Positions 1-64,000 of a stretch of 64,000 bases of DNA are shown here, piece by piece. The notes below the pieces were generated by a model. That model saw only the letters and a list, made by a program, of their open reading frames with translations, did no database searches and had not been told where the DNA came from. Position 1 is the first letter of the stretch, and the number at the start of each line of letters is the position of its first letter. Origin of the DNA: Haloferula rosea (GTDB lineage Bacteria; Verrucomicrobiota; Verrucomicrobiia; Verrucomicrobiales; Akkermansiaceae); contig NZ_JAENII010000004.1 of NCBI RefSeq assembly GCF_016595525.1, positions 310,001 to 374,000 on the forward strand, written 5' to 3'. The position numbers and the translations under genes were made by a program.

Positions 1-245
1 GCGAAATGGTCGTCGCGCTTTCGGATGGAGAGGTCGGGTGAACTCACCACTCCATGGCTCATGCCGTCCAGCGTGTGGAAACGCGGCAGCCTGCTCCATG
101 TTCCCTCGGCGTAGTCGCTGTGCAGTCCGGGAGTGAGCGCGGGGAGCGGGCCGGACTTCGACCCGTCGAGCGTGTACAACAGGGCATCGGCGCTGAGCCC
201 AAGTCCCAGACCCGCGAGGCAGAGCAGCGTGAGGAGTCGGAGCAT
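1..245 (-). CDS. Exported PA14-domain protein, N-terminal fragment (cut by window edge)
   Basis: The minus strand is open from an ATG at 243-245 to the left edge, giving 81 residues. The first 21 residues are a typical signal peptide with a leucine-rich core ending in an alanine/serine stretch. After it comes a stretch resembling the start of a PA14 domain: a GL...Y-x-EGTWSRLP motif, then SSPDLSIRKRDDHF, like the 'NFDLSxRxRDDxFA' segment of that fold. PA14 is a beta-barrel carbohydrate-binding module found in secreted glycosidases, adhesins and planctomycete/verrucomicrobial surface proteins. The C-terminal part is outside the window, so any catalytic domain is unknown. No Shine-Dalgarno sequence precedes the start. 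Confidence 0.72.
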   Translation of the reverse strand, partial: MLRLLTLLCLAGLGLGLSADALLYTLDGSKSGPLPALTPGLHSDYAEGTWSRLPRFHTLDGMSHGVVSSPDLSIRKRDDHF

Positions 246-277
246 GGGAGGTCGACTCACGGGCCCGGTGGCTCCCA

Positions 278-652
278 TCAGCGTTCGAGGATCTCGACCT
301 CGTAGCCGTCGGGGTCGGTGACGAAGGCCATCTTGCGCTCGCCGGAGCTGAATTTTTCGCGCCAGCCGTCGGGCCAGATCTCGATGCCGGATTTCTCGAC
401 CTTGTCGCAGTAGTCGATGATGTCCGGCACGCCGAGGGCGATGTGCATAAGGTCTTCCGGGCAGGTCGTCTTGTAGTCGGCGGACCAGGTCAGTTCGAGG
501 AAGCAGTCGTTGCCGGGGAGTTCGAGGAAGGCGAGTTGGTTCCCTTGTGGCGAGGTCTTCCTTTCCTTTTCCTGATATCCGAGCTTTTCGTAAAAGGCGA
601 TGGTGGCATCGAGGTCCTGGACGCGGATGCGGGTGTGGAGAAACTTGATCAT
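278..652 (-). CDS. gloA: Lactoylglutathione lyase-like VOC family protein (glyoxalase I)
   Basis: This 124-residue protein has the length and two-module layout of bacterial glyoxalase I, which isomerises the hemithioacetal of methylglyoxal and a thiol to a lactoyl thioester in the cytoplasm. The four expected metal ligands are in place: His6 (FLHTRIRV), Glu53 (FLEL), His70 (MHIALGV) and Glu120 (YEVEIL). The family motifs AFYEKLGY and DPDGYEVE are also present. A longer reading from 778 exists, but its first 42 residues are unlike the family and it overlaps the divergent promoter region of the next gene; the ATG at 650-652 gives the canonical MIKFLHTRIRV start. The substrate could be another thiol adduct, since VOC members vary. 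Confidence 0.85.
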   Translation of the reverse strand: MIKFLHTRIRVQDLDATIAFYEKLGYQEKERKTSPQGNQLAFLELPGNDCFLELTWSADYKTTCPEDLMHIALGVPDIIDYCDKVEKSGIEIWPDGWREKFSSGERKMAFVTDPDGYEVEILER

Positions 653-776
653 GTCGGGCGTAGTCTGGAGTGGGTTTCGGCGCCTGTCATGGGCGAATCG
701 CGCATGATTTGCGATTGCACGCGCATGCCTTTTCGAAGGGTCGTCAAACCGTGAATCGGGTGCTAGGGTTTCCATC

Positions 777-1214
777 ATGAAGAAAATTATCGCTGCAGTG
801 GACTTTTCGGACTCGACCCAAGGGGTCGTGGAGATGGCTTCGGCGCAGGCACAAGCCTTCGGTGCGGAGCTTCATTTGGTGCATGTGCTCGAACCTGAGC
901 CGGCCTACACGGCTTATGGTTTCACGCCGGACGAGTTCCCGGCCATGCATGTGTTTCAGGAGGAGGCGCGGAAGCGTGCAACCAAGCGTTTGGAAGAGCT
1001 GGCGGCTGGAACGCCCGGCGCTTCTTCGCGGTTGGCGGAGGGCAGCCCCATGGCGGCGATCTCCGACTACGTGAAGGAAACGGATGCGGATCTCGTGGTG
1101 CTGGGTTCCCACGGCCATGGCATGGTCGCTTCGCTGCTGCTCGGTTCGGTGGCTGAAGGCATGGTCCGCAAGGCGCTGGTGCCCACGCTGGTCGTTCCCG
1201 CGCCTGAGAAGTAG
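777..1214 (+). CDS. Universal stress protein (UspA family)
   Basis: This 145-residue single-domain Usp protein starts with the standard MKKIIAAVDFSDST strand-loop. The C-terminal nucleotide-binding signature reads GSHGHGMVASLLLGS followed by EGMVRKALVPTLVV, matching the G-2x-G-9x-G-S/T pattern of ATP-binding UspA-like proteins. Such proteins form dimers in the cytoplasm and are induced by starvation or oxidative stress; the client is unknown. The gene starts on the opposite strand to the glyoxalase, so the 653-776 interval carries divergent control. Confidence 0.92.
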   Translation: MKKIIAAVDFSDSTQGVVEMASAQAQAFGAELHLVHVLEPEPAYTAYGFTPDEFPAMHVFQEEARKRATKRLEELAAGTPGASSRLAEGSPMAAISDYVKETDADLVVLGSHGHGMVASLLLGSVAEGMVRKALVPTLVVPAPEK

Positions 1215-1315
1215 CAGAGCCCGATCGCACGACGGTTCGGAAGGGGACTGCGAGCATGTCGCAGACCTCCGTGGATTCGTGTAGGAAACGTTCTGGGAAC
1301 GAAGTATGGAGAGGC

Positions 1316-3148
1316 ATGCTTCGACCTCTGCTGCTGCTTGGTATTTCGCTGAATCTGACCCTACTCGGTGCGGACAAGCCCGAGAGACCGAACATCCTCT
1401 GGATCACGAGTGAGGACAACTCGGCCCACTGGATCGGCTGCTATGGAAACGAGCAGGCGAAGACGCCACGGATCGATGCGCTTGCGGACGAAGGCCACCT
1501 GTTCCTGCACGCCTACTCGAATGCTCCGGTCTGCGCGGTGGCTCGCTCGACCATCCTCAATGGCGCCTATGCCGTGACCCAGGGGACGCAGCACATGCGC
1601 AGCCGGCATCCGATTCCGGAGCGCTTCAAGTCGTATGTGTCCTACCTCCGGGGGCAGGGATACTACTGCACCAACCGCTCGAAGACCGATTTCAACTTCA
1701 AGGGCGATGACCGCGCGATCTGGGATGAGTGCAGCGGGAAGGCACACTACAAGAATCGTGCGGAAGGGCAGCCATTCATGGCGGTGTTCAATCTAACGGT
1801 GAGCCATGAGAGTTCGCTGTTCCCCAACAAGCGGGGCAAGGAGCCGAGGCGGCTGGCGGCATCCGAGGTCGATGTGCCGCCGTATCTTCCGGACCTGCCG
1901 GAAGTGCGGAAGGACATCGCGGCGTATCATGACAAGATCACGACCATGGATGGCCAGGTGGGTGAACTGCTCGACGAGTTGGAGAAGGCGGGTTTGGCTG
2001 AGGACACCATTGTTTTCTACTACTCCGACCACGGCGGTGTGACGCCGCGGGGCAAGCGCTACATCAAGGAAACCGGCGTGCGTGTGCCGATGGTCGTGCA
2101 TGTGCCCTCGAAATGGGGTCATCTGACTCCGTTCAAGAGGGGCGGCAAGGTCGATGAACCGGTGGCCTTCGTGGATCTTGCGCCGACGCTGCTGTCGCTG
2201 ATCGGGCTGGAGAAGCCGGATGCGATGCAGGGACGTGCGTTTCTCGGAGAGCACAGGGAGGCTGCGCCGGAGGATGACATGGTGTTCCTCTATGCGGACC
2301 GTTTTGATGAGCTCTACGGCATGCGCCGTGGTATCACCGACGGGCGATGGAAGTACATTCGGAGGTTTACGCCTCAACTGGCGGCGGCGCCATACAGCTT
2401 CTATCAATTTTCCATGCCCAGCTGGGTCGCCTACCGGAAGGCGTGGCAGGACGGTGAGTTGGATGGCGTTCACAAGGCGATGTGGGAAGCACCGCAGGTG
2501 GAGGAGGAGTTGTTCGATCTCAAGTCGGACCCGTGGGAGGTGAGGAATCTGGCGGCGGATCCTGCGCATGCCGAGCGGCTCGTCGCCATGCGCTCCCGGC
2601 TGAAGGGCAAAATGACCGAAGTGAAGGACACCGGGCTGGTGCCCGAGCCGATGTGGGCGGCCTTGGCCGGCGGGAAGCCGATCACCGACTTTGTCCGCAG
2701 CAGCGGCTTCGATTTTCAAGGTGTGCTTGATCTGGCCTTCCTCGCCAGTCGCGCTGATCTGGGAGAGGTCGGGGCGCTGATGGAGTTCGCCTCGTCGGAT
2801 GACCCGGTGAAACGCTACTGGGCGCTGCAAGGGCTTCAGATCGCGGGTCAGAAGGCCGGTTTGGAGGCAATTCTGACGGGCCTTCGTGACGAGCACTCGG
2901 TCAACCGGGTGACGGCTGCCGAGGCGCTCTGCCGGATGGGCAAAGAGAAGGAAGGCCGTGCCGCAATGCTCAAGGAGCTGATGTCCGAGACGCATGAATA
3001 CTCACTCCAATACCTGATCAATGCGCTGATGAGGGTGGATGCAATCGATGACATCCCGGAAGCCTGGGTGAACGAGACTCTGAAGGATCGCAAGGCAGGG
3101 GCCTATGTGAAGCGGTTCGCGGAGAGGATCAAAAGCGGCGAGCTGTGA
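1316..3148 (+). CDS. Exported sulfatase with C-terminal HEAT-like repeats
   Basis: This is a 610-residue sulfatase of the alkaline-phosphatase superfamily, hydrolysing sulfate esters in the periplasm. The ATG at 1316 opens a clear signal peptide (MLRPLLLLGISLNLTLLGA), has GGAG at 1308-1311, and is preferred to an ATG 60 bases upstream. The N-terminus NILWITSEDN carries metal ligands, and YYSDHGG is the second metal site. The formylglycine position is Cys73 in PVCAVARST. The third position of the C-x-P/A-x-R motif is valine here, so maturation by FGE or an anSME is plausible but not assured. Residues about 460-610 form short helical repeats (DDPVKRYWALQGL, EHSVNRVTAAEAL) of HEAT type, probably a substrate- or partner-binding tail. 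It overlaps the next gene by four bases. Confidence 0.9.
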   Translation: MLRPLLLLGISLNLTLLGADKPERPNILWITSEDNSAHWIGCYGNEQAKTPRIDALADEGHLFLHAYSNAPVCAVARSTILNGAYAVTQGTQHMRSRHPIPERFKSYVSYLRGQGYYCTNRSKTDFNFKGDDRAIWDECSGKAHYKNRAEGQPFMAVFNLTVSHESSLFPNKRGKEPRRLAASEVDVPPYLPDLPEVRKDIAAYHDKITTMDGQVGELLDELEKAGLAEDTIVFYYSDHGGVTPRGKRYIKETGVRVPMVVHVPSKWGHLTPFKRGGKVDEPVAFVDLAPTLLSLIGLEKPDAMQGRAFLGEHREAAPEDDMVFLYADRFDELYGMRRGITDGRWKYIRRFTPQLAAAPYSFYQFSMPSWVAYRKAWQDGELDGVHKAMWEAPQVEEELFDLKSDPWEVRNLAADPAHAERLVAMRSRLKGKMTEVKDTGLVPEPMWAALAGGKPITDFVRSSGFDFQGVLDLAFLASRADLGEVGALMEFASSDDPVKRYWALQGLQIAGQKAGLEAILTGLRDEHSVNRVTAAEALCRMGKEKEGRAAMLKELMSETHEYSLQYLINALMRVDAIDDIPEAWVNETLKDRKAGAYVKRFAERIKSGEL

Positions 3149-3942
3149 GTGATCCATTTCTCGAACTGGAACGGGTCCACGTGTGGCGCGGCGAGGAGGC
3201 GGAAGTCGCGGCGCTGGACGATGTTTCGCTGAGCTTCCGGCAGGGGGAAAGTGTCGCCATCCTCGGGCCGAATGGTTCGGGGAAGAGCACCTTGCTGCAA
3301 CTGCTGGTTGGCGGGCTACGCCCGGAAGTACGGGATGAGTCGTACTGTCGCCTGTTTGGTGAGGAACGGTGGTGCATCGACGAGCTTCGCGAGCGGATCG
3401 GGGTGGTGATGCCGGAGGAGGTGGCTCGCTTCGATCCGGAAGAGTTGGCCTTCGATGTGGTGCTGACGGCCTTTCGCGGAGCCTATGGGCGGGTTCGGAC
3501 CATGCGGTTTTCGAAGACCGAGCGGATCGCGGCTTCGCGGGCGGTCGATCGGCTCGGGATCGGGCATCTGGTGAATCGCGAGTTCGGTGCGCTTTCGTCG
3601 GGAGAACGGAGGAGGTTTCTCATCGCCCGGGCACTGGCACCGGATCCGGGTGTGCTGGTGCTCGATGAGCCGTCGACAGCTCTGGATTTCGCTGCAGCGA
3701 CGGAGCTCAGCGACATCCTTCGTGAATTGATTCGCGATGGGCACACGCTGGTGCTCGTCACCCATCATCCGGGTGAGATTCCCCCGGAGATCGAGCGCGT
3801 GGTGATGCTCAAGGAGGGGCGGGTGCATGCTGATGGACCGGCGAGGACATGGCTGACTTCCGAGCATCTCAGCGGATTGTTCGGGCTTCCTCTGCGGGCG
3901 CGCTGGTCCGGCGGGTGGTGCCATGTGAGGGGAGCTTCCTGA
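3145..3942 (+). CDS. ABC transporter ATP-binding protein
   Basis: This 265-residue nucleotide-binding subunit has Walker A GPNGSGKST (residues 41-49), signature LSSGERRRF, Walker B VLVLDEPS and a switch-region THHPGEIP. The start is a GTG whose last bases overlap the TGA of the sulfatase gene (GTGA), implying translational coupling. No permease lies next to it, so it could be a ModF/YlmA-like orphan ATPase or serve a permease elsewhere. The C-terminal 40 residues (GRVHADGPARTWLT then GLFGLPL) are typical of metal/siderophore-importer ATPases. Substrate is not predictable. Confidence 0.88.
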   Translation: MSDPFLELERVHVWRGEEAEVAALDDVSLSFRQGESVAILGPNGSGKSTLLQLLVGGLRPEVRDESYCRLFGEERWCIDELRERIGVVMPEEVARFDPEELAFDVVLTAFRGAYGRVRTMRFSKTERIAASRAVDRLGIGHLVNREFGALSSGERRRFLIARALAPDPGVLVLDEPSTALDFAAATELSDILRELIRDGHTLVLVTHHPGEIPPEIERVVMLKEGRVHADGPARTWLTSEHLSGLFGLPLRARWSGGWCHVRGAS

Positions 3943-3982
3943 AAACTCTGGAGCATCCGGAGGCGAAGGGGTATTCCGCGGC

Positions 3983-4360
3983 ATGGCGACCGTCGAGGAA
4001 CAGGTGAAGCGGGATCTCGGGCGTGAGGGTCTCACGTCCATGGTGGCGGACTTTTACCGCCGCGTGAAGGAGGACGACCTGATCGGGCCGATGTATCCGG
4101 AGGATGATTGGGAAGGATCGGAGGAGCGCCTGCTCGATTTCCTATGTTTCCGCCTGTTGGGGGAGTCGGCGTACTTGCTGAAGCGTGGTCACCCGCGATT
4201 GCGGATGCGGCATGCACCGTTTTCCATCGGCGAAGCCGAGCGGGATCGGTGGCTGGAAATGATGGAAGCCGCGATGATCGAAACCAAGGTGCCTGACGAA
4301 ACCCGCGAGGCCCTTGGCGCGTTCTTCGCCCAGGTGGCGGACTTCATGCGCAACCAATAG
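3983..4360 (+). CDS. Truncated haemoglobin (group II-like globin)
   Basis: This 125-residue 2-on-2 globin has the family motif GHPRLRMRHAPF at residues 69-80. His77 is the expected proximal haem ligand (F8) and Trp90 (RDRWLEMM) is the conserved G8 tryptophan of group II proteins. The N-terminal segment MVADFYRRVKEDDLIGPMYP is the expected helix A/B region. Such proteins bind O2, NO or peroxide in the cytoplasm. It follows the ABC ATPase by 40 bases in the same direction and ends 14 bases before the convergent kinase gene. Confidence 0.87.
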   Translation: MATVEEQVKRDLGREGLTSMVADFYRRVKEDDLIGPMYPEDDWEGSEERLLDFLCFRLLGESAYLLKRGHPRLRMRHAPFSIGEAERDRWLEMMEAAMIETKVPDETREALGAFFAQVADFMRNQ

Positions 4361-4374
4361 GCGGCGCGCCAGCG

Positions 4375-6969
4375 TCACTCCGAGACGATGCTCTCGATCC
4401 AGACATCGAGGTCTTCGCTCGCAGCGGCTCCTGCACGACGCAGGTTGTTTGCCAAGCCATCCTGACCTTTCGTCTGGGCTTCCTGAGCGGCGGTGTTGAC
4501 CCGGTCGATGTAGGCATCCCGGATGCGGTCGGCCGCCGATTCGTGTTCCAAGTCGATCTCGGTTTGCTTCTTGTAGCCGTAGTCGCAGACCTCGCCCATG
4601 CGGGGTGACAGCGCGATTTCCGAGCCTTCTCCGAAGGCATCGGGCCCTGGCACGCGGTTGTCGACCACGAGTGCCTTGAGGGCATCGACATGGGGTTGCC
4701 AGTTGGTGGTGTCGCTGCTGTTCAACCCCCGGAACCAGACATCGAGGTCCCAGTTGAAGGTGCGTGCATTGGCAGCAAGCTTGTCGTCGCGTTCCTTGCC
4801 GATCCGTTCCAAGGCAGTGGCGGCCATGGAGTTCAAGGCTTCCAAGCTGTTTCCGCCTTCTTGGTTGGCCATTTGCTCCTCCTCGCTGGATTCATCGGCA
4901 CGGGTGGCATCGGTGCTCCACTCGATGATGAAACCGTCGATCTTTTCGGTGGGGTCCATGTCTTCCCAACCTTCGCCCGTCAGCAGTGCGAGCGATTCAC
5001 CGCCTTCTTCCGGGTCGGCCTCTTCGGCCCACTTGGCGAATTCCCACGGCTCGCCGCTGTCCCATTTCCACACGGCACCCTGACGGGATCCGCCGATCCA
5101 GAAGGAGAGCTTTTCACCGAGTTCGACCGCCTTTTCGGCCAGCCAGTCGGCTTCGTTGCGGGTCGCGGGAACGGCGAGGATGCCACCTGACTGCTCGGCC
5201 ATCAGGGCGGCGTCGCGTCGTTTGATGGGACGGGAAATGATGGCGAAATGGCGACCATCGAGGGATTTGGTGCCGGGAGGATAGACCGGGTTCGGGCTGT
5301 CCAAGGTCGAACGGGTCCGCTGGAGAATGGATGCCAAGGATGCCGGGTTCGACCCATCCCGGTGCCATTCGATGATGAAGGGGAACTTGGCTTTCGCCGG
5401 GCGCGCACGAAGCAATCCGAGCTCATCGACGGCCGCGTAGTCGCCAACGCCTCCTGGATTCTTGGAAAGCGGCCAGTCAGAGCCATCGATCTGGATCCAG
5501 GATTTTCCGGAGGAACGTCCGGCACCGACCCATGCGATGCTGTCCCGGGGAAGAAGTTCGGCAAACCAGTTGATGTCCTCGTCGGAGGTGATTACCGCGA
5601 GGTGGCCACCGTGGCGTTCGGCGTAGGCAGCGGCTTGGTGCCACGACAGGTCTTCGGGGACGACGAAATAGTCGCTGCTTCCGCGGCGAGTGGTGCCAAT
5701 GGGCATTTCGTCGCGTTTTCCATCGAACAGGGCGTCCTGAAGACGGGCAAGGGACTCGAGAGGCGTCTCGGGGACGGGCTCTGGCTCCGGCTTGTCGGTG
5801 CCGTCCGGCTTTGGTTTCGGTTTGTCGCGCTCGCGCAGGGCGGCGAGCCGGGCTTCCTCTTCGGCGCGCTTGCGCTGAGCAGCGGCAAGCTTCTCGGCTT
5901 CGTATTGCTCACGCTCGATGCGTTCCTTTTCGACGAGACGTTTGGCACGCGTCTCCTTCAGGAGCTTGTAGGTGAAGCCGATTGCCACCACGAGAACCGC
6001 GATGATCAGAAGGTTCCGCACCAATCCCCAGCTGGAGCCGGTCGAGATCTGCACCTCCGGGACGGGAGCGGGCGTGCCATCCGCCTGTGGCGGTGGGGGA
6101 CCTGCGCTTTGAGGTGCCTTGGGTGCTGCAACGGCCGTGGCTCCCGTCATCAGTGGGTTGGCCGCACGAGCAGCGGCATTTTGTGCCCACTCGTCGAGAT
6201 CCTTGGCCATGGCTTCGGCCGTGGGGTAGCGAAGCGCGGGGTTTGGCTGGACGGCCTTCTTCCAGATGGCGTCGAGCTTCGGGTCTCCTGAAGTCTTCCG
6301 CGGGGTCTTGCCCTCCGGGTCAGGGCGCTGGCCGGTGACCAGTTCGTGGAGAATGACTCCGACCGCGAACAAGTCAGCCCGCTGGTCGAACTTCGAATGG
6401 TCCGCGATGACTTCCGGTGCCGTGTAGCCGGGAGTGCCCATCAGGACGCCCGAGTCGTCGTGCTCCGCAGCAAGCGCGAGACCAAAATCACCGATCTTCG
6501 GCTCTGCTTTGGGAGTCAGGAGGATATTGGCGGGCTTGATGTCGCGGTGAATCACCCCGTTTTCATGGGCGTGACCCAGTCCTGCACAGATGCCCTTGAT
6601 GATGCTGACGGCCTGCTTCGGCTCGATCTGCTTGTTCCAAGCGGAGTGGTAGAGCGACTTGCCATCGACATATTCCATCACGATGTAGGGCATCCCGTCG
6701 ACATCGCCGAAATCATACACACTGATGAGGTTCGGGTGGTTCAGGCGGGCCATCGCCTTCGCCTCCACTTCGAAAGATGCGCGGAACCCGGCGTCCTCCC
6801 CGAGTTCCCGCGGCAGCACCTTGATCGCCACATCGCGCTCGAGCGACCGCTGTCGGGCTTTGTAAACCGCACCCATGCCTCCCTTGGCGATGAATGCCTG
6901 GAAGTCGAAGGCTGGTAGAAGTTCAGCGAGGTGCTCCAATTCTGGAGCCTGGAAAGTCTCGTGCGTCAT
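4375..6969 (-). CDS. Transmembrane Hanks-type Ser/Thr protein kinase with two C-type lectin-like domains
   Basis: This is an 864-residue protein. Residues about 20-262 form a complete eukaryotic-like kinase: glycine loop AKGGMGAVYK, catalytic Lys50 (VAIKVL), HRDIKPAN with Asp143, DFG at 161-163 and the APE motif. A proline/alanine linker leads to one membrane helix (about 317-337), then a charged coiled-coil stretch (about 340-385). The outside portion carries two tandem C-type-lectin-like modules, about 430-535 (YAERHGGHLAVITSDEDINW ... FPFIIEW) and about 565-680 (GGILAVPATRNEADWLAEKA ... DGFIIEW). An acidic helical tail of about 180 residues follows. The layout is cytoplasmic kinase, membrane, extracytoplasmic ligand-binding domains: a receptor kinase. 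It is transcribed alone and convergent with the globin gene. Confidence 0.93.
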   Translation of the reverse strand: MTHETFQAPELEHLAELLPAFDFQAFIAKGGMGAVYKARQRSLERDVAIKVLPRELGEDAGFRASFEVEAKAMARLNHPNLISVYDFGDVDGMPYIVMEYVDGKSLYHSAWNKQIEPKQAVSIIKGICAGLGHAHENGVIHRDIKPANILLTPKAEPKIGDFGLALAAEHDDSGVLMGTPGYTAPEVIADHSKFDQRADLFAVGVILHELVTGQRPDPEGKTPRKTSGDPKLDAIWKKAVQPNPALRYPTAEAMAKDLDEWAQNAAARAANPLMTGATAVAAPKAPQSAGPPPPQADGTPAPVPEVQISTGSSWGLVRNLLIIAVLVVAIGFTYKLLKETRAKRLVEKERIEREQYEAEKLAAAQRKRAEEEARLAALRERDKPKPKPDGTDKPEPEPVPETPLESLARLQDALFDGKRDEMPIGTTRRGSSDYFVVPEDLSWHQAAAYAERHGGHLAVITSDEDINWFAELLPRDSIAWVGAGRSSGKSWIQIDGSDWPLSKNPGGVGDYAAVDELGLLRARPAKAKFPFIIEWHRDGSNPASLASILQRTRSTLDSPNPVYPPGTKSLDGRHFAIISRPIKRRDAALMAEQSGGILAVPATRNEADWLAEKAVELGEKLSFWIGGSRQGAVWKWDSGEPWEFAKWAEEADPEEGGESLALLTGEGWEDMDPTEKIDGFIIEWSTDATRADESSEEEQMANQEGGNSLEALNSMAATALERIGKERDDKLAANARTFNWDLDVWFRGLNSSDTTNWQPHVDALKALVVDNRVPGPDAFGEGSEIALSPRMGEVCDYGYKKQTEIDLEHESAADRIRDAYIDRVNTAAQEAQTKGQDGLANNLRRAGAAASEDLDVWIESIVSE

Positions 6970-7005
6970 GTGCTGTGCGGAGGAAAGGGCATTCGCGCCT
7001 GATCA

Positions 7006-8367
7006 TCAAGACAGCGCTGTCTGATAAACGATCCATTCCGGAATTTTTATCGATGCATTGTAGAGTGCGTGGAGGACAATGGCCGTCAGGAGCGACCGAC
7101 TCGCTGAATAGCCCAAGGCACAGACCGCGCCCACACAGCCGACCATGATGAGGCTCGGCAATGTGTAGAAGTGGACCAGCGCGAACACCACCGATGAGAT
7201 CAGCACGGCGGGAGCTAGCCGCATCCGGTTGTGCAAAGAGCGGAAAAGGACCCCGCGGTAGAGGATTTCCTCGGCGACCGGTGCTGCCAGACAGGCAGAA
7301 GCGACCCCAAGCACCAATCCCCAGGGCCCGACCTCCATCATCGACAGACCACCGGTGGCGTCCGGAGTGCCGGAGCGGTCGATGGTCATCCGGAGGCCGA
7401 ATTCAATGATCTGCAGGATCGCGAAGCCCCCGAGGACCATGCGGCCATCAAGTGGACCAGCCAGTCCAAGGCGTGAAATCGCGTGCCGGCAGCGACGGAA
7501 AAGCAGTCCTAGCGCGATCAGCGCGGGCAGAAACCGCGTCAGGGAATCCAATGTGATGAATACCGGCATGGTCATCAGGGGGCCACCCTCGTCGCTCGGA
7601 ATGCGGGAAATCCAATCAATGCTGTGGCTGAAACTGAGGCTGAATCCCAGGTAGGCCAAATAGGCGAGCAGGAACACCCCTAGGCCGAATGACAGCGTCC
7701 ACCGCCCGACATACCCCCGTGGTCTATCGCTTCGCATGAAGCCCAGCAGTGTGCCGGGCAGAAAGATCAGGCCGCCAAGCGTCACTGCAATCACTGCACC
7801 CCGGGCCTTGATCGTGTTGCTGACCAGATGACGCGTCCGGGCATCCACCAATTGGGCGGCGAAGGCTCCTGCCTCCGCCTCACTTGCCGGCAGTTCCAAT
7901 GCCTGAAGGTAGGCGAGGTCCCACCAGTGCTCGCGGCCTTCGATGATGCGGGACATGATTTCCTCCGTCGATGGAGCACCAGGGATACCCAACTGCTGGA
8001 AGGGGCCGTTGGCGGCATTGCCCTGACCATGAACCGCGATCATGACCCCGAGCGCAAACGCCCCTTCGTCCGCCATGGCCGTCGAACGAGGATCCGTTTC
8101 GTCATGACGGTGCCGGCCATATACCAGAGGCGCCAAAGCGTTGATGCGCGTTGCAAGCGTCTGCTGGAGGTTGTCGATCCCTAGCAGAGGCTGCACCCAA
8201 GAGGGCATGTGTGCGGTTCCCTCAGCCAGCCGCAGATCTCGATCCGCCTTGCGGAAAGCCAGCTCCCAGGTGTCGGCCTTGGCGGACTGACCGGGTGGCA
8301 GCGCAGGTTTGCCCAGATGATTGTCCCAAAGCCAGACTCCGAGCAAAAAAATGAGCAAAAGCAGCAA
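7006..8367 (-). CDS. CPBP (CAAX/Abi) family intramembrane metalloprotease
   Basis: This polytopic membrane protein of about 453 residues has a C-terminal CPBP domain with the three active-site motifs: EExxxR as AEEILYRGVLF (Glu366, Glu367, Arg371), a histidine in FALVHFY (His399) and LHALYNAS near the end. Earlier residues (about 35-190) form a soluble region rich in Ala/Glu, followed by several membrane helices. The start is uncertain: the coordinate given is a TTG inside the first hydrophobic segment. The frame stays open upstream to a stop at 8521-8523 and encodes a plausible basic cytoplasmic lead-in (YFQLRRRRFSEP), but it contains no ATG, GTG or TTG. Eukaryotic relatives cleave prenylated proteins; bacterial ones are often linked to peptide immunity. 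The target here is unknown. Confidence 0.85.
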   Translation of the reverse strand: MLLLLIFLLGVWLWDNHLGKPALPPGQSAKADTWELAFRKADRDLRLAEGTAHMPSWVQPLLGIDNLQQTLATRINALAPLVYGRHRHDETDPRSTAMADEGAFALGVMIAVHGQGNAANGPFQQLGIPGAPSTEEIMSRIIEGREHWWDLAYLQALELPASEAEAGAFAAQLVDARTRHLVSNTIKARGAVIAVTLGGLIFLPGTLLGFMRSDRPRGYVGRWTLSFGLGVFLLAYLAYLGFSLSFSHSIDWISRIPSDEGGPLMTMPVFITLDSLTRFLPALIALGLLFRRCRHAISRLGLAGPLDGRMVLGGFAILQIIEFGLRMTIDRSGTPDATGGLSMMEVGPWGLVLGVASACLAAPVAEEILYRGVLFRSLHNRMRLAPAVLISSVVFALVHFYTLPSLIMVGCVGAVCALGYSASRSLLTAIVLHALYNASIKIPEWIVYQTALS

Positions 8368-8516
8368 AGGCTCGGAGAACCTCCGACGGCGGAGCTGAAA
8401 GTAGGGATTGGGGTGCTTGCCTTCGATACCCAGAGAATCGGCGCAATCTCCTCCCGGGGCAAGCCCACGAGTGCCACCGCCGCCCGAAATCCATTCCGGC
8501 TCTTTCCAAAAGAGGA

Positions 8517-8549
8517 ATTCTTATAGAAGGACACACCTTTTATAGGAAT
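8517..8549. repeat. 14-bp hairpin between divergent protease and RAYT genes
   Basis: The two arms, 8517-8530 and 8536-8549, pair over all 14 positions (two G-U wobbles as RNA) around a 5-nt ACACA loop. It sits 41 bp upstream of a REP-associated transposase gene. It could be a REP-like substrate of that enzyme, an operator or a structured leader. There is no T-tract on either side, so an ordinary terminator is unlikely. Confidence 0.6.
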
Positions 8550-8590
8550 CTCTGCTTGTCTGGTGGCTCGGGCGATGGCAAGGTCCGGAC

Positions 8591-9643
8591 ATGGCCAAGC
8601 CGCGGTGGATTGCTCCTTGGAAGGATTCGCAAGTGAAACCTGCGATCTACCACCTGATCTCACGTGTGGTGGATCGCCGGATGGCTTTCGGGCCAGAGGA
8701 GAAGGAAAAATTCGGCATGTTCATGCGCATGATCGAGAAGTTCACCGGATGTCGGGTGCTCTCCTACTGCTTGATGTCCAATCACTTCCACCTTCTGCTG
8801 GAGGTCCCACCAATGCCGAACGGCGGGCTTCCGGACGAGATGTTTCTTGGCCGACTGGGTGTGCTCTATTCAAAAGCCCGGGTGGAAGCTGTCGGCGAGT
8901 CGTTGCGCACTGCGCGGGAGGCTGGGGACGATGCGGAGGCGGATCGAATTGTCGGTCAGTATTCCTATCGAATGCACGACCTGAGCGAGTTCATGAAGGC
9001 GCTGCTCCAGCGCTTCAGCCATTGGTTCAATCGAACTCACGGGCGGACTGGGCGGCTGTGGGAACAACGGTTCAAGAGTGTGCTGGTCGAGGACGGGGTG
9101 GCGGCGCGGACGATGGCGGCCTACATCGACCTCAACCCGGTGCGTGCCGGGCTCTGCAAAGACCCGGCGGACTACCGTTGGAGTAGCTATGCGGAGGCGG
9201 TCGCAGGAGGTCAGTTGGCTCGTGCGGGCTTGGTGCGCGCCCTGCGCGGGCACGAAGGCCATGCGGGAACGGCCAGAGCGTGGGCGCAGGGAGGCCTGGC
9301 CAAGGAGTATCGGGCGATCTTGTTAGGTCAGGGGGTCGAGGTGAAGGTGGATGGAAGGGTGAAGCGCCAGGGAATGAACCGTGACGTGGCGGAAAGGGAA
9401 TTGGCGGCGATGGAATCGAGAAGGTGTGATGTTTCGATCTCGAAGCTCATCCGCCACCGGGTGAGGTACTTCTCCGATGGTGCAGTGATCGGCGGGCGTG
9501 GGTTTGTGGATGAGGTATTTCGCGAATGCCGGGACCGTTTCGGCGCCAATCGGAAGAGCGGCGCTCGCAAGCCGAGAGGAGCGCTGGCCGCGCTCTCGGG
9601 AGAAGTCTGGACTGCTCGTGACCTGCGCGTCGGCGTGGGGTAG
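8591..9643 (+). CDS. REP-associated tyrosine transposase (RAYT, Y1/HUH family)
   Basis: This 350-residue protein has the HUH nuclease motif NHFHLLLEV (His65, His67) preceded by GCRVLSYCLMS. The downstream family blocks are WFNRTHGRTGRLWEQRFKS and AAYIDLNPVRAGL, the latter containing a likely nucleophilic tyrosine. RAYTs are domesticated IS200/IS605-type single-strand transposases that nick and move REP palindromes. The last about 110 residues (from about 240) are an extra basic helical domain with SISKLIRHRVRYFSDG, probably DNA binding. No terminal inverted repeats or target duplication are visible, which fits a single-copy resident gene. Palindromic repeats at 35.9-38.0 kb are candidate substrates. 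Confidence 0.9.
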   Translation: MAKPRWIAPWKDSQVKPAIYHLISRVVDRRMAFGPEEKEKFGMFMRMIEKFTGCRVLSYCLMSNHFHLLLEVPPMPNGGLPDEMFLGRLGVLYSKARVEAVGESLRTAREAGDDAEADRIVGQYSYRMHDLSEFMKALLQRFSHWFNRTHGRTGRLWEQRFKSVLVEDGVAARTMAAYIDLNPVRAGLCKDPADYRWSSYAEAVAGGQLARAGLVRALRGHEGHAGTARAWAQGGLAKEYRAILLGQGVEVKVDGRVKRQGMNRDVAERELAAMESRRCDVSISKLIRHRVRYFSDGAVIGGRGFVDEVFRECRDRFGANRKSGARKPRGALAALSGEVWTARDLRVGVG

Positions 9644-9665
9644 ATGGACCGCCCCAGGACCGGGT

Positions 9666-10676
9666 CTATCGGGTCAGCACGATCCGGTACCGGGCTTTGC
9701 CGGAGCGCAGATGTTCGAGGGCATCATTCACATCGGCCATGGCAAAGGTCTCGATCTGCGGTGCGATCTCGTGCCGACCGCAGAAGTCGAGCATTTCCCT
9801 TACGGTTGCAGGGCTGCCCAGCGGTGAGCCTGACACGGACTTGCGTCCCATGATCAGCGGGAAGACGGGCACGGGCACAGGTTCGAGGACTGCTCCGACG
9901 AAGTGAAGTCTGCCATCCGGCGCGAGAGCGGAAATGTAGCCGTCCCAGTCGAGCGGGACATTCACGGTGACGAGGATGAAGTCCAGCGTGCCAGCGATCT
10001 TCTCCATGGCCGAGGAGTCGCGGGAATTCACTACTTCGTGAGCTCCCAACTTTTTTGCTTCCTCGGTTTTGGATTCGGAGGACGAGAAGGCGGTCACATG
10101 GCAACCCCACTTGTTCAGAAATTGCAGCGCCAGGTGTCCGAGGCCACCGATGCCGACGACTCCGACCCGATCCGTCGGTTTGATCCCAAAATGGGCAATC
10201 GGCCCGAAGACCGTGATGCCGCCGCAGAAGAGCGGACCAGAACTCACTGCCTCGAGTGAGGAGGGCAGGGGAATGGCCCAGCTCCAGTGCGCCCGCACGC
10301 GGTCGGCGAAGCCACCGTGGCGTCCGACGATGGTCCCTTCTGCATCGGCGCAGAGGTTGTGGCGGCCGCTCATGCATGGCTGACAGGACATGCACGATTC
10401 CGAGAACCACCCGAGGCCGACCCGGTCACCGACTCTCACGCCTTTCACCTGATCACCGGCGGCTTCCACGATCCCGATCGCTTCGTGACCCGGAACGAGG
10501 GGGAACTGGGCATTGCCCCAGTCGTTATCGATCATCGACAGGTCCGAATGGCAAATGCCGCAGGATTCCACGCGGATCTCAACCTGCTCGGGTCCGAGCG
10601 GTCCGGGGTCAAACTCAAACGACTCCAACGGCTTTCCCTGCTCGAGGGCTGCGAATGCGTGAAATGTATCGGCCAT
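9666..10676 (-). CDS. Zinc-dependent alcohol dehydrogenase (MDR superfamily)
   Basis: This 336-residue medium-chain dehydrogenase oxidises alcohols or reduces aldehydes with NAD(P). The catalytic zinc ligands are Cys39 (CGICHSD), His64 with Glu65 (GHEAIG) and Cys151. The structural zinc ligands are Cys95, Cys98, Cys101 and Cys109. The Rossmann motif is [10 protein letters not shown]. Its overall pattern is closest to the cinnamyl-alcohol/YahK type. The ATG at 10674-10676 is preferred over an upstream TTG. The gene ends 22 bp from the convergent transposase stop. Confidence 0.9.
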
Positions 10677-10909
10677 CCGGGTTGCTAGCTCAGGTTGTCG
10701 GAAATGCAAGGTGCCGAATGCGTGCTCACCGGCAGTCCGGTCGGGTTGGATTCAGGTGAAAGCGAGCATTCTGCAACGTCCGAGCATGCAAGAATCCGCG
10801 GTTCAAGCTCGGCGAACGGCTGGAAGCCGCATTCCAACGTCCGGCATGCGACGAGCTATTTTGGGAAGGGGTGCTGGAGCAAGTCCGGCATCACCAAACA
10901 CGACAAACC

Positions 10910-11416
10910 ATGAGCGAAACCGATAATCTTACTGACCAAGACGCCATTCACAAGATCCGTAGCCTCGTGAACGATGCCTCGACCTGCATGTTCGCGACCC
11001 AGCTCGGCCAGGTGCCCTTCCACGTTTGCCCCATGCAGGCGCAGCAGACCGATCGGGATGGACGCATCTGGTTTTTCAGCGCGGCGGACTCGGCACACAA
11101 CCAACACATCGTGACGGATCCGCGGGTGAACCTGATTTTTTCGAATCCGTCCGCTTTTGAATTCCTGACCTTGTATGGCAAGGCGACGATCACTTGTGAT
11201 CCGAAGAAGGTCGATGAACTCTGGAACCAACTGGTCAGCAATTGGTTTCCCGGCGGCAAGGAGGATCCGAACCTGAGCCTGATCTGCGTGGAGCCCGAAA
11301 ATGCCCACTACTGGGACACCAAGCACAACAAGTTCCTTACCATGGCAAAGCTCATCGGAGCCGCGGTGTCGGGGAACGAGCCGACGGTTGGCGTCGAGGG
11401 CGACCTCAAGGTCTGA
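10910..11416 (+). CDS. Pyridoxamine 5'-phosphate oxidase-like (general stress protein 26 type) flavin-binding protein
   Basis: This 168-residue split-barrel protein has the GSP26 pattern: N-terminal helix IHKIRSLVNDASTCMFAT, then DGRIWFFSAADSAH and NLIFSNPSAFEFLTLYGKAT, with HYWDTKHNKF near the C-terminus. Members bind FMN, F420 or haem and have uncertain physiological roles in stress. The ATG at 10910 matches the family start, whereas a reading from 10871 adds unrelated residues. A bidirectional terminator follows. Confidence 0.83.
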   Translation: MSETDNLTDQDAIHKIRSLVNDASTCMFATQLGQVPFHVCPMQAQQTDRDGRIWFFSAADSAHNQHIVTDPRVNLIFSNPSAFEFLTLYGKATITCDPKKVDELWNQLVSNWFPGGKEDPNLSLICVEPENAHYWDTKHNKFLTMAKLIGAAVSGNEPTVGVEGDLKV

Positions 11417-11456
11417 GGCAGGCCGATTTTCCAAAGACCACTCAACGCCCAACGAA

Positions 11457-11487
11457 AATGGCGGAGCCGCTCACCGGCTCCGCCATT
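11457..11487. terminator. Bidirectional intrinsic terminator
   Basis: A perfect 13-bp inverted repeat (11457-11469 and 11475-11487) encloses a 5-nt loop, with an A-run before and T-rich sequence after. It lies between the stop codons of the convergent genes at 11416 and 11519, so it can end both transcripts. Confidence 0.85.
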
Positions 11488-11518
11488 CGTTTGATGGGTT
11501 CTAGCGACCGGGGTGCTC

Positions 11519-12328
11519 CTACTTGAGTTTGATGGTGATTTCTTCCTTGCTCTCCACCTTCACGCCATCAATGCCTTTCAGGGCTTCCTGCATGTCAGCC
11601 GCATTGCCGGGCTTGGCGGAGTTGAGCTTTTTGAAGTTCTCGGGGTTTTCGAGGAGCTTGCCCATGTGCATCTCCATCATGGTCACCGTGTTGCCTTCTA
11701 CGTTGGTGGCGTTGGTCTCCTCGATGCCGCCGGGGATCTCGATCTTGAACGACATCTTCATGTCGCCCATCATCTGCTTGGCCATGGCCAGGCTGGCTTC
11801 GTCCATCTCCTCTTCGGCGGCGTCCTCCTCGCCTCCCTCTTCATCCGCGATGGCTTCGGCGGCTTCCTTGTTCTTCACTGTCAGCACACCATCCTTGAGT
11901 GAGAACTCGATGGGCTCGGACTTTTCGACTTCCTCCCCGGCTTGCTCGGCTGCGTCTTCTCCCATTTCGCTGATGGAGTCGCCGTAGGAATACTTGAGTT
12001 GGTTGATGTCCTTGAATGAGTAGATGGCCTTGCCGCCCTTGCGACCGTTGGCGTCGATGGCTTCCACTTTGTCGAGGGTCACCCCTTCGCCCATGAGGGC
12101 GGCCTTCTTCTTGGCCTCTTCTTCATCGACGAGGTCATCCATGGGGTTCCCTGCGGCTTCTCCGCCGAAGGCGCCCATCATGCCGAGGGCGGCACCGCCC
12201 ATGGTTGTTTCTTCGGTGATCGTGCCGCTGCCATCCTTGTTCACGGTCAGAACGACGTGGTGCTCGATGCAGCTGGTCACGACGAGCGCGATCACTGCCG
12301 CGAGAATCATGCGTATTTTGTTCATCAT
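11519..12328 (-). CDS. Hypothetical lipoprotein, acidic, LppM-like
   Basis: This 269-residue protein starts at the ATG pair 12323-12328. The signal sequence ends in a lipobox (VVTS-Cys20), so it should be a lipoprotein. The mature part opens with VVLTVNKDGSGTITEET, a pattern shared by LppM-type bacterial lipoproteins. It also has an acidic, low-complexity block (EEGGEEDAAEEEMDEA) and a Met-rich stretch. A longer reading from 12532 has no support. It lies divergent to the ABC exporter genes; function unknown. Confidence 0.75.
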   Translation of the reverse strand: MMNKIRMILAAVIALVVTSCIEHHVVLTVNKDGSGTITEETTMGGAALGMMGAFGGEAAGNPMDDLVDEEEAKKKAALMGEGVTLDKVEAIDANGRKGGKAIYSFKDINQLKYSYGDSISEMGEDAAEQAGEEVEKSEPIEFSLKDGVLTVKNKEAAEAIADEEGGEEDAAEEEMDEASLAMAKQMMGDMKMSFKIEIPGGIEETNATNVEGNTVTMMEMHMGKLLENPENFKKLNSAKPGNAADMQEALKGIDGVKVESKEEITIKLK

Positions 12329-12546
12329 GAAGCTGAGATTCGCAGTCTTGCCGGACGAAGACAATCCGAAGTTTGTCACGAAACGGATTCCCCGTTGGGG
12401 AGGCGCGTGGTGCGTGGGCCGTCCAGTCAGCTCTGGATTGGCGGGTGTTTCGCGGATCGATTGGGGAAATCCACTGCGATTCTGCTCTGCTTTGGAAGCT
12501 TGTTGCCAGTGCTCGGGATCGGCTTCTATCATCCTGCCGAGCCATC

Positions 12547-13398
12547 ATGGATCCTGCCGTTGATATCGAGAATCTCGTCAAAGTCTTCCGTCCTCAGTTC
12601 GGGGGGCGGCCGCTGCGTGCCGTGGACCGGGTATCGATCACCATCCAGCCCGGCGAGGTGTATGGGCTGATCGGGCCGAATGGTTCGGGGAAATCCACGA
12701 CGATGAAGGCGCTGCTCGGGCTGGTGGCCCCCAGCTCGGGGACCTGCCGGATCTTCGGGGCCGACTCGCTGGAAGTGGATTCGCGCGAGCAGGTCGGATT
12801 TCTCCCGGAGAACCCGTATTTCTACAAACACCTGAGTGGTGCGGAGACCCTGCGCTTCTACGGGAAACTGTGCGGCCTGCGCGGTCGATCGCTCGAAAGC
12901 AGGGTGGATGAGCTACTGGATCTGGTGGATCTGGAGAGCGCCCGGGACCGACGCCTCGGGGGCTACTCGAAGGGGATGCTGCAGCGGATCGGTCTGGCCC
13001 AAGCGCTGGTGCAGGAACCCCGGTTGGTGATTCTCGATGAGCCGACGGCGGGGGTCGACCCGATTGGTTCGCGTCAGATTCGCGACCTGATTTTTGCGCT
13101 GAAAAAACGGGGCATCACGGTGTTCCTCTGTTCCCACCTGCTCGAGCAGGTTCAGGAAGTCTGTGACCGGGTGGGCATCATTTTCCGCGGGCGCATGATC
13201 CGTGAAGGCCAGCTTGATGAGTTGCTGGCGATCGAGGACCAGACCGAGCTGATCCTGAAGGATGCCTCGCCGGAGTTGCTGGAAAAGATCAACCGCCTCG
13301 TCGCCGAGAGCGGCGGTGGGGAGATGATCCGGTCCGGGCGCCCCCGCACGACTCTGGAGCGACTCTTTCTCCGCGAAACCACTGACCGCAAGAACTGA
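12547..13398 (+). CDS. ABC exporter ATP-binding protein
   Basis: This 283-residue subunit is of the NatA/CcmA/gliding-motility type. Walker A is GPNGSGKST (43-51), the signature is GGYSKGMLQRIG and Walker B is LVILDEPTAGVD, with SHLLEQV downstream. The tail of about 60 residues is typical for partners of ABC-2 permeases. The start ATG at 12547 gives the expected DIENLVKVF opening. The stop overlaps the permease start by one base (TGATG), so the two are translationally coupled. Confidence 0.92.
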   Translation: MDPAVDIENLVKVFRPQFGGRPLRAVDRVSITIQPGEVYGLIGPNGSGKSTTMKALLGLVAPSSGTCRIFGADSLEVDSREQVGFLPENPYFYKHLSGAETLRFYGKLCGLRGRSLESRVDELLDLVDLESARDRRLGGYSKGMLQRIGLAQALVQEPRLVILDEPTAGVDPIGSRQIRDLIFALKKRGITVFLCSHLLEQVQEVCDRVGIIFRGRMIREGQLDELLAIEDQTELILKDASPELLEKINRLVAESGGGEMIRSGRPRTTLERLFLRETTDRKN

Positions 13399-14300
13399 TG
13401 GGCTCACCGAACCGACCTCTGAACCCGCGTCGCATCGCGGTGCTTGCTGTAAACACCTTCACCCAGCTGGTGCGGATGAAGGTCTTCTATTTCCTCGGCA
13501 TCTTTTTCGTCATCGCCATCGCTGCGAACTTCCTCGATCTGCCGACCCATTCAGCGCCGGAGTCGGCAGGGATCGGGGTGCTCTACGCGATCAAGAACAC
13601 CTGCATCGGGCTGATGTCGATGTTCTCGCTGGTGCTGGCCATCGTGGCGACCGGCCTGCTCCTGCCAAAGGATGCGGAGGACCGGACGCTCTACACGATC
13701 CTCGCCAAACCCGTGCCGCGGCTCGACTACCTGCTCGGCAAGCTCCTCGGGATCACGGCGCTCATTCTGGTCTCCCTGCTGGTGATGGATCTGCTGATGA
13801 CGGCGATCCTGACGGTGCGGACGAACCAGGTCGTGGAAAGCCAGCAGCAGATGGGAGAGGCCATGGGCTACTCCACGGAGATGATGGCCCAGGTGGAGCA
13901 GGAAACGCGTGCCTTGGGGCCGTCCTGGAACCTCCAGGGTGCGGTAGCCGTGGTTTTCATGCGTTCGGTGGTGATGGCTTCGGTGGCCTTGCTCCTTTCC
14001 ACCTTTTCGACCAGCACATTGTTTACGGCCATCGTGGGTTTCCTGGTGCTCTTCGTCGGGTTCTTCCAAGCCGACGCGCGTGAGTTCTACTTCAGCGGCA
14101 CGGGAATGCTCGGCCGTTTGGGCTCCGCGGTGATGTCGATCGTGCTGCCGGACCTGCAGATCTACAACGTCATCGATGCCGTCATCGAAGGGAAGCTGCT
14201 GACGGCGGCCTCATTGTTGAAGGTCGCCGCGGTGACCCTGTTCTACTTCGTGCTCTACACCTTCGCGTCCTGGCTGATTTTTTCGCGGAAGGAATTCTGA
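13398..14300 (+). CDS. ABC-2 type transporter permease
   Basis: This 300-residue membrane protein has about six hydrophobic helices, the first two around residues 26-42 and 65-90. The signature DAEDRTLYTILAKPVPRLDYLLGKLLG matches ABC-2 permeases. A large loop (about 135-180, VESQQQMGEAMGY...) is extracytoplasmic. It pairs with the ATPase immediately upstream and with the TPR protein 16 bp downstream. Substrate unknown; this three-gene arrangement recurs in the phylum as far as I know. Confidence 0.88.
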   Translation: MGSPNRPLNPRRIAVLAVNTFTQLVRMKVFYFLGIFFVIAIAANFLDLPTHSAPESAGIGVLYAIKNTCIGLMSMFSLVLAIVATGLLLPKDAEDRTLYTILAKPVPRLDYLLGKLLGITALILVSLLVMDLLMTAILTVRTNQVVESQQQMGEAMGYSTEMMAQVEQETRALGPSWNLQGAVAVVFMRSVVMASVALLLSTFSTSTLFTAIVGFLVLFVGFFQADAREFYFSGTGMLGRLGSAVMSIVLPDLQIYNVIDAVIEGKLLTAASLLKVAAVTLFYFVLYTFASWLIFSRKEF

Positions 14301-14316
14301 CCCTCATCGTCGCGCC

Positions 14317-15237
14317 ATGTTTTCGAATCTTCGTCGCACCCTTCTTGCCGCCGGCCTGTTGCTGGTCGCGGGCATCGTGCGCATGCCTGTGGAGCAGGCG
14401 TTGACCGAGGAGCTCCGGGCGCAGTCGCTCCTGCAGAAGCCGCTGAACCTCGAGACCCGGAAAAAGGTCGGGCAGGGTTTCTGGGCGGTATCGCTGGGTG
14501 GTCTCCGGACCTTGGTGGCGACCGTACTGAACCTCCGCGCCTACGGGTTTTTCGAAGGGCAGAAGTGGGAGAAGGTCGCCGACACCTACGACACCATCGT
14601 CCAGCTGGCCCCGAACTCGGCCTACTACTGGGATGCAGGCGCGTGGCACATGGCTTACAACGCCGCGTCCCACTACCAGATCGATGCATCCCTTCCCGAG
14701 ATCCGGGCCAAGGCCGAGTGGCGCAAGTGGGTGCTGCGCGGAACTGCTTTCCTCGAAGAAGGGACCCGCCAGAATCCGGAGAACGCCCTGCTCTGGCGGC
14801 AGCTCGGCTGGCTGTATTCGGATCCGAACAAGCTGGTCGACTATGAGAAGGCCGCCGAGGCCTACGGGAAAGCCGTGGAGATCGGTGGCACACTGCCTTA
14901 CGTGGCCCGGGCCTACGTCTATGCCCTGGCGCGGACCGAGGATGGCGTGGATGAGGCCCTGCCCTTGGTTCGACGACTTCAGAAAGAGCCCGGCGGGAAT
15001 GTGCCGACCTTGATGTCGCTCCGGTTTGCCTTGGAAATGCGCGAGCAACCCGATCGTGATGCTCACCTGCTTGCTTTGGATCTTTTCGGAGATTCGGAGC
15101 GGGCGTACGAGCTTTTGGGAAATTACTACTTAAGTAGCAGCGAAGGCTTCCCTATGAACGGGGTCGCAGCCGAGGTCCGTCGACTCGAACGCGAACTCAA
15201 GGTGCCCTCCGAGAGAAGCATCTTCAACCAGGAGTAG
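14317..15237 (+). CDS. Membrane-anchored TPR-like protein of the ABC exporter operon
   Basis: This 306-residue protein has an N-terminal signal-anchor (MFSNLRRTLLAAGLLLVAG). Helical repeats of tetratricopeptide type follow: WEKVADTYDTIVQLAPNSAY, NPENALLWRQLGWLYSD and DYEKAAEAYGKAVEIGG. It is likely a periplasmic adaptor for the ABC exporter encoded directly upstream; this role is inferred from position only. It ends with a charged helix. Confidence 0.8.
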   Translation: MFSNLRRTLLAAGLLLVAGIVRMPVEQALTEELRAQSLLQKPLNLETRKKVGQGFWAVSLGGLRTLVATVLNLRAYGFFEGQKWEKVADTYDTIVQLAPNSAYYWDAGAWHMAYNAASHYQIDASLPEIRAKAEWRKWVLRGTAFLEEGTRQNPENALLWRQLGWLYSDPNKLVDYEKAAEAYGKAVEIGGTLPYVARAYVYALARTEDGVDEALPLVRRLQKEPGGNVPTLMSLRFALEMREQPDRDAHLLALDLFGDSERAYELLGNYYLSSSEGFPMNGVAAEVRRLERELKVPSERSIFNQE

Positions 15238-15389
15238 CCCACGCCGTTCCCTGAAACCGAATTTCCCGACCCTCCGAAACACTCATGCAGCCTCCCAGCG
15301 GACCGCCTCCAGCTCCACCCGTGGTTTCACTCGACAGCCACGCTCCCGCTCCGTCAGCTTCTCCGTCTGAAGAGTCCGCTGCCGGTCCC

Positions 15390-16112
15390 ATGCGCATAGC
15401 CATTTTCGGAGACATCCACGCCAACCTTGAAGCCCTCGAAACCGTGCTGGCTGACGCCGCCGATCAAGGCTGCACCGACTACATCTGTCTCGGGGACGTG
15501 GTCGGCTACAATGCCGACCCAGCGGCCTGTCTGGAGCGGATCCGCGAGCTCGATTGCCCGACGGTGAAGGGAAACCACGATGAGGACGCCTCCGGGCAGC
15601 ACTCCTTGGAAACCATGAATCCCGTGGCGGCCGCGGCCTTGGAATGGACGCGCCTGCAGCTCTCCGAGGAGCAGAGGACGTGGCTCCGCCGACTGCGCAT
15701 GGTCCGCCAGATCGCAGACTTCACCGTGGTGCACAGCACGCTCGACCAGCCGTCGAACTGGAACTACGTGACCAACCGCTTCGACGCGATGTCGAACTTC
15801 TCCTACCAGTTCACCCAGCTCTGTTTCCACGGTCACACCCATGTGCCGCGCGTCTACATCAAGGGCAGCAAGGTGGAGGAAGTCGCCGCAGAATCCGTCG
15901 CCATCGAGGATGGCTCGAAGTACTTCGTCAATGTGGGCTCTGTCGGTCAACCACGTGACGGCGACTGGCGCGCCTCGTATGCCATTTACGATTTGGAGCA
16001 CAAACTGATCGTGTTCCGCCGTCTCGAGTACGACATCGCCACCACCCAGGCGAAGATCCGTGAGGCTGGCTTGCCCGAGATGCTCGCTGAGCGCATCGCC
16101 GAAGGGCGCTGA
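15390..16112 (+). CDS. Metallophosphoesterase (YfcE/DR1281-like)
   Basis: This 240-residue cytoplasmic phosphoesterase has the dinuclear-metal motifs in order: GDIHANLEAL, CLGDVVGYN, KGNHDEDASG, FHGHTHVP and NVGSVGQPRDGD. The substrate may be a cyclic nucleotide or phosphoprotein. I place the start at 15390 because MRIAIFGDIH is the family start; an ATG at 15285 would add 35 Pro/Ser/Ala-rich residues. It is followed closely by mutT. Confidence 0.87.
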   Translation: MRIAIFGDIHANLEALETVLADAADQGCTDYICLGDVVGYNADPAACLERIRELDCPTVKGNHDEDASGQHSLETMNPVAAAALEWTRLQLSEEQRTWLRRLRMVRQIADFTVVHSTLDQPSNWNYVTNRFDAMSNFSYQFTQLCFHGHTHVPRVYIKGSKVEEVAAESVAIEDGSKYFVNVGSVGQPRDGDWRASYAIYDLEHKLIVFRRLEYDIATTQAKIREAGLPEMLAERIAEGR

Positions 16113-16126
16113 ATCCGCGTTTCATC

Positions 16127-16519
16127 ATGATTCGCGTCGTTGCCGGTCTCATCGAGGACGACCAGGGTCGGCTGCTCGCCTGCCGTCGTCCGGAAGGCAA
16201 GCACCTGGCCGGCAAGTGGGAGTTCCCCGGCGGTAAGATCGAAGCGGCTGAATCCCCTGCGCGGGCCCTCGTGCGAGAATTGCAGGAAGAGCTGGGGGTG
16301 ACGGTCGATGTGGGCAAGGCGCTGACTCCCGTCGTTCACGACTACGGCCGGGGGCCGATTGAGCTCATCCCGCTGAGGTGTCGCATCGCGAGCGGAAGTC
16401 TGGACGCCAGAGAACACTCCGAACTCCGCTGGTGCACCGCGGAGGAGCTGACCCGGTTGGACCTCGCCGCCGCTGATTTGCCGATTCTTGCCGAGTGGAT
16501 GACTTCCGAGTCGGAATAG
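16127..16519 (+). CDS. mutT: 8-oxo-dGTP diphosphatase MutT-like NUDIX hydrolase
   Basis: This 130-residue NUDIX enzyme has a complete Nudix box from Gly35/Gly36 to Val58 (GGKIEAAES... RELQEELGV). The AGKWEFPGGK block identifies the MutT branch, which removes oxidised dGTP to avoid A-to-C transversions. The C-terminus has the typical LRWCTAEEL and LPADLP-like ending (ADLPILAEW). It lies 14 bp after the phosphoesterase gene, likely one transcript. Confidence 0.88.
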   Translation: MIRVVAGLIEDDQGRLLACRRPEGKHLAGKWEFPGGKIEAAESPARALVRELQEELGVTVDVGKALTPVVHDYGRGPIELIPLRCRIASGSLDAREHSELRWCTAEELTRLDLAAADLPILAEWMTSESE

Positions 16520-16588
16520 TTCCTCACCCGGTTCCGACAGGATCCGTCCGAAGCTCGGGGCCTGGGCCGACCCCGGACGGCGGTGCGC

Positions 16589-16921
16589 CTAGCTCGCCAG
16601 CCATCCGATGACCAGACCAAGCACGACCTGGCAGACGAGATAGGTGACCGTCACCAGGCCGGCCATCCCCCATCGGAGGTAGCAGAACTGATGGAGCGCC
16701 CACACCATCAGCCCCAGCACCACGACAAGGGCGATCAGGTCTCCGGCCAGAAGCGTGAGGCAGAAATTGGAAAGCCCCAGTCCCAGTGCAATCAGCGCCA
16801 CCTTCGGGAAGGAGTAGTCGGCCTCGTGCCGTGCGAGCACAAACATGATGAGGCAAAGCAAGGCGGCGGTGATGACGATTCCAAACATGATCAAGTCCCG
16901 GGCGGGTGACACGATCCGCAT
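16589..16921 (-). CDS. Small membrane protein of unknown function
   Basis: This 110-residue, very hydrophobic protein has three to four predicted membrane helices (about 12-30, 41-56, 58-76, 88-106). It has no recognised domain. ATG starts at 16921 and 16888 both give a valid first helix; the longer form is listed. It is transcribed opposite to its neighbours. Confidence 0.6.
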   Translation of the reverse strand: MRIVSPARDLIMFGIVITAALLCLIMFVLARHEADYSFPKVALIALGLGLSNFCLTLLAGDLIALVVVLGLMVWALHQFCYLRWGMAGLVTVTYLVCQVVLGLVIGWLAS

Positions 16922-17059
16922 CGATGCAGGATCTAACGGACCCGGGGTGGTGAGAGAATCATCCGGCGGTCAGGACGGCAAGCATGGAGGTCCGGTGGCT
17001 CGTGGTCGGTGCTGACTTGTGGCTCGCTTCGCACGCGGCTTCTTGTCAGAGTTCCGATC

Positions 17060-17770
17060 ATGAAATGGTCCTGCCTTCTGAGTCTAAGTGCCCTCTTCCT
17101 CATCCTGCCGGTGACCGCACAGGATGCTCCGACGACGGGCGAGAAAAGCGTCAAGCCGGGGATCAACCAGCGCTATCTCGATCCGGACCTCAAGGTGGAC
17201 GATTGGCTGAAACGCTTCGAGGTCGAGTCCCGTGAAGTATTCCACAACCGGAAGGACGTCCTGGAAATCTGCGAGATCCAGCCCGGCATGACGGTTGCCG
17301 ACATCGGGGCCGGCACCGGGCTCTACACGCGGCTTTTCTCCAAGGCGGTGGGTGAGAAGGGATGGGTGTATGCCGTGGACATCAATGCGCGCTTCCTCGA
17401 GCACATCCAGGCGCGGGCGGCGCAGGAGAAACAGCAGAACATCACGACCGTCCTCTGCCCCGAGGATTCGGTGACCCTGCCGACTGCATCCATCGACCTG
17501 GCATTCATCTGCGATGTCTATCATCACTTCGAGTACCCGAAGACCTCGCTTGCCTCCCTGCATCGGGCAATGAAACCCGGAGGGCGCATCATTCTCATCG
17601 ACTTCATCCGCATCGAGGGAGTGTCCAGTGAGTGGACGCTCGGCCATGTCCGGGCCGGCGAGGAAGTCTTTCGCAAGGAAATCGAAGACGCCGGGTTCAC
17701 CTTCGACGCTAAGCTCAAGGTTCCCGGATTCAAGGACAACTACTGTCTCCGCTTCATCAAGCCCGATTGA
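17060..17770 (+). CDS. Exported class I SAM-dependent methyltransferase
   Basis: This 236-residue protein has a signal peptide (MKWSCLLSLSALFLILPVTA) before a complete Rossmann methyltransferase fold. Motif I is VADIGAGTGLYTR (79-91), the acidic residue is in YAVDINARF, motif IV is LAFICDVYHHFEYP and motif VI is KPGGRIILIDF. A signal peptide on a SAM enzyme is odd because SAM is cytoplasmic. The same architecture is common in Planctomycetes/Verrucomicrobia, where the protein may act in the periplasm or may be mis-predicted. The ATG at 17060 is chosen over 17009 because it begins the signal peptide. Confidence 0.82.
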   Translation: MKWSCLLSLSALFLILPVTAQDAPTTGEKSVKPGINQRYLDPDLKVDDWLKRFEVESREVFHNRKDVLEICEIQPGMTVADIGAGTGLYTRLFSKAVGEKGWVYAVDINARFLEHIQARAAQEKQQNITTVLCPEDSVTLPTASIDLAFICDVYHHFEYPKTSLASLHRAMKPGGRIILIDFIRIEGVSSEWTLGHVRAGEEVFRKEIEDAGFTFDAKLKVPGFKDNYCLRFIKPD

Positions 17771-17835
17771 TTCATCGGTCACGACTCTTTTGTCTTTCCG
17801 AAAGACCCTCCGATCACCGGCCGTATCGGGAAGCG

Positions 17836-18966
17836 ATGAATGCCTTGCTCCCGGCGTCAATCGCCACGGTGGTCGTTCTAACCGGTGGCTGTGTGACGCA
17901 GCACGTCACTGGCTCGGTTGAAGAGCACGCGCGGGTCGAGGGAAAGCGGTATGCCGACGAGGTGAGGGCGCAATCACCGTTCGAGACGGTGGAGATCAGT
18001 TGGAGTGAGGCGGAGGACCTGATGGAGTCCCGCAATCTCGAATACCGCTCGGCGGAAATCGGCTATCTGCAGGCGATGGAACACACGCCGATCGTCGAGG
18101 AACTCACCGACCAGGTGAAGGACATGGTGGACCTGTCTCTGGGTGACCTGCTCAAGCCCGACAATCTGCTCAAGAGCCTCGAGACTCCGGTGACCCAGCT
18201 ACCGCAGCAACTCCGCTCGGTCAGCAAGCTCAAGGACCTGTCCCACCAGATCGAACAGAATACCTGGGAGAAGACCTGTGAGAGTTTCGATGCCGAAGTC
18301 CGCATGCGGAAAGAGAAGGTCAAACTCCATTGCCTCCTGAAGACGGGTGAGTTGATCGACGGGGAGATCGCCCAGCTCGGTGAAGCAAAGCCACTCCCTG
18401 AGGATGCGGACCCGAAGCTCGTGGCCGCGCGTCAGAGCTGGCAGAACTCGCTCCGTCAGGCGCGCAGTGTCTGGCTCACCGAGGTCCGCGATTTTTTCAA
18501 TGCGGAGTATCACGACGTGCATTTCAAGAAGGACGGCAGCGGGCTTCCGACGTACCGGAAGATGGAGAGGCCGGACCTCACCGATTGGCAGCGATGGTGC
18601 AAGCTGACCCGTTCGCAGGAACTCGTCTCCGCCTTGCAGAAAGCGCACGATCAACAGAAGCCTGCGGTGCCCGGAACCAAGCTCGTGACCGACAAGTTGG
18701 CCGAGATGATTCACATCGATCTGGGTAGTGAACCGGATGTCAGGCTGAAGACGGAGTCGGTCCGCGAGGAAGTCCGCACCTTGATCCGCAGCTGGCGCGA
18801 GATGAAGCAAGCGCAGGTTCAGGCCGCGAAGCTGGAAGCGACCGCCGATCAATCGCTTGTCACGCTCGACCAGGTCCAAACCCGCCAGAATCTCTTCAAG
18901 CTGAGGCAGCAGGAGATCCAGTCGGCCAGCGTCGTGTGGATGCTTGATGAGGAGTGCTGGAATTAG
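17836..18966 (+). CDS. Probable lipoprotein with TolC-like coiled-coil segments
   Basis: This 376-residue protein has an N-terminal signal ending in VVLTGGC, a weak lipobox. The opening of the mature part, VEISWSEAEDLMESRNLEYRS, resembles the first helix of outer-membrane efflux (TolC) repeats. Long amphipathic helices follow at about 150-200 and 320-376. It is much shorter in beta content than TolC. The role is unknown; a periplasmic structural or efflux accessory is a guess. A longer reading from 17767 overlaps the methyltransferase stop. Confidence 0.65.
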   Translation: MNALLPASIATVVVLTGGCVTQHVTGSVEEHARVEGKRYADEVRAQSPFETVEISWSEAEDLMESRNLEYRSAEIGYLQAMEHTPIVEELTDQVKDMVDLSLGDLLKPDNLLKSLETPVTQLPQQLRSVSKLKDLSHQIEQNTWEKTCESFDAEVRMRKEKVKLHCLLKTGELIDGEIAQLGEAKPLPEDADPKLVAARQSWQNSLRQARSVWLTEVRDFFNAEYHDVHFKKDGSGLPTYRKMERPDLTDWQRWCKLTRSQELVSALQKAHDQQKPAVPGTKLVTDKLAEMIHIDLGSEPDVRLKTESVREEVRTLIRSWREMKQAQVQAAKLEATADQSLVTLDQVQTRQNLFKLRQQEIQSASVVWMLDEECWN

Positions 18967-19074
18967 CGTCGGTCCTGCGGGAGTACGGTGGCAAGGGATG
19001 AACCCGAACCGGTGCAGGCACTTGGGAGATGGGTTGGGTTTGTCGGTGCGGCCTGTGGCTGTCAGTCTCGTTCC

Positions 19075-19440
19075 GTGAAGACTCCATCCCGCGAGGAACT
19101 TGAATCATGGGTGGAGGATCAGCTGTTGGCGGGTAAGTCGCTGCAGGTGGTCCGCCGGGAAATCGACGACAAGGGGTGGGAGGGCATTCTCGGCGATGTG
19201 GGGATCGAGCGGATCTCGATTCGAGTGAAGGCGGCGCAAGAGTTGAAGCCGGCGAAGCTGGGGAAGTTTCTTCCACGGGTGGTCGGTACGATTGCCATTC
19301 TATTGGGGATCGCAGCGATTATCATCGATGGTGGCACCTCCTATTCCAGCCGCTATTCGCCCGGTCGATACGGTTGGGTGGCCCTCATCCTCGGCGTGAT
19401 CCTATTGGTGAAGCCGAGTGCAAGGGACTTCGATTTCTAG
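19075..19440 (+). CDS. Hypothetical two-TM membrane protein
   Basis: This 121-residue protein starts from a GTG. The soluble N-terminal half has helical motifs EELESWVEDQLLAGKSLQVV and IERISIRVKAAQEL. Two membrane helices follow (about 64-78 and 97-112), separated by a Ser/Tyr/Gly loop. An ATG-less in-frame extension to 18988 adds unlikely residues. No known family recognised. Confidence 0.6.
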   Translation: MKTPSREELESWVEDQLLAGKSLQVVRREIDDKGWEGILGDVGIERISIRVKAAQELKPAKLGKFLPRVVGTIAILLGIAAIIIDGGTSYSSRYSPGRYGWVALILGVILLVKPSARDFDF

Positions 19441-19536
19441 CCAGTTCACCGGAGGTGAAACTCATGGCGCCTGTCTCGTGCCGGGGCTCTCGGATCTCAA
19501 GCATGAGCCGACATCGGGTCTCCCATGAGCAAAGCA

Positions 19537-19571
19537 TTGACAGTTTCAGAGATTTCTGAAAACTCAGAAAT
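19537..19571 (+). promoter_or_regulatory. Mutually exclusive inverted repeats abutting a start codon
   Basis: TTTCAGA (19544-19550) pairs with TCTGAAA (19555-19561), and ATTTCTGA (19552-19559) pairs with TCAGAAAT (19564-19571). The second hairpin ends three bases before the ATG at 19575. A perfect TTGACA lies at 19537-19542, but no good -10 follows at 16-18 bp. This could be an operator with tandem half-sites or a leader that masks the start. Confidence 0.4.
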
Positions 19572-19574
19572 TAA

Positions 19575-20498
19575 ATGAGTGAGGAACCGGAAACTCCGCC
19601 AGAGCCTGTGGTCGAACCACCGATGCCACGAAAAAAGGTCGGTCCCTACCTTGCTCTGGTCATCACGACCGCGGTGGTCTCGCTGGCGTATCGCTTGTTG
19701 GTGGCAACGCACTACGAGCAGACAGCGCTCATGTTCATCGGGCTGCCGACCCTGCTTGCGGTCCTGCTGGCCTATCTTCCCGCGTCGAAGACGGCGACGG
19801 GGATGATCATGCGGGGCATCACGCTGTTCCTCCTCCTTCTGGGCATTTTGTTCATTGAAGGATTCATCTGCATCGTGATGGCGGCGCCGCTCTTCTATGC
19901 GATTGGGTTCATCATCGGGATCTTCGTGGACCGCTCGCGCGTGCAGCGGGACATGAACCGGTTCCGCGTCGTGATCCTCCCCGTGCTGCTGCTCATGAGT
20001 CTGGAAGGCGTCACGGGTTGGTTGTCCTTTCCACGGGATGAGGTGGTCGTGGTGGAACAGTGGACATCGATGAAGCCGGAGGAAGCGTGGGAGGAGCTCA
20101 GTGTGGGCCCGGATTTCGATCTCTCCCGACTGCCCTTGTTCCTCCGGATGGGGTTCCCGATGCCGAGGGAGATCGACGGCACCGGCCTGGAGGTCGGTGA
20201 CAACTGGCGCATCCACTTTGCCGGCGGTGAAGGCAAGCCCGGCGATCTAACAGCGGAAGTGGTGGTCAGTGGGGAGGGTCGGGCGCGGGTGGTGAAACAA
20301 GACGACACCAGCCACATCGCCCACTGGCTTGATTGGCAGGAAGCCGAGTGGGAGCTCATCCCGGAGCGGGGTGGCACCCGGGTGCGACTTACCATGCGTT
20401 ACGAACGGCTGCTCGACCCCGCCTGGTATTTCAAACCGATCGAACGTTACGGCGTGCGCAAGGCCGGCGAGTATTTTCTGCAAGAGACCTATCAATGA
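19575..20498 (+). CDS. Membrane protein with C-terminal SRPBCC-like domain
   Basis: This 307-residue protein has a Pro-rich cytoplasmic lead (PETPPEPVVEPPMPRKK) and about five membrane helices between residues 23 and 147. A soluble C-terminal domain (about 155-307) contains EVVVVEQWTSMKPEEAWEEL and the ending WELIPERGGTRVRLTMRYER, the pattern of SRPBCC/START lipid-binding folds. It shares a 4-bp ATGA overlap with the next gene, indicating coupled translation. Function unknown. Confidence 0.72.
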   Translation: MSEEPETPPEPVVEPPMPRKKVGPYLALVITTAVVSLAYRLLVATHYEQTALMFIGLPTLLAVLLAYLPASKTATGMIMRGITLFLLLLGILFIEGFICIVMAAPLFYAIGFIIGIFVDRSRVQRDMNRFRVVILPVLLLMSLEGVTGWLSFPRDEVVVVEQWTSMKPEEAWEELSVGPDFDLSRLPLFLRMGFPMPREIDGTGLEVGDNWRIHFAGGEGKPGDLTAEVVVSGEGRARVVKQDDTSHIAHWLDWQEAEWELIPERGGTRVRLTMRYERLLDPAWYFKPIERYGVRKAGEYFLQETYQ

Positions 20499-21766
20499 CC
20501 CGCGAGGCTGCCATTCAGGTGGGGGTGCTTTATGGCCCGCTGGTCATGGCGGGGGTGCTGACCCTGTGGTTGAGGCCTCAAGGTCGGCTCGCCATCGGAC
20601 TGCTGTTCTCCACGGTTTGGATTGCCGCCTTGTTGCCGTGGTTGGATCTCGGGGCGCGGGCGCTGGGGATGTGGTCCTACCAGGCCGCGGGTCCGAATCT
20701 GGCCGGCATGCCGCTGTCCCTCTACTTCGGTTGGGTCATCGCCTGGGGCTGGCTGGCCCCGCTCGCCATCCACGCTGCCGGCGCCCGCTGGCCGCTTGCC
20801 GTCATGGCGTTGGTTTCCCTCGATCTGGGAGTCATGCCGCAGCTTGAGCCGGTCGTCACGCTCTCCGCCTCTTGGTGGATTGCCGACATCGTTCTGTTCG
20901 CGACCCTGCTGCTTCCGGGACTGCTCTTGTGCCGATGGACGCAACTCGGAACCCACCTGGAGGGACGGGTCGGATTGCTGGCAGTCTGCTTCGGTGGAAC
21001 CCTGCTCGGTCTGCCGCTTCTCGCCACGCTGGAGTCATCCAGTGCGCTGGCCGTTCTCGGCAAAGTGGTCGCGGAGCCGATGTGGATTCCGGCGGCATGG
21101 CTCTTCGCCCTGCCGGGGCTCACCGCGATGCGGGATCTGGCCCGGGGCGGGGGTGGCACGCCTGTGCCGCTGGACCCGCCGGTCCGCCTGGTCACCCACG
21201 GGAGCTACGGATTCGTCGCCAACCCGATGCAGATCTCGATGACCCTGCTTCTCCTACTAGAGGCAGCGTACCTTTGGAGCGTGTGGCCGTTGGTGGTTGC
21301 CGGTCTGGGAATCATCTACTCGGAAGGATTCGCGCGTTGGTCGGAATCGCGCGACATGGATGAGCGTTTCGGCAGGGAATGGCAGGTGTATCGGAGCAGG
21401 GTCAGGCGCTGGATACCGCGCTGGAAGCCGGCGGGTCAGGAGGAGTGCGAACTCTGGATCGATCTCGACTGCGGTCCCTGCGCTTCGCTGGGCGGGTGGT
21501 TTGCCCGTCGCGATCCGGTTCGGATCCGCCTTCGGAATGCCCGCGATTGGCCCGCCGAACCCTTGCAGCGGATGACCTGGCTGGATCCTGCCACCGGGCG
21601 CAGGGAATCCGGAGTGTCTGCGTTTGCCATGGCCCTGCAGCACCTTGCGCTGCCATGGGCGTTGGCCGGGCTCATCCTCGGAACGCCCGGCCTGCGCCAG
21701 GTGATCCAATGCTGCTTCGATGCCGCCGGGCTCGGCCCGAGGACCTGCCCGACGAATCATGCCTAG
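20495..21766 (+). CDS. Isoprenylcysteine carboxyl methyltransferase-like membrane protein fused to a DCC (thiol-disulfide) domain
   Basis: This 423-residue protein begins with seven or more membrane helices. Residues about 225-312 carry the ICMT/PEMT core (LVTHGSYGFVANPMQ, then ESRDMDERFG.EWQVYRSRV), which methylates small hydrophobic substrates. A soluble C-terminal part (about 316-405) contains WIDLDCGPCASL with Cys326-Gly-Pro-Cys329. It resembles the DCC (DUF393) redox domain, and ALQHLALPWALAGLIL matches the usual helix of that family. The fusion with ICMT and the coupled SRPBCC neighbour suggest lipid or quinone modification; this is inference. Confidence 0.7.
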   Translation: MTREAAIQVGVLYGPLVMAGVLTLWLRPQGRLAIGLLFSTVWIAALLPWLDLGARALGMWSYQAAGPNLAGMPLSLYFGWVIAWGWLAPLAIHAAGARWPLAVMALVSLDLGVMPQLEPVVTLSASWWIADIVLFATLLLPGLLLCRWTQLGTHLEGRVGLLAVCFGGTLLGLPLLATLESSSALAVLGKVVAEPMWIPAAWLFALPGLTAMRDLARGGGGTPVPLDPPVRLVTHGSYGFVANPMQISMTLLLLLEAAYLWSVWPLVVAGLGIIYSEGFARWSESRDMDERFGREWQVYRSRVRRWIPRWKPAGQEECELWIDLDCGPCASLGGWFARRDPVRIRLRNARDWPAEPLQRMTWLDPATGRRESGVSAFAMALQHLALPWALAGLILGTPGLRQVIQCCFDAAGLGPRTCPTNHA

Positions 21767-21792
21767 TCGCCTACCCGTAGCAGGGAAGTGGG

Positions 21793-22815
21793 TCAGATCT
21801 CAAGCATGTGCGACACGTGGGTCGCGGTGAGTTCACCCATCGTTTTGCAGTCGCGGTAGACGTCGTCGTGGTGGTACTTTGACAGATCCAGGGCGAGCCG
21901 CGCGACATGCTCGCGGGGTGCGAGTTCCTCCCGGCTCATGAGTCCCAGCAGCGCCTTGAGCCGGGTCCGCTCGACCTTGGCTCGCTGGCGCATCTGGGCA
22001 TGCTCTTCGGCGACATACTGCTGGATCGACCGCCGGTTGAGGACTTCGAATGCCAGACGTGTGACGGTTCGGTTCGAGTCGAAGCGGTAGGCCAAATAGG
22101 TTTTCCCGCGGCCTTCGTAACTCTGCTGGTCGAAGTCGATCGGGCGCACACGGTATTGCACCTCCTCGAAGTCGGGAGTGACTTCCACGATGTAGTTCAC
22201 ACTGCGCATGTCGCCAAGCAGCCGGATGAAGCACCTCTCGTTGAACTTGGTGAATTCCTTGGCGATCCGCACGCGGTTGAGTTCGGGTTCGTTCAGGTAG
22301 TCCTTCAGGAATTTGTCTCCGGGCACTCCGGCGATGTGTTCCTCGATCAGCGTCTCTTCATTGATCAGGTAGTTGATCCGGTTCGGCGAAAGGATGTGCT
22401 CCAGTTCGAGTCCGTAGATCCGCGAGGCGTCCGAGTGCTTCACGTAGAAGTAGTCGGAGTTGTCATTGTAGAGGTTGGTGATGCGGATGCGGAAGGGGCG
22501 TGAGTTGCCGAACTCACCGAAATCGATGCGGTCGACCTGAAGGTGTTCGTGGTGGGTATCGTGACCGCTGACCTTCAGCTCGGTGTAGATCTTGGTGAGC
22601 TTCGGCCGCAGCTCGCGCATGTGCTCCGGGTCGTAGAACACGGTGAGCCACAGGGTTTCCTTTCCCGAGGGATCTTCGTAGGGCATCGAGCCGGCAAAGC
22701 GGGTCAGATCCTCGTAGATGCGCGGGATGTTGCGGAGGCGGTCGAAGCGGTAGAGGTATTGCCCCAATGCCGGGGAAACCGGGTAACGGTTCTTGCGCCG
22801 GGAGATCATCGCCAT
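21793..22815 (-). CDS. Conserved hypothetical protein
   Basis: This 340-residue soluble protein has no signal peptide and no motif I recognise. It is rich in charged and aromatic residues and has a long basic helix (about 262-295, EEHAQMRQRAKVERTRLKAL). Mid-protein features are DYFYVKHSDASRIYGLELEH and IDFDQQSYEGRGKTYLAYRF. Regular composition and length support a real gene. The start may be Met1 or Met3. It is divergent from pfkA. Confidence 0.7.
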   Translation of the reverse strand: MAMISRRKNRYPVSPALGQYLYRFDRLRNIPRIYEDLTRFAGSMPYEDPSGKETLWLTVFYDPEHMRELRPKLTKIYTELKVSGHDTHHEHLQVDRIDFGEFGNSRPFRIRITNLYNDNSDYFYVKHSDASRIYGLELEHILSPNRINYLINEETLIEEHIAGVPGDKFLKDYLNEPELNRVRIAKEFTKFNERCFIRLLGDMRSVNYIVEVTPDFEEVQYRVRPIDFDQQSYEGRGKTYLAYRFDSNRTVTRLAFEVLNRRSIQQYVAEEHAQMRQRAKVERTRLKALLGLMSREELAPREHVARLALDLSKYHHDDVYRDCKTMGELTATHVSHMLEI

Positions 22816-22933
22816 GGTTGGAAGATGTCAGCCGCCGATGAGTTTGGCGAGCATGGGGCGCTGCAATCTGCAGCTGAAAACTTCAGGCACGCGGGACTTG
22901 CCCAAATCGGCCTGCTGCCGTTCCCTGCGCGCG

Positions 22934-23899
22934 ATGAAGAAAGGATTGGCCATATTTACCTCTGGAGGGGACGCCGCTGGAATGAATCCTGCCGTGAAAT
23001 GCGTCGTGGAGTATGCCACGAAGCGGGGCTACGAACCATGGCTCGTCTATGATGGACTGCGTGGATTGATCGACGACCAATTCGTCCGTGCCGAGCGGGA
23101 TCTGGTATCCGGGATTCTCCACCGCGGCGGCACCATCCTGCGGTCGGCCCGGTCGAAGAGGTTCTTCGAACTCGAGCACCGTCAGAAGGCCTACGAGAAT
23201 CTCAAGAAGCGTGGAATCGAGAAGCTGGTGGTGATCGGTGGCGATGGATCATTCCGGGCACTCAACCAATTTTATGCCGACTTCGGGGTGCCCTTCGCGG
23301 GAATTCCCGCCACCATCGACAACGACATCGCCGGAACGGACTACTGTCTCGGCGTCGACACGGCCCTGAACATGATCCGTCAGTCGGTCGACTCGATCCG
23401 TGACACGGCGACCTCGTTCTCCCGTGCCTTCGTGATCGAAGTCATGGGTCGCCACTGTGGCTACCTCGCCATGGTCAGCTCGTTGGCCTGTGGCGCGGAA
23501 ATCTGTCTGACTCCCGAACTGCCCTACGATCTCGACTCGATCGGTAGCCGGCTGCAGGCGGACATTGCTGACGGCCGCCGCTACGTCCTCGCGATCGTGG
23601 CGGAAGGCACGCAGATGGGGGATTACCTGACCCGATGGATCAACGACTCGATCAACATGGAAGCGCGCCTCACGGTGCTCGGCCACGTGCAACGGGGTGG
23701 ATCTCCCACGGTCCGCGACCGACTGATGGCGCACAAGTTTGCGGTTGGTGCGATCGAGGCCCTGGAGGTGGGGAAGACCAATGCGATCATGGTGTATCGC
23801 GATGGCGACTACGGTGACCTGCCCATCAATGAGGTCTGTGATTCGAAGTATGTGCTCGATCCCAAGCTGCTGAGCATGTGCGCCGACCTGAGCAAGTAA
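22934..23899 (+). CDS. pfkA: ATP-dependent 6-phosphofructokinase
   Basis: This 321-residue enzyme phosphorylates fructose 6-phosphate, the committed step of glycolysis. It has SGGDAAGMNPAV at the start, GGDGS (102-106), which is the ATP-type rather than the PPi-type GGDDS, the catalytic loop TIDND (127-131), and EVMGRHCGYLA and GHVQRGGSP effector/substrate blocks. The ATG at 22934 gives the family MKKGLAIFTSGGD start; the frame is open upstream but not PFK-like. A terminator lies 69 bp after the stop. Confidence 0.95.
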   Translation: MKKGLAIFTSGGDAAGMNPAVKCVVEYATKRGYEPWLVYDGLRGLIDDQFVRAERDLVSGILHRGGTILRSARSKRFFELEHRQKAYENLKKRGIEKLVVIGGDGSFRALNQFYADFGVPFAGIPATIDNDIAGTDYCLGVDTALNMIRQSVDSIRDTATSFSRAFVIEVMGRHCGYLAMVSSLACGAEICLTPELPYDLDSIGSRLQADIADGRRYVLAIVAEGTQMGDYLTRWINDSINMEARLTVLGHVQRGGSPTVRDRLMAHKFAVGAIEALEVGKTNAIMVYRDGDYGDLPINEVCDSKYVLDPKLLSMCADLSK

Positions 23900-23967
23900 T
23901 CCCAAGCGGGCTCGTCCTTCGATATCTGCGACCGTTGGCCAGCCTGGTGGTTGATCCAGACAAGAAA

Positions 23968-23998
23968 AAGCACGGGCGGAACCAGTCCGACCGTGCTT
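23968..23998. terminator. Intrinsic terminator between pfkA and thioredoxin-like gene
   Basis: An 8-bp stem (23968-23975 with 23991-23998), then one mismatch and four more pairs, encloses an ACCAG loop. It is preceded by an A-run (useful for the minus-strand transcript) and lies between convergent stop codons. Confidence 0.7.
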
Positions 23999-24023
23999 GG
24001 AATGAATGGGGGCGAGGGCTCCC

Positions 24024-24974
24024 TTACTCGCTCTCTTCCTTGTCCGCCTCCTTGGCGGCCTTCATCTGATTGATGCGGTCCTTGAAGGTGTCCACCCGGC
24101 TTGCGAGCTCGCTGTCGGGATCGACTTCCTTGGCGGCATCAAGGGCGGCGAGAGCGGCATCGAAGTCGCCCATTTGCGCACAGATCATGCCCTTGATCAT
24201 GGTGGCCTGCTGAAGGTTGTCGCCCTCGAAGTCACCGGAATTGATCGCCTTCTCGGTCAGCGCGAGCGCGTCCTCGTGCTTGTTCTCGCGAGCCAGCGCG
24301 TTGAGTGAGTCTTCGAAGTCGGCGAACTTCTTGTTGCTTTCGATCTTCTTGATGAAACCGGATTCATCTTCCGGGTCCGCTTCCTTGATTGCTGCCACGA
24401 CGTCACCGTACTGGGCGGAGACGACGGCATCGTCCAGTCCCATGGCGTCCAGAGCCGCGACCAATGCCTTGGCCTTCTCAGTGCCTTCGGCCTTCTCTGC
24501 AGCGGCGAATGCCTCGTCGCGCTTGGTGCGTGCGGCGAGCAACTCATCGAGGTGCTTGACGTAGTTCTCCGGGCCACCGGCCTGGTATCCAGTTCGTGCA
24601 AATGGACGGCCCTTCTCGTCCATCAGGAGGATGGTCGGGTAGCCCTGCACGGCGTATTCCTTGCGCAGTTCCTCGTTCTGAGCCTTGGTCTCATCCGAGA
24701 GCTTCGACTTGTCCCGCGGGTAATCGAGCTCCACCAGGACGAACTTGTCCTTCACACCTTCCTTGAAGGGATCGTGCTGGAAGACTTCTTCGTTGAGCTT
24801 GATGCACCAGCCGCACCAGTCGGACCCGGTGAAATCGACGAGCAAGCTCTTCTTTTCGTCCGCTGCCTGCTTCTTGGCCGCTGCAAAGTCAGAGGTCCAT
24901 CCATCGCCACCGGCGAAGACAGGGCTGAGCATGGCGGCACAACCTGCAGCCATGAAGAATTGGTTCATTTTCAT
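24024..24974 (-). CDS. Exported thioredoxin-like protein with C-terminal TPR region
   Basis: This 316-residue protein has a signal peptide (MKMNQFFMAAGCAAMLSPVFA). A thioredoxin fold follows with active site GSDWCGWCIKL (Cys54, Cys57) and the cis-proline block YPTILLMDEKG. The second half is helical and Ala/Glu rich, with NKHEDALALTEKAIN and MGDFDAALAALDAAKEVDPD of TPR type. It is likely a periplasmic disulfide reductase or chaperone. A reading from 25118 adds 48 residues that overlap the next gene. Confidence 0.87.
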   Translation of the reverse strand: MKMNQFFMAAGCAAMLSPVFAGGDGWTSDFAAAKKQAADEKKSLLVDFTGSDWCGWCIKLNEEVFQHDPFKEGVKDKFVLVELDYPRDKSKLSDETKAQNEELRKEYAVQGYPTILLMDEKGRPFARTGYQAGGPENYVKHLDELLAARTKRDEAFAAAEKAEGTEKAKALVAALDAMGLDDAVVSAQYGDVVAAIKEADPEDESGFIKKIESNKKFADFEDSLNALARENKHEDALALTEKAINSGDFEGDNLQQATMIKGMICAQMGDFDAALAALDAAKEVDPDSELASRVDTFKDRINQMKAAKEADKEESE

Positions 24975-25072
24975 CGGCCGAAAGCGTCGGGCCGGGATTC
25001 GGGAAGTCGAGGGAAAAAGCCCCGGGAGTGTCCGCAGAATTACGTGTCGACCCAATGCCGATGACCGCTCGA

Positions 25073-26503
25073 TCAGGCTGGTGGGAAGAGGCCACGGGTC
25101 GCCAGATGAGCGAGCCACGGGTCGAAATCCAAGTCCGGTGCCTGGTCCCGGGCGATCGCACGCAGTTCGTCGTGTCCGTGCGTTCCGTCGAGTGCCTTCA
25201 CGACCTTCTGGTGACTTTCGGGGAAGCGGCAGGTCTGGTGGAAGGCGTCGACGAGCGGATCACCCTGCTTGGCAAAGTGGAGATTCAGTGCACCCAGGCA
25301 CGGCCGCGCCGGAGCGTGGGTGGCGGCGTGGACTTCCTCACTGCGGAGTTCGACCCAACCGAGTCGCGCCGCCTGATAGAGCCAGTCTGCGATCGCCTTC
25401 GATGCCTGTTCAGGCTCCCAACGAGGGCCGAGCCGGCGGGCACAGTCTTCCATCAGATCCGGGACGGACCGCGATGCCGGTGACGCGGCGGCCAGCGCGG
25501 CATGGAAATGTCCGACGATCTCCCCATGGATCGCCTTTTCCGGCAGCGATGAGACCCGCAGGCGAGCGGCGAAATGGAGTACCACCGAGGTGGTCGTGCC
25601 GGTGTCGAGCTGCGTATCCGCATGGCAGAACAAGCTGCTGCGGTGCGTTCGCCCGGACAGAAGATCGAGCGTCTGCTGGAATAGGACGGGATCGGCTTGC
25701 AGCGTCTCGAGCGTCCTCAGTGCCTCTGGATTGAGGTTGGGAGGGAGATTCCCCGGCAGGGTCGATTCGCCGAGATAGCGGAGTTTCTTCTGACCGGCCA
25801 AGTGCAGCACCCCACTGAAATGGAAAGGGTCACAGCAGGGGGCGAGCTCATCGAAGGCCAGGATCTCGGGCCCCTTTCGGCGCATGTCGCGGAAAATCTC
25901 GGCCAGATCCTGAGCGTGGGCGCTGTCCGACATCGCCGCGGTTTCGGCGAGTTGCTTGAGCTGGGCGTCGAGCCCGTCGCAGGGGCCGATCTGGGGGAGT
26001 GCCTTCAGCATCATCGCCGCTTCCCGACGCATGGCCCAGCCGGGCAGTGTGTTGTAGCTCACGTAGGCGATGCCCTGGGGAGCCAGCGACTTGGCGACCA
26101 AGTCCATCAGCGCCGATTTCGCCTCATCCGGGATCCACGACAGCATGCCATGGGCGATCACATAGTCGTAGGCCGACGAGCCCGGCTGCCACTCGCGCAG
26201 GTCCGCATGCTCGAAGGTCACGTTGTTCAGCCCCACCGCCTCCGCCGCCTGTCGCGCCGTGCGGATCGCCGAGTCCGAGAAATCGATCCCGTGGAACTCG
26301 CTATCCGGGAATCGCTCGGCCAGCGCGAGCAGGTGGTGGCCCGACGCGCAGCCGATATCCAGCACCCGGCACTGCTCGGGCAGCGGTGGCGACACCAATC
26401 CCGTGCAGCGTGCCGAAGCGCAGAGCACCCCCGGGTGTGCCTCAGGATGACTGAGGGCAGGGTATCGTTTCTGGGAGTAGAGTTCGCGAACGGGGTCGGA
26501 CAT
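25073..26503 (-). CDS. Class I SAM methyltransferase with methyltransferase-regulatory domain
   Basis: This 476-residue protein has a methyltransferase domain (about 30-190) with motif I VLDIGCASGHH (47-57), HGIDFSDSA and HGMLSWIPDE. A domain of the PF10119 'methyltransferase regulatory' type follows (about 215-310, with RRKGPEILAFDELAPCCDPF). The C-terminal 120 residues are helical. Such proteins are usually stand-alone methyltransferases of unknown substrate. The ATG at 26501-26503 is the family start; the longer frame to 26731 runs into the tRNA gene. Confidence 0.85.
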   Translation of the reverse strand: MSDPVRELYSQKRYPALSHPEAHPGVLCASARCTGLVSPPLPEQCRVLDIGCASGHHLLALAERFPDSEFHGIDFSDSAIRTARQAAEAVGLNNVTFEHADLREWQPGSSAYDYVIAHGMLSWIPDEAKSALMDLVAKSLAPQGIAYVSYNTLPGWAMRREAAMMLKALPQIGPCDGLDAQLKQLAETAAMSDSAHAQDLAEIFRDMRRKGPEILAFDELAPCCDPFHFSGVLHLAGQKKLRYLGESTLPGNLPPNLNPEALRTLETLQADPVLFQQTLDLLSGRTHRSSLFCHADTQLDTGTTTSVVLHFAARLRVSSLPEKAIHGEIVGHFHAALAAASPASRSVPDLMEDCARRLGPRWEPEQASKAIADWLYQAARLGWVELRSEEVHAATHAPARPCLGALNLHFAKQGDPLVDAFHQTCRFPESHQKVVKALDGTHGHDELRAIARDQAPDLDFDPWLAHLATRGLFPPA

Positions 26504-26629
26504 GGCGGGGAATGTCGATGGATGTGGCGCGAATGGCCAGAATGGATCGCAGTGATGATGGGCCCGCCGTTCCCGGATCGGAGGGGCCGAAATGGACACC
26601 CGATCGAGGAAAACGGACCAACCCGGGCA

Positions 26630-26658
26630 TTGACAGGCGCGCGGACGCTGCGTAGTGA
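26630..26658 (+). promoter_or_regulatory. Possible sigma-70 promoter for tRNA-Cys
   Basis: A perfect TTGACA (26630-26635) is followed after 17 bp by TAGTGA (26653-26658), a weak -10. The tRNA 5' end lies about 28 bp downstream, a reasonable distance. Confidence 0.4.
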
Positions 26659-26686
26659 ATCTCCCCCCGCACGCGGAACGTGTGAC

Positions 26687-26761
26687 GGCGGAGTAGCCAA
26701 GTGGTAAGGCATCGGTTTGCAAAACCGACATTCGCGGGTTCGATTCCCGCCTCCGCCTCCA
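26687..26761 (+). tRNA. tRNA-Cys (GCA)
   Basis: A full cloverleaf can be folded. The acceptor stem GGCGGAG (26687-26693) pairs with CTCCGCC (26751-26757). The anticodon stem TCGGT/ACCGA encloses TTGCAAA with anticodon GCA at 26719-26721. The T arm is GCGGG-TTCGATT-CCCGC. Discriminator T is at 26758, and CCA is encoded at 26759-26761. Confidence 0.97.
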
Positions 26762-27056
26762 GCCGCTCGTTTCCCACTCTTCAGGGTTTCATGGGGCCGG
26801 GGTGCCCGCCTGCTGTGCATGAATGGGTGAACGATCTCGGGTTCGGTCAGGAACCGGCGTGCTGCATTCCTGACTTCTCCCGGGCCGTCCGAGCTGCCAG
26901 GGACCCGGCTCGTTGATCGAGAACATCGATCTGACCGCCGCCGGGATGATTCTGCGTCGTCGACCCGTCGTCGAGAACCTTGGGTCATCCCTTGGGATAC
27001 GAGGGGGATTATTGGATTGCGCCACCTAGCAGGTCGTTTGCACACTGCTCACCGTC

Positions 27057-28076
27057 ATGAAAAGGTGCCCTCTCCATGTTTGTTTGTTGATTTCTCTAAC
27101 AATGCAACTTTCGGCGAGGACCTGGACCAATCAGAAGGGGCAGTCGGTGGAAGGGGAGTTCCTGCGCAGGGACGGGGATGCCCATGTCGTCCTCGAGATC
27201 CGGAACAAGGAGCACCGCATGGCGATTGCCGATCTCTCGGAGGAGGATCAGCAGTGGATCAAGGAACAGGTTGAGGAGCCCACGGAGGGCGAATCCAAGA
27301 AGGGGCCTGCGGGGCAGGTGACCCTGCTCGGGGTGCCGGTCAAACCTGGGCTGAATGTGGTGCCTTTCGATACGAGCAGCTACCCCTTCGACGACAAGAA
27401 CAAGGCGCACTCCGCCAAGTCGAACATCCACATCTTCCTGCCCGAGGGCTTCGATCCAACGAAGCAATACAACATCATGGTCACGCTCGGAACTTCATCG
27501 GGGAAGAACTCGAAGCAGTCAAATTCGATCCGACATTTTGGCGCCCCGGGAGCGGCGAAGGGCTGGGTGGTGATGACTTCGGACAGCGTCAAGGGTCGTC
27601 CGCCGAACTACGGCTTGATGTGGCGGATCACGATGATCGATGCGGCCCTCGATGTCCTGAACGAGGAGTGGCCTGCATCGGTCGAGTGGAACCTTGCCGC
27701 GGGTGGTTCATCCGGGGGTGCCAAGGCCGCGCAAGGGGTGCTGGCATGCATGGGAAGCAAGGAGTACGGCAGCCGTCGTATCGCGGGTCTTTTCCTGACG
27801 GGATGCAATGAGGAACTCTACTCGAAAATGGATCGTTCCACGTCTCCATCGCGCAAGGCCAGCGGCAACGTCGCGGTCTTTTTCAGTCAGGGGAAGAACG
27901 ACAAGGTGGCGCCACCTTCTGCGGCTGAACAAGTGCTCGATGGATTGAAGAAGGAAGGAATCCGCAAGCAGAACTACGTCGAATTCAATGGGGGGCACGG
28001 CGTCCACGCTCCCCACATCGCCGCGGCCTTCACGTGGCTCGGTGAGCATTGCGCCGAACTGGATGCCGAGCGCTGA
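27057..28076 (+). CDS. Exported SHD1-domain alpha/beta-hydrolase
   Basis: This 339-residue protein has a signal peptide (about residues 1-20). An SHD1-like module (about 21-72, RTWTNQKGQSVEGEFLRR ... IADLSEEDQQWI) follows, as is common in planctomycete/verrucomicrobial exported proteins. Residues about 120-339 form an alpha/beta hydrolase with nucleophile motif AAGGSSGGAK (Ser218), a likely acid in GKNDKVAPP and a catalytic histidine in GGHGVHAPH. The substrate may be an ester or peptide. The 295 bp between the tRNA and this gene carry no gene I can support. Confidence 0.82.
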   Translation: MKRCPLHVCLLISLTMQLSARTWTNQKGQSVEGEFLRRDGDAHVVLEIRNKEHRMAIADLSEEDQQWIKEQVEEPTEGESKKGPAGQVTLLGVPVKPGLNVVPFDTSSYPFDDKNKAHSAKSNIHIFLPEGFDPTKQYNIMVTLGTSSGKNSKQSNSIRHFGAPGAAKGWVVMTSDSVKGRPPNYGLMWRITMIDAALDVLNEEWPASVEWNLAAGGSSGGAKAAQGVLACMGSKEYGSRRIAGLFLTGCNEELYSKMDRSTSPSRKASGNVAVFFSQGKNDKVAPPSAAEQVLDGLKKEGIRKQNYVEFNGGHGVHAPHIAAAFTWLGEHCAELDAER

Positions 28077-28222
28077 GTGCTTCGCCGGAGATTTGCATTT
28101 GCGGTGCTTGATCAGCCGGTCGGGTCAACGATCGACCGTCTGATCATCACGCCGACCTGGCATTTCCTTGCGACTTCCCCAATTCTGATGGCGGGCGTCA
28201 TCTTGCCCGTTTGCGTCCCCTT

Positions 28223-30565
28223 TCAGCGCGAGTTGCGCAGCGCTTTGCGCCTGAGGGTTTCCTTCACTGCGGCGTGGCAGTTGATCAGTCCGTGACCGGT
28301 CTCATGGTCCACTCCCGGTGGTCCGACATCGGTCGCCGTGGTCGTGATGATCTCCTGCAAGTCCCAAGGGAGGAGATCGGGATCCGCCGAGAGCATCAGG
28401 GAGATGGTTCCGCAGAACATGGGACCCGCATAGGAGTTGCCGCGAAGCAGATTTTCAACGACGGAACCATCGGGAAGCAGGCACGGCACGTCGATGTTGA
28501 ACGCGCACACTTCGGGCTTCTGCACGATGCCATCCTGATAGTGTTCGGTATTCCATTCCACCGGGCCGATGCAGGAAAAGGGCGTCTTGCTCAGATCCTT
28601 CTGAACTCCGGCAGCGGCGAAGACCGCGTTCGGAATGTTCTGCGGGATGTTCATGAGGAAAGGGGACTCATCGCCCCGTTCCACATTTCCCGCACCGGAC
28701 ACAAAGAACACTCCGCAGAAGGCTCCATGCTCCATCACTTTCCGCCAGTGGGATTGGTATTCGCCGAGCTTTCGCCGGGAGAAACTCATGCTGTAGGTGT
28801 CGGCCCCCTGCTCGATGGCCCACTCCACGGATCTTTCGATCCCGCCGAGGTTGATCACGCCGGCCCAGCGCCCCAGCGGGGCAACGCCGACCTGTGGAAT
28901 GCCTGACTCCGAGCCGGCTCCGCAGACGATGTTGGCGCAACTTGTGCCGTGGAGAACCCTCCGGTCCTTCGGGTCGCCTGAGAACGACTGGGTGTGGAGC
29001 TGTGGGGATTGTCGATCAAAGTTGTAGCCGTGCACGTCATCGACGTAGCCGTTCAGGTCATCGTCGATGCCGTTTCCCGGGATCTCGTCCGGATTCCGGT
29101 AGATGCTGCGTGCCAGATGGTTGGAGGCAATGAAGTTCCTGTCATGGATCACGTTGAGGGTGCCCTCTCCGGCCACTCCGAAGTCCCTCCACACCTGGTC
29201 CGCCTTCAGCTTTTCGATGTACCAGGGAAGGTTTTCGTAGGATGGCTTGTCGGGGCCCGGCAGATCCGGCACGGGCGCCACTTCGGGTAGAGGTGGGCTT
29301 GGCGGAGTCCTTGCGGCGCGCAGGAAAATCTTGCGCACACCAGGGACCTTGGTCAGCGCGGGCAGGTCTTCTTTTGAAATCGTGCAACTGAAGCCGTTGA
29401 CGATCCAGTGGCGATCGAGATCGTCGATGGTCTTGTCCTTCAGCAACCGCTGGAGCACGGCATCCGCCTCGCGATGCGATCGCATGCTTTCGTTCTTCAG
29501 GACTTTGACAACCTGCGTGCGCATTTCGCGCCGACCTGCATCAGCAAACTCCTTCGACCTGCGCTCGTAGCCCATGCCATCTCCGAGAAACTGGGTTTCA
29601 AACCACACCGTCACGCGCAACGGTCCGCCCCGGCTCGGGTAGCCGGGGGGGAGCGGAGAGATCCACACTCCTTCGCCTGAAAGGGTCTCCATCGAGAGTT
29701 TTGGGGACCCCGGGCTGACGTCGAGCTTGCCGAGACGCGGACCCTTCATGGCCTGGGCCCTTGCTTTTGTGATTTGGGTGGGACCGAGCCGGAGCTTCAC
29801 ATGACCCTTCATCAGGTTGTCCTTCATGCCTTCGTCCACATGCAGGAGGCTCAGGTTGTGGCCGAGCTCGTGGGCTATCGTGGCGGAAAGGGCGCCCGCC
29901 TTGGGGAAGTTTGAAATGGTTAGAGTGGGCTGGGTCTTCGCCGGGATGACATGCGTGCGCGGCTTCGGGTAGCCCTTTCGGTTCGGAGCCTTGTCCGAGA
30001 ATACACCGACGATCGCGAAGTTCCCGGAGATCGTCGCCGTGCCCTGCAAGGTCTGGCCGACGTAAGGGAGGAGATAGAGATGATACATCTCCGGCTTGGT
30101 TCGGTTGAAGCGGCCGTCGTCGCCGATCGTTTCGTTGTTCGCCGGGTCCGCGAGCCGTGGGAACACCTCGCTCATGTAGTTCACCTGACTGCCACGCTCC
30201 CTCGCCACCACCTGCTTCGCCAGCGTGTCGAGAGGTTCCTGTGGCAATCGACCTCCCGCGGCCTTCTCCCTGATGATCCCGCCGCCGCCTGCCTCCGGAT
30301 CGGTCACCCATTCGATGCCGGCCGGCGCCCAGATGTCATTCACCTGCGCCATCATGACCTTCGCGTCGGCCACCGTCACCGGCATGTCCATCCGGGTTTT
30401 GTGGGTGGTGCCATCCGGCTTCGCGACCTCACGCACCATCTCGATGTCGGTCACGAGGTGCACCCTCAAGGGCAAGCGAAGGGTCTCTTCGTCCGCCATG
30501 GCAGGAAGTAGCAGGCAGGGGATGAGCGTCAGCACCATCGTACTGAAGAGGCGGATCGGATTCAT
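28223..30565 (-). CDS. Secreted metzincin-like plus subtilisin-like fusion protease
   Basis: This 780-residue protein has a signal peptide (MNPIRLFSTMVLTLIPCLLLPAMA). Residues about 30-255 form a zinc-protease domain with HELGHNLSLLH (His232, Glu233, His236, His242), the metzincin HExxHxxxxxH pattern but with Ser239 where Gly is usual; LMKGH may be the Met-turn. Residues about 349-416 look like an I9 propeptide, followed by an S8 domain with HGTSCANIVCGAG (His539), SGAGN (Asn627) and GNSYAGP (Ser711). The site of the catalytic aspartate reads VIHDRNF, so the canonical position is His474 with Asp475 next to it. Either the triad is shifted or the S8 unit is inactive. The ATG at 30563-30565 is chosen because it starts the signal peptide. 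Confidence 0.85.
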   Translation of the reverse strand: MNPIRLFSTMVLTLIPCLLLPAMADEETLRLPLRVHLVTDIEMVREVAKPDGTTHKTRMDMPVTVADAKVMMAQVNDIWAPAGIEWVTDPEAGGGGIIREKAAGGRLPQEPLDTLAKQVVARERGSQVNYMSEVFPRLADPANNETIGDDGRFNRTKPEMYHLYLLPYVGQTLQGTATISGNFAIVGVFSDKAPNRKGYPKPRTHVIPAKTQPTLTISNFPKAGALSATIAHELGHNLSLLHVDEGMKDNLMKGHVKLRLGPTQITKARAQAMKGPRLGKLDVSPGSPKLSMETLSGEGVWISPLPPGYPSRGGPLRVTVWFETQFLGDGMGYERRSKEFADAGRREMRTQVVKVLKNESMRSHREADAVLQRLLKDKTIDDLDRHWIVNGFSCTISKEDLPALTKVPGVRKIFLRAARTPPSPPLPEVAPVPDLPGPDKPSYENLPWYIEKLKADQVWRDFGVAGEGTLNVIHDRNFIASNHLARSIYRNPDEIPGNGIDDDLNGYVDDVHGYNFDRQSPQLHTQSFSGDPKDRRVLHGTSCANIVCGAGSESGIPQVGVAPLGRWAGVINLGGIERSVEWAIEQGADTYSMSFSRRKLGEYQSHWRKVMEHGAFCGVFFVSGAGNVERGDESPFLMNIPQNIPNAVFAAAGVQKDLSKTPFSCIGPVEWNTEHYQDGIVQKPEVCAFNIDVPCLLPDGSVVENLLRGNSYAGPMFCGTISLMLSADPDLLPWDLQEIITTTATDVGPPGVDHETGHGLINCHAAVKETLRRKALRNSR

Positions 30566-30804
30566 GATGCGATGGGAAGGGGAGGGGATGCCTTGGGCGG
30601 CTTCTCGAAATGGAACCGTGTGTCCCCGAGGCGGATCTCGGAGATTCCGGGACTTCTTCAACCAAGCGCGATCCTCCCTTTCCTGCGGCAGTGAGAACAG
30701 TGGAAATTTCCGGAGTGAGTCAGGGGAGGCGATCCGGGGCCGGTTGTGGCATGTGGCATTGCCGTTGTGAAGCGACTCTGCTTCAACCGTCTGAGCATCC
30801 CGCC

Positions 30805-31257
30805 ATGAAACGTAGGAAGGAAAAGAACCGAAGCTCGAGCAAGAAGCGGACGCGTGGCAATGCGCGGGACACCCGCGCGGAGTCGGAGGAGTTCCTGAAG
30901 AAGAACCGCCTGAAGCCCAACGTCATCGAGACGGAGAGCGGGCTGCAGTACTCGATCGTGGATCCGGGCGAGGGAGCCAGCCCGACGGAGTGGAGCACCG
31001 TCGAGGTCAACCAACGCATCCTGCTGGCGGACGGGACGGTCATCAAGGACACCTTCCGCACTCCGGATACGGATCGCTTCACGATGGAAGAAGCGATTCC
31101 CGGCCTGAAAGAGGGCTTGCCGCTGATGAAGGAGGGCGGGCGGTTCCGTTTCGTCGTGCCCCCGGATCTGGCGTGGGGGAAACGGGGAGCGGGTGATCGG
31201 ATCGGCCCCTACGCCACGCTGGTCTTCGACATTCGTCTTGAAAGGGTTCGAGGCTGA
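30805..31257 (+). CDS. FKBP-type peptidyl-prolyl cis-trans isomerase
   Basis: This 150-residue protein has a strongly basic, disordered N-terminus (KRRKEKNRSSSKKRTRG). An FKBP domain follows (about 50-150) with ETESGLQYSIVDPGEG, EEAIPGLKEGLPLMKEGG and the ending IGPYATLVFDIRLERV. It has no signal peptide, so it is a cytoplasmic folding catalyst. It is divergent from the fusion protease gene. Confidence 0.87.
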   Translation: MKRRKEKNRSSSKKRTRGNARDTRAESEEFLKKNRLKPNVIETESGLQYSIVDPGEGASPTEWSTVEVNQRILLADGTVIKDTFRTPDTDRFTMEEAIPGLKEGLPLMKEGGRFRFVVPPDLAWGKRGAGDRIGPYATLVFDIRLERVRG

Positions 31258-31331
31258 TCCGTTTGGCAGCGGTTTCCCATTCCCGGGACATCCGGTGAAA
31301 TCTGAACCTCTAACACTCCGTTTCAGCGTTC

Positions 31332-32171
31332 ATGACCCGCTTTTCGTCGCTCGGCTTTCTGCTCGCCCTTTCCATCTCCGCCATGGCGGAAGTCGCGCCG
31401 GCGGACCAGGGCTACTCGATCGTGGAGAAGCTTCCCGATGCCAAGCTCGGGGACTTCCATGGCTATTCACGCTACGACTTGATGCATGAGGATGCCGGGG
31501 GCAGCGTGAAGGTGGTGGTGCCGCGCGTGGTCCGCGAAGGCCGCCCCTGGATCTGGCGCGCCCGCTTCTTTGGCCATCAGCCGGCGTTGGATCTGCAGTT
31601 GCTCGAGCGCGGCTGGCACGTCGTGTATTGCGATGTCACCAACCTCTACGGGAGTGATGAGGCAATGGCTCGCTGGGACCGCTGCCATGCGTATTTCGTC
31701 AAAGCCGGACTGTCGAGCAAGCCGGTGCTCGAGGGCATGTCACGCGGAGGCCTGCCGATCTTCCGCTGGGCGAGCCGGAACCCGGACAAGGTGGCGGCCG
31801 TCTATGGCGACAATCCGGTGTGTGATTTCCGGACCTGGCCATCTGGCATTGCGTCGGGGAAGCGTTCCGAGGCCGACTGGAAACGACTGCTGGAAGTCTG
31901 GAAGTTGACCGACGAGGAAGCGACCAAGCATGCCCAGGTGATCGATGGCCTCGAGCCCCTTGCCAAAGCGAAGGTTCCCGTGGCTCTGGTGCTTGGCTTG
32001 AAGGACGACGTCGTGCCGGCCGCTGAGAATGGTCTCCGGCTTGCCGAACGATATGCGGAACTCGGTGGTCCGGTCCGGGTGTGGAAGAAACCCGAGGCAG
32101 GGCATCACCCGCACGGGCTGCATCCACCGGATGAGCTGCGGCAATTCCTGATGCAGGCGGCGGGCTTCTGA
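31332..32171 (+). CDS. Exported alpha/beta-hydrolase
   Basis: This 279-residue protein has a signal peptide (MTRFSSLGFLLALSISAMA). The fold carries nucleophile motif EGMSRGG (Ser137), likely acid in LGLKDDVVP and histidine in EAGHHPHGLHPPDEL. Related proteins in this phylum are annotated as sialidase- or sulfatase-associated esterases; the substrate here is unknown. Confidence 0.82.
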   Translation: MTRFSSLGFLLALSISAMAEVAPADQGYSIVEKLPDAKLGDFHGYSRYDLMHEDAGGSVKVVVPRVVREGRPWIWRARFFGHQPALDLQLLERGWHVVYCDVTNLYGSDEAMARWDRCHAYFVKAGLSSKPVLEGMSRGGLPIFRWASRNPDKVAAVYGDNPVCDFRTWPSGIASGKRSEADWKRLLEVWKLTDEEATKHAQVIDGLEPLAKAKVPVALVLGLKDDVVPAAENGLRLAERYAELGGPVRVWKKPEAGHHPHGLHPPDELRQFLMQAAGF

Positions 32172-32243
32172 GCGCCACCCTGCGGGTCGAGCGCGTGTCC
32201 GCGCCATCCCATGAGCCTCCGGCGCGCTCGTTCCTTCGTTCTG

Positions 32244-32918
32244 TTAGTTGATTCCTTCTTCGCCTAACAACCAGTCGGCGACGGCTTCGACATCCTTGAA
32301 CTCGGGGATCCACGCGAGGTCTTCAGGCAGGTCGGTGGTGAATTCGCAGCGTAGGCGGACCGGGTGGGCGCCCGACTCGATCGCCGCATGCTGGTTGTAG
32401 ATGCGGTCGTCGACGAGGATGGTCTCGTCCGGGTTGAGCTCATACTTCCGAAAACACTCCCTTAGCCGGTCGACCTTGGCGGTGTCGTGCATGAACTCGC
32501 CGTGCTGCACGCACTCGATGGTGAGGAAGTCGGTCACCGGCGCGAGGATGTCATTGAGATATGCGGTCTTCGCCTCGACATCAAAGGTCGCCGACATGGT
32601 GAACTGGCGGCAGCCCTGGGCATTCAGGCGCTTGAGCGTTTCGATCACCTTCGGGTAGAGCGGGCGATTGCGGAAGAAGGACTGGTCGGCACAGAAGTCG
32701 CGATCCATCTTCGCGCCGAGCTCCGGGTGCGTCTTCAGCTCCAGTGCGCCATACTCGGGTACGATGGGCAGCACTTCGGGAAGCTGCTCCCATTTCAGAC
32801 CGGCGTAGCGATCCCGGTAGTTCGGGTGACCGGTTAGGAAATGGAAGTAGGCGTAGTTGAGATCCGCGAGGACACCGTCGACGTCCCAGAAGATGTTTTG
32901 GATTTGGCTCGGCTTCAT
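32244..32918 (-). CDS. HAD-superfamily hydrolase
   Basis: This 224-residue protein has HAD motif I FWDVDGVLA (Asp12, Asp14), motif II in FTMSATF and motif IV in ILVDDRIYN. A helical cap lies between, with an insertion around residues 35-85 (HFLTGHPNYRDRYAG). It is a cytoplasmic phosphatase of unknown substrate. The ATG at 32916-32918 gives the family start; the frame is open to 32981 without similarity. Confidence 0.85.
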   Translation of the reverse strand: MKPSQIQNIFWDVDGVLADLNYAYFHFLTGHPNYRDRYAGLKWEQLPEVLPIVPEYGALELKTHPELGAKMDRDFCADQSFFRNRPLYPKVIETLKRLNAQGCRQFTMSATFDVEAKTAYLNDILAPVTDFLTIECVQHGEFMHDTAKVDRLRECFRKYELNPDETILVDDRIYNQHAAIESGAHPVRLRCEFTTDLPEDLAWIPEFKDVEAVADWLLGEEGIN

Positions 32919-33095
32919 GAAGTGGGAAGAGCCCGAGGGTGATCGGGAGAGCGGCATCGGAAAAGCCTTTGTCGAAATCATGGGGCGGGGGAAGCGGGTG
33001 GTGCTCGATCAAGGCTGATGGGGTTTCGGACCGCAGGGAGCGGCGAAGGGGGGATTCCCCTTTGACCCCTGAGCCGTATTTTCCATATTCCCGGG

Positions 33096-33446
33096 ATGTT
33101 GAAACTTGCCGCTACCACTGTCCTTGCCGCCGCCTTGGTTTCCTGCTCCGAGAAGACCGACTCCGATGGCCCCGGCGCCTCTTCCGACACCCCCGCTGCG
33201 GCCGCTTCGTCGGGGGATGCCCCTGCCACCGGAAACCGCTTCTTCGATTCGGCCGTGAAGAAGATCCATTCACTCGACGAAGAGGTTTCACCTGCCCAAG
33301 CCTCCCGCATCGTGACCCTGATGACTGCCGATGGCTCCATTGGGCTCGGTGAAATCAATGGCATGGATTTGACCGACCTGAGCAAGAACTCCGAGGCCCT
33401 GCAGAGCGCCTATGCACAGGCCAAGGCCAAGGCTCTCTCCGAATAG
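33096..33446 (+). CDS. Small lipoprotein of unknown function
   Basis: This 116-residue protein has a lipoprotein signal ending in AALVS-Cys17. A low-complexity Ser/Ala/Pro linker (GASSDTPAAAASSGDAPATG) follows. The C-terminal helical segment (about 48-116) ends in KAKALSE. No domain recognised. Confidence 0.72.
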   Translation: MLKLAATTVLAAALVSCSEKTDSDGPGASSDTPAAAASSGDAPATGNRFFDSAVKKIHSLDEEVSPAQASRIVTLMTADGSIGLGEINGMDLTDLSKNSEALQSAYAQAKAKALSE

Positions 33447-33598
33447 GAGTCCGCTCCACCCTCATCTAGGCCTTGCACCTCCGCATCCCGCAAGGCCCGA
33501 TGAGACCCGCGGGAACACTCTCCCGGGTCATCCGGTTTGTGCGTCACCTCGTGGCTGGAACGCACCGTTCGGGGCCGTCCCCTGCGTCGTGCAAGGCG

Positions 33599-34342
33599 TC
33601 AACGAAGCTGAAACAGCTTCTCGAAGTAGAGCAGGCGATTCGGAATCAATTCGCGCACGGATTTCTCGGTCCCAGGGGGCAATCGGCCCGGGTGCTTGAG
33701 CACGGTGTAGGCGAAAAGTGCTGATTCCGGAAGATCCTCCTTCAAGGGAAGCCGCTCTGCATACTTGGTGATGAAAGCCGCGTCCTTCTTCTGGGCCGCC
33801 AACCAATCCTGATGCTGCGCATGTTCTTTCTCCAAGGTGGCATGGCAGGCTTCGTGAAAAATGGTTTCCTCCAGATCATGGGTTTCCACCCGCTTGCGGA
33901 TGTTCTTTGAATACAGAACAAAGAAGCGTCCCACCTCCTCACCGAAGGCCACCTCATCGCCCTCATGAAGCACCACATGAGAGAGCTTCGCCCGCATCAG
34001 TCGGGGGAGCTTGCCCAGGCCTTCCGAGATCAGCGCGGTCAACTCCTTCAGTTCCACCTCATCCTCCAGATCAGGATGAGCCCAAATTTCAGTCCGCAGG
34101 CCATCCTTGAACAGCACCTCATACACCGCCGCTCCCTCCGCGAAGAGATCCTCATTTCTCTTATCGGGCATCTCCTTCCGCTCACGCCCGATCAGTTTCA
34201 CCGCCTTCAGTGCGGATTCATCATCGGTCCGGATGAATTCCAAATCGTTCGAAACCACCGAGTTCTCGAAAAGAGATTCCTTCTTCTCCGCCATCATCGG
34301 GGTGGCGAGGAGACAGAAGATCATGGCACGGCTGAAGAGCAT
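33599..34342 (-). CDS. Exported HExxH-containing putative metalloprotease
   Basis: This 247-residue protein has a signal peptide (MLFSRAMIFCLLATPMMA). A zinc-binding motif ETIFHEACHATLE (His163, Glu164, His167) is preceded by a beta region. The third ligand is not obvious; the downstream DWLAAQKKDAAFITKYAE and ESALFAYTVL helices are candidates. Function not known; it resembles gluzincin-like stand-alone domains. It is divergent from the VOC gene. Confidence 0.7.
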   Translation of the reverse strand: MLFSRAMIFCLLATPMMAEKKESLFENSVVSNDLEFIRTDDESALKAVKLIGRERKEMPDKRNEDLFAEGAAVYEVLFKDGLRTEIWAHPDLEDEVELKELTALISEGLGKLPRLMRAKLSHVVLHEGDEVAFGEEVGRFFVLYSKNIRKRVETHDLEETIFHEACHATLEKEHAQHQDWLAAQKKDAAFITKYAERLPLKEDLPESALFAYTVLKHPGRLPPGTEKSVRELIPNRLLYFEKLFQLR

Positions 34343-34681
34343 CGCCCGAAACTAGAATCCGCCTTTCCAGAAGCAATGACGAAACGTCCGATTCCATGCC
34401 TGGTAGCGGCCCGTGCCTTTGGAAAAATCTCACCATGTGATCCGCTCCCCGCGCCCGCGGACCCCTCCACTCGGACCGGATTCTGAGCACTGAACCTGAG
34501 GAGATCCAGTCCAGGCCGGCGTGTGTCACGGCCATCAGTCGTGACCGGCGGACGAAAGGAACCCGGAAAGCGTTGTCCGAATCCGAAAGTGCTTCTCCTG
34601 CGAAACCTCTTCTCCGACAGTCCCCTTCAGATTTCGGCGAAGCTTTTGGCAGCCGGCCTCGGTTCACCTGATCCAAATCGC
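34343..34681. other. Intergenic control region between divergent genes
   Basis: These 339 bp separate two divergent genes. They contain a short inverted repeat near 34530-34553 (GTCACG/CGTGAC) but no coding frame or clear promoter that I can support. Confidence 0.4.
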
Positions 34682-35095
34682 ATGACTCCATTCCACTACG
34701 CATTCAAAGTTGCCGACATTGAGTCCACGAGGGAGTTCTATGTCGGGCTCCTCGGATGCACCGAGGGCAGATCCACCGATCGATGGATCGATTTCGACTT
34801 CTTCGGGCATCAACTGTCCGCCCACGTCTCCCAGGATCGCCCGGCGCTTGATTACTGTGGGGTGGTGGATGGAGTCAAAGTTCCCATTCCTCATTTCGGG
34901 TGTCTCTTGCCATCCGATCGTTTCGAAGAAGTCCGGAAGCGTCTCGCTGACGCGGGCATCGAATTCATCGTCGAGCCGCAGACCCGTTATGCAGGGCAAG
35001 TGGGCGAACAAAAGACGATGTTCGTCCTCGATTTCAGCGGCAATCCTTTGGAGTTCAAATCGTTCTCGAAAGAAGAAGAACGATTCAAGGGCTGA
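34682..35095 (+). CDS. VOC family protein (glyoxalase/extradiol dioxygenase fold)
   Basis: This 137-residue protein has the two-module VOC layout. The N-terminal HYAFKVADIESTREFYVGLLG and the C-terminal TMFVLDFSGNPLEFKSF carry the first (His5) and last (Glu) metal ligands, with HQLSAHV in the middle. The enzyme activity cannot be read from sequence. The ATG at 34682 matches the family; a reading from 34523 is unsupported. Confidence 0.82.
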   Translation: MTPFHYAFKVADIESTREFYVGLLGCTEGRSTDRWIDFDFFGHQLSAHVSQDRPALDYCGVVDGVKVPIPHFGCLLPSDRFEEVRKRLADAGIEFIVEPQTRYAGQVGEQKTMFVLDFSGNPLEFKSFSKEEERFKG

Positions 35096-35195
35096 AGGGA
35101 CCTTCCAGCCATCCTCGGGCTCTCCGATCATCGCCTTGCAATGGATGGCACGCGCTTGGTGATCCGAGGTTCAGCACTCTTGGAGTGCTGCGGGA

Positions 35196-35462
35196 ATGAG
35201 ATCGACCGGGTCGATGGATCTCCCAAGCCTCACAGCACGGCTGATCCGAAGAGGATCGACATCCATAACTCGCCAAATCAAACCGAGCCTCCAGCAGCAG
35301 AAGCAGTTCTGTGCCACTTCGCGGCGGCAGTTGCTCTGTGTCGCTGCGATCGGTGGCGGACTTCTCGGTGCCGGTCTTTCGTGGGCGGGCCATTGCCGGA
35401 AGCAGTATGAGCAACTGGAGCAGGAAGAGGCCGCGGCGCGAGAAGCCGAGCACGACCTTTAA
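35196..35462 (+). CDS. Possible small single-pass membrane protein
   Basis: This 88-residue reading has a basic N-terminal part, one membrane helix (about 46-64, LLCVAAIGGGLLGAGLSWAG) and an acidic helical end (EEAAAREAEHDL). The last 50 residues look protein-like, but the N-terminus is doubtful. Other frames over this stretch are also open, so this is tentative. Confidence 0.35.
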   Translation: MRSTGSMDLPSLTARLIRRGSTSITRQIKPSLQQQKQFCATSRRQLLCVAAIGGGLLGAGLSWAGHCRKQYEQLEQEEAAAREAEHDL

Positions 35463-35547
35463 AGGGCCTATCGGCTGACATTGGCGGATCCGCAGCGACC
35501 TTGGCAAATTTCGTTGGCCTCAGAAATTCTCCGTCCGATGGTTCGAG

Positions 35548-35814
35548 GTGTCCAAGACAACGAAGTCCTCCCGATCCCGGCTCTCTCCCGAGCAGAAGAA
35601 CGCGCTGATCCGCATGGCCTGGGAAGACCGGACCTCCTTTGAGGAGATCCGGCGAAAGACGGGCTTCGTCGAAGCGGAGATCATCAAGCTCATGCGCCGC
35701 GAACTGAAACCGTCCAGCTTCCGACTGTGGCGCAAACGCGTCAGCGGTCGCAAGACGAAGCATGAAAAGCGCTTCCGGCAGTGGCAGCGGGGCTCCACTC
35801 CGCCCGATGGGTGA
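35548..35814 (+). CDS. TIGR03643 family small basic protein
   Basis: This 88-residue protein has the family block IRMAWEDRTSFEEI followed by LMRRELKPSSFRLWRKRVSG and RKTKHEKR. The GTG start is used because no ATG lies in frame. It is a conserved cytoplasmic protein with a helix-turn-helix feel (sigma-like); function unknown. Confidence 0.75.
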   Translation: MSKTTKSSRSRLSPEQKNALIRMAWEDRTSFEEIRRKTGFVEAEIIKLMRRELKPSSFRLWRKRVSGRKTKHEKRFRQWQRGSTPPDG

Positions 35815-35888
35815 GAGGTTCGCCACGGAGAACGCGCTTTGTTGGCCGTCCCACTTGAAGAACGGGGCTACTCCCTGTGAGAGGTTTC

Positions 35889-36400
35889 TCTAACGGAGCG
35901 CCGGCTTCAGCCGGCATCGACCAAACCCGTAAGCGGCGAAGGCAAGGATGGAGGGGTCGAGGGGTCAGTGGTCAAGCGAAGCGTCCTGTGGCTGGAGTGT
36001 CTCGCTCCAGTTCATTGCCGTGGCGTCCCACCGCGACTCATTCTGATCAACGGTGCGTCGGCTTCAGCCGGCATGAGACTGGGCAGAGTCACCCGCAACC
36101 GAGGGTAGAGGAGTGGGGCCGGCCCCCAGCCAACCGCCTCATCCTCGCCGGCAAATCGGGCGGGCCTTTCAGGAGCGCGCGACTCCAGTCGCGCACCGCC
36201 GACCCCTCGGAATCCGTGGGCGGGAGTGTCACGCTCTCCGCCACTTTCACCCGCCTCCGCTAGTACTCCAGCACGACAAGAAGCTGCGGCGGGGCAAACT
36301 TCTCACTCGGCACTCACGGGTCGCCGAGGCCATCCCCTCGCCGGGCATCAAGTCGACTGCCGCTTGTGGCAAACTTGAACGGTGCTACTCCTTCCCCGTT
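35889..36400. repeat. REP-like palindrome cluster A
   Basis: Gene-free sequence with several short palindromes whose near-copies recur at 37.6-37.9 kb: GCCGGCT-tc-AGCCGGC at 35900-35915, a CTGGAG/CTCCAG hairpin at 35992-36010, a GCCGGC-type at 36057-36072 and GCGCGACT-cc-AGTCGCGC at 36177-36194. They read as dispersed intergenic elements, possibly substrates of the RAYT at 8.6 kb. Confidence 0.7.
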
Positions 36401-36601
36401 ATGAATGAATCCACCCCACAAACTTGGCCTGACCTTGCAGTTGCCCTCTATGATCGCCTGACCGGCCGCGGCGCCGAGATCACCTACGAGGCCCAGGGCC
36501 TTGAGATCCACGTCCCTGATCGCGTTGGCCCGGACGCCACCCACACGCTCTGGAAAGTCAGCGGCAGCCTCAAAATCCGAACAAGCGATGGGGCTGAGTA
36601 G
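36401..36601 (+). CDS. Small conserved hypothetical protein
   Basis: This 66-residue protein starts MNESTPQTWPDLAVALYDRL and continues AEITYEAQGLEIHVP, a regular alpha/beta pattern. No signal or membrane segment. It sits between repeat-rich stretches. Function unknown. Confidence 0.55.
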   Translation: MNESTPQTWPDLAVALYDRLTGRGAEITYEAQGLEIHVPDRVGPDATHTLWKVSGSLKIRTSDGAE

Positions 36602-36917
36602 CCCAGCTCTGCGGATTCGTGGGCAGCTCGACTGCCGCTCTGGACCGCATCAGGTCGGAATCGATGCTCAGGACGATTGTGTCGTCATCCGCATCGGTGG
36701 ATGGCGTACGCTTTTCCACCTGCATCGCTACCGACACCACGTCGAGCATCTGCTCGACCAGCTGTCGGGTGGCTCCAATCTTTTCCAGTCCTTTGACGTC
36801 CCGACCATCCTCGCACTGAAGCGCCGACCCTTCGGCAAGATCATCCTCAAGAAAGGCCGCCCCGCCATCCAACTGACTCCACTCCTCGGTCTCGTCCGGC
36901 GGGTCTAGGAGGTTCAT
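36570..36917. other. Ambiguous coding region, open on both strands
   Basis: A minus-strand reading (115 residues from ATG 36915-36917, acidic, LVEQMLDVVSVAMQVEKR) and a plus-strand reading (about 106 residues from ATG 36588 to 36908) share exactly aligned codons. Third-position GC is about 70-73% in both, so composition does not decide. I cannot say which, if either, is translated. Confidence 0.35.
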
Positions 36918-37025
36918 AAGCTCTCATCATCAACCGGAAGCCCTCGGGGCACCCTCGCCACCGACGGCACGAAACCTGCGTGGCCTTCGCGGCGCTCGGT
37001 GCACTCATTGGCCTCATCCATAGAA

Positions 37026-37418
37026 ATGTCTCCCTTCGCACGCTTCCTTTCGGTCATCATCGCCACCATCATCGTATTCCAATCCGCGGTGGTAGCGCCG
37101 GCGATCAACGTCGCCCTGCCGGTCGAACCTGCGGCCGTACTCCTCCGGTTCATCTGGCCGGTCTTCTTCTCCCTGATCGGTATCCTCGGACTGGTCGGGG
37201 TGGTGGCAACGCGAAAGCAAAGAGCGGCGTTGCTGGTGAATGGCGCCACAGTCCTCAGCATGGCCACCTGCTACTTCATGGTCCCCGTCATCAATGCGGC
37301 CATGGACCAAGACAACCTGGGCCTCTGGAAGGCCCTGCACATCCTTACCGTCGGCCTGACCTTCCTTTGCCTCATCCTGCACCTCGTCTATACCTTCCGC
37401 TGGCACAAGAGGGCGTAG
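37026..37418 (+). CDS. Four-TM membrane protein, DUF4149-like
   Basis: This 130-residue protein has four membrane helices (about 6-26, 38-62, 68-85, 101-124). The opening SPFARFLSVIIATIIVFQS and APAINVALPVEPAAVLLRFI are typical of DUF4149-like proteins. Function unknown. Confidence 0.6.
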   Translation: MSPFARFLSVIIATIIVFQSAVVAPAINVALPVEPAAVLLRFIWPVFFSLIGILGLVGVVATRKQRAALLVNGATVLSMATCYFMVPVINAAMDQDNLGLWKALHILTVGLTFLCLILHLVYTFRWHKRA

Positions 37419-37453
37419 AGCTGGCCGATTTCTCAAGATCCTTGGATGAGAGA

Positions 37454-37984
37454 GTGCCCGCCGACCAACCGCGCCACTCAAACGCCGCCACCCTCAGGGA
37501 GAGTCATGCTTGAAAATCGAGACTGATCCCAATGCCGCAATGCCGGACCCCAATGCCGTTTTGATCGGGCCGTCCAAGCCAAGGGGGGGGAGGGGTTAAG
37601 GGGCCAAGCGAAGCGCCATGTGACTGGAGCGTCCCGCTCCAGTCCGTTGCCGTGGTGTCCCGCCACGGCTCTTTCTTCAACGGAGCGCCGGCTTTAGCCG
37701 GCATTATCAACCCCTCCGACTCCGAACGCTTGAAAAACGGGACTGACCCCTGCGAGACCCCTGCGACCTGAACGCTTGAAAAACGGGACTGACCCCTGCG
37801 ACTGCGAGACCCCTGCGAGACCCCTGCGAGAATGCCGCGATTCAAGGATCGACCGTCCTCAATCGGAGCGCGCGACTCCAGTCGCGCACCGCCGACCCTT
37901 CGGGAACCATGGATGGCAGTGTGCCCGCCGACCACGCAGGTCACTCAAATGCCGCCACCCTCAGGGAGCGTAATGCTTGAAAAT
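37454..37984. repeat. REP-like palindrome cluster B bounded by 64-bp direct repeats
   Basis: Direct repeats at 37454-37517 and 37921-37984 match at 56 of 64 bases. Between them are hairpins CTGGAGCG-tcc-CGCTCCAG (37624-37642), GCCGTGG/CCACGGC (37649-37669), GCCGGCT-tt-AGCCGGC (37687-37702) and GCGCGACT-cc-AGTCGCGC (37870-37887). There is also a 46-bp tandem repeat starting at 37724 and 37770. The whole 37419-38084 interval has no gene I can support. Confidence 0.75.
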
Positions 37985-38084
37985 TGGCGCTGGTAGTAAT
38001 GTCCCCAGCGAGTGCTCGATTTATAGGACCGACCGGCCGACCCCGCACAGCAGGAAGGACTGCCTAAATTGAAGACGGCTTCAA

Positions 38085-38780
38085 CTAGAGCCACGCCTCG
38101 GCTGGAAGAGTCCCGAGCTCTACGGACAGTGGCCGATGGTCACTCAGAGACTTCCACGAGTTGTAGTCGCCCACATCCACGCGTGTGATGTGGTGGGACC
38201 ACGTTTTCGGCACAAACACGTAGTCGATATGGAAGGGTTTGTTCTCCTTCCACATCCAGTAGATTGACGCTCTGGATTCAGCGCCAAAAGGCTCACCAAA
38301 ATACTGGTGGTAGGCGCTGATGAGACCCACGGCGTTCATTCTCTCCTCAATGTGGTGAAACTTGCTGTGCTTCGCATTGCCAGCGTCAAATGTCGGGTTC
38401 GCATTGAAGTCCCCCAAGACCACCGTCGGACGACGATGAATGAACTCCTCGAATTGATCGAGAATCGAGAGAACGTTCTGGACGTAGGTTTTTCTTGGCT
38501 TGGACCAAATGGCCAGCACCTGGAACTTTTCGTTCAGCACCGTCGGCAGCGTGTCGGGGAAGTCGGGACTGTAAGTCTCATCTAACCTGACCTCGATACC
38601 TTCAGCAGCCTTCACAGAAACTCCCTGGTTGTCCTTCTCTCCTGTCCAAATTTCGGACTGCACCGGTTCCTCTGGTTTCCCGATCTCCTGAAGCGCGAGC
38701 ACAGTCGACTGCAAGGCGGCGAGCTGCGGCAGCTTTCTTGATCGGCTGCCTCGATTCATATTCCACGTAGTAATGATCAT
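38085..38780 (-). CDS. Endonuclease/exonuclease/phosphatase (EEP) family protein, last gene of the RM operon
   Basis: This 231-residue protein has the EEP active-site set: Asn7 (TTWNMNRG), Glu32 (LQEIG), Asp124 and Asn126 (VLGDFNANP), Asp186 (FHIDYVF), and Asp214-His215 (SDHRPLSV). It is compact compared with APE1-type repair enzymes and has no signal peptide, so it acts in the cytoplasm. Its start overlaps the hsdR stop by four bases (ATGA), which ties it to the type I RM operon. It could degrade DNA/RNA or hydrolyse a phosphoester signal; the sequence does not decide. Confidence 0.85.
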   Translation of the reverse strand: MIITTWNMNRGSRSRKLPQLAALQSTVLALQEIGKPEEPVQSEIWTGEKDNQGVSVKAAEGIEVRLDETYSPDFPDTLPTVLNEKFQVLAIWSKPRKTYVQNVLSILDQFEEFIHRRPTVVLGDFNANPTFDAGNAKHSKFHHIEERMNAVGLISAYHQYFGEPFGAESRASIYWMWKENKPFHIDYVFVPKTWSHHITRVDVGDYNSWKSLSDHRPLSVELGTLPAEAWL

Positions 38781-41700
38781 GCAGGCTTGCTCTTCTCATG
38801 GAGCGAAAGGATTCGAATAATACTCTCTTCGAAGGCTTTCTTGAATTCAGTGTCGCCGGCGTAAATCTTGTAGAGGTCGAGATCCTTCTTTCGCTCTTGA
38901 TTGACTGCTTTCGAAATCAGGCTCTCCAATGCAATTCGTCGGTTTTGCTGATCAGGGTTGTCGACGACCTGCTGCTGATAGTCATCGCTCGCCTTCACGT
39001 GCTCCATGATGTTGATCAACTTCACCCGTTGTTCCTCGGGTGTGGCATCCCAGGCGTCGAAGAAGCGCTCGTTGAAGGTGCGGATGATCTCGTCGAGGGG
39101 CGATTCTTCGCTGCCGTCATCGTGGTAGCCGCGGACGTTGGGGTTCTCGGGTTCGAGTTCAGTATCGGAGTCGTCGAGGCCGATGTGCTGGTTGAGGTGG
39201 ACGCGCTCGAGGCCGTAGGTGGAGAGGTCGATGGAATCGAGGAGCTCGTCGATCTCCTCTTTGTCCTTCTCCGCCACCTTGAGCTTGGGGACGAGGAACT
39301 TGAGGAACCAGTAGAGCTTCTCCCATCCTGCGTTCTCAAAGGGGATGATGCAGGCGAGTTGGCCGTAGAGTTTGACGAACTGCTTGGCCTTGATCTTGAA
39401 GTCGACCTTGTCCTCCTCGTCTTCGATCAGGTTGAAGCGGTCGACGCACTCGTCGATGATCGGGTGGAGCTTCTCGGCATCTTCGCCGTTGAAAAAGCGC
39501 TCGTTAAAGGTCTCGATATCCTCATCGCTGTAGAGCCCGGAGTCGTCGAGAGCGTCCTTGAGATCATGGAGGACGTTGACGTCGGTGGGTTCGCTGAGGC
39601 TGGTGGCGGTGTAGAAGGGATCGAAGGCGTCCTTGATCTCGGAGGCGGTGTTGTAGAAGTCGAGGATGAAGGTGTCCTGCTTCTGCATCCTGGTGTTGCA
39701 GCGATTGAGGCGGCTGAGGGCCTGAACGGCGAGCACGCCCTGCAGGCGCTTGTCGACGTACATGCTGTGCAGGAGAGGCTCATCGAAGCCGGTGAGGTAT
39801 TTGTTGGCGACGACGAGGAGTTTGTAGGTGGGAACTTCTTTCCTCGGGTTGTCCCTGGCGTATTTGCCGGAGAGCATGTCCGGCAGGTCCTTGGACGGGA
39901 AGCCGTTCAGGGATTCTTCGGTGTGCTCGATGCCGTCGACGGTCTTCTTGCCGGAGAAAGCGACGATGGCTTGGAAGTTGGCGTTCTTCTCCTTCAGTTC
40001 ACGCTGGATGGCGGTGAAGTAGCGGATGGCGCTCTCGATGTTGCGGGTGACGACCATGCCGCGAGCGGCGCCGCGGAGTTTCTTGGTGGCGACGACCTGG
40101 GTGAGGAAGTGGTCGACCATGAGGGCGGCCTTGGTATCAATCGTCTCCTGGTGGCCTTCGACGTAGGCGCGGAGTTTCTTCTGGGCCTTGGCGGTGTCGA
40201 ACTCGGGGTTGTCCTCGATGGATTTCTGAACCTCGTAGTAGCTCTTGTAGGTGGTGTAGTTGGCGAGGACGTCGAGGATGAAGTCTTCCTCGATGGCCTG
40301 CTTCATGGAGTAGAGGTGGAAGGGATCGAAGCCGCCTTCGGCGTTCTGGGTGCCGAATTTTTCCAAGGTGGCCTTCTTGGGGGTGGCGGTGAAGGCAAAG
40401 TAGGAGGCGTTCTGGCCCATCTTGCGGCGGGCCATGGCTTCGAGGATCTTTTCCTGGTAGTCCTCGGGTTCTTCGTCGCTGGTGTTTCCGCCCAAGGACA
40501 TGTTGAGCTTGTCGGCGGCTTGGCCGCTCTGCGAGGAGTGGGCTTCGTCGATGATGACGGCGAAGCGCTTGTCGCTCATGTCGGCGATGCCATCGACGAT
40601 GAAGGGGAACTTCTGGATGGTGGTGGTGATGAGCTTCTTGCCGTTCTCGAGATGGGCGCGGAGGTCGGCGGAGCTGTCGGCGTGAGCGAGGATGTTTTTC
40701 ACCTCGGCGAACGCTTTGATGTTCTTGTCGATTTGACGGTCGAGGACACGGCGGTCGGTGACGACGATGACCGAGTCGAAGAGGTTGTCCTGTCCGGCCT
40801 TGTCGTAGAGCTCGACGAGCTGGTAGCCGAGCCAGGTGATGGAGTGGGATTTTCCGGAGCCGGCTGAGTGCTGGATGAGGTAGCGGTGGCCGACGCCGCG
40901 CCCCTGGACATCGGCGAGGATGTTGCGGACGACTTCGAGCTGGTGGTAGCGGGGGAAGAAGAGGGTCTGCTTCACCTTGCCGGTCTTCTTGTCCTTCTCC
41001 TCGGTGACCTTGGCGTAGTGCTCGATGATGTTGGTGAGGCTCTGGCGGGTGAGGATTTCCTGCCAGAGGTAGGCGCTCTTGTGGCCGTCGGGGTTGGGCG
41101 GGTTGCCCTTGCCGTGGTTGTGGCCCTTGTTGAAGGGGAGGAAGTAGGTGGACTTGCCGTCGAGCTTGGTGGTCATCCAGACTTCATCGGGATCGACGGC
41201 AAAGTGGACGAGGCAGCGGCGGAACTGGAAGAGGGTTTCCTTGGGGTCGCGGTCGAAGCGGTATTGCTTCTTGGCGTGGTTGACGTTCTGGCCGGTCCAC
41301 GGGTTCTTGAGCTCGAGGGTGGCGAGGGGCAGGCCGTTGAGGAAGAGGACCATGTCGACCGACTTGTGGTCGGCGCTGGAGAAGTAGATCTGGCGGGTGA
41401 CGGAGAAGAGATTGGACTCGAACTTCGCCTTCACCTCGGGGTTGAGGTCGTTGTAGGGGAGCCGGTAGAGGAGGTCGAAGTGGGCGTTGTCGACGTCGAG
41501 GCCCTTCTTGAGGACGGAGATGATACCGTCCTTCTTGAGCTTGCGGTGGAGGCGCTCGAGGATCTGGCGGCGATAGTCGGCCTTGTAGGTGAGCTTGGCG
41601 AGCTCGTCGGCCTGGGTGGCTTCAAGGAATTGCCAGAATTTGGCTTCGTCGAGGGCGAACTCGGCGTTGAAGTCGGAGGACTGGCCACGGAGGTAGCCGA

Positions 41701-41833
41701 CGCCTTTGCCCGCCTGGTAGGTGGCGGGAGCTTCTTGGACCTTGCCATCGTTGGAGGTGGGCGTGCTGACCTCGCCCGTAAGGAAACGTTCGATGCAGGC
41801 TTCGAGAGCGGCTTCTGTGGTGTCGGTGGGCAT
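38777..41833 (-). CDS. hsdR: Type I restriction enzyme, endonuclease/translocase subunit HsdR
   Basis: This 1018-residue subunit has an N-terminal PD-(D/E)xK nuclease (Asp160, Glu174-Leu-Lys176 in ATLELKNPW). An SF2 motor follows with Walker A HSAGSGKSH (322-330), DEAH box IIDEAHSSQSG (429-432), motif III FTATPKKATL and motif VI SRLNRCNTR. The C-terminal helical region binds the methyltransferase. With HsdM and HsdS it forms the restriction complex that translocates and cuts DNA lacking its methylation mark. It begins 14 bp after the deaminase gene. GC content is visibly higher than in the two genes upstream of it (42 of 60 bases G/C at 40021-40080). Confidence 0.95.
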   Translation of the reverse strand: MPTDTTEAALEACIERFLTGEVSTPTSNDGKVQEAPATYQAGKGVGYLRGQSSDFNAEFALDEAKFWQFLEATQADELAKLTYKADYRRQILERLHRKLKKDGIISVLKKGLDVDNAHFDLLYRLPYNDLNPEVKAKFESNLFSVTRQIYFSSADHKSVDMVLFLNGLPLATLELKNPWTGQNVNHAKKQYRFDRDPKETLFQFRRCLVHFAVDPDEVWMTTKLDGKSTYFLPFNKGHNHGKGNPPNPDGHKSAYLWQEILTRQSLTNIIEHYAKVTEEKDKKTGKVKQTLFFPRYHQLEVVRNILADVQGRGVGHRYLIQHSAGSGKSHSITWLGYQLVELYDKAGQDNLFDSVIVVTDRRVLDRQIDKNIKAFAEVKNILAHADSSADLRAHLENGKKLITTTIQKFPFIVDGIADMSDKRFAVIIDEAHSSQSGQAADKLNMSLGGNTSDEEPEDYQEKILEAMARRKMGQNASYFAFTATPKKATLEKFGTQNAEGGFDPFHLYSMKQAIEEDFILDVLANYTTYKSYYEVQKSIEDNPEFDTAKAQKKLRAYVEGHQETIDTKAALMVDHFLTQVVATKKLRGAARGMVVTRNIESAIRYFTAIQRELKEKNANFQAIVAFSGKKTVDGIEHTEESLNGFPSKDLPDMLSGKYARDNPRKEVPTYKLLVVANKYLTGFDEPLLHSMYVDKRLQGVLAVQALSRLNRCNTRMQKQDTFILDFYNTASEIKDAFDPFYTATSLSEPTDVNVLHDLKDALDDSGLYSDEDIETFNERFFNGEDAEKLHPIIDECVDRFNLIEDEEDKVDFKIKAKQFVKLYGQLACIIPFENAGWEKLYWFLKFLVPKLKVAEKDKEEIDELLDSIDLSTYGLERVHLNQHIGLDDSDTELEPENPNVRGYHDDGSEESPLDEIIRTFNERFFDAWDATPEEQRVKLINIMEHVKASDDYQQQVVDNPDQQNRRIALESLISKAVNQERKKDLDLYKIYAGDTEFKKAFEESIIRILSLHEKSKPA

Positions 41834-41847
41834 TCTTTATCACGTTG

Positions 41848-43407
41848 TTAGGTGCAATTGGCCTCAAATGCCTGTTTGGCAGCGTTCTCTCTTTCGAAGT
41901 AGGATTCAACCTGTTGGTTTATTCGTGGAACCGCAGTCTTTCCATCCCAAGTGACATTCTTCCCGTTCCTGTTCTTCCGGACAATTTCTCGACCAGACCC
42001 CAGCTTCATGGAGAAAAGATCAAAAAACCTGCGCGGACCTACTCCGAAAAACGGCACGAACCGAACTCGGGATCCCGCTCCTTCTGGCGCTGACTTGGAG
42101 AATGAGTTGTCTTGAGGATGGGTGACAATGATGGCCTCGTCATGGAACTCGACAGCCTTACTCTTCAAGTAAGGCTCGACGAATACCACTTTTTTGATCC
42201 CCGCTGCAATTATGTGTTTTGCGCAATTATGGCACGGAAACGTAGTGCAGTAGATTGCAGCATCTGACGTTGAAACTCCTCGTCTTGCACACGAAAGAAG
42301 TGCAGCCATCTCAGCGTGAACCACTCTCCCATATTCGGTAAGGCTGCGCAGATCGCTCCGATCTAGAATATCTTGGAGTTTTTTTATGGCCGACTCGTCT
42401 TTGATCTTTTCCTTAGCGCTGCCGATAATGCGTTCAATGATCTCGTCTTGTTGCTGACGATTCGAATCAAATCCACGCATGTAGTCGCGCCCATTCTCAG
42501 AGTCAGTGATTTCGCCTGAGCGTGGATTGATGTCTGGCCAATAAAGGCCGCCACCGTATGAGGGGCAATCATTTGCTCCAGTTGACAAAATCTCCTGCTC
42601 GCTAGCGATTACCGCACCCACTTGGCGCGATAAGTCTGCCGAACGCAACGATGCCGAATATGCCATAAACATGGCATACTCCCCGAATGTTGGGGTCTTG
42701 AATGGGTGCCCTAGGATCACCTCGATAAAGCGATTGATGCTGGAGCTTAGTCGTTTCGAATTAGGTGCAGCATCTTTGAAATCTCCAGCACCTAGGAGAT
42801 CATCAAATGACTCTTGATATGCAGTCGGGACATCATCACCTGCCCATCCTGCAAAAAAATCGGCAAGGTGAAAGGTGTCGATCACATGCTGCCCATGCTT
42901 AAGCTCCTCTTTCTGATCTCGATCAATTAGGTCATCGGCTTCGGCAGAGCTGGTCTTCCGGGTAACTTTCAAATGGGTATTCCGGGCGTCCAACGGTGCA
43001 TGGATTCCGATAAGATAAAAACTCCGTGGATAGATTTCTCGAAGTTTACGAACTTCTTCTGGATGTTTAAGAGAGTGAATCAGAACTGCTCTTCTGGCGG
43101 CAGGCTTGGATTTTCGAATTTTAGCGATTTCACTTGCTACGCCAGAAGCCAAGATGTCGTTTCCAAACTTCTTTCTGACGCTATTCCCAACGTCCATCAT
43201 AGTGTTGATTCTCTTGAAATCAGAATCGAATGCTCTCGTGGCCTTGCTATCCAGCCGCGGGAGAACATCTCTTGTGATTTTTACAGTCTCTACCGAAAAA
43301 CCGAACTTCTTGAGCTGAGTCTCTGCTGCCGCCTCAGCGATTGTGAGGTCTACTCCTACCCCCCCTACGAAGGCTAAGATTATTTCAGCACTATTGGCGG
43401 CGTTCAC
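41848..43407 (-). CDS. Anti-phage dCTP deaminase-like protein (P-loop-type domain plus deoxycytidylate deaminase)
   Basis: This 519-residue protein has an N-terminal nucleotide-kinase-like domain opening IILAFVGGVGVDL; the Walker lysine is absent, as is usual in this family. The linker motif DRDQKEELKHGQHVIDTFHL, then ADFF, follows. The C-terminal CDA-fold deaminase carries zinc motif VVHAEMAALL (His364, Glu366) and TTFPCHNCAKHI (Cys392, Cys395). Relatives (AvcD and E. coli dCTP deaminase defence) are triggered by phage and drain dCTP/dCMP pools. It starts at GTG 43405-43407, 38 bp after the upstream gene, too little for a separate AvcI-like regulator RNA with its own promoter. GC is low (27 of 60 bases at 42961-43020). 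Confidence 0.87.
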   Translation of the reverse strand: MNAANSAEIILAFVGGVGVDLTIAEAAAETQLKKFGFSVETVKITRDVLPRLDSKATRAFDSDFKRINTMMDVGNSVRKKFGNDILASGVASEIAKIRKSKPAARRAVLIHSLKHPEEVRKLREIYPRSFYLIGIHAPLDARNTHLKVTRKTSSAEADDLIDRDQKEELKHGQHVIDTFHLADFFAGWAGDDVPTAYQESFDDLLGAGDFKDAAPNSKRLSSSINRFIEVILGHPFKTPTFGEYAMFMAYSASLRSADLSRQVGAVIASEQEILSTGANDCPSYGGGLYWPDINPRSGEITDSENGRDYMRGFDSNRQQQDEIIERIIGSAKEKIKDESAIKKLQDILDRSDLRSLTEYGRVVHAEMAALLSCARRGVSTSDAAIYCTTFPCHNCAKHIIAAGIKKVVFVEPYLKSKAVEFHDEAIIVTHPQDNSFSKSAPEGAGSRVRFVPFFGVGPRRFFDLFSMKLGSGREIVRKNRNGKNVTWDGKTAVPRINQQVESYFERENAAKQAFEANCT

Positions 43408-43445
43408 GAGTAAGATAGAGGAAGGTTAATAGAGTCAGATAGCCA

Positions 43446-44627
43446 CTATTTAAGCCGGGAAATCAGATCGAACAGTGCCGGAGGGACGCCATCATCTTTG
43501 ATGATCCCACTTGGAGCTGGTCGGAAGAGCGCCTCAAGAATTAGGCGACGGTCTTTGCTCTCCAGAGCTTTTTCATCCTGGAGTAGCGACAAGTATGTTT
43601 TGACCATGACAACGCGCTCTTGGGCGTCGGACCATGCGTGAAGCTGACTGAGGAAGATCTTGGAGAGAATCCGGAGGAACCAGAATGCCAGACCACCCAA
43701 GAGGATCATTCCGGCCACCCTCCAGTATTCGATGGGATCTCCCAGCTTGAGACCCTCGTAGATCGCTTTGCTTTCAGTCACCAGGATCTGCCCGGCACCG
43801 TAGAGCCCCCCAGCGAACACAACGGCGAGAACAATCGAGGACCAGAAGGCTCGGCTTTGCTTTCCTGCCCAGAACGTTACAGGCTCCTTTAGATTGATTT
43901 CTTCGCGGTGAGCTTTCTTGAAGGCTTCAATGTCCGCCTTAGTCTCATTAACGAACTGATCCAAAGATGCTGCCCGGGTATCATGTAAATCCTGGAGGTT
44001 CTGGCCATGTTTTCCGAGCGTGTCAGTAATCGCCTGGAGCTGAGTTTCCCATGATTCATCGTGGTCCTTCCGTTGCTCACGGAGCTTTGAGAGTTCATCC
44101 TCAAGCGCAGCAATACCCTTGGTAATGGCCGCCTTCGTGGATGGCTTTAGTTCTGCCAGCTTCTTGTCGAAAATGGCAGCGTTGAGAAGGGCAATAAAGC
44201 CTCCCTTGTCCAGCTGGCTTAGCTGGAAAGGCTGATCGAGAAAATACGCCAGAGTCATCAGTGCGGGGACGTCGCCAACAGAGTTCTTTGTTTCGAGAAC
44301 GAACTGCGCTTTGGGGTCAGAGTCCGATTGCCACCCCTTAGTCCAATGAGCCCGAAAGTGATTCTCTAGGTTTTTCTTGGTTTGTGCCCACTGCTGGGGG
44401 TTTGCCTCCAGTTGCGTTAGAGGCTTCCGGAGTCCTACAATAAAGTTCGTAATCTGTTGGGCTGCCTGATTGATCGGTTGAGAGCCACCCTGTCGATGAG
44501 ACTGCGCCCAACCCCACTTCTCTTCATATGACTCAAGCCAGCTTTGTGCGTCTTCGGGTGTTGGAAGGACGAACGTGTTTTCGTTGCCCAAATCTACCTC
44601 AATGAGATTCTCGTTCTGTTCGGACAT
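43446..44627 (-). CDS. Coiled-coil, two-TM protein of the RM operon (DUF6161-like)
   Basis: This 393-residue protein has a soluble N-terminal region (1-150) and a long helical coiled-coil (about 160-245, TKGIAALEDELSKLREQ). Two membrane helices follow (about 261-282 and 303-325). The conserved cytoplasmic end is AWSDAQERVVMVKTYLSLL ... LILEALFRPAPSGIIKDDG, which I recall as the hallmark of DUF6161 proteins found in defence loci. It starts 3 bp after hsdS. The architecture suggests a membrane-linked sensor or effector; this is inference. Confidence 0.75.
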   Translation of the reverse strand: MSEQNENLIEVDLGNENTFVLPTPEDAQSWLESYEEKWGWAQSHRQGGSQPINQAAQQITNFIVGLRKPLTQLEANPQQWAQTKKNLENHFRAHWTKGWQSDSDPKAQFVLETKNSVGDVPALMTLAYFLDQPFQLSQLDKGGFIALLNAAIFDKKLAELKPSTKAAITKGIAALEDELSKLREQRKDHDESWETQLQAITDTLGKHGQNLQDLHDTRAASLDQFVNETKADIEAFKKAHREEINLKEPVTFWAGKQSRAFWSSIVLAVVFAGGLYGAGQILVTESKAIYEGLKLGDPIEYWRVAGMILLGGLAFWFLRILSKIFLSQLHAWSDAQERVVMVKTYLSLLQDEKALESKDRRLILEALFRPAPSGIIKDDGVPPALFDLISRLK

Positions 44628-44630
44628 GGG

Positions 44631-45908
44631 TCAGACTTTGATTCTGCCGGTGACGGCGTGGGCGATGAGGGTGCTGCGGAGGGTTTTGAGAGAGTTAATC
44701 TCTCGTTCGATGCCTCTGATTGCTTCTGCGGTCTTGCCAAGAAACTCCTGAATTTTTGAGCCAATCTCCTTCTGTTCGGCTATCGGAGGCAGGATTATGT
44801 CAACCGCGCAAAAGTTGTCGTAGTTCAGGTCCTGGCCGTCCCGAATGAAGTTGCCGGTCGACTGAAGAGCCTTGATGTAGCTATGGGACTTGAAGAAGTG
44901 GGTAAAGAAGCCGGCATCAACCTCGGCGATGGGCCGAAGGATCGTGTAAGAGGAACGAATGCAGCCACTCACCCACGCTCTTTCGAGGCCCCCTTGGAAG
45001 CTGCGCATGCTGATGACGAAATCGTCTAGTTCTACGTGCTTCCTCTTCTCCAAATGGAGCATGATCTTCACGATCCTTCTTCCGATTCGCTTTTCGTAGT
45101 CATCTTGGCCGATGACGCCATATGCCTGTGTTGCAGAGAGTTGAATGTCGTCAGGCCGTGCAAGTTCCTTGCGCTGTGCGAATACGCGTTTGCTCCGCTC
45201 TGTTGTCCAGTGCGCGGGTATCTCGCCGATCCATTCGATGCCGGAGGGTTTGAGTTTGGCGTTGGGGTTGAGGCCTCGGGTGACGGCGCGGTTGATGAGG
45301 ATGGCTTTTTGCTCGTCGAGGAGTTCGATCTGGCGCTGCTTTTTGGCAATCAAGGCGTCGATCTCCGCCGTCTTCCGATCCAGGAAGGTGACGATGCGGT
45401 CTTGTTCGGGTTTGGGGGGGATGGTGATGCCGACCTTCTTGAAATCTTCGAAGCGCATGTCCCACTGACCGACCCGAACACCGTAAGAAATTGAGTCTAG
45501 CGCTCCGACCAACGTCTTAGATCGAAGGAGGTAGTGAATATAGCGACCGCTGACCTTCTTTTGGTTGAGACGGCAGGTGATGTAGGCTGGGCTGACGATT
45601 CCATGATGCTCGCTCACACCGAGTGAACCCTGCCACGCCTTCATTTTGTTGACGGCGAGGTCTCCGGGTTGAACGACCTTGTAGCTCGAGGTGTCGAGAG
45701 AGGTCGCGTTGTGATTGTCATCCCGCGAGTCCTTGAGGATCACACCGTATTCGCGATAGACCGATAGAACTGGAAGATCCGGACGGTTCTTTTCGACAAA
45801 CAGTTCGGCAGCCGCTCGAAGTGATTCGACCTCCCAATGCTCAGGCACGTCTCCGAGCCAATCGACTCCGGAGTCCTTGTAGCGGTCGTATTTCGGGTAG
45901 ACGCTCAT
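44631..45908 (-). CDS. hsdS: Type I restriction enzyme specificity subunit HsdS
   Basis: This 425-residue subunit has two target-recognition domains, each opened by the family marker (GDVPEHWE about residue 19; GEIPAHWT about residue 229). Each is followed by a coiled-coil spacer: PPKPEQDRIVTFLDRKTAEI and then IAEQKEIGSKIQEFLGKTAE. The sequence recognised cannot be predicted. The start is ATG at 45906-45908; a TTG four codons earlier overlaps hsdM. The gap to hsdM is 8 bp. Confidence 0.93.
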   Translation of the reverse strand: MSVYPKYDRYKDSGVDWLGDVPEHWEVESLRAAAELFVEKNRPDLPVLSVYREYGVILKDSRDDNHNATSLDTSSYKVVQPGDLAVNKMKAWQGSLGVSEHHGIVSPAYITCRLNQKKVSGRYIHYLLRSKTLVGALDSISYGVRVGQWDMRFEDFKKVGITIPPKPEQDRIVTFLDRKTAEIDALIAKKQRQIELLDEQKAILINRAVTRGLNPNAKLKPSGIEWIGEIPAHWTTERSKRVFAQRKELARPDDIQLSATQAYGVIGQDDYEKRIGRRIVKIMLHLEKRKHVELDDFVISMRSFQGGLERAWVSGCIRSSYTILRPIAEVDAGFFTHFFKSHSYIKALQSTGNFIRDGQDLNYDNFCAVDIILPPIAEQKEIGSKIQEFLGKTAEAIRGIEREINSLKTLRSTLIAHAVTGRIKV

Positions 45909-45916
45909 CCGGTGGT

Positions 45917-48193
45917 TCAATTCGAGAAGCTGAGGATTTGCTCAAGCAAGCCTTCGGTCTCGGCTTCGAGGTCGCGGATTTCCTGCACGACTTCGTCGAG
46001 GTCGCGCAGCGGTTGGTGGACGTAGAAGTATTTGTTGAAGGAGATTTCGTAGCCGATGACGGTCTTGCTCTCGTCGATCCAGGCGTCTTCGACATGGGGG
46101 AGGACTTCGCTCTGGAAGTAGGCGTCGATGCCACCGTCATAGTTGAGCGGGACGTTTTCGGTGTCGCGGAGTTCGCTGTCGGGCTCGTAGCCGTCGGCTT
46201 CGCCTTTCTTCTCATTGGCAAGGACGGGGACGGCCTCGGGGTCGCGCCAGGAGACGGCTTCGAGGATGGCCTTGAACTGGGGAGCGCCGAGTTTCAGTTT
46301 CAGCGCCTTGAGGGCGGCTTTGACATCCTTTTGGAACTGGTTGAAGTCGTGCGAGAGCTCGTCGCCGAGGTGTTGGTGGAGTTGTTCGGCGGCCTGGAGA
46401 AGTTCGCGTTTGGCAGTCCAGAATTTGGGATCGAGGAGCTTCTTTTTGTCGGCGGCTTTGCGATCGATCTCTTCTTTCTCGAGCCAGTCGTCGAGGGCGT
46501 CCTTTTGCTCCTTGGCGCTGAGGAAGCCGGGTTCGTAGACCTGCTCGCCCCATTGCTGGTAGATCCACTGCATTTCCTCGGCGAGGCGTTTGTCGAAGCG
46601 GAGAGATGCGATGCGCTCGGCGGTGAACTGGGCGGACTTGCGCAGGGGGCGTTCGATGGTGATCTTCCAGTAGCCGAAGTCGCGGTTGTCGAAGACTTGG
46701 GCTTTGAGCCCGTCGACGGCTTCCTTGCCGGTGTCGGCGAGGTCGAGGTAGGCGCGGGTGATTTGCGCGATGTGGGCGGGGGTGAAGGCGCAGTTTTTCT
46801 CGCCGAGGTTTTTGCGGAGCTTTTCGTAGAGCTGGGAGGCGTCGATGAGCTGGACTTTGCCGCGACGGGCCTCGGGCTTGTGGTTGCTGAGGACCCAGAT
46901 GTAGGTGGTGATGCCGGTGTTGTAGAAGATGTTGTTGGGCAGCTGGATGATGGCTTCGAGGAGGTCGTTCTCGATGAGGTATTGGCGGATGTTGCTGGCG
47001 CCGCCGCCGGCATTGCCGGTGAAGAGGGCGGAGCCGTTGTGGACGGTAGCGATGCGGCTGCCGAGGGGAGCGTCCTGGAGGCGCTTCATTTTGCTGACCA
47101 TCTCCATGAGGAAGAGGAGCTGGCCGTCATCGACGGCGGGTGCAGCGGAGACGGTCTGGATTTCGCCGGAGGCGTCGGGGAGCTGGACTTCGAAGCGGGG
47201 GTCGATGATTTCTGTTTTTGAGCCCTTTTTCTCGAGGATCTGGCCCTGGTCGGTCTTCCAGCTCTTTCCGTAGGGGGGATTGGAGAGCATGAAGTCGAAG
47301 CGAAGGCTGGAGAATTCGTCGGTGGCGAGGGTGGAGCCGAATTTGATGTTCTCGGGGTCGTTGCCCTTGATGAGCATGTCGGACTTGCAGATGGCGTAGG
47401 TCTCGGGGTTGACCTCCTTGCCGTAGAGGTAGGTGGCGGCGGTGGACTGGATGGGGCCGTCGGGGAGCTTGATGTAGTCCTGGGCCTCGGTGAGCATGCC
47501 GCCGGAGCCGCAGGCGGGGTCGTAGATGGTGATGACGGGCGGGAGTTGGTCCTTCACGGGCTCGATGAGGAGGTGGACCATGAGCTGGATGACTTCGCGC
47601 GGGGTGAAGTGCTCGCCGGCTTCTTCGTTGTTCTCTTCGTTGAACTTGCGGATGAGTTCCTCGAAGACGTAGCCCATGCCGAGGTTGGTGAGGCCGGGGA
47701 GCTTGCGGCCGTCGGGGCCCTCGACGTCGTGGTGGGAGAGGTTGATGGTGGGGGCGACGAATTTCTCGATAACGCCATGGAGGGCGTCGGCCACGGCCAT
47801 CTTGCGGATCTGGTTGCGGAGGTCGAATTTCTCGATGATCTCGGCGACGTTTGGGCTGAAGGCGTCGAGGTATTGGTTGAAGTTGGCCTCGAGCTGAGAG
47901 GGGTTACCGAGGAGCTTCTTGAGGGTGAACTGGGAGGTGTTGTAGAAGACCTGGCCGGAGGCGTCGCGGAGGCCATCGGGGTCGAGGACGGCCATGCCGG
48001 CTTCGTCTTTCTGGAATTTCACCTCGGCGAGGACGGCGTCCTTGGTGTCCTCGAGCAGGCAGTCAATGCGCCGGAGGACGAACATGGGAAGGATGACGTC
48101 GCGGTATTTGCCGCGGACGAAGACGTCGCGCAGGCAGTCGTCGGCGATGGACCAGATGAAGGAGACGATTTTGTTGTGGGAGGCGTGATCCAT
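45917..48193 (-). CDS. hsdM: Type I restriction enzyme methyltransferase subunit HsdM
   Basis: This 758-residue subunit has the HsdM_N helical domain (residues about 8-140), then motif I DPACGSGG (225-232) and catalytic NPPY (305-308) for N6-adenine methylation. The C-terminal about 200 residues extend beyond the catalytic core and carry QPLRDLDEVVQEIRDLEAE, which binds HsdS. The ATG at 48191-48193 gives the standard start; the frame is open for another 558 bp because heptamer repeats lack stops on this strand, and that part is not protein. First gene of a six-gene operon. Confidence 0.94.
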   Translation of the reverse strand: MDHASHNKIVSFIWSIADDCLRDVFVRGKYRDVILPMFVLRRIDCLLEDTKDAVLAEVKFQKDEAGMAVLDPDGLRDASGQVFYNTSQFTLKKLLGNPSQLEANFNQYLDAFSPNVAEIIEKFDLRNQIRKMAVADALHGVIEKFVAPTINLSHHDVEGPDGRKLPGLTNLGMGYVFEELIRKFNEENNEEAGEHFTPREVIQLMVHLLIEPVKDQLPPVITIYDPACGSGGMLTEAQDYIKLPDGPIQSTAATYLYGKEVNPETYAICKSDMLIKGNDPENIKFGSTLATDEFSSLRFDFMLSNPPYGKSWKTDQGQILEKKGSKTEIIDPRFEVQLPDASGEIQTVSAAPAVDDGQLLFLMEMVSKMKRLQDAPLGSRIATVHNGSALFTGNAGGGASNIRQYLIENDLLEAIIQLPNNIFYNTGITTYIWVLSNHKPEARRGKVQLIDASQLYEKLRKNLGEKNCAFTPAHIAQITRAYLDLADTGKEAVDGLKAQVFDNRDFGYWKITIERPLRKSAQFTAERIASLRFDKRLAEEMQWIYQQWGEQVYEPGFLSAKEQKDALDDWLEKEEIDRKAADKKKLLDPKFWTAKRELLQAAEQLHQHLGDELSHDFNQFQKDVKAALKALKLKLGAPQFKAILEAVSWRDPEAVPVLANEKKGEADGYEPDSELRDTENVPLNYDGGIDAYFQSEVLPHVEDAWIDESKTVIGYEISFNKYFYVHQPLRDLDEVVQEIRDLEAETEGLLEQILSFSN

Positions 48194-48346
48194 GTGGGGT
48201 GGCTGGAAGCTTGTGTGAGGGGATTTTGGGCAGTGTCCAGGCCCGGGTCGGACAAGGGTGGGGGGTGCGTTGCACGAATTTCTAGCAGTTCGGTGGGGTA
48301 GGGCAAGAATGGGGGTGGATGTGCACTGATTTTGCGGGGGAAGATG

Positions 48347-48389
48347 CCCGCTGTGCGGGAGAATCACACCGAAGGTTTGTCGGTGTGAT
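48347..48389. repeat. Paired hairpins upstream of hsdM
   Basis: CCCGC-tgt-GCGGG (48347-48359) is followed by a 10-bp hairpin ATCACACCGA/TCGGTGTGAT (48363-48389). A CCCGC-TTC-GCGGG hairpin recurs near 48473, directly before a heptamer run at 48485-48512. These lie between hsdM and its likely promoter area. Confidence 0.6.
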
Positions 48390-48521
48390 GGACAGGAACG
48401 AAGTGACGTGGGCGGGAGGCCCGACCGAGCCGTGTGGGGTGAGGGCGTCAACCGAGTGGAAAGTGGGATACCCGCTTCGCGGGGGTGGAAAGTATAAAGT
48501 AGAAAGTGGGAAATTTGGGCT

Positions 48522-48626
48522 CCTGACCCCTGACCCCTGACCCCTGAACCCTGAACCCTGAACCCTGACCCCTGAACCCTGAACCCTGAACCCTGACCCC
48601 TGAACCCTGAACCCTGAACCCTGAAC
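48522..48626. repeat. Heptamer array 1 (CCTGAMC, 15 units)
   Basis: Fifteen uninterrupted 7-bp units run here, each CCTGACC or CCTGAAC. The order of the two variants is C,C,C,A,A,A,C,A,A,A,C,A,A,A,A. The array makes all frames open on the minus strand. It is unlike a CRISPR because there are no spacers. Confidence 0.9.
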
Positions 48627-48628
48627 CC

Positions 48629-48698
48629 TTGGAACTCGGCACTCGGCACTTGGCACTTGGCACTTGGCACTTGGAACTTGGAACTTGGAACTTGGAAC
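48629..48698. repeat. Heptamer array 2 (TYGGMAC, 10 units)
   Basis: Ten 7-bp units of the type TTGGCAC, TTGGAAC or TCGGCAC run without interruption directly after array 1. The 669-bp gap 48194-48862 between hsdM and the cupin gene holds the hairpins, these arrays and no gene I can support. Confidence 0.9.
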
Positions 48699-48862
48699 TC
48701 GTCCGGTCGATTTTGGCGGGATTCGCAGGGGCCCTCGCGAATCGGGGTCATTCACACTTGCCACATTCTTTCCGGATCTTCAGAAATTCCAGCCCGTCTC
48801 GTTGGCTTTCGACCGATGGGAAATCGCGCTATCGAACCCACTTACCCAAGACCCATTTTTCC

Positions 48863-50176
<1,314 letters not shown>

Positions 50177-50300
50177 GTGGAAAGTAGAAAGTAAAAAGTG
50201 GTGAGTTTGCTGGTGCGGCCAGGTGGCATGGGCGACTTGGCATTGGGCCTTTGATCCGTGTGGGCATTGGGCCTTTGCACCGTGCGGGAGGGCATGCGTT

Positions 50301-50331
50301 CACTCGACTGGTTCGGAGAAGCGGCGGCGGA
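50301..50331. repeat. Displaced copy of the end of the giant repeat-protein gene
   Basis: Thirty-one bases here match 50358-50389 (the last codons of the minus-strand gene) at about 28 positions, including the stop. This lies just past that stop and points to a small local duplication. Confidence 0.6.
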
Positions 50332-50357
50332 CGGGTTCGCCGAAGCGGCTTGTTTTG

Positions 50358-53300
50358 CTACTCGACCGGTTCGGAGAAGCGGAGGCGGAAGAAGCGTTTG
50401 GGATCGGTGGACCAGATGGGGGTGTTGGTCCGGAGGGTGACTTGATCGATGTTGGGATTCCCCGGCGAGGGGATCTCGGCGTGGCGGGTGTAGTCGCTCC
50501 CGGAGATCAGGGTCCACGGGTTCTGGAGATCGAGGTCGGTCTCGACTTCGACGACGTAGGCATTCTCCGGCAAGAGGGCGGACTCGGGGTAGGTGAGGTC
50601 GATGAAGCTGCCGGTGCGTGCGACGGTGAGCGTTGGCACGGGGATGACGGGGCTGGTGGGATCAAAGCCGAAGATCCACTCGACGAAGGTGGTGAGGCCG
50701 TCGCCATCGAAGTCGGCATCCGGGTCGGCATCGCCATTGGCGATCTGGGTCGGGGTGAAGTAGAGTGCTTGGTATTCGGCGAAGTCGAGGGTGGTGTCCT
50801 CGACGAAGGAGAGGATGACCTGGTCATTCACTTCATCGACGGTGGCGGTCCAGGTACCGATGCCGGCGGGCTGGCTGATGGCGGTGAAGTCGCCGGTGAT
50901 GTCACCCGTCGCGGTGATGATGACGAAGGTGTCGGAGGGGGCGGGGATGAAGGGTCCGACGAGCTGGGGAATGAGCAGGCCGGTGAGGGCGAGGTCGCCT
51001 TCGACGTGGAGGCTGTCGTGCCCGGTGCCCGGGCCGGCGGTGCCTTCGATTTCGAACTGCCACTGGGAGGAGGCGGAGTGGGTCATGTCCTCGATGGTGA
51101 GGGAGCCGACGGAGTTGCCGGGGGCGATGGTGCCGTGGTTGGTGAAGGAGGCGGCGGAGGTGGTGGTGACGGTGCCATTGCCGGTGATGGTGCCGGTGGT
51201 TTCGTTGACGTGGCCGGTGCCGATGAAGGTGAGGGTGGCGCCGGCGTCGGTGGTGAGGGTGCCGGTGTTGGAGAAGCTGGTGCTGGGGTCGATGGCGATG
51301 GTTTCGCCGGAGACGTTGGCGTGGATGGTGCCTTGGTTGACGAGGTTGATGATGTTGGTGCCGACGCGGCCGTAGCCTTCCATGGTGTGCAGGGCTCCGT
51401 TGGTGAGGAGGTGGCCGAAGGAGCCGGTGATGTTCTGCTCGTCGGCGGTGAGACGAAGCGTGCCTGAGCCGTCGAGGAGGACGGATTGGTCGACGGGGTC
51501 GTTGACGGTGATCCGGGTCAAGGTGCTGGTGCCGTTGAGCTCGATGAGGCCGTGGTTGGTGTTGTCATCGGCGAGGGTGATGCTGGTGGCGTTGGCGAGG
51601 TTGACGGTGGCCTGGTTGGTGACGTTCCGAAAGGTGACGGTGCCGGTGAGGTTGATGTCGTTGTTGGTGAGGTCGTCATCGGGGTTGCCATCGTTGGAGA
51701 AGGTGATGCCGTCGTAGATGCCGCCGCCAACGAGCGTGAAGCCGGCGGTGTCGGGGATGCGGAAGACTCCGGCGCCGGTGTAGGTGCCGGCGTTCAGGAT
51801 GAGGGTGCAGCCTGGATCGGCTCCGATGGTGCCGAAGTTCTCGAAGGTGGTGGAGGGGTCGATGACGAGGGAGGTGCCGGGGACGTCGGCGGTGATGGTG
51901 CCTTGATTGACGAGGTTGAGCTGGTTGTTTCCGACCTTGCCGGTGCCGTGGATGGTCTGGTTGGCGCCGAGCGTGAGTTGGTGGCTGTTGGTGCCGGTGA
52001 TGTTCTGGTTGATGTCGGTGAGCTCGATGCTGCCGGCGCCGTCGATGAGGACGGCCTGATCGTCGTTGTCGGTGATGGAGATGCGGTCGTTGGTGCTGAT
52101 GCCTTCGAAGGTGAGGGTGCCGTTGTTGGTGAGGTCACCGGTCAGGGTCATGACCCTTCCACTCCGCTTGGTGATGGCGGCATCGGTGATGACTTGGTTG
52201 AAGGTGCTGGAGCCGCTGAGGATGAGTTCGTTGTTCCCGGCGATGGCGTCCTGGTCGTCGGCGCTGAAGGTGATCTGGGTGTAGGTGCCGCCGGCGAGGG
52301 AGAAGCTGGAGGCGTCGCGAATGAGGAAGGCTCCGGTGCCGGTGTAGGTCCCGGGATTGAACAGCAGGTCGCCGCCGCCGATGGCTTCGACGGTACCGAA
52401 GTTGTCGAAGGTGGTGGCGGGGTCGATGACGAGGGATGCGCCGGGGACGTCGGCGGTGATGGTGCCTTGATTGATGAGGTTGAGCTGGTTGTTGCCGACC
52501 TTGCCGGTGCCGTGGATGGTCTGGCTGGCGCCGATGGTGAGCAAGTGGCTGCTCGAGCCAGTGATGTTCTGGGCGAGGTCGGTGAGTTTGATGCTGCCGG
52601 CTCCGTCGAGGAGGACGGCCTGATCGTCGTTGTCGGTGATGGAAATTCGACTGTTCGTGGTGGCGCCGTTGAGGGTCACCGTGCTGTTGTTGATGAAGTC
52701 GTCGACCAAAGTGAGCGTGCGGCCGAAGGTGATGTCGATGGTGGCGTTGTTGGTGATGCCATCGAAGATGGCGCTGCCGGTGAGGGAGATGAGGTTGTTC
52801 CCGGGGGTGGCGTCGAGGTCGTCGGAGGTGAAGGTGAGGTTCTCGAAGGTGCCGGAAGAGATGCGGAATTCCGAGTTGTCGGAGATGATGAAGGCACCGG
52901 CTCCGGAGTAGGTGCCGCCATTGAACTGGGCGATGCCCCCACTCTCGGCGCGGAGCGATCCGTTGTTGATGAAGGTGAGGGCGGGGTCGAGGACGAGGGA
53001 ACCTGCGGCTTGGTCGGCCACGACGGTGCCTTGGTTGACGAAATTGACGAGGTTCGTACCCAGGTTGCCGAGGCCGCGGAGGGTCTGGCCGCTGCCGAGG
53101 GTGAGGGTTGATCCACTGGAGCCCTGAATGCGGTGCTGGGCTTCCGTGAGAAGGATGGATCCGGTGCCGTTGATGGTGACGTTTTGATCCACGGTGTCGT
53201 TGATCGAGATGCGGGAGTTGGTGGTCGCGCCGTTGATCTCGATGATGCCGTTGTTCGTGATGTCGCCGCCCAGTTCGAGGAGGACGCCGAAGTTGCTGGA

Positions 53301-54119
53301 GAGCTTCGCTTCGTTGATGAACTCCTTGAGGGTGGTGGAGCCGGCCACGGTGGCGACGTTGTTGAAGAGGTCGCCGTCGGTATTCGTGACGGAGAGGGTG
53401 ATGCCCTCAAGGGTGACGGATGAGAGGGTGAGGGCCCCGAAATCGTCGATGCGGTAGGCACCGGGACCGGTGAAGAGTCCGCTGCTCAGGGTGAGCTTGC
53501 CGTTGGATTCGGCGACGATGGTGCCGAAGTTCTGGAGGGTGTCCTTTGGCGTGATGACGAGGGGGGCGATGGCGGAGTCCCCGGCAAGGGTGCCGCTGTT
53601 GACGAGGTCGATGGAGTTGCTGCTGAGGGTGCCGAAGCCCTCGATGCGTTGGTTTGAGCCGATCGAGAGGACGGTCGGGGCGACGCCGGTGATGGATTGG
53701 GTGGTCGCGGTCAGGCGGAGGGTGCCGGAGCCGGTGAGGTTGACGAGGTGGTCGGAAGGGTCGTTGACCGTCAGGCGGGTGTTGGTGCTGGTGCCGATGA
53801 GTTGAAGGAGCCCGCTGTTGGTGATGTCTCCGCTACAGGTCAGGAAGCGTCCGCTGATCCAGTTCAGGGCGGCGCCGGTGCCGACGTTGAGCTGATTGAT
53901 CGTCGGGTTGGTATTCAGGCTGGCAAGCTGGCCGGTCGGGATGGAGACGTTGAATTGGTCGGTGGCGTTGTTGGTCGGGACGCCGACGGGTGTCCAGTTG
54001 CCCGGGGTGCTCCAATCGCTGTCGACGCCGGCGGAGAAGGTCGCATTGATGATGGCGGCGGGCGCGAGTGCCGGAAGGAGAGCGACCACCGCGAGGGGGA
54101 GCGTGGGGAGAGTGCGCAT
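50358..54119 (-). CDS. Giant secreted beta-repeat protein with C-terminal Ca-binding domain
   Basis: This 1253-residue protein has a signal peptide (MRTLPTLPLAVVALLPALAPA). From about residue 100 to 1000 it consists of five about 190-residue units, each with a TNxRIxxxDxxDQxVxL block, a QNITG block and a GTIxADVPGxSLVIDP-like block. This is a beta-solenoid pattern as in autotransporter passengers. There is no autotransporter barrel. The C-terminal 120 residues carry DADPDADFDGDGLTTF, a Ca-binding signature, and end FFRLRFSEPVE as in other surface proteins of this phylum. Units 3 and 4 are nearly identical in DNA (570-bp period), showing recent duplication. Confidence 0.85.
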   Translation of the reverse strand: MRTLPTLPLAVVALLPALAPAAIINATFSAGVDSDWSTPGNWTPVGVPTNNATDQFNVSIPTGQLASLNTNPTINQLNVGTGAALNWISGRFLTCSGDITNSGLLQLIGTSTNTRLTVNDPSDHLVNLTGSGTLRLTATTQSITGVAPTVLSIGSNQRIEGFGTLSSNSIDLVNSGTLAGDSAIAPLVITPKDTLQNFGTIVAESNGKLTLSSGLFTGPGAYRIDDFGALTLSSVTLEGITLSVTNTDGDLFNNVATVAGSTTLKEFINEAKLSSNFGVLLELGGDITNNGIIEINGATTNSRISINDTVDQNVTINGTGSILLTEAQHRIQGSSGSTLTLGSGQTLRGLGNLGTNLVNFVNQGTVVADQAAGSLVLDPALTFINNGSLRAESGGIAQFNGGTYSGAGAFIISDNSEFRISSGTFENLTFTSDDLDATPGNNLISLTGSAIFDGITNNATIDITFGRTLTLVDDFINNSTVTLNGATTNSRISITDNDDQAVLLDGAGSIKLTDLAQNITGSSSHLLTIGASQTIHGTGKVGNNQLNLINQGTITADVPGASLVIDPATTFDNFGTVEAIGGGDLLFNPGTYTGTGAFLIRDASSFSLAGGTYTQITFSADDQDAIAGNNELILSGSSTFNQVITDAAITKRSGRVMTLTGDLTNNGTLTFEGISTNDRISITDNDDQAVLIDGAGSIELTDINQNITGTNSHQLTLGANQTIHGTGKVGNNQLNLVNQGTITADVPGTSLVIDPSTTFENFGTIGADPGCTLILNAGTYTGAGVFRIPDTAGFTLVGGGIYDGITFSNDGNPDDDLTNNDINLTGTVTFRNVTNQATVNLANATSITLADDNTNHGLIELNGTSTLTRITVNDPVDQSVLLDGSGTLRLTADEQNITGSFGHLLTNGALHTMEGYGRVGTNIINLVNQGTIHANVSGETIAIDPSTSFSNTGTLTTDAGATLTFIGTGHVNETTGTITGNGTVTTTSAASFTNHGTIAPGNSVGSLTIEDMTHSASSQWQFEIEGTAGPGTGHDSLHVEGDLALTGLLIPQLVGPFIPAPSDTFVIITATGDITGDFTAISQPAGIGTWTATVDEVNDQVILSFVEDTTLDFAEYQALYFTPTQIANGDADPDADFDGDGLTTFVEWIFGFDPTSPVIPVPTLTVARTGSFIDLTYPESALLPENAYVVEVETDLDLQNPWTLISGSDYTRHAEIPSPGNPNIDQVTLRTNTPIWSTDPKRFFRLRFSEPVE

Positions 54120-54268
54120 TTCCCACTGTTACCCAATGGATTGGGAAAAGGGAATGCTGGAATTGAGAGGGGGGAGTGGCGGGTGAGAAGCGGTCATTTT
54201 TAAGCCTGAACTTGGCTCCGTTTCTCCTACCAAGGCCGCTGAGCAAGGCAGGTGCTTGGTTCAAGAGG

Positions 54269-55078
54269 CTACTTCTTCTCCCCGACGCGGACGAGGCGGA
54301 AGCCGATGTCGGGGAGGCGGACGTTTGGGGTGGCGCCATCGCGGCGGAAGACTTCGGATTCGTCGGCCTCGTACTCGAAGCCGCCCCCGCGGGTGACCTT
54401 CATCTGGGTCGAGAAGGGCTTGGTGAGGGTCCCTTGCACGGGGTTGGTGCGTTCGACGGTCGGGTAGGGCTTGGTGACGATGTCATCGTGGCAGTACTCC
54501 CACAGGTTGCCGGTCATGTCGTAGAGGCCGAGCTCGTTGGGCTTCTTCTTGCCGCAGGGATGGGGGCGCTTGCCGCTGTTGCCGGCATACCAGGCGACTT
54601 CGTCGATCACGTTTGATCCGCTGAAGCGATAGCTTTTGGATTTCTGACCGCCCTTGGCGGCGTATTCCCACTCGGCTTCGGTGGGCAGGCGGAAGGTCTT
54701 ACCGGTGACGGCATTGAGCCGATCGAGGAACAGTTGGATGTTCCACCAACTGACGTTGTTGACCGGGTGGTCGGGGGCGGGGAAATAGCTGACATTCCAG
54801 CCCATGAGTTCTTCGAAGAGCGCCTGGCTGACCTCGTGCTTGCCGATGTGGAAGCCACTCAGGGTGACGGTGTGCGCGGGCTTCTCGTGGCTGGAGGCGC
54901 TTTCGAGATCGGTCCCCATGGTGAAGCTGCCGCCTTCGACCCAGACCATGTCATTCATCAGGCGCTCGATGGTGGCGGGGGAGAGGGTGGGCTTCCTTTC
55001 CTCCGCGACGGCGGCGGGCTTCTTCTCCTCTGCGACGACGATGGTGGTGAGGATGAGGAGGGGCAGGAGGTGGTTCAC
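54269..55078 (-). CDS. Exported SUMF1-fold (formylglycine-enzyme-like) protein lacking catalytic cysteines
   Basis: This 269-residue protein starts at GTG 55076-55078 (MNHLLPLLILTTIVVA, a signal peptide). It shows the SUMF1 order: MVWVEGGSFTMGTD, PVNNVSWWNIQLFLDRLN, RLPTEAEWEYAAKGG, GLYDMTGNLWEYC and RGGGFEYEADESEVFRRD. The formylglycine enzyme needs two cysteines in that last block (as in RGGSWxxxxxxCR). Here the positions are not cysteine, so it is probably a binding or regulatory SUMF1 protein rather than the maturase for the sulfatase at 1.3 kb. Sequence upstream is repeat DNA. Confidence 0.85.
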   Translation of the reverse strand: MNHLLPLLILTTIVVAEEKKPAAVAEERKPTLSPATIERLMNDMVWVEGGSFTMGTDLESASSHEKPAHTVTLSGFHIGKHEVSQALFEELMGWNVSYFPAPDHPVNNVSWWNIQLFLDRLNAVTGKTFRLPTEAEWEYAAKGGQKSKSYRFSGSNVIDEVAWYAGNSGKRPHPCGKKKPNELGLYDMTGNLWEYCHDDIVTKPYPTVERTNPVQGTLTKPFSTQMKVTRGGGFEYEADESEVFRRDGATPNVRLPDIGFRLVRVGEKK

Positions 55079-55121
55079 GAGTTCGGGGGAAGTTTGCTGG
55101 TTTTCAGTGGGGAGGCCCGCT

Positions 55122-55700
55122 TTGCGGGAGTGGAAAGTAGAAAGTGAAAAGTGAAAAGTGGGGAGTCTGTGGGTGTCCGGTCTTCTGTGGCGACGGGGAG
55201 CGGTGAGGGAGAATTTGGCATTTGAGCTCGGGTGTTCCGCCTTATGCCTCAGGTGGGTTTGCTGGGTTTGGGTGGTCGCTTTGCGGGAGTGGAAAGTAGA
55301 AAGTGAAAAGTGAAAAGTGGGGAGTCTGTGGGTGTCCGATCTTCTGTGGCGACGCGGAGCGGTGAGGGGGATTTTGGCATTTGAGCTCGGGTGTTCCGCC
55401 TTTGCCTCAGGTGGGTTTGCTGGGTTTGGGTGGTCGCTTTGCAGGAGTGGAAAGTAAAAAGTGAGAAGTGGGGAGTTTGTGGGTGTCCGGTCTTCTGTGG
55501 CGACGCGGAGCGGTGAGGGGGATTTTGGCATTTGAGCTCGGGTGTTCCGCCTTATGCCTCAGCTGGGTTTGTTGGGTTTGGGTGGTCGCTTTGCAGGAGT
55601 GGAAAGTAGAAAGTAAAAAGTGAAAAGTGGGGAGTTTGCGGGTGTCCGGTCTTCTGTGGCGACGGGGAGCGGTGAGGGGGATTTTGGCATTGGTAATTTG
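55122..55700. repeat. Four-copy about 155-bp tandem repeat with internal heptamers
   Basis: Units begin at 55173, 55332, 55483 and 55642 (spacing 159, 151, 159). Each contains a GTGTCCGG-TCTTCTGTGG block, a TTTGAGCTCGGGTGTTCCGCC block and a run of 7-bp units such as GTGGAAA, GTAGAAA and GTGAAAA. The 648-bp gap 55079-55726 contains these and no gene I can support. Confidence 0.88.
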
Positions 55701-55726
55701 GCATTCGGCCTTCGAAAAGTCGGCAC

Positions 55727-58414
55727 TCAGCCTTGGGTAAGCTGGATTTCGCTGGCGCCGAGGCTGCTGTAGTCGGCGGGGGTGCAGGTGAGGACGATGA
55801 CCTGAAGGCCGCGGCTGGCGGCGAGGTCGAGCATGCGCTGGAGCTTGAGGACGCGGTCGGGGTCGCTGTGGGTGAAGGAGTCGTCGAAGACGATGGGGAG
55901 GCAGCCATCGTGGTCGGCGGCGAGGAGCTCGGCGACGGCGAGGCGCATGGCGGCGGCGACTTGCTCGCGGGTGCCGCCACTGAGGGTGGTGAAGTCGAAC
56001 TGGCCGTTGGGTCGGCCGATTTCGAGCTCGCCGAATTTGCCGTCTTCGAGCTTGAGACCGGCGACGGCTTCGCTGCCGAACAGGCACTTCAGGTAGTCGC
56101 CGACTTTGGCGGAGAGGGGGGCGGTGAATCGATCGGCCAGTCGTTGGCGTTCTTCGCGGAAGAGCGCGGCGAGGCGTTGGGTGGCTTGGGCACGGCGGGC
56201 GGCGGCGCGCTCGTCTTCGGCGGCGGCTTCGAGTTGTTGCCGGGCTTCGGCGAGGTCGCTGTGGGGGTCGCTGGAGCCGTCGCTCTGCAGGGTGGCCCGG
56301 GCGGCGGCGAGGGATTCGCGGGCGCTGGCCTGGACGTTGGTCTGCTGGCGGATGGATCGATTCAGCCGGGCTTCGTCGTGCTTGAGTTGCTCGGGTTGGA
56401 GGGCTTTGAGCTGGCGGTGGATCTCGTTGAACTGCTCGCGAGCGCGTGTGGCTTTCTGTTGGAGCTCGGCAAGGCGGGCGGTGCGATCAGGGGCGCTGCC
56501 GTGCTCTTCGACGAGGGTCTTCTGTTTGACTTCGGCTTCGGCGAGTGAGCGGCGCTCGGCCTTGAGGCGTTCGTCGGTTTCCTGCTGTTCGCTACGCAGG
56601 GATTTGAGTCGGTTCTCGAGCCCATGGCGGGTGCCGATGGCGTCTTGTTCGGCGGTGGATGCGGCATCCATCGACTTGCGTGCCTCGGCTTCGAAGGTGG
56701 CGATGTCGGCTTCGTGGTCGGGAAGCGGGGTGGCTTCCGATGGGGACTGGAGGCGCTCGAGTTGGGCGTCAATTTCGACCCTTCTTGCGGCGAGTCGTTC
56801 GGACTCGTGTTTGGTGTCGGTGGGTTCGAGGCTGGCGTGTTTGGTGGCGAGCGCTTCGATTTCCTTTTCAAGTTTGTCGCGCTTGATGAGGTGCTGGGTA
56901 GCTTCTTCGATGGACGGGACGCCGAGGGTGGCAAAGGCCTCGGCGAGGGTTTGTTCCGTGGTCTTGAGGGCTTCCTGAAGTTGCTCGAGGTTCTTTCCTC
57001 CGCCGGGGTGGATGTGGACCGTGGTGCCAGCGATTTCGAGGGTGCCGATGGTGCTGATGATGCGTGGGCTTCCTTTTTCGAGTGGGGTGCCATCGAGCTG
57101 GGCGGGTCCGGGGCCGTCGAGGAGTTCGACGCCTGTGGCCATGGCATCGAGCGCGGCCTTGGCCTGATCGTATCGGGCGCTGTGCTGGCGGAGTTTTTCG
57201 AGTCGCTCGGTGGTGATGGCGGGCAGCTGGGCGAGTTGTTTGCGGAGGTCCTGGAGCTGTGTGTCGAGGGTCGCGGCTTCTTCGAGTCGGCGGGTGGCCT
57301 TCTGCTGGGCGGCGATGCATTCGATGCGCTGGCGGTGGGCCTGGGCGATGTCGAGGGCGGTGCGTGCGGTGCGCAGTTTTCGCGAGGCTTCGTCGGCGGC
57401 GGTGGCAGCGCTCTGGCGGTCGGCTTCGAGTTTTTGGAGTTGTTCGTTCAGTCGTTGGCTCGCTTCCTCGCGGGGGCCGATGGCTTTCGACTGTTGGGCG
57501 ATTTCTTCATCGAGCGCGCGGATCCTGAGGTCGGTTTCCTTGAGCACCTTGTGGCTCAGCTCGGAGTCTTCGAGGGCTTTGCGGGCATTCTCGTCCTGTT
57601 CTTCGAGGGACGCGGCCTGGGCGAGTTGCTTCTGGTTCTCGGTCAGCTGTTTCTCGAGTTCGGGCAAGGCGGCGGTGGCTTGGGCGAGTCGTTGGCGGGC
57701 CGAGTGGTGGTCGGCGGCGGCCTGTTGGAGCTGGTTGGCGCGGGCCTGGGCTTGTTCGAAGCGCTGTCGGGCTTCCTCGTGGGCGCGCTCGGCCTGGGCG
57801 AGCGGGGACTGGCTTTTGGCCTTCCCGTTCTGGTTGAAGAGGCTGTCGGCCTTTTCAAGGAATGCGTTGGCGACGCGGCTGTCGCGGTCCGACTGGAGCA
57901 CGGCGGCGCCGCCTTCCTGCTGCAGGCGTGCGGTCAGTGAGTCCTTCTGATGGGTGGTGGCTTCGGACGGGTCTTCGGCGGAGTCACCCTGACGGATCCA
58001 GAGGTGTGCCCACTGGGATTCGGCCTCTTTCTTGGAGGCGGGGCCTTCGTTGCCGAGAAGTTGGGCGAGCTTTTCCTCGGCGTCGTTGCCGGTCCATTGG
58101 TTCTGGCGGTCGTCGCGGAGTTCGGCGCGGCCTTTGGTGGTGCCGGCGAAGACTTTGGTGAGGTCGTAGTCTTGTCCATCGGCATGAAAACGGAGTCGCA
58201 CTTCCGGTGGCTCGCTGCTGTGGCGGGAGCGCATGGAGTCGAGGATCTTGCCGCCCCAGCGGTGGTTGGTGAAGAGGGCGCGGTGAGCGGCTTCGGCGAG
58301 GGTGCTCTTGCCGCTTTCGTTGGGGCCACCGATGAGGGTGCGTGCGGGATCGAACTCGATGGTCTGATCGAGGTGGACCCGGTAGTTGCGGACGTGGAGG
58401 GAAAGGAGACGCAT
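55727..58414 (-). CDS. Rad50/SbcC-like (YhaN-type) SMC-family ATPase
   Basis: This 895-residue protein has an ABC head split by a long coiled coil. Walker A is GGPNESGKST (29-38), the signature is LSGGTREQVAA and Walker B is LPIVFDDSF near the end. The mid-region lacks a CxxC zinc hook. In its place is a short beta-rich insert (about residues 440-480, GTLEIAGTTVHIHPGGG). This matches YhaN-type proteins rather than true Rad50. Its partner, the Mre11-like phosphoesterase, is encoded 3 bp upstream in the operon. Confidence 0.9.
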   Translation of the reverse strand: MRLLSLHVRNYRVHLDQTIEFDPARTLIGGPNESGKSTLAEAAHRALFTNHRWGGKILDSMRSRHSSEPPEVRLRFHADGQDYDLTKVFAGTTKGRAELRDDRQNQWTGNDAEEKLAQLLGNEGPASKKEAESQWAHLWIRQGDSAEDPSEATTHQKDSLTARLQQEGGAAVLQSDRDSRVANAFLEKADSLFNQNGKAKSQSPLAQAERAHEEARQRFEQAQARANQLQQAAADHHSARQRLAQATAALPELEKQLTENQKQLAQAASLEEQDENARKALEDSELSHKVLKETDLRIRALDEEIAQQSKAIGPREEASQRLNEQLQKLEADRQSAATAADEASRKLRTARTALDIAQAHRQRIECIAAQQKATRRLEEAATLDTQLQDLRKQLAQLPAITTERLEKLRQHSARYDQAKAALDAMATGVELLDGPGPAQLDGTPLEKGSPRIISTIGTLEIAGTTVHIHPGGGKNLEQLQEALKTTEQTLAEAFATLGVPSIEEATQHLIKRDKLEKEIEALATKHASLEPTDTKHESERLAARRVEIDAQLERLQSPSEATPLPDHEADIATFEAEARKSMDAASTAEQDAIGTRHGLENRLKSLRSEQQETDERLKAERRSLAEAEVKQKTLVEEHGSAPDRTARLAELQQKATRAREQFNEIHRQLKALQPEQLKHDEARLNRSIRQQTNVQASARESLAAARATLQSDGSSDPHSDLAEARQQLEAAAEDERAAARRAQATQRLAALFREERQRLADRFTAPLSAKVGDYLKCLFGSEAVAGLKLEDGKFGELEIGRPNGQFDFTTLSGGTREQVAAAMRLAVAELLAADHDGCLPIVFDDSFTHSDPDRVLKLQRMLDLAASRGLQVIVLTCTPADYSSLGASEIQLTQG

Positions 58415-58417
58415 GGC

Positions 58418-59581
58418 TCAGGCGAGGGTGGCTTGATAGAGTTCGCGCAGGGCGAGGCGGGCGGCGGCGGCTTCTTCGGAATCTCCGTCGGCCTCCTCCA
58501 TCAGGCGGGTGGCGACTCGCGAGATGAGCGGGTCTTCCGCGCGGGCGGTGAGTTTCTCGAGTTCTTCGTCGGAGGGGGACTCGGTGACGTGGTTGCTGAG
58601 CTTGAGGCGGAGCAGCCGGGCATCCCAGGTCTCCAACAGGTTCTGCAGTTCGAGGCTCTGCTCGAGGCTGAGCTGGCCGCTGAGTTCGAGCCGCAGCAGG
58701 GCTTCGTCGGCGCCGGTTCCAACGACTTCCTCGAACTCGCCGCGGAGCCCTGCGAGGTCGGATTCGAGGTCGCAGTGGTAGCGGATGTGGTGCCAGCGGG
58801 CGGTGCTGGTCGGCAGGGTGGTGACGGTGGGATCGGTGTTGCGCTCGGTGGTCACGACGAGCACGTGGCCCGGGTCGTTGTCGTCGCCCTTGGGGAAACG
58901 GTCGATCTCGGGGGTGCCGGCATACCAGGCTTTGTTAGAGATCTGTTTGGTGCCGTGCCAGTCGCCGAGGGCGAGGTAGTCGAGTTCGTCGATGGGCAGG
59001 TGCTCGAGCGACAGCACGTTGGACACTGCGGCGGAGTCTTCATCGCCCGAGGAGGAAAATCCCTGGGTGCTGCCGTGGGCGAGGACGATGCGTGGGCGGT
59101 CGTCGGGGAGCTGGTGGTCGTCGAAGGCGGTCCGGATCCAGCGGGTGGGGTCCTCGGTTTCCATGCGCTCCATGAGCGGGGCGGGGAGGATGACGGCCTG
59201 GTCGAGGATGAGGGGTTCTGATTTCGTCAGGATGTGGAAGTTGGGAGCGAGGGCTGCGGCTTCCTGCTGCACGAATTCCTGGATCCACGGTCCACCGGGG
59301 CCGCCGAAGTCGTGGTTCCCGGGGATGGCGATGACGGGGACCTCGAGCTTGCCGATGGCGCTGAACATGGAGGAAACCGTGGAGCGAGTGGGGCTGGGCG
59401 AATCAAACAGGTCGCCGGCGACGAGCACGAGTTGCGCCTGGTGGGTGTCGATGGCGGAGCGGAGTTTCTCGATGGTCTGCAGGCGGTGCTGCTGGAGTCG
59501 GACCTTCTTTTCGGGGTCGGTGATGGACCCGAAGGGCTTGCCGATCTGCCAGTCGGCGGTGTGGAGGAATGTCAGGGGCAT
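58418..59581 (-). CDS. Mre11/SbcD-like (YhaO-type) metallophosphoesterase nuclease
   Basis: This 387-residue protein has phosphoesterase motifs FLHTADWQIG (His7, Asp10), VLVAGDLFD, IPGNHDFGGPG, VLAHGS and LGDWHGT. The C-terminal part is helical and Glu-rich and should bind the ATPase. It likely nicks or trims DNA ends with the Rad50-like subunit. The two genes are three bases apart. Confidence 0.9.
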   Translation of the reverse strand: MPLTFLHTADWQIGKPFGSITDPEKKVRLQQHRLQTIEKLRSAIDTHQAQLVLVAGDLFDSPSPTRSTVSSMFSAIGKLEVPVIAIPGNHDFGGPGGPWIQEFVQQEAAALAPNFHILTKSEPLILDQAVILPAPLMERMETEDPTRWIRTAFDDHQLPDDRPRIVLAHGSTQGFSSSGDEDSAAVSNVLSLEHLPIDELDYLALGDWHGTKQISNKAWYAGTPEIDRFPKGDDNDPGHVLVVTTERNTDPTVTTLPTSTARWHHIRYHCDLESDLAGLRGEFEEVVGTGADEALLRLELSGQLSLEQSLELQNLLETWDARLLRLKLSNHVTESPSDEELEKLTARAEDPLISRVATRLMEEADGDSEEAAAARLALRELYQATLA

Positions 59582-59629
59582 GGGTGGAGGGACGGATCGA
59601 AGGTGAGAGACGGCTCGTTGCCCGGGAGG

Positions 59630-59833
59630 CTAGAGCAGAATGTCCGGGTTGGGTAGCCGGGAAGGTGGCGGGTTGGTCGTCAGCTCGCCGAGCAGGGGTG
59701 GGCTGAGCGGGATTGGCTCGATGGCGGCGCCAGCGGGGCAATCGGCGAGTTCGAAAAACTCGCTCTCGGAGTCGAAGCCGCCGTGGAAGAAGAGGAAGGC
59801 CTCAAGCTCGGACATGAAGAGGTCGTCGTGCAT
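59630..59833 (-). CDS. Small hypothetical protein
   Basis: This 67-residue protein from ATG 59831-59833 has MHDDLFMSELEAFLFFHGG, FDSESEFFELADCPAGAAI and a Pro-rich end. It sits 48 bp upstream of the Mre11-like gene in the same direction. Evidence is composition only. Confidence 0.42.
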   Translation of the reverse strand: MHDDLFMSELEAFLFFHGGFDSESEFFELADCPAGAAIEPIPLSPPLLGELTTNPPPSRLPNPDILL

Positions 59834-59974
59834 GGAGGGCACGATGGTCCCGAGGGTGGGACATGCATGGGGGGATGGGGATGGGGAAGGGCGATGCGGG
59901 GGATGCATCGTTTCCTGAATCCCGGTGCCTCGCTGCTGAGGGCCACCGGTCGGCCGGATCCGACCGGGTGGGCT

Positions 59975-61141
59975 TCAGCTCGTAGGGCTGGCGTTGTCCC
60001 CGGTGGGTGGGGGCGAGACGTTTTCCGGGAGGGGGAACTTGAGCGTGAAAAGGGTGCCGCCGTCAGGGTCGGAGGCGGCTTCGATGGTGCCCTGATGGGA
60101 AAGCATGATGCGCTGGCAGTAGGCGAGGCCGAGACCGGTGCCGGCTTCATCCTCAATGTTGTTTCCGCGGTACTTGGGCTCGAAGATCCGACCGAGGTCG
60201 TCGGGGTCGATGCCGCGACCGTTGTCCTTCACGTGGATGCTGCTTCCCTGGTCGGTGTCGATGCTTTCGATCTCGACGACGGGCAGGTCCTCGGTGCGGT
60301 ACTTGATGGCGTTCTCGATCAGGTTGGTGAACAGGTGGACGAGCATGGTGCTGCGCCCTTCGATGGTGGGGAGTTCGCCGACCTTGATGACGGCGCCGGA
60401 GGCGGCGATGGTCGAGCTGAGTCCGGTTTGGGAACGCTGGACGATCTCGTTCAGGTCGACACGTTCCTTCATCTCGATGCCGTCGAGTTCGTGGCTTTGT
60501 TGATTGAGTTCCGACAGCGTGTGCTCGACCTGCTTCAGCGATGAGACGACGACTTCAAGTTGGTCCCGGAGTTGCTCGACGTTGTTTCGCGAGAGCGACT
60601 CGAGGGAAACTTCGGCCATCAGCAGGGCGCTGCCGGTGGGGTTGCGCAGGTCGTGGGTCACCATGGAGGTGAAGGTCTGGAGTTCGTCGTTGGCGGCGGC
60701 GAGGCGTTGCTCGGCTTCGCGTCTTTTCTCGAGTTCCTCGGTGAGGCGTTCGTTGGCGGCCTTCAGGCCGGGGAGCTTGAGGGCGGAAGGCAGAAGGCCA
60801 ACCACGGCAAACACCGTAGCCCACGAAACCACGGCGGTGATCAGCTTGACCAGGCCGGACAGGCGATAGACGGGCTCGTAGAAGATGATGGCCTCGATGA
60901 GGTGGGTGGTACCGCAGCTCAGGATGAAGGCGGCGAAGAGGAACAGGACGGGGCCGAAACGGAGCTCGCCGCGTTTCTTCCAGCCGTAGGAGACGAGCGC
61001 GATGGGGATGGCACCGTAGGCGGCCCAGATGGCGAGGTCGGATCCGATATGGAGCCAGCCATGAAAAGTATCCCAATTCCCACAATTCCAGCGGTCCGGG
61101 AAATCGGAGGTATCCAGAAGCTTGCTGAAAAAGTCGCTCAT
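59975..61141 (-). CDS. Histidine kinase with ethylene-receptor-type membrane sensor domain
   Basis: This 388-residue kinase has an N-terminal three-helix domain (about 30-115) with the residues that bind ethylene and copper in plant ETR1: Asp35, Tyr42, Ile45, Pro46, Ile73, Cys76 and His80 (ILSCGTTHLIEA). The spacing equals ETR1 (Asp-Tyr 7, Asp-Pro 11, Cys-His 4). A coiled coil leads to a HisKA domain with phospho-acceptor MVTHDLRNPTG and a HATPase domain (FTNLIENAIKY, VKDNGRGID, TGLGLAYC). No response regulator lies nearby. The ligand is inferred, not shown. Confidence 0.88.
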   Translation of the reverse strand: MSDFFSKLLDTSDFPDRWNCGNWDTFHGWLHIGSDLAIWAAYGAIPIALVSYGWKKRGELRFGPVLFLFAAFILSCGTTHLIEAIIFYEPVYRLSGLVKLITAVVSWATVFAVVGLLPSALKLPGLKAANERLTEELEKRREAEQRLAAANDELQTFTSMVTHDLRNPTGSALLMAEVSLESLSRNNVEQLRDQLEVVVSSLKQVEHTLSELNQQSHELDGIEMKERVDLNEIVQRSQTGLSSTIAASGAVIKVGELPTIEGRSTMLVHLFTNLIENAIKYRTEDLPVVEIESIDTDQGSSIHVKDNGRGIDPDDLGRIFEPKYRGNNIEDEAGTGLGLAYCQRIMLSHQGTIEAASDPDGGTLFTLKFPLPENVSPPPTGDNASPTS

Positions 61142-61271
61142 TTGATGGATCGCTTCCTATCCCCTTGATTGTGAGGCGTCGAGTCGGATTGTGTGCCATC
61201 AGGTCCATCCAGGGATGGCCGAACTGGGAGGATTCTCCGAGATTCAAGGGGGGCGTATCAGCGGCGGGCTC

Positions 61272-64000
61272 TCAATCGAGCGCGCGAACGCGGTAGAAGG
61301 TCCGGGGATCGGAGCCGTCGGCGAGGATGTCCACTTCGCTCTCCGGGCTGTCGGCGACGACGGTGGTGCCGAGGTCGGTCCAGTCGATGAGGTCCGTGCT
61401 TTCTTCGAAGCGGTAGGCACGGCCGGGCACGGACTGCCAAGTGAGGGTGAGGGAGGAGGCGTCGCCATTGATGCGGGTGGCGTGCAGGTAGGAGCCGTTG
61501 TCGAGCGGGTCGGTGCCGGCCGTGTTTTCTTCGGCGTTGGTCTTGCCGTCGCCGTCCGGGTCGTCATCGGCATCGGGGACATCGGGGTTGGTGCCCCAGA
61601 TGATTTCCCAGCTGTCGGACAGCCCGTCGCTATCGCGATCGGTATCCGGATCGAACAACCATGCCTCTTCCAAGCGGGTGAAGGTGATGGTGTTGTAGTT
61701 ATCCTTTTCGTAGAGCAGGCCGATCGAGTTGTCGGGCAGGATGCAGAGCGATGAGTAGGCGGAAGGGCCGGCGTAGACGAGGCGTGAGACGGGCCAGGTG
61801 ATGCCGCCGTCGGTGGACAGGCGCAGGGTCATGCCATTGCGTCCGCCGGTGGCGGGGTTGGCGAAGAGGACGTATTCCTTGGGCGCGCCGGAGAAGGTGC
61901 TTTTCCACTGGATGACGCTGCCCTGGACCACGGGATCGGGGACGGCCGGGAGCCGGTAGAGGTCATCGACGACGCCGAGCTCGGTGGTGCCCCAGGTTCC
62001 GTCCCGCATGGGGGTGGCGCCGCCGGGGGTGTAGTGGGCCCAGGCGCGCAGGCCATTTCCCCCGGACGGGGTGCGGCAGGAAAAGAGGATGCGCCCGTCG
62101 TCCAGTTCGCAAAGGGTCATCTCATTGGTCTGGACCGTTGTACTAGGGACGGCGGATCCGAAGGACCAGGTCTTACCTCCATCGGTGCTGAAGATGGAGC
62201 ACGAGCGGACCTGGTTGATGCCATCGCCGACGAGGTTTCCATCGCGGTACTGCGAGGGGAAGACGAGGGTGCCGTCCCTCATGACCAGACCGTGGCCGGG
62301 GCCCTGGAAGATGAGGTTCCAGTTGGGTTCTTCCTTCACATCGACGGTGATGTTGATGGGGGCGGACCAGGTGTCACCGCCATCGGTGCTCTTGGTGAGG
62401 ACGTACTGGCCGGTCTCGGTGGGGTCGGTGCCGGGGCCGGAACCATTGTAGCCGTTGTTGCCGAATGACCACAGGGCGGCGACCCAGAGAGTATCGGTAT
62501 TCGGGTCCCAGAGGATGCATGGATCGCCGACGCCGTTCCCCAGTGAGCCGGGCACGCTGGCATCGAAATCGAGGATGATCTTCTGGGGCTCCCAGGTGAT
62601 GCCTCCGTCGGTGCTGCGGTTGTAGGCGACATCGATGTCGCCGGGCAGGTCGCCGCCGAAGCCGTAGCGGTTGTCGTAGACCGCGTGCAGCACGCCGTCG
62701 CCATCGGTGGCGATGCCAGGGATGCGGTAGTTGGCATTCAAGCCATGGGCACCGCGGGTGCGGATGTCGGTGGAATAAGGCGTGAGATCGAGAGTGAGGA
62801 CTCCGACGGGATCTCCGTCGCCGGGGATGAGGGTGCCGGCGTTTTCCCCGCTGAAGGTGAGGGTATCGATGCGGGCATCGAGCTCGGTGCCGAGGGCGGC
62901 CCAGCGTTCGGGCTCGATGGTGATCCAGAAGTGGTGGGTGCCTTCGTCGAGCGGCGCATTCAGGTTGAAGCTCAGGGTGTCGGTGGCCGGCGGCACGGCG
63001 GAGTCGAGCACGGGCCCGGAGGCGTCGAAGGACGGGTTGGTGCCGCCATCGATCACGCGGAGTCCGGCGGAGGAATCGAGCGTGCCGGGGGCGAGCGTGA
63101 GGGTGATGCTGTCGAGGGTGGTGGTGCCGGTCGTGGGGCCATCGACTTCGATCAACAGGAGCGGATGGGATCCGAAGCGTGGGATGCCGCGCGGGGTCTG
63201 CTGCACGCGGACCGCGAAGGGAGGGCCGGTTGGAGTGCCCCAGCGTGTCTGCCATGCGGTCTCGATGGCGGATATTTCCGATGGGTCTAGTACTTTCCGG
63301 TAAACGGCGAACTCGGTGATTTCGCAGTCGAGATGGAGGAAGCTGCCGCCGCCATTGGAGGCGATGATGAGTCCTCGCAGGTCGGTGGTATCGGTGTCGG
63401 TGGGTGTGGCGATCCGGGTGCCGTTGATCCAGTGGCTCATGACGGAGGATCCCGAGGAGTCGTCGTAGGTGAAGACGTGGCGTTGCCATTGGCCGGTGGC
63501 GAGCGGGGCGGTGACTTGCCCGGTTTCGTTCCAGTCTGTGGTGGTGACAGCCATCTGCCACTGGTCGTTGCCGGTGCCTGCGCGGGTGCGACCCGTGCTG
63601 GTGGTGCCGTCGAAGAGGTAAGCCTGGGAGCTTTTCATGACGCGGCACATCACGGTGATGCTGCGACCGCTGGAAAGGGTGCCGAACTCGCTGCTCGACG
63701 CCCACAGGTCCTTGGTGCCGGAGAAGGTCATGATTTTCCGCGGCTCGCCATTTTCTGTGGTGCCTCTGCGCTGGGATGGACCACCGGCGACGGTGCGGGT
63801 GAGGTCTCGCGCGGCGCTGCCGTCGTTCAGGCTGGCCCAGCGTTCGATGACGTCGCCCGAGCCGGCTTGGGTGCCGTGATCGGAGACGTACCAGGCATGG
63901 AGGTCCGACCATGCGGGCAGGGATTCGGTGCCGAGTGCTCCGGTGCCGATCATTTCCGCGGCCATGCGCTCGCCGATGAGCAGCTGGCTGTCGGCGGTGT
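61272..64000 (-). CDS. Sialidase-like protein with LamG and Ca-binding domain (5' end outside window)
   Basis: At least 909 residues run open to the right edge. From N to C: a LamG-like jelly roll (about 75-240, DSSGSSVMSHWINGTRI ... LDCEITEFAVYRKVL), a linker, then a six-bladed neuraminidase domain. The neuraminidase domain has the RIP motif NANYRIPGIATDGDG and four Asp boxes (STDGGITWEP, STDGGDTWSA, STDGGKTWSF, STDGGITWPV). The C-terminus has DRDSDGLSDSWEIIWGTNP with further DxDxDG calcium sites. This fits GH33 exo-sialidases, secreted to release sialic acid. The first residues read on cannot be judged because the start is cut. Confidence 0.88.
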   Translation of the reverse strand, partial: TADSQLLIGERMAAEMIGTGALGTESLPAWSDLHAWYVSDHGTQAGSGDVIERWASLNDGSAARDLTRTVAGGPSQRRGTTENGEPRKIMTFSGTKDLWASSSEFGTLSSGRSITVMCRVMKSSQAYLFDGTTSTGRTRAGTGNDQWQMAVTTTDWNETGQVTAPLATGQWQRHVFTYDDSSGSSVMSHWINGTRIATPTDTDTTDLRGLIIASNGGGSFLHLDCEITEFAVYRKVLDPSEISAIETAWQTRWGTPTGPPFAVRVQQTPRGIPRFGSHPLLLIEVDGPTTGTTTLDSITLTLAPGTLDSSAGLRVIDGGTNPSFDASGPVLDSAVPPATDTLSFNLNAPLDEGTHHFWITIEPERWAALGTELDARIDTLTFSGENAGTLIPGDGDPVGVLTLDLTPYSTDIRTRGAHGLNANYRIPGIATDGDGVLHAVYDNRYGFGGDLPGDIDVAYNRSTDGGITWEPQKIILDFDASVPGSLGNGVGDPCILWDPNTDTLWVAALWSFGNNGYNGSGPGTDPTETGQYVLTKSTDGGDTWSAPINITVDVKEEPNWNLIFQGPGHGLVMRDGTLVFPSQYRDGNLVGDGINQVRSCSIFSTDGGKTWSFGSAVPSTTVQTNEMTLCELDDGRILFSCRTPSGGNGLRAWAHYTPGGATPMRDGTWGTTELGVVDDLYRLPAVPDPVVQGSVIQWKSTFSGAPKEYVLFANPATGGRNGMTLRLSTDGGITWPVSRLVYAGPSAYSSLCILPDNSIGLLYEKDNYNTITFTRLEEAWLFDPDTDRDSDGLSDSWEIIWGTNPDVPDADDDPDGDGKTNAEENTAGTDPLDNGSYLHATRINGDASSLTLTWQSVPGRAYRFEESTDLIDWTDLGTTVVADSPESEVDILADGSDPRTFYRVRALD

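Follow-up and report, generated by a model that had tools for sequence, protein, structure and literature searches.

The usual motifs of peptidase family S8 are DTG, HGTHVA and GTS, and subtilases normally cleave after their prodomain in the course of maturation. In a 64,000-nucleotide stretch of the genome of Haloferula rosea (hereafter called the window), we analysed an ORF whose predicted product combines a subtilase with a metzincin-like zinc protease. Its S8 half resembles deseasin MCP-01, Plasmodium SUB1 and pro-subtilisin E in the Asp-His-Ser order of its predicted catalytic residues, its oxyanion Asn, its I9-like prodomain and its fold. However, it shares 22-24% identity with its top structural matches, and the three usual motifs are replaced in its subfamily by HD-x-(mostly N or G)-F, HG-x-x-C and GNS. 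Like metzincins, including the M12B reprolysins and the M10 matrixins, the N-terminal half combines an HExxHxxxxxH zinc site with a Met residue downstream, but the profile matches mostly cover the zinc helix, and the Gly residue of the metzincin motif is a Ser in the window protein.

Both types of proteases occur among the KLIKK proteases of Tannerella forsythia, which include three secreted metalloproteases and as many secreted serine proteases, all with a signal peptide and an N-terminal profragment (PMC4404884). These enzymes are separate proteins with a common C-terminal domain (PMC4404884), whereas the window encodes two proteases in one chain. A PDB search with the sequence of the window protein gave the KLIKK protease mirolase as the best match, in the S8 half. 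Mirolysin has a cysteine switch (PMC8259862), unlike the zinc half of the window protein, which appears to have no such switch of its own since it harbours no Cys residue after the signal peptide and starts directly at the apparent catalytic domain. Metzincin-type proteases are also described in the phylum of the window's bacterium, namely the metzincin-like O-glycopeptidases OgpA and AMUC_1438 of Akkermansia, the latter with a secretion signal (PMC9513282). Among the matches listed in a search of the open-licence literature, we recognized no description of a metzincin-subtilase fusion.

Organization and distribution of the fused gene

The first-pass annotation of the window had proposed that one secreted protein fuses a metzincin-like zinc protease to a subtilisin-like domain. 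The ORF is present as described, on the minus strand, and HELGHNLSLLH, VIHD (residues 472-475), His539 and Ser711 are all found in its product (Table 1). An alternative in-frame TTG start at position 30661 would yield a protein of 812 residues, but the choice of the ATG agrees, by eye, with the signal peptide and with the start of the homologue described below. In the second half of the product, which begins at residue ~290, the Pfam Peptidase_S8 signature (PF00082) spans residues 529-759 (E=1.3e-16, 61.3 bits for a cut-off of 21.8), this match being the weakest of the four found for that signature in the window's genome, and none of the NCBIfam models matches the fused protein over its cut-off.

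Table 1. Features of the fused gene and of its product, with their positions in the window.
Feature	Residues	Positions	Strand	Basis
Whole fused ORF, ATG start	780 aa	28223..30565	(-)	stop at 28223, ATG at 30565
Signal peptide	~1-24	30494..30565	(-)	by eye
Metzincin-like zinc protease half	~25-285	29711..30493	(-)	close stand-alone homologues in 4 genomes; alignment
HELGHNLSLLH zinc site	232-242	29840..29872	(-)	HExGHxLxLxH in 18/18 family rows
Candidate Met-turn residue	Met252	29810..29812	(-)	Met in 18/18 rows, as LMKG or LMGG
Fusion junction, KGPRLGKLDVSPGSPKLSMETL region	~276-292	29690..29740	(-)	ends of stand-alone homologues, by eye
I9-like prodomain	~314-417	29315..29626	(-)	VIA-align to pro-subtilisins; end point by eye
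Subtilisin (S8) catalytic domain	~440-777	28235..29248	(-)	PF00082; model; structure matches
Predicted catalytic Asp	Asp475	29141..29143	(-)	D in 91/91 rows with a residue; profile pairings
Predicted catalytic His	His539	28949..28951	(-)	H in 90/90 readable rows
Oxyanion-hole Asn (FVSGAGN)	Asn627	28685..28687	(-)	N in 90/91 rows
Predicted catalytic Ser (GNSYAGP)	Ser711	28433..28435	(-)	S in 87/88 rows

To collect other proteins with both domains, we compared the whole fused protein with 260 genomes of the same family, with at most four candidate places scored per genome. Homologues at E=1e-30 or better were found in 15 genomes, 9 of which harbour the subtilase only, 2 the zinc protease only (G020 and G121, with completeness values of 84% and 88%), 2 both proteases as separate genes (G011 and G160) and 2 the fused gene. 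The latter are the window's genome and a single other genome, G012, whose fused protein of 772 residues is 67% identical to that of the window over nearly its full length and has no internal stop. G012 additionally encodes a separate subtilase, and the 13 other genomes of its genus yielded no match to the fused protein. The fused gene is thus real and unusual, and it is not an assembly error, because an independent genome harbours the same two-domain gene. That a chimeric contig generated it is next to impossible: the window's genome assembly does consist of 69 contigs, but G012 has the two domains in the same order and orientation and in an intact frame, with different flanking genes.

In G011 and G160, the zinc protease and subtilase genes are located on different contigs and are not adjacent to each other within the stretches read. 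By eye, stand-alone zinc proteases stop approximately where the junction of the fused protein starts, and in stand-alone subtilases a hydrophobic segment of their own lies at the N-terminus, ahead of a METL or MESL motif and the prodomain. Outside of the family, a tblastn search of 78 subtilase loci, with flanks of up to 4 kb and some short contigs, revealed no relative of the zinc half. No viral relatives of either half were found. Matches were identified in 48 plasmid records, every one of them at less than 60% identity and none covering 80% of the query.

The S8 half and its catalytic residues

We built a full-length model of the fused protein with 37 subtilase relatives, using an alignment devoid of relatives of the zinc half. 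The model is confident from residue ~290 on, with pLDDT values mostly above 90 between residues 290 and 780. Structural comparisons of the S8 half with VIA-align yielded Z scores of 35.3 with PfSUB1 (4lvn; 303 residues, rmsd 2.6) and 35.1 with MCP-01 (3vv3). The modelled S8 half thus has a subtilisin fold, as judged from its match to solved subtilases. The first-pass annotation had also recognized an I9 propeptide, and the structure comparisons support its presence: the unprocessed forms of pro-subtilisin E (3whi, Z=34.1) and pro-Tk-subtilisin (2zwo, Z=33.7) were aligned over residues 314..768 and 314..772, respectively. Because these alignments start at residue 314, an I9-like prodomain appears to be present even though Pfam barely detects one. 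At the sequence level, the Pfam I9 signature matches 4 of 38 subtilase members, with a best E value of 0.019. PF00082 matches all 38 aligned members at E=0.1 or better.

The 78 subtilase loci bear titles that mainly correspond to Verrucomicrobiota, Planctomycetota and Bacteroidota, with one Desulfococcaceae. For the S8 half, we generated an alignment of 92 rows, which comprises the window protein, 13 rows from family genomes and the 78 loci, 11 rows being duplicate contigs. Judging from this alignment, the S8 subfamily is wide and strongly conserved. In most members, a NPxEIPGNGxDDDxNG segment follows the catalytic Asp; seven planctomycete subtilases (L090, L093, L094, L096, L097, L098 and L128) lack this whole segment. 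Many subtilases (most of L059-L077 and others in L051-L128) harbour approximately 100 additional C-terminal residues, and their ORFs code for ~610-730 residues versus ~500-550 for the others.

According to the first-pass annotation, the catalytic Asp is displaced, as the window protein reads VIHDRN where VIDTG is expected, and the protein might represent either a bifunctional protease or a subtilisin scaffold that lost activity. The alignment does not bear out the displacement. Asp475 is invariant, whereas position 474 is a His in 82 of 91 rows and an Ala, Gln, Ser or Met in the remaining 9, and therefore His474 is not essential. The Asp-His-Ser order and the oxyanion Asn are conserved (Table 1), the two exceptions at these positions being one row with unreadable letters and one truncated reading frame. 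In the model, Asp475 directly follows the strand formed by residues 470-474, His539 is the first residue of a helix, and Ser711 is located at the N-terminal end of the 710-727 helix.

We also compared the spacing of conserved residues with that of canonical subtilases, for which we used six sequences from 11 loci. Spacings were derived from four of them; the other two rows, which stem from two copies of a single gene with a different layout and were left unaligned in this region by MAFFT, were set aside. The distance between Trp459 and Asp475 is 16 residues in all 91 measured rows of the subfamily versus 15 in the four canonical subtilases, and the distance from Gly468 to Asp475 has a constant value of 7 in the 91 rows measured. 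Asp475 and Asn491 are 16 residues apart in 66 of the 67 non-Bacteroidota rows that were measured (9 more were not measurable) and 17 residues apart in all 16 Bacteroidota rows, the latter value being equal to that of the four canonical subtilases. Two compensating one-residue indels would therefore bring His474 opposite the canonical Asp in a gapless alignment, which accounts for the register proposed initially.

In most alignments to canonical subtilases, Asp475 falls opposite the catalytic Asp of these enzymes. This was the case for the profile alignments with MCP-01 and PvSUB1, which are the two of five printed PDB alignments that reach this strand, for the global hhalign profile alignment and for 4 of the 6 canonical rows in the MAFFT alignment. 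Given six sequences, the HMM profile of the Bacteroidota members aligned Asp with Asp in all four of the printed alignments, and that of the whole family did so in two of three printed ones, the third (L025) having His474 at that place. A single-sequence phmmer search placed Arg476, and not Asp475, opposite the catalytic Asp of PvSUB1. His474 may represent either a substitution of the usual Ile or Val residue or an inserted bulge residue.

Altogether, the S8 half looks like it keeps an ordinary Asp475-His539-Ser711 triad together with Asn627. A shift of the catalytic Asp by one residue, generating a non-standard triad in which Asp475 acts from a bulge or His474 is the third member, appears quite unlikely. 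It would agree with the alignment without gaps between Trp459 and the NPxEIPGNG segment, with the L025 alignment and with the gap that MAFFT introduces opposite His474, as expected of an inserted residue, but it does not account for the replacements of His474, the constant Gly468-Asp475 distance, the canonical-like Asp475-Asn491 distance of the Bacteroidota members or the consistent pairing by the Bacteroidota profile. It is highly unlikely that the subtilisin part is inactive and serves the zinc protease as a scaffold or a binding module. The window protein does have a degenerate DTG motif (D-R-N), and the local Pfam match starts only at residue 529, but Asp475, His539, Asn627 and Ser711 are conserved throughout the subfamily, including in its unfused members, and the prodomain is still present. 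In addition, H-D-S-G is found in Bacteroidota members, L104 and L112 among them, and D-S-G is the textbook form of the subtilase Asp motif. The case illustrates that reading a motif locally can wrongly suggest that an active site is shifted.

Two candidate arrangements were rejected in the course of this analysis, a displaced or lost catalytic Asp on the basis of conservation and spacing, and a Ser-His-His triad using His474 because this residue is replaced in 9 of the 91 rows.

The zinc protease half and its relatives

Our alignment of the zinc protease family comprises 18 rows, six from close homologues, including the two fused proteins, and twelve from distant ones. The HExGHxLxLxH motif and the later Met residue are conserved throughout, such that the three zinc His ligands, the catalytic Glu and the Met of the Met-turn are predicted in all 18 rows. 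The Gly of the HEXXHXXGXXH motif, a defining position of metzincins, corresponds to Ser239 in the window protein and is a Gly in 7 of the 18 rows and a Ser or a Thr in the other 11. Owing to this replacement by Ser239, we call this half 'metzincin-like' rather than filing it as a member of the metzincins.

That part of the initial proposal agrees with the zinc site and with weak but significant profile matches of the wider family (Reprolysin_5, E=7.9e-6 for the best member; trimerelysin II, E=7e-6), although the zinc half of the window protein itself remains below the Pfam cut-offs (Reprolysin_3, E=0.08 with the full protein, 15.3 bits for a cut-off of 22.4). The comparison of the zinc-half profile with PDB entry 6z2d, named 'O-glycan protease', which we take to be OgpA, gave an E value of only 0.17, which does not establish kinship. 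Modelling the zinc half alone from its single sequence yielded a pLDDT of 33, and in the full-length model the pLDDT is below 50 over most of residues 1-261.

In our searches, the zinc protease family was found in 18 of 386 genomes of the order, in two of its families, and in 3 of 387 genomes of the phylum. Its members are also found in other combinations: the zinc module follows a GDSL-type hydrolase in L018:130-2172 and L020:250-2199 and an SHD1-type domain in L144:856-1989, with partners below the Pfam cut-offs, and it precedes a methyltransferase in L024:808-2307, the sole partner match over the cut-off. SHD1-type heads on such distant relatives are reminiscent of the start of the convergent neighbour of the fused gene at 27057-28076. 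By eye, that neighbour begins with an SHD1-like region, with no Pfam match, and continues with a hydrolase-like region that matches Peptidase_S9 below the cut-off.

Origin and proposed role of the fused protein

For each half of the window protein, a stand-alone homologue is a nearer relative than the fused counterpart in G012. The S8 half is 73% identical to the stand-alone subtilase of G090 versus 69% to G012, and the zinc half is 70% identical to the stand-alone protein of G020 versus 61% to G012. AU tests of the fused pair as one clade gave p values of 0.115 (24 rows) and 0.056 (10 rows) for the S8 half, 0.022 (18 rows) and 0.063 (6 rows) for the zinc half, and 0.061 (4 rows) for the concatenated halves. 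These five tests lean against the sisterhood of the two fused proteins, but they are not decisive, and either two fusions or one fusion followed by splitting may have occurred. We consider it quite possible, if somewhat doubtful, that both genomes inherited one ancient fusion and that the separate genes partly stem from later splitting or exchange. Sisterhood is not firmly rejected by four of the tests; conversely, the p value of 0.022, the greater proximity of each half to stand-alone homologues and the different linker lengths of the two fused proteins argue against a single event, and splits would require new signal peptides and relocation.

The proportions of nucleotides that differ between the fused genes at codon positions 1, 2 and 3 are 0.31, 0.23 and 0.57 for the zinc half and 0.25, 0.18 and 0.58 for the S8 half. 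In both halves, the value for third positions is thus approximately double that for first positions and two- to threefold that for second positions, a pattern that would be expected of purifying selection.

In the genomes of the family, the zinc half and close subtilases co-occur, with Fisher p values, kinship being ignored, of 5.4e-5 with all genomes and 0.0095 without the two fused ones. For the subtilase clade nearest to the window protein, which was picked after the tree had been seen, the corresponding values, also with kinship ignored, are 2.8e-6 and 0.0018. The stand-alone subtilase nearest to that of the window (73% identity) is encoded by L042:131-1297, directly downstream of what by eye is a transposase-like ORF.

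Because both active sites appear intact by sequence, the simplest view is that of a secreted protease pair in one chain, and the conservation of both the zinc-site and the serine-triad residues makes a bifunctional protease plausible. We favour the reading that the fused protein is a secreted precursor of two working proteases that arose by end-to-end joining of separate genes. Its N-terminal half would be a small metzincin-like zinc protease without a recognizable prodomain, and its C-terminal half a member of the widespread S8 subfamily in which an ordinary triad is preceded by an I9-like prodomain. The two proteases would be exported as one chain, with the subtilisin prodomain between them, and both would be active. 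Considering this central prodomain and the usual cleavage of subtilases, maturation should probably separate the two halves, and a cut between the prodomain and the S8 domain may free the S8 enzyme from a zinc protease to which the prodomain remains attached. The benefit might be co-export at a 1:1 ratio for the breakdown of extracellular proteins; if so, the precursor would represent a natural 1:1 protease pair. A bolder proposal is that the same pair of unlinked protease genes underwent fusion on two independent occasions, each time yielding a two-protease precursor that splits itself: autocleavage at the central prodomain of the subtilisin would release a zinc protease with the prodomain still attached. 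This proposal is put forward tentatively and seems unlikely. If true, the double fusion would mark the zinc protease and the subtilisin as functional partners, through co-export or mutual activation. The fusion leads to the prediction that two secreted enzymes, otherwise separate, are functionally linked, and it offers a simple test of the role of the prodomain when a second protease is attached.

As for the genetic environment, 11 of the 78 loci have sulfatase-like ORFs, identified by eye, in the vicinity of the subtilase gene; these ORFs represent the largest neighbour cluster, in a count without a control set. In G012, two such ORFs, also identified by eye, lie upstream of the fused gene (L041:4732-7516). 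We did not retain sulfatases as operon partners, given their identification by eye and the uncontrolled count. In the window, a tRNA-Cys gene at 26687-26761 overlaps the 5' part of a minus-strand ORF at 25073-26731, and this methyltransferase gene therefore probably starts further downstream.
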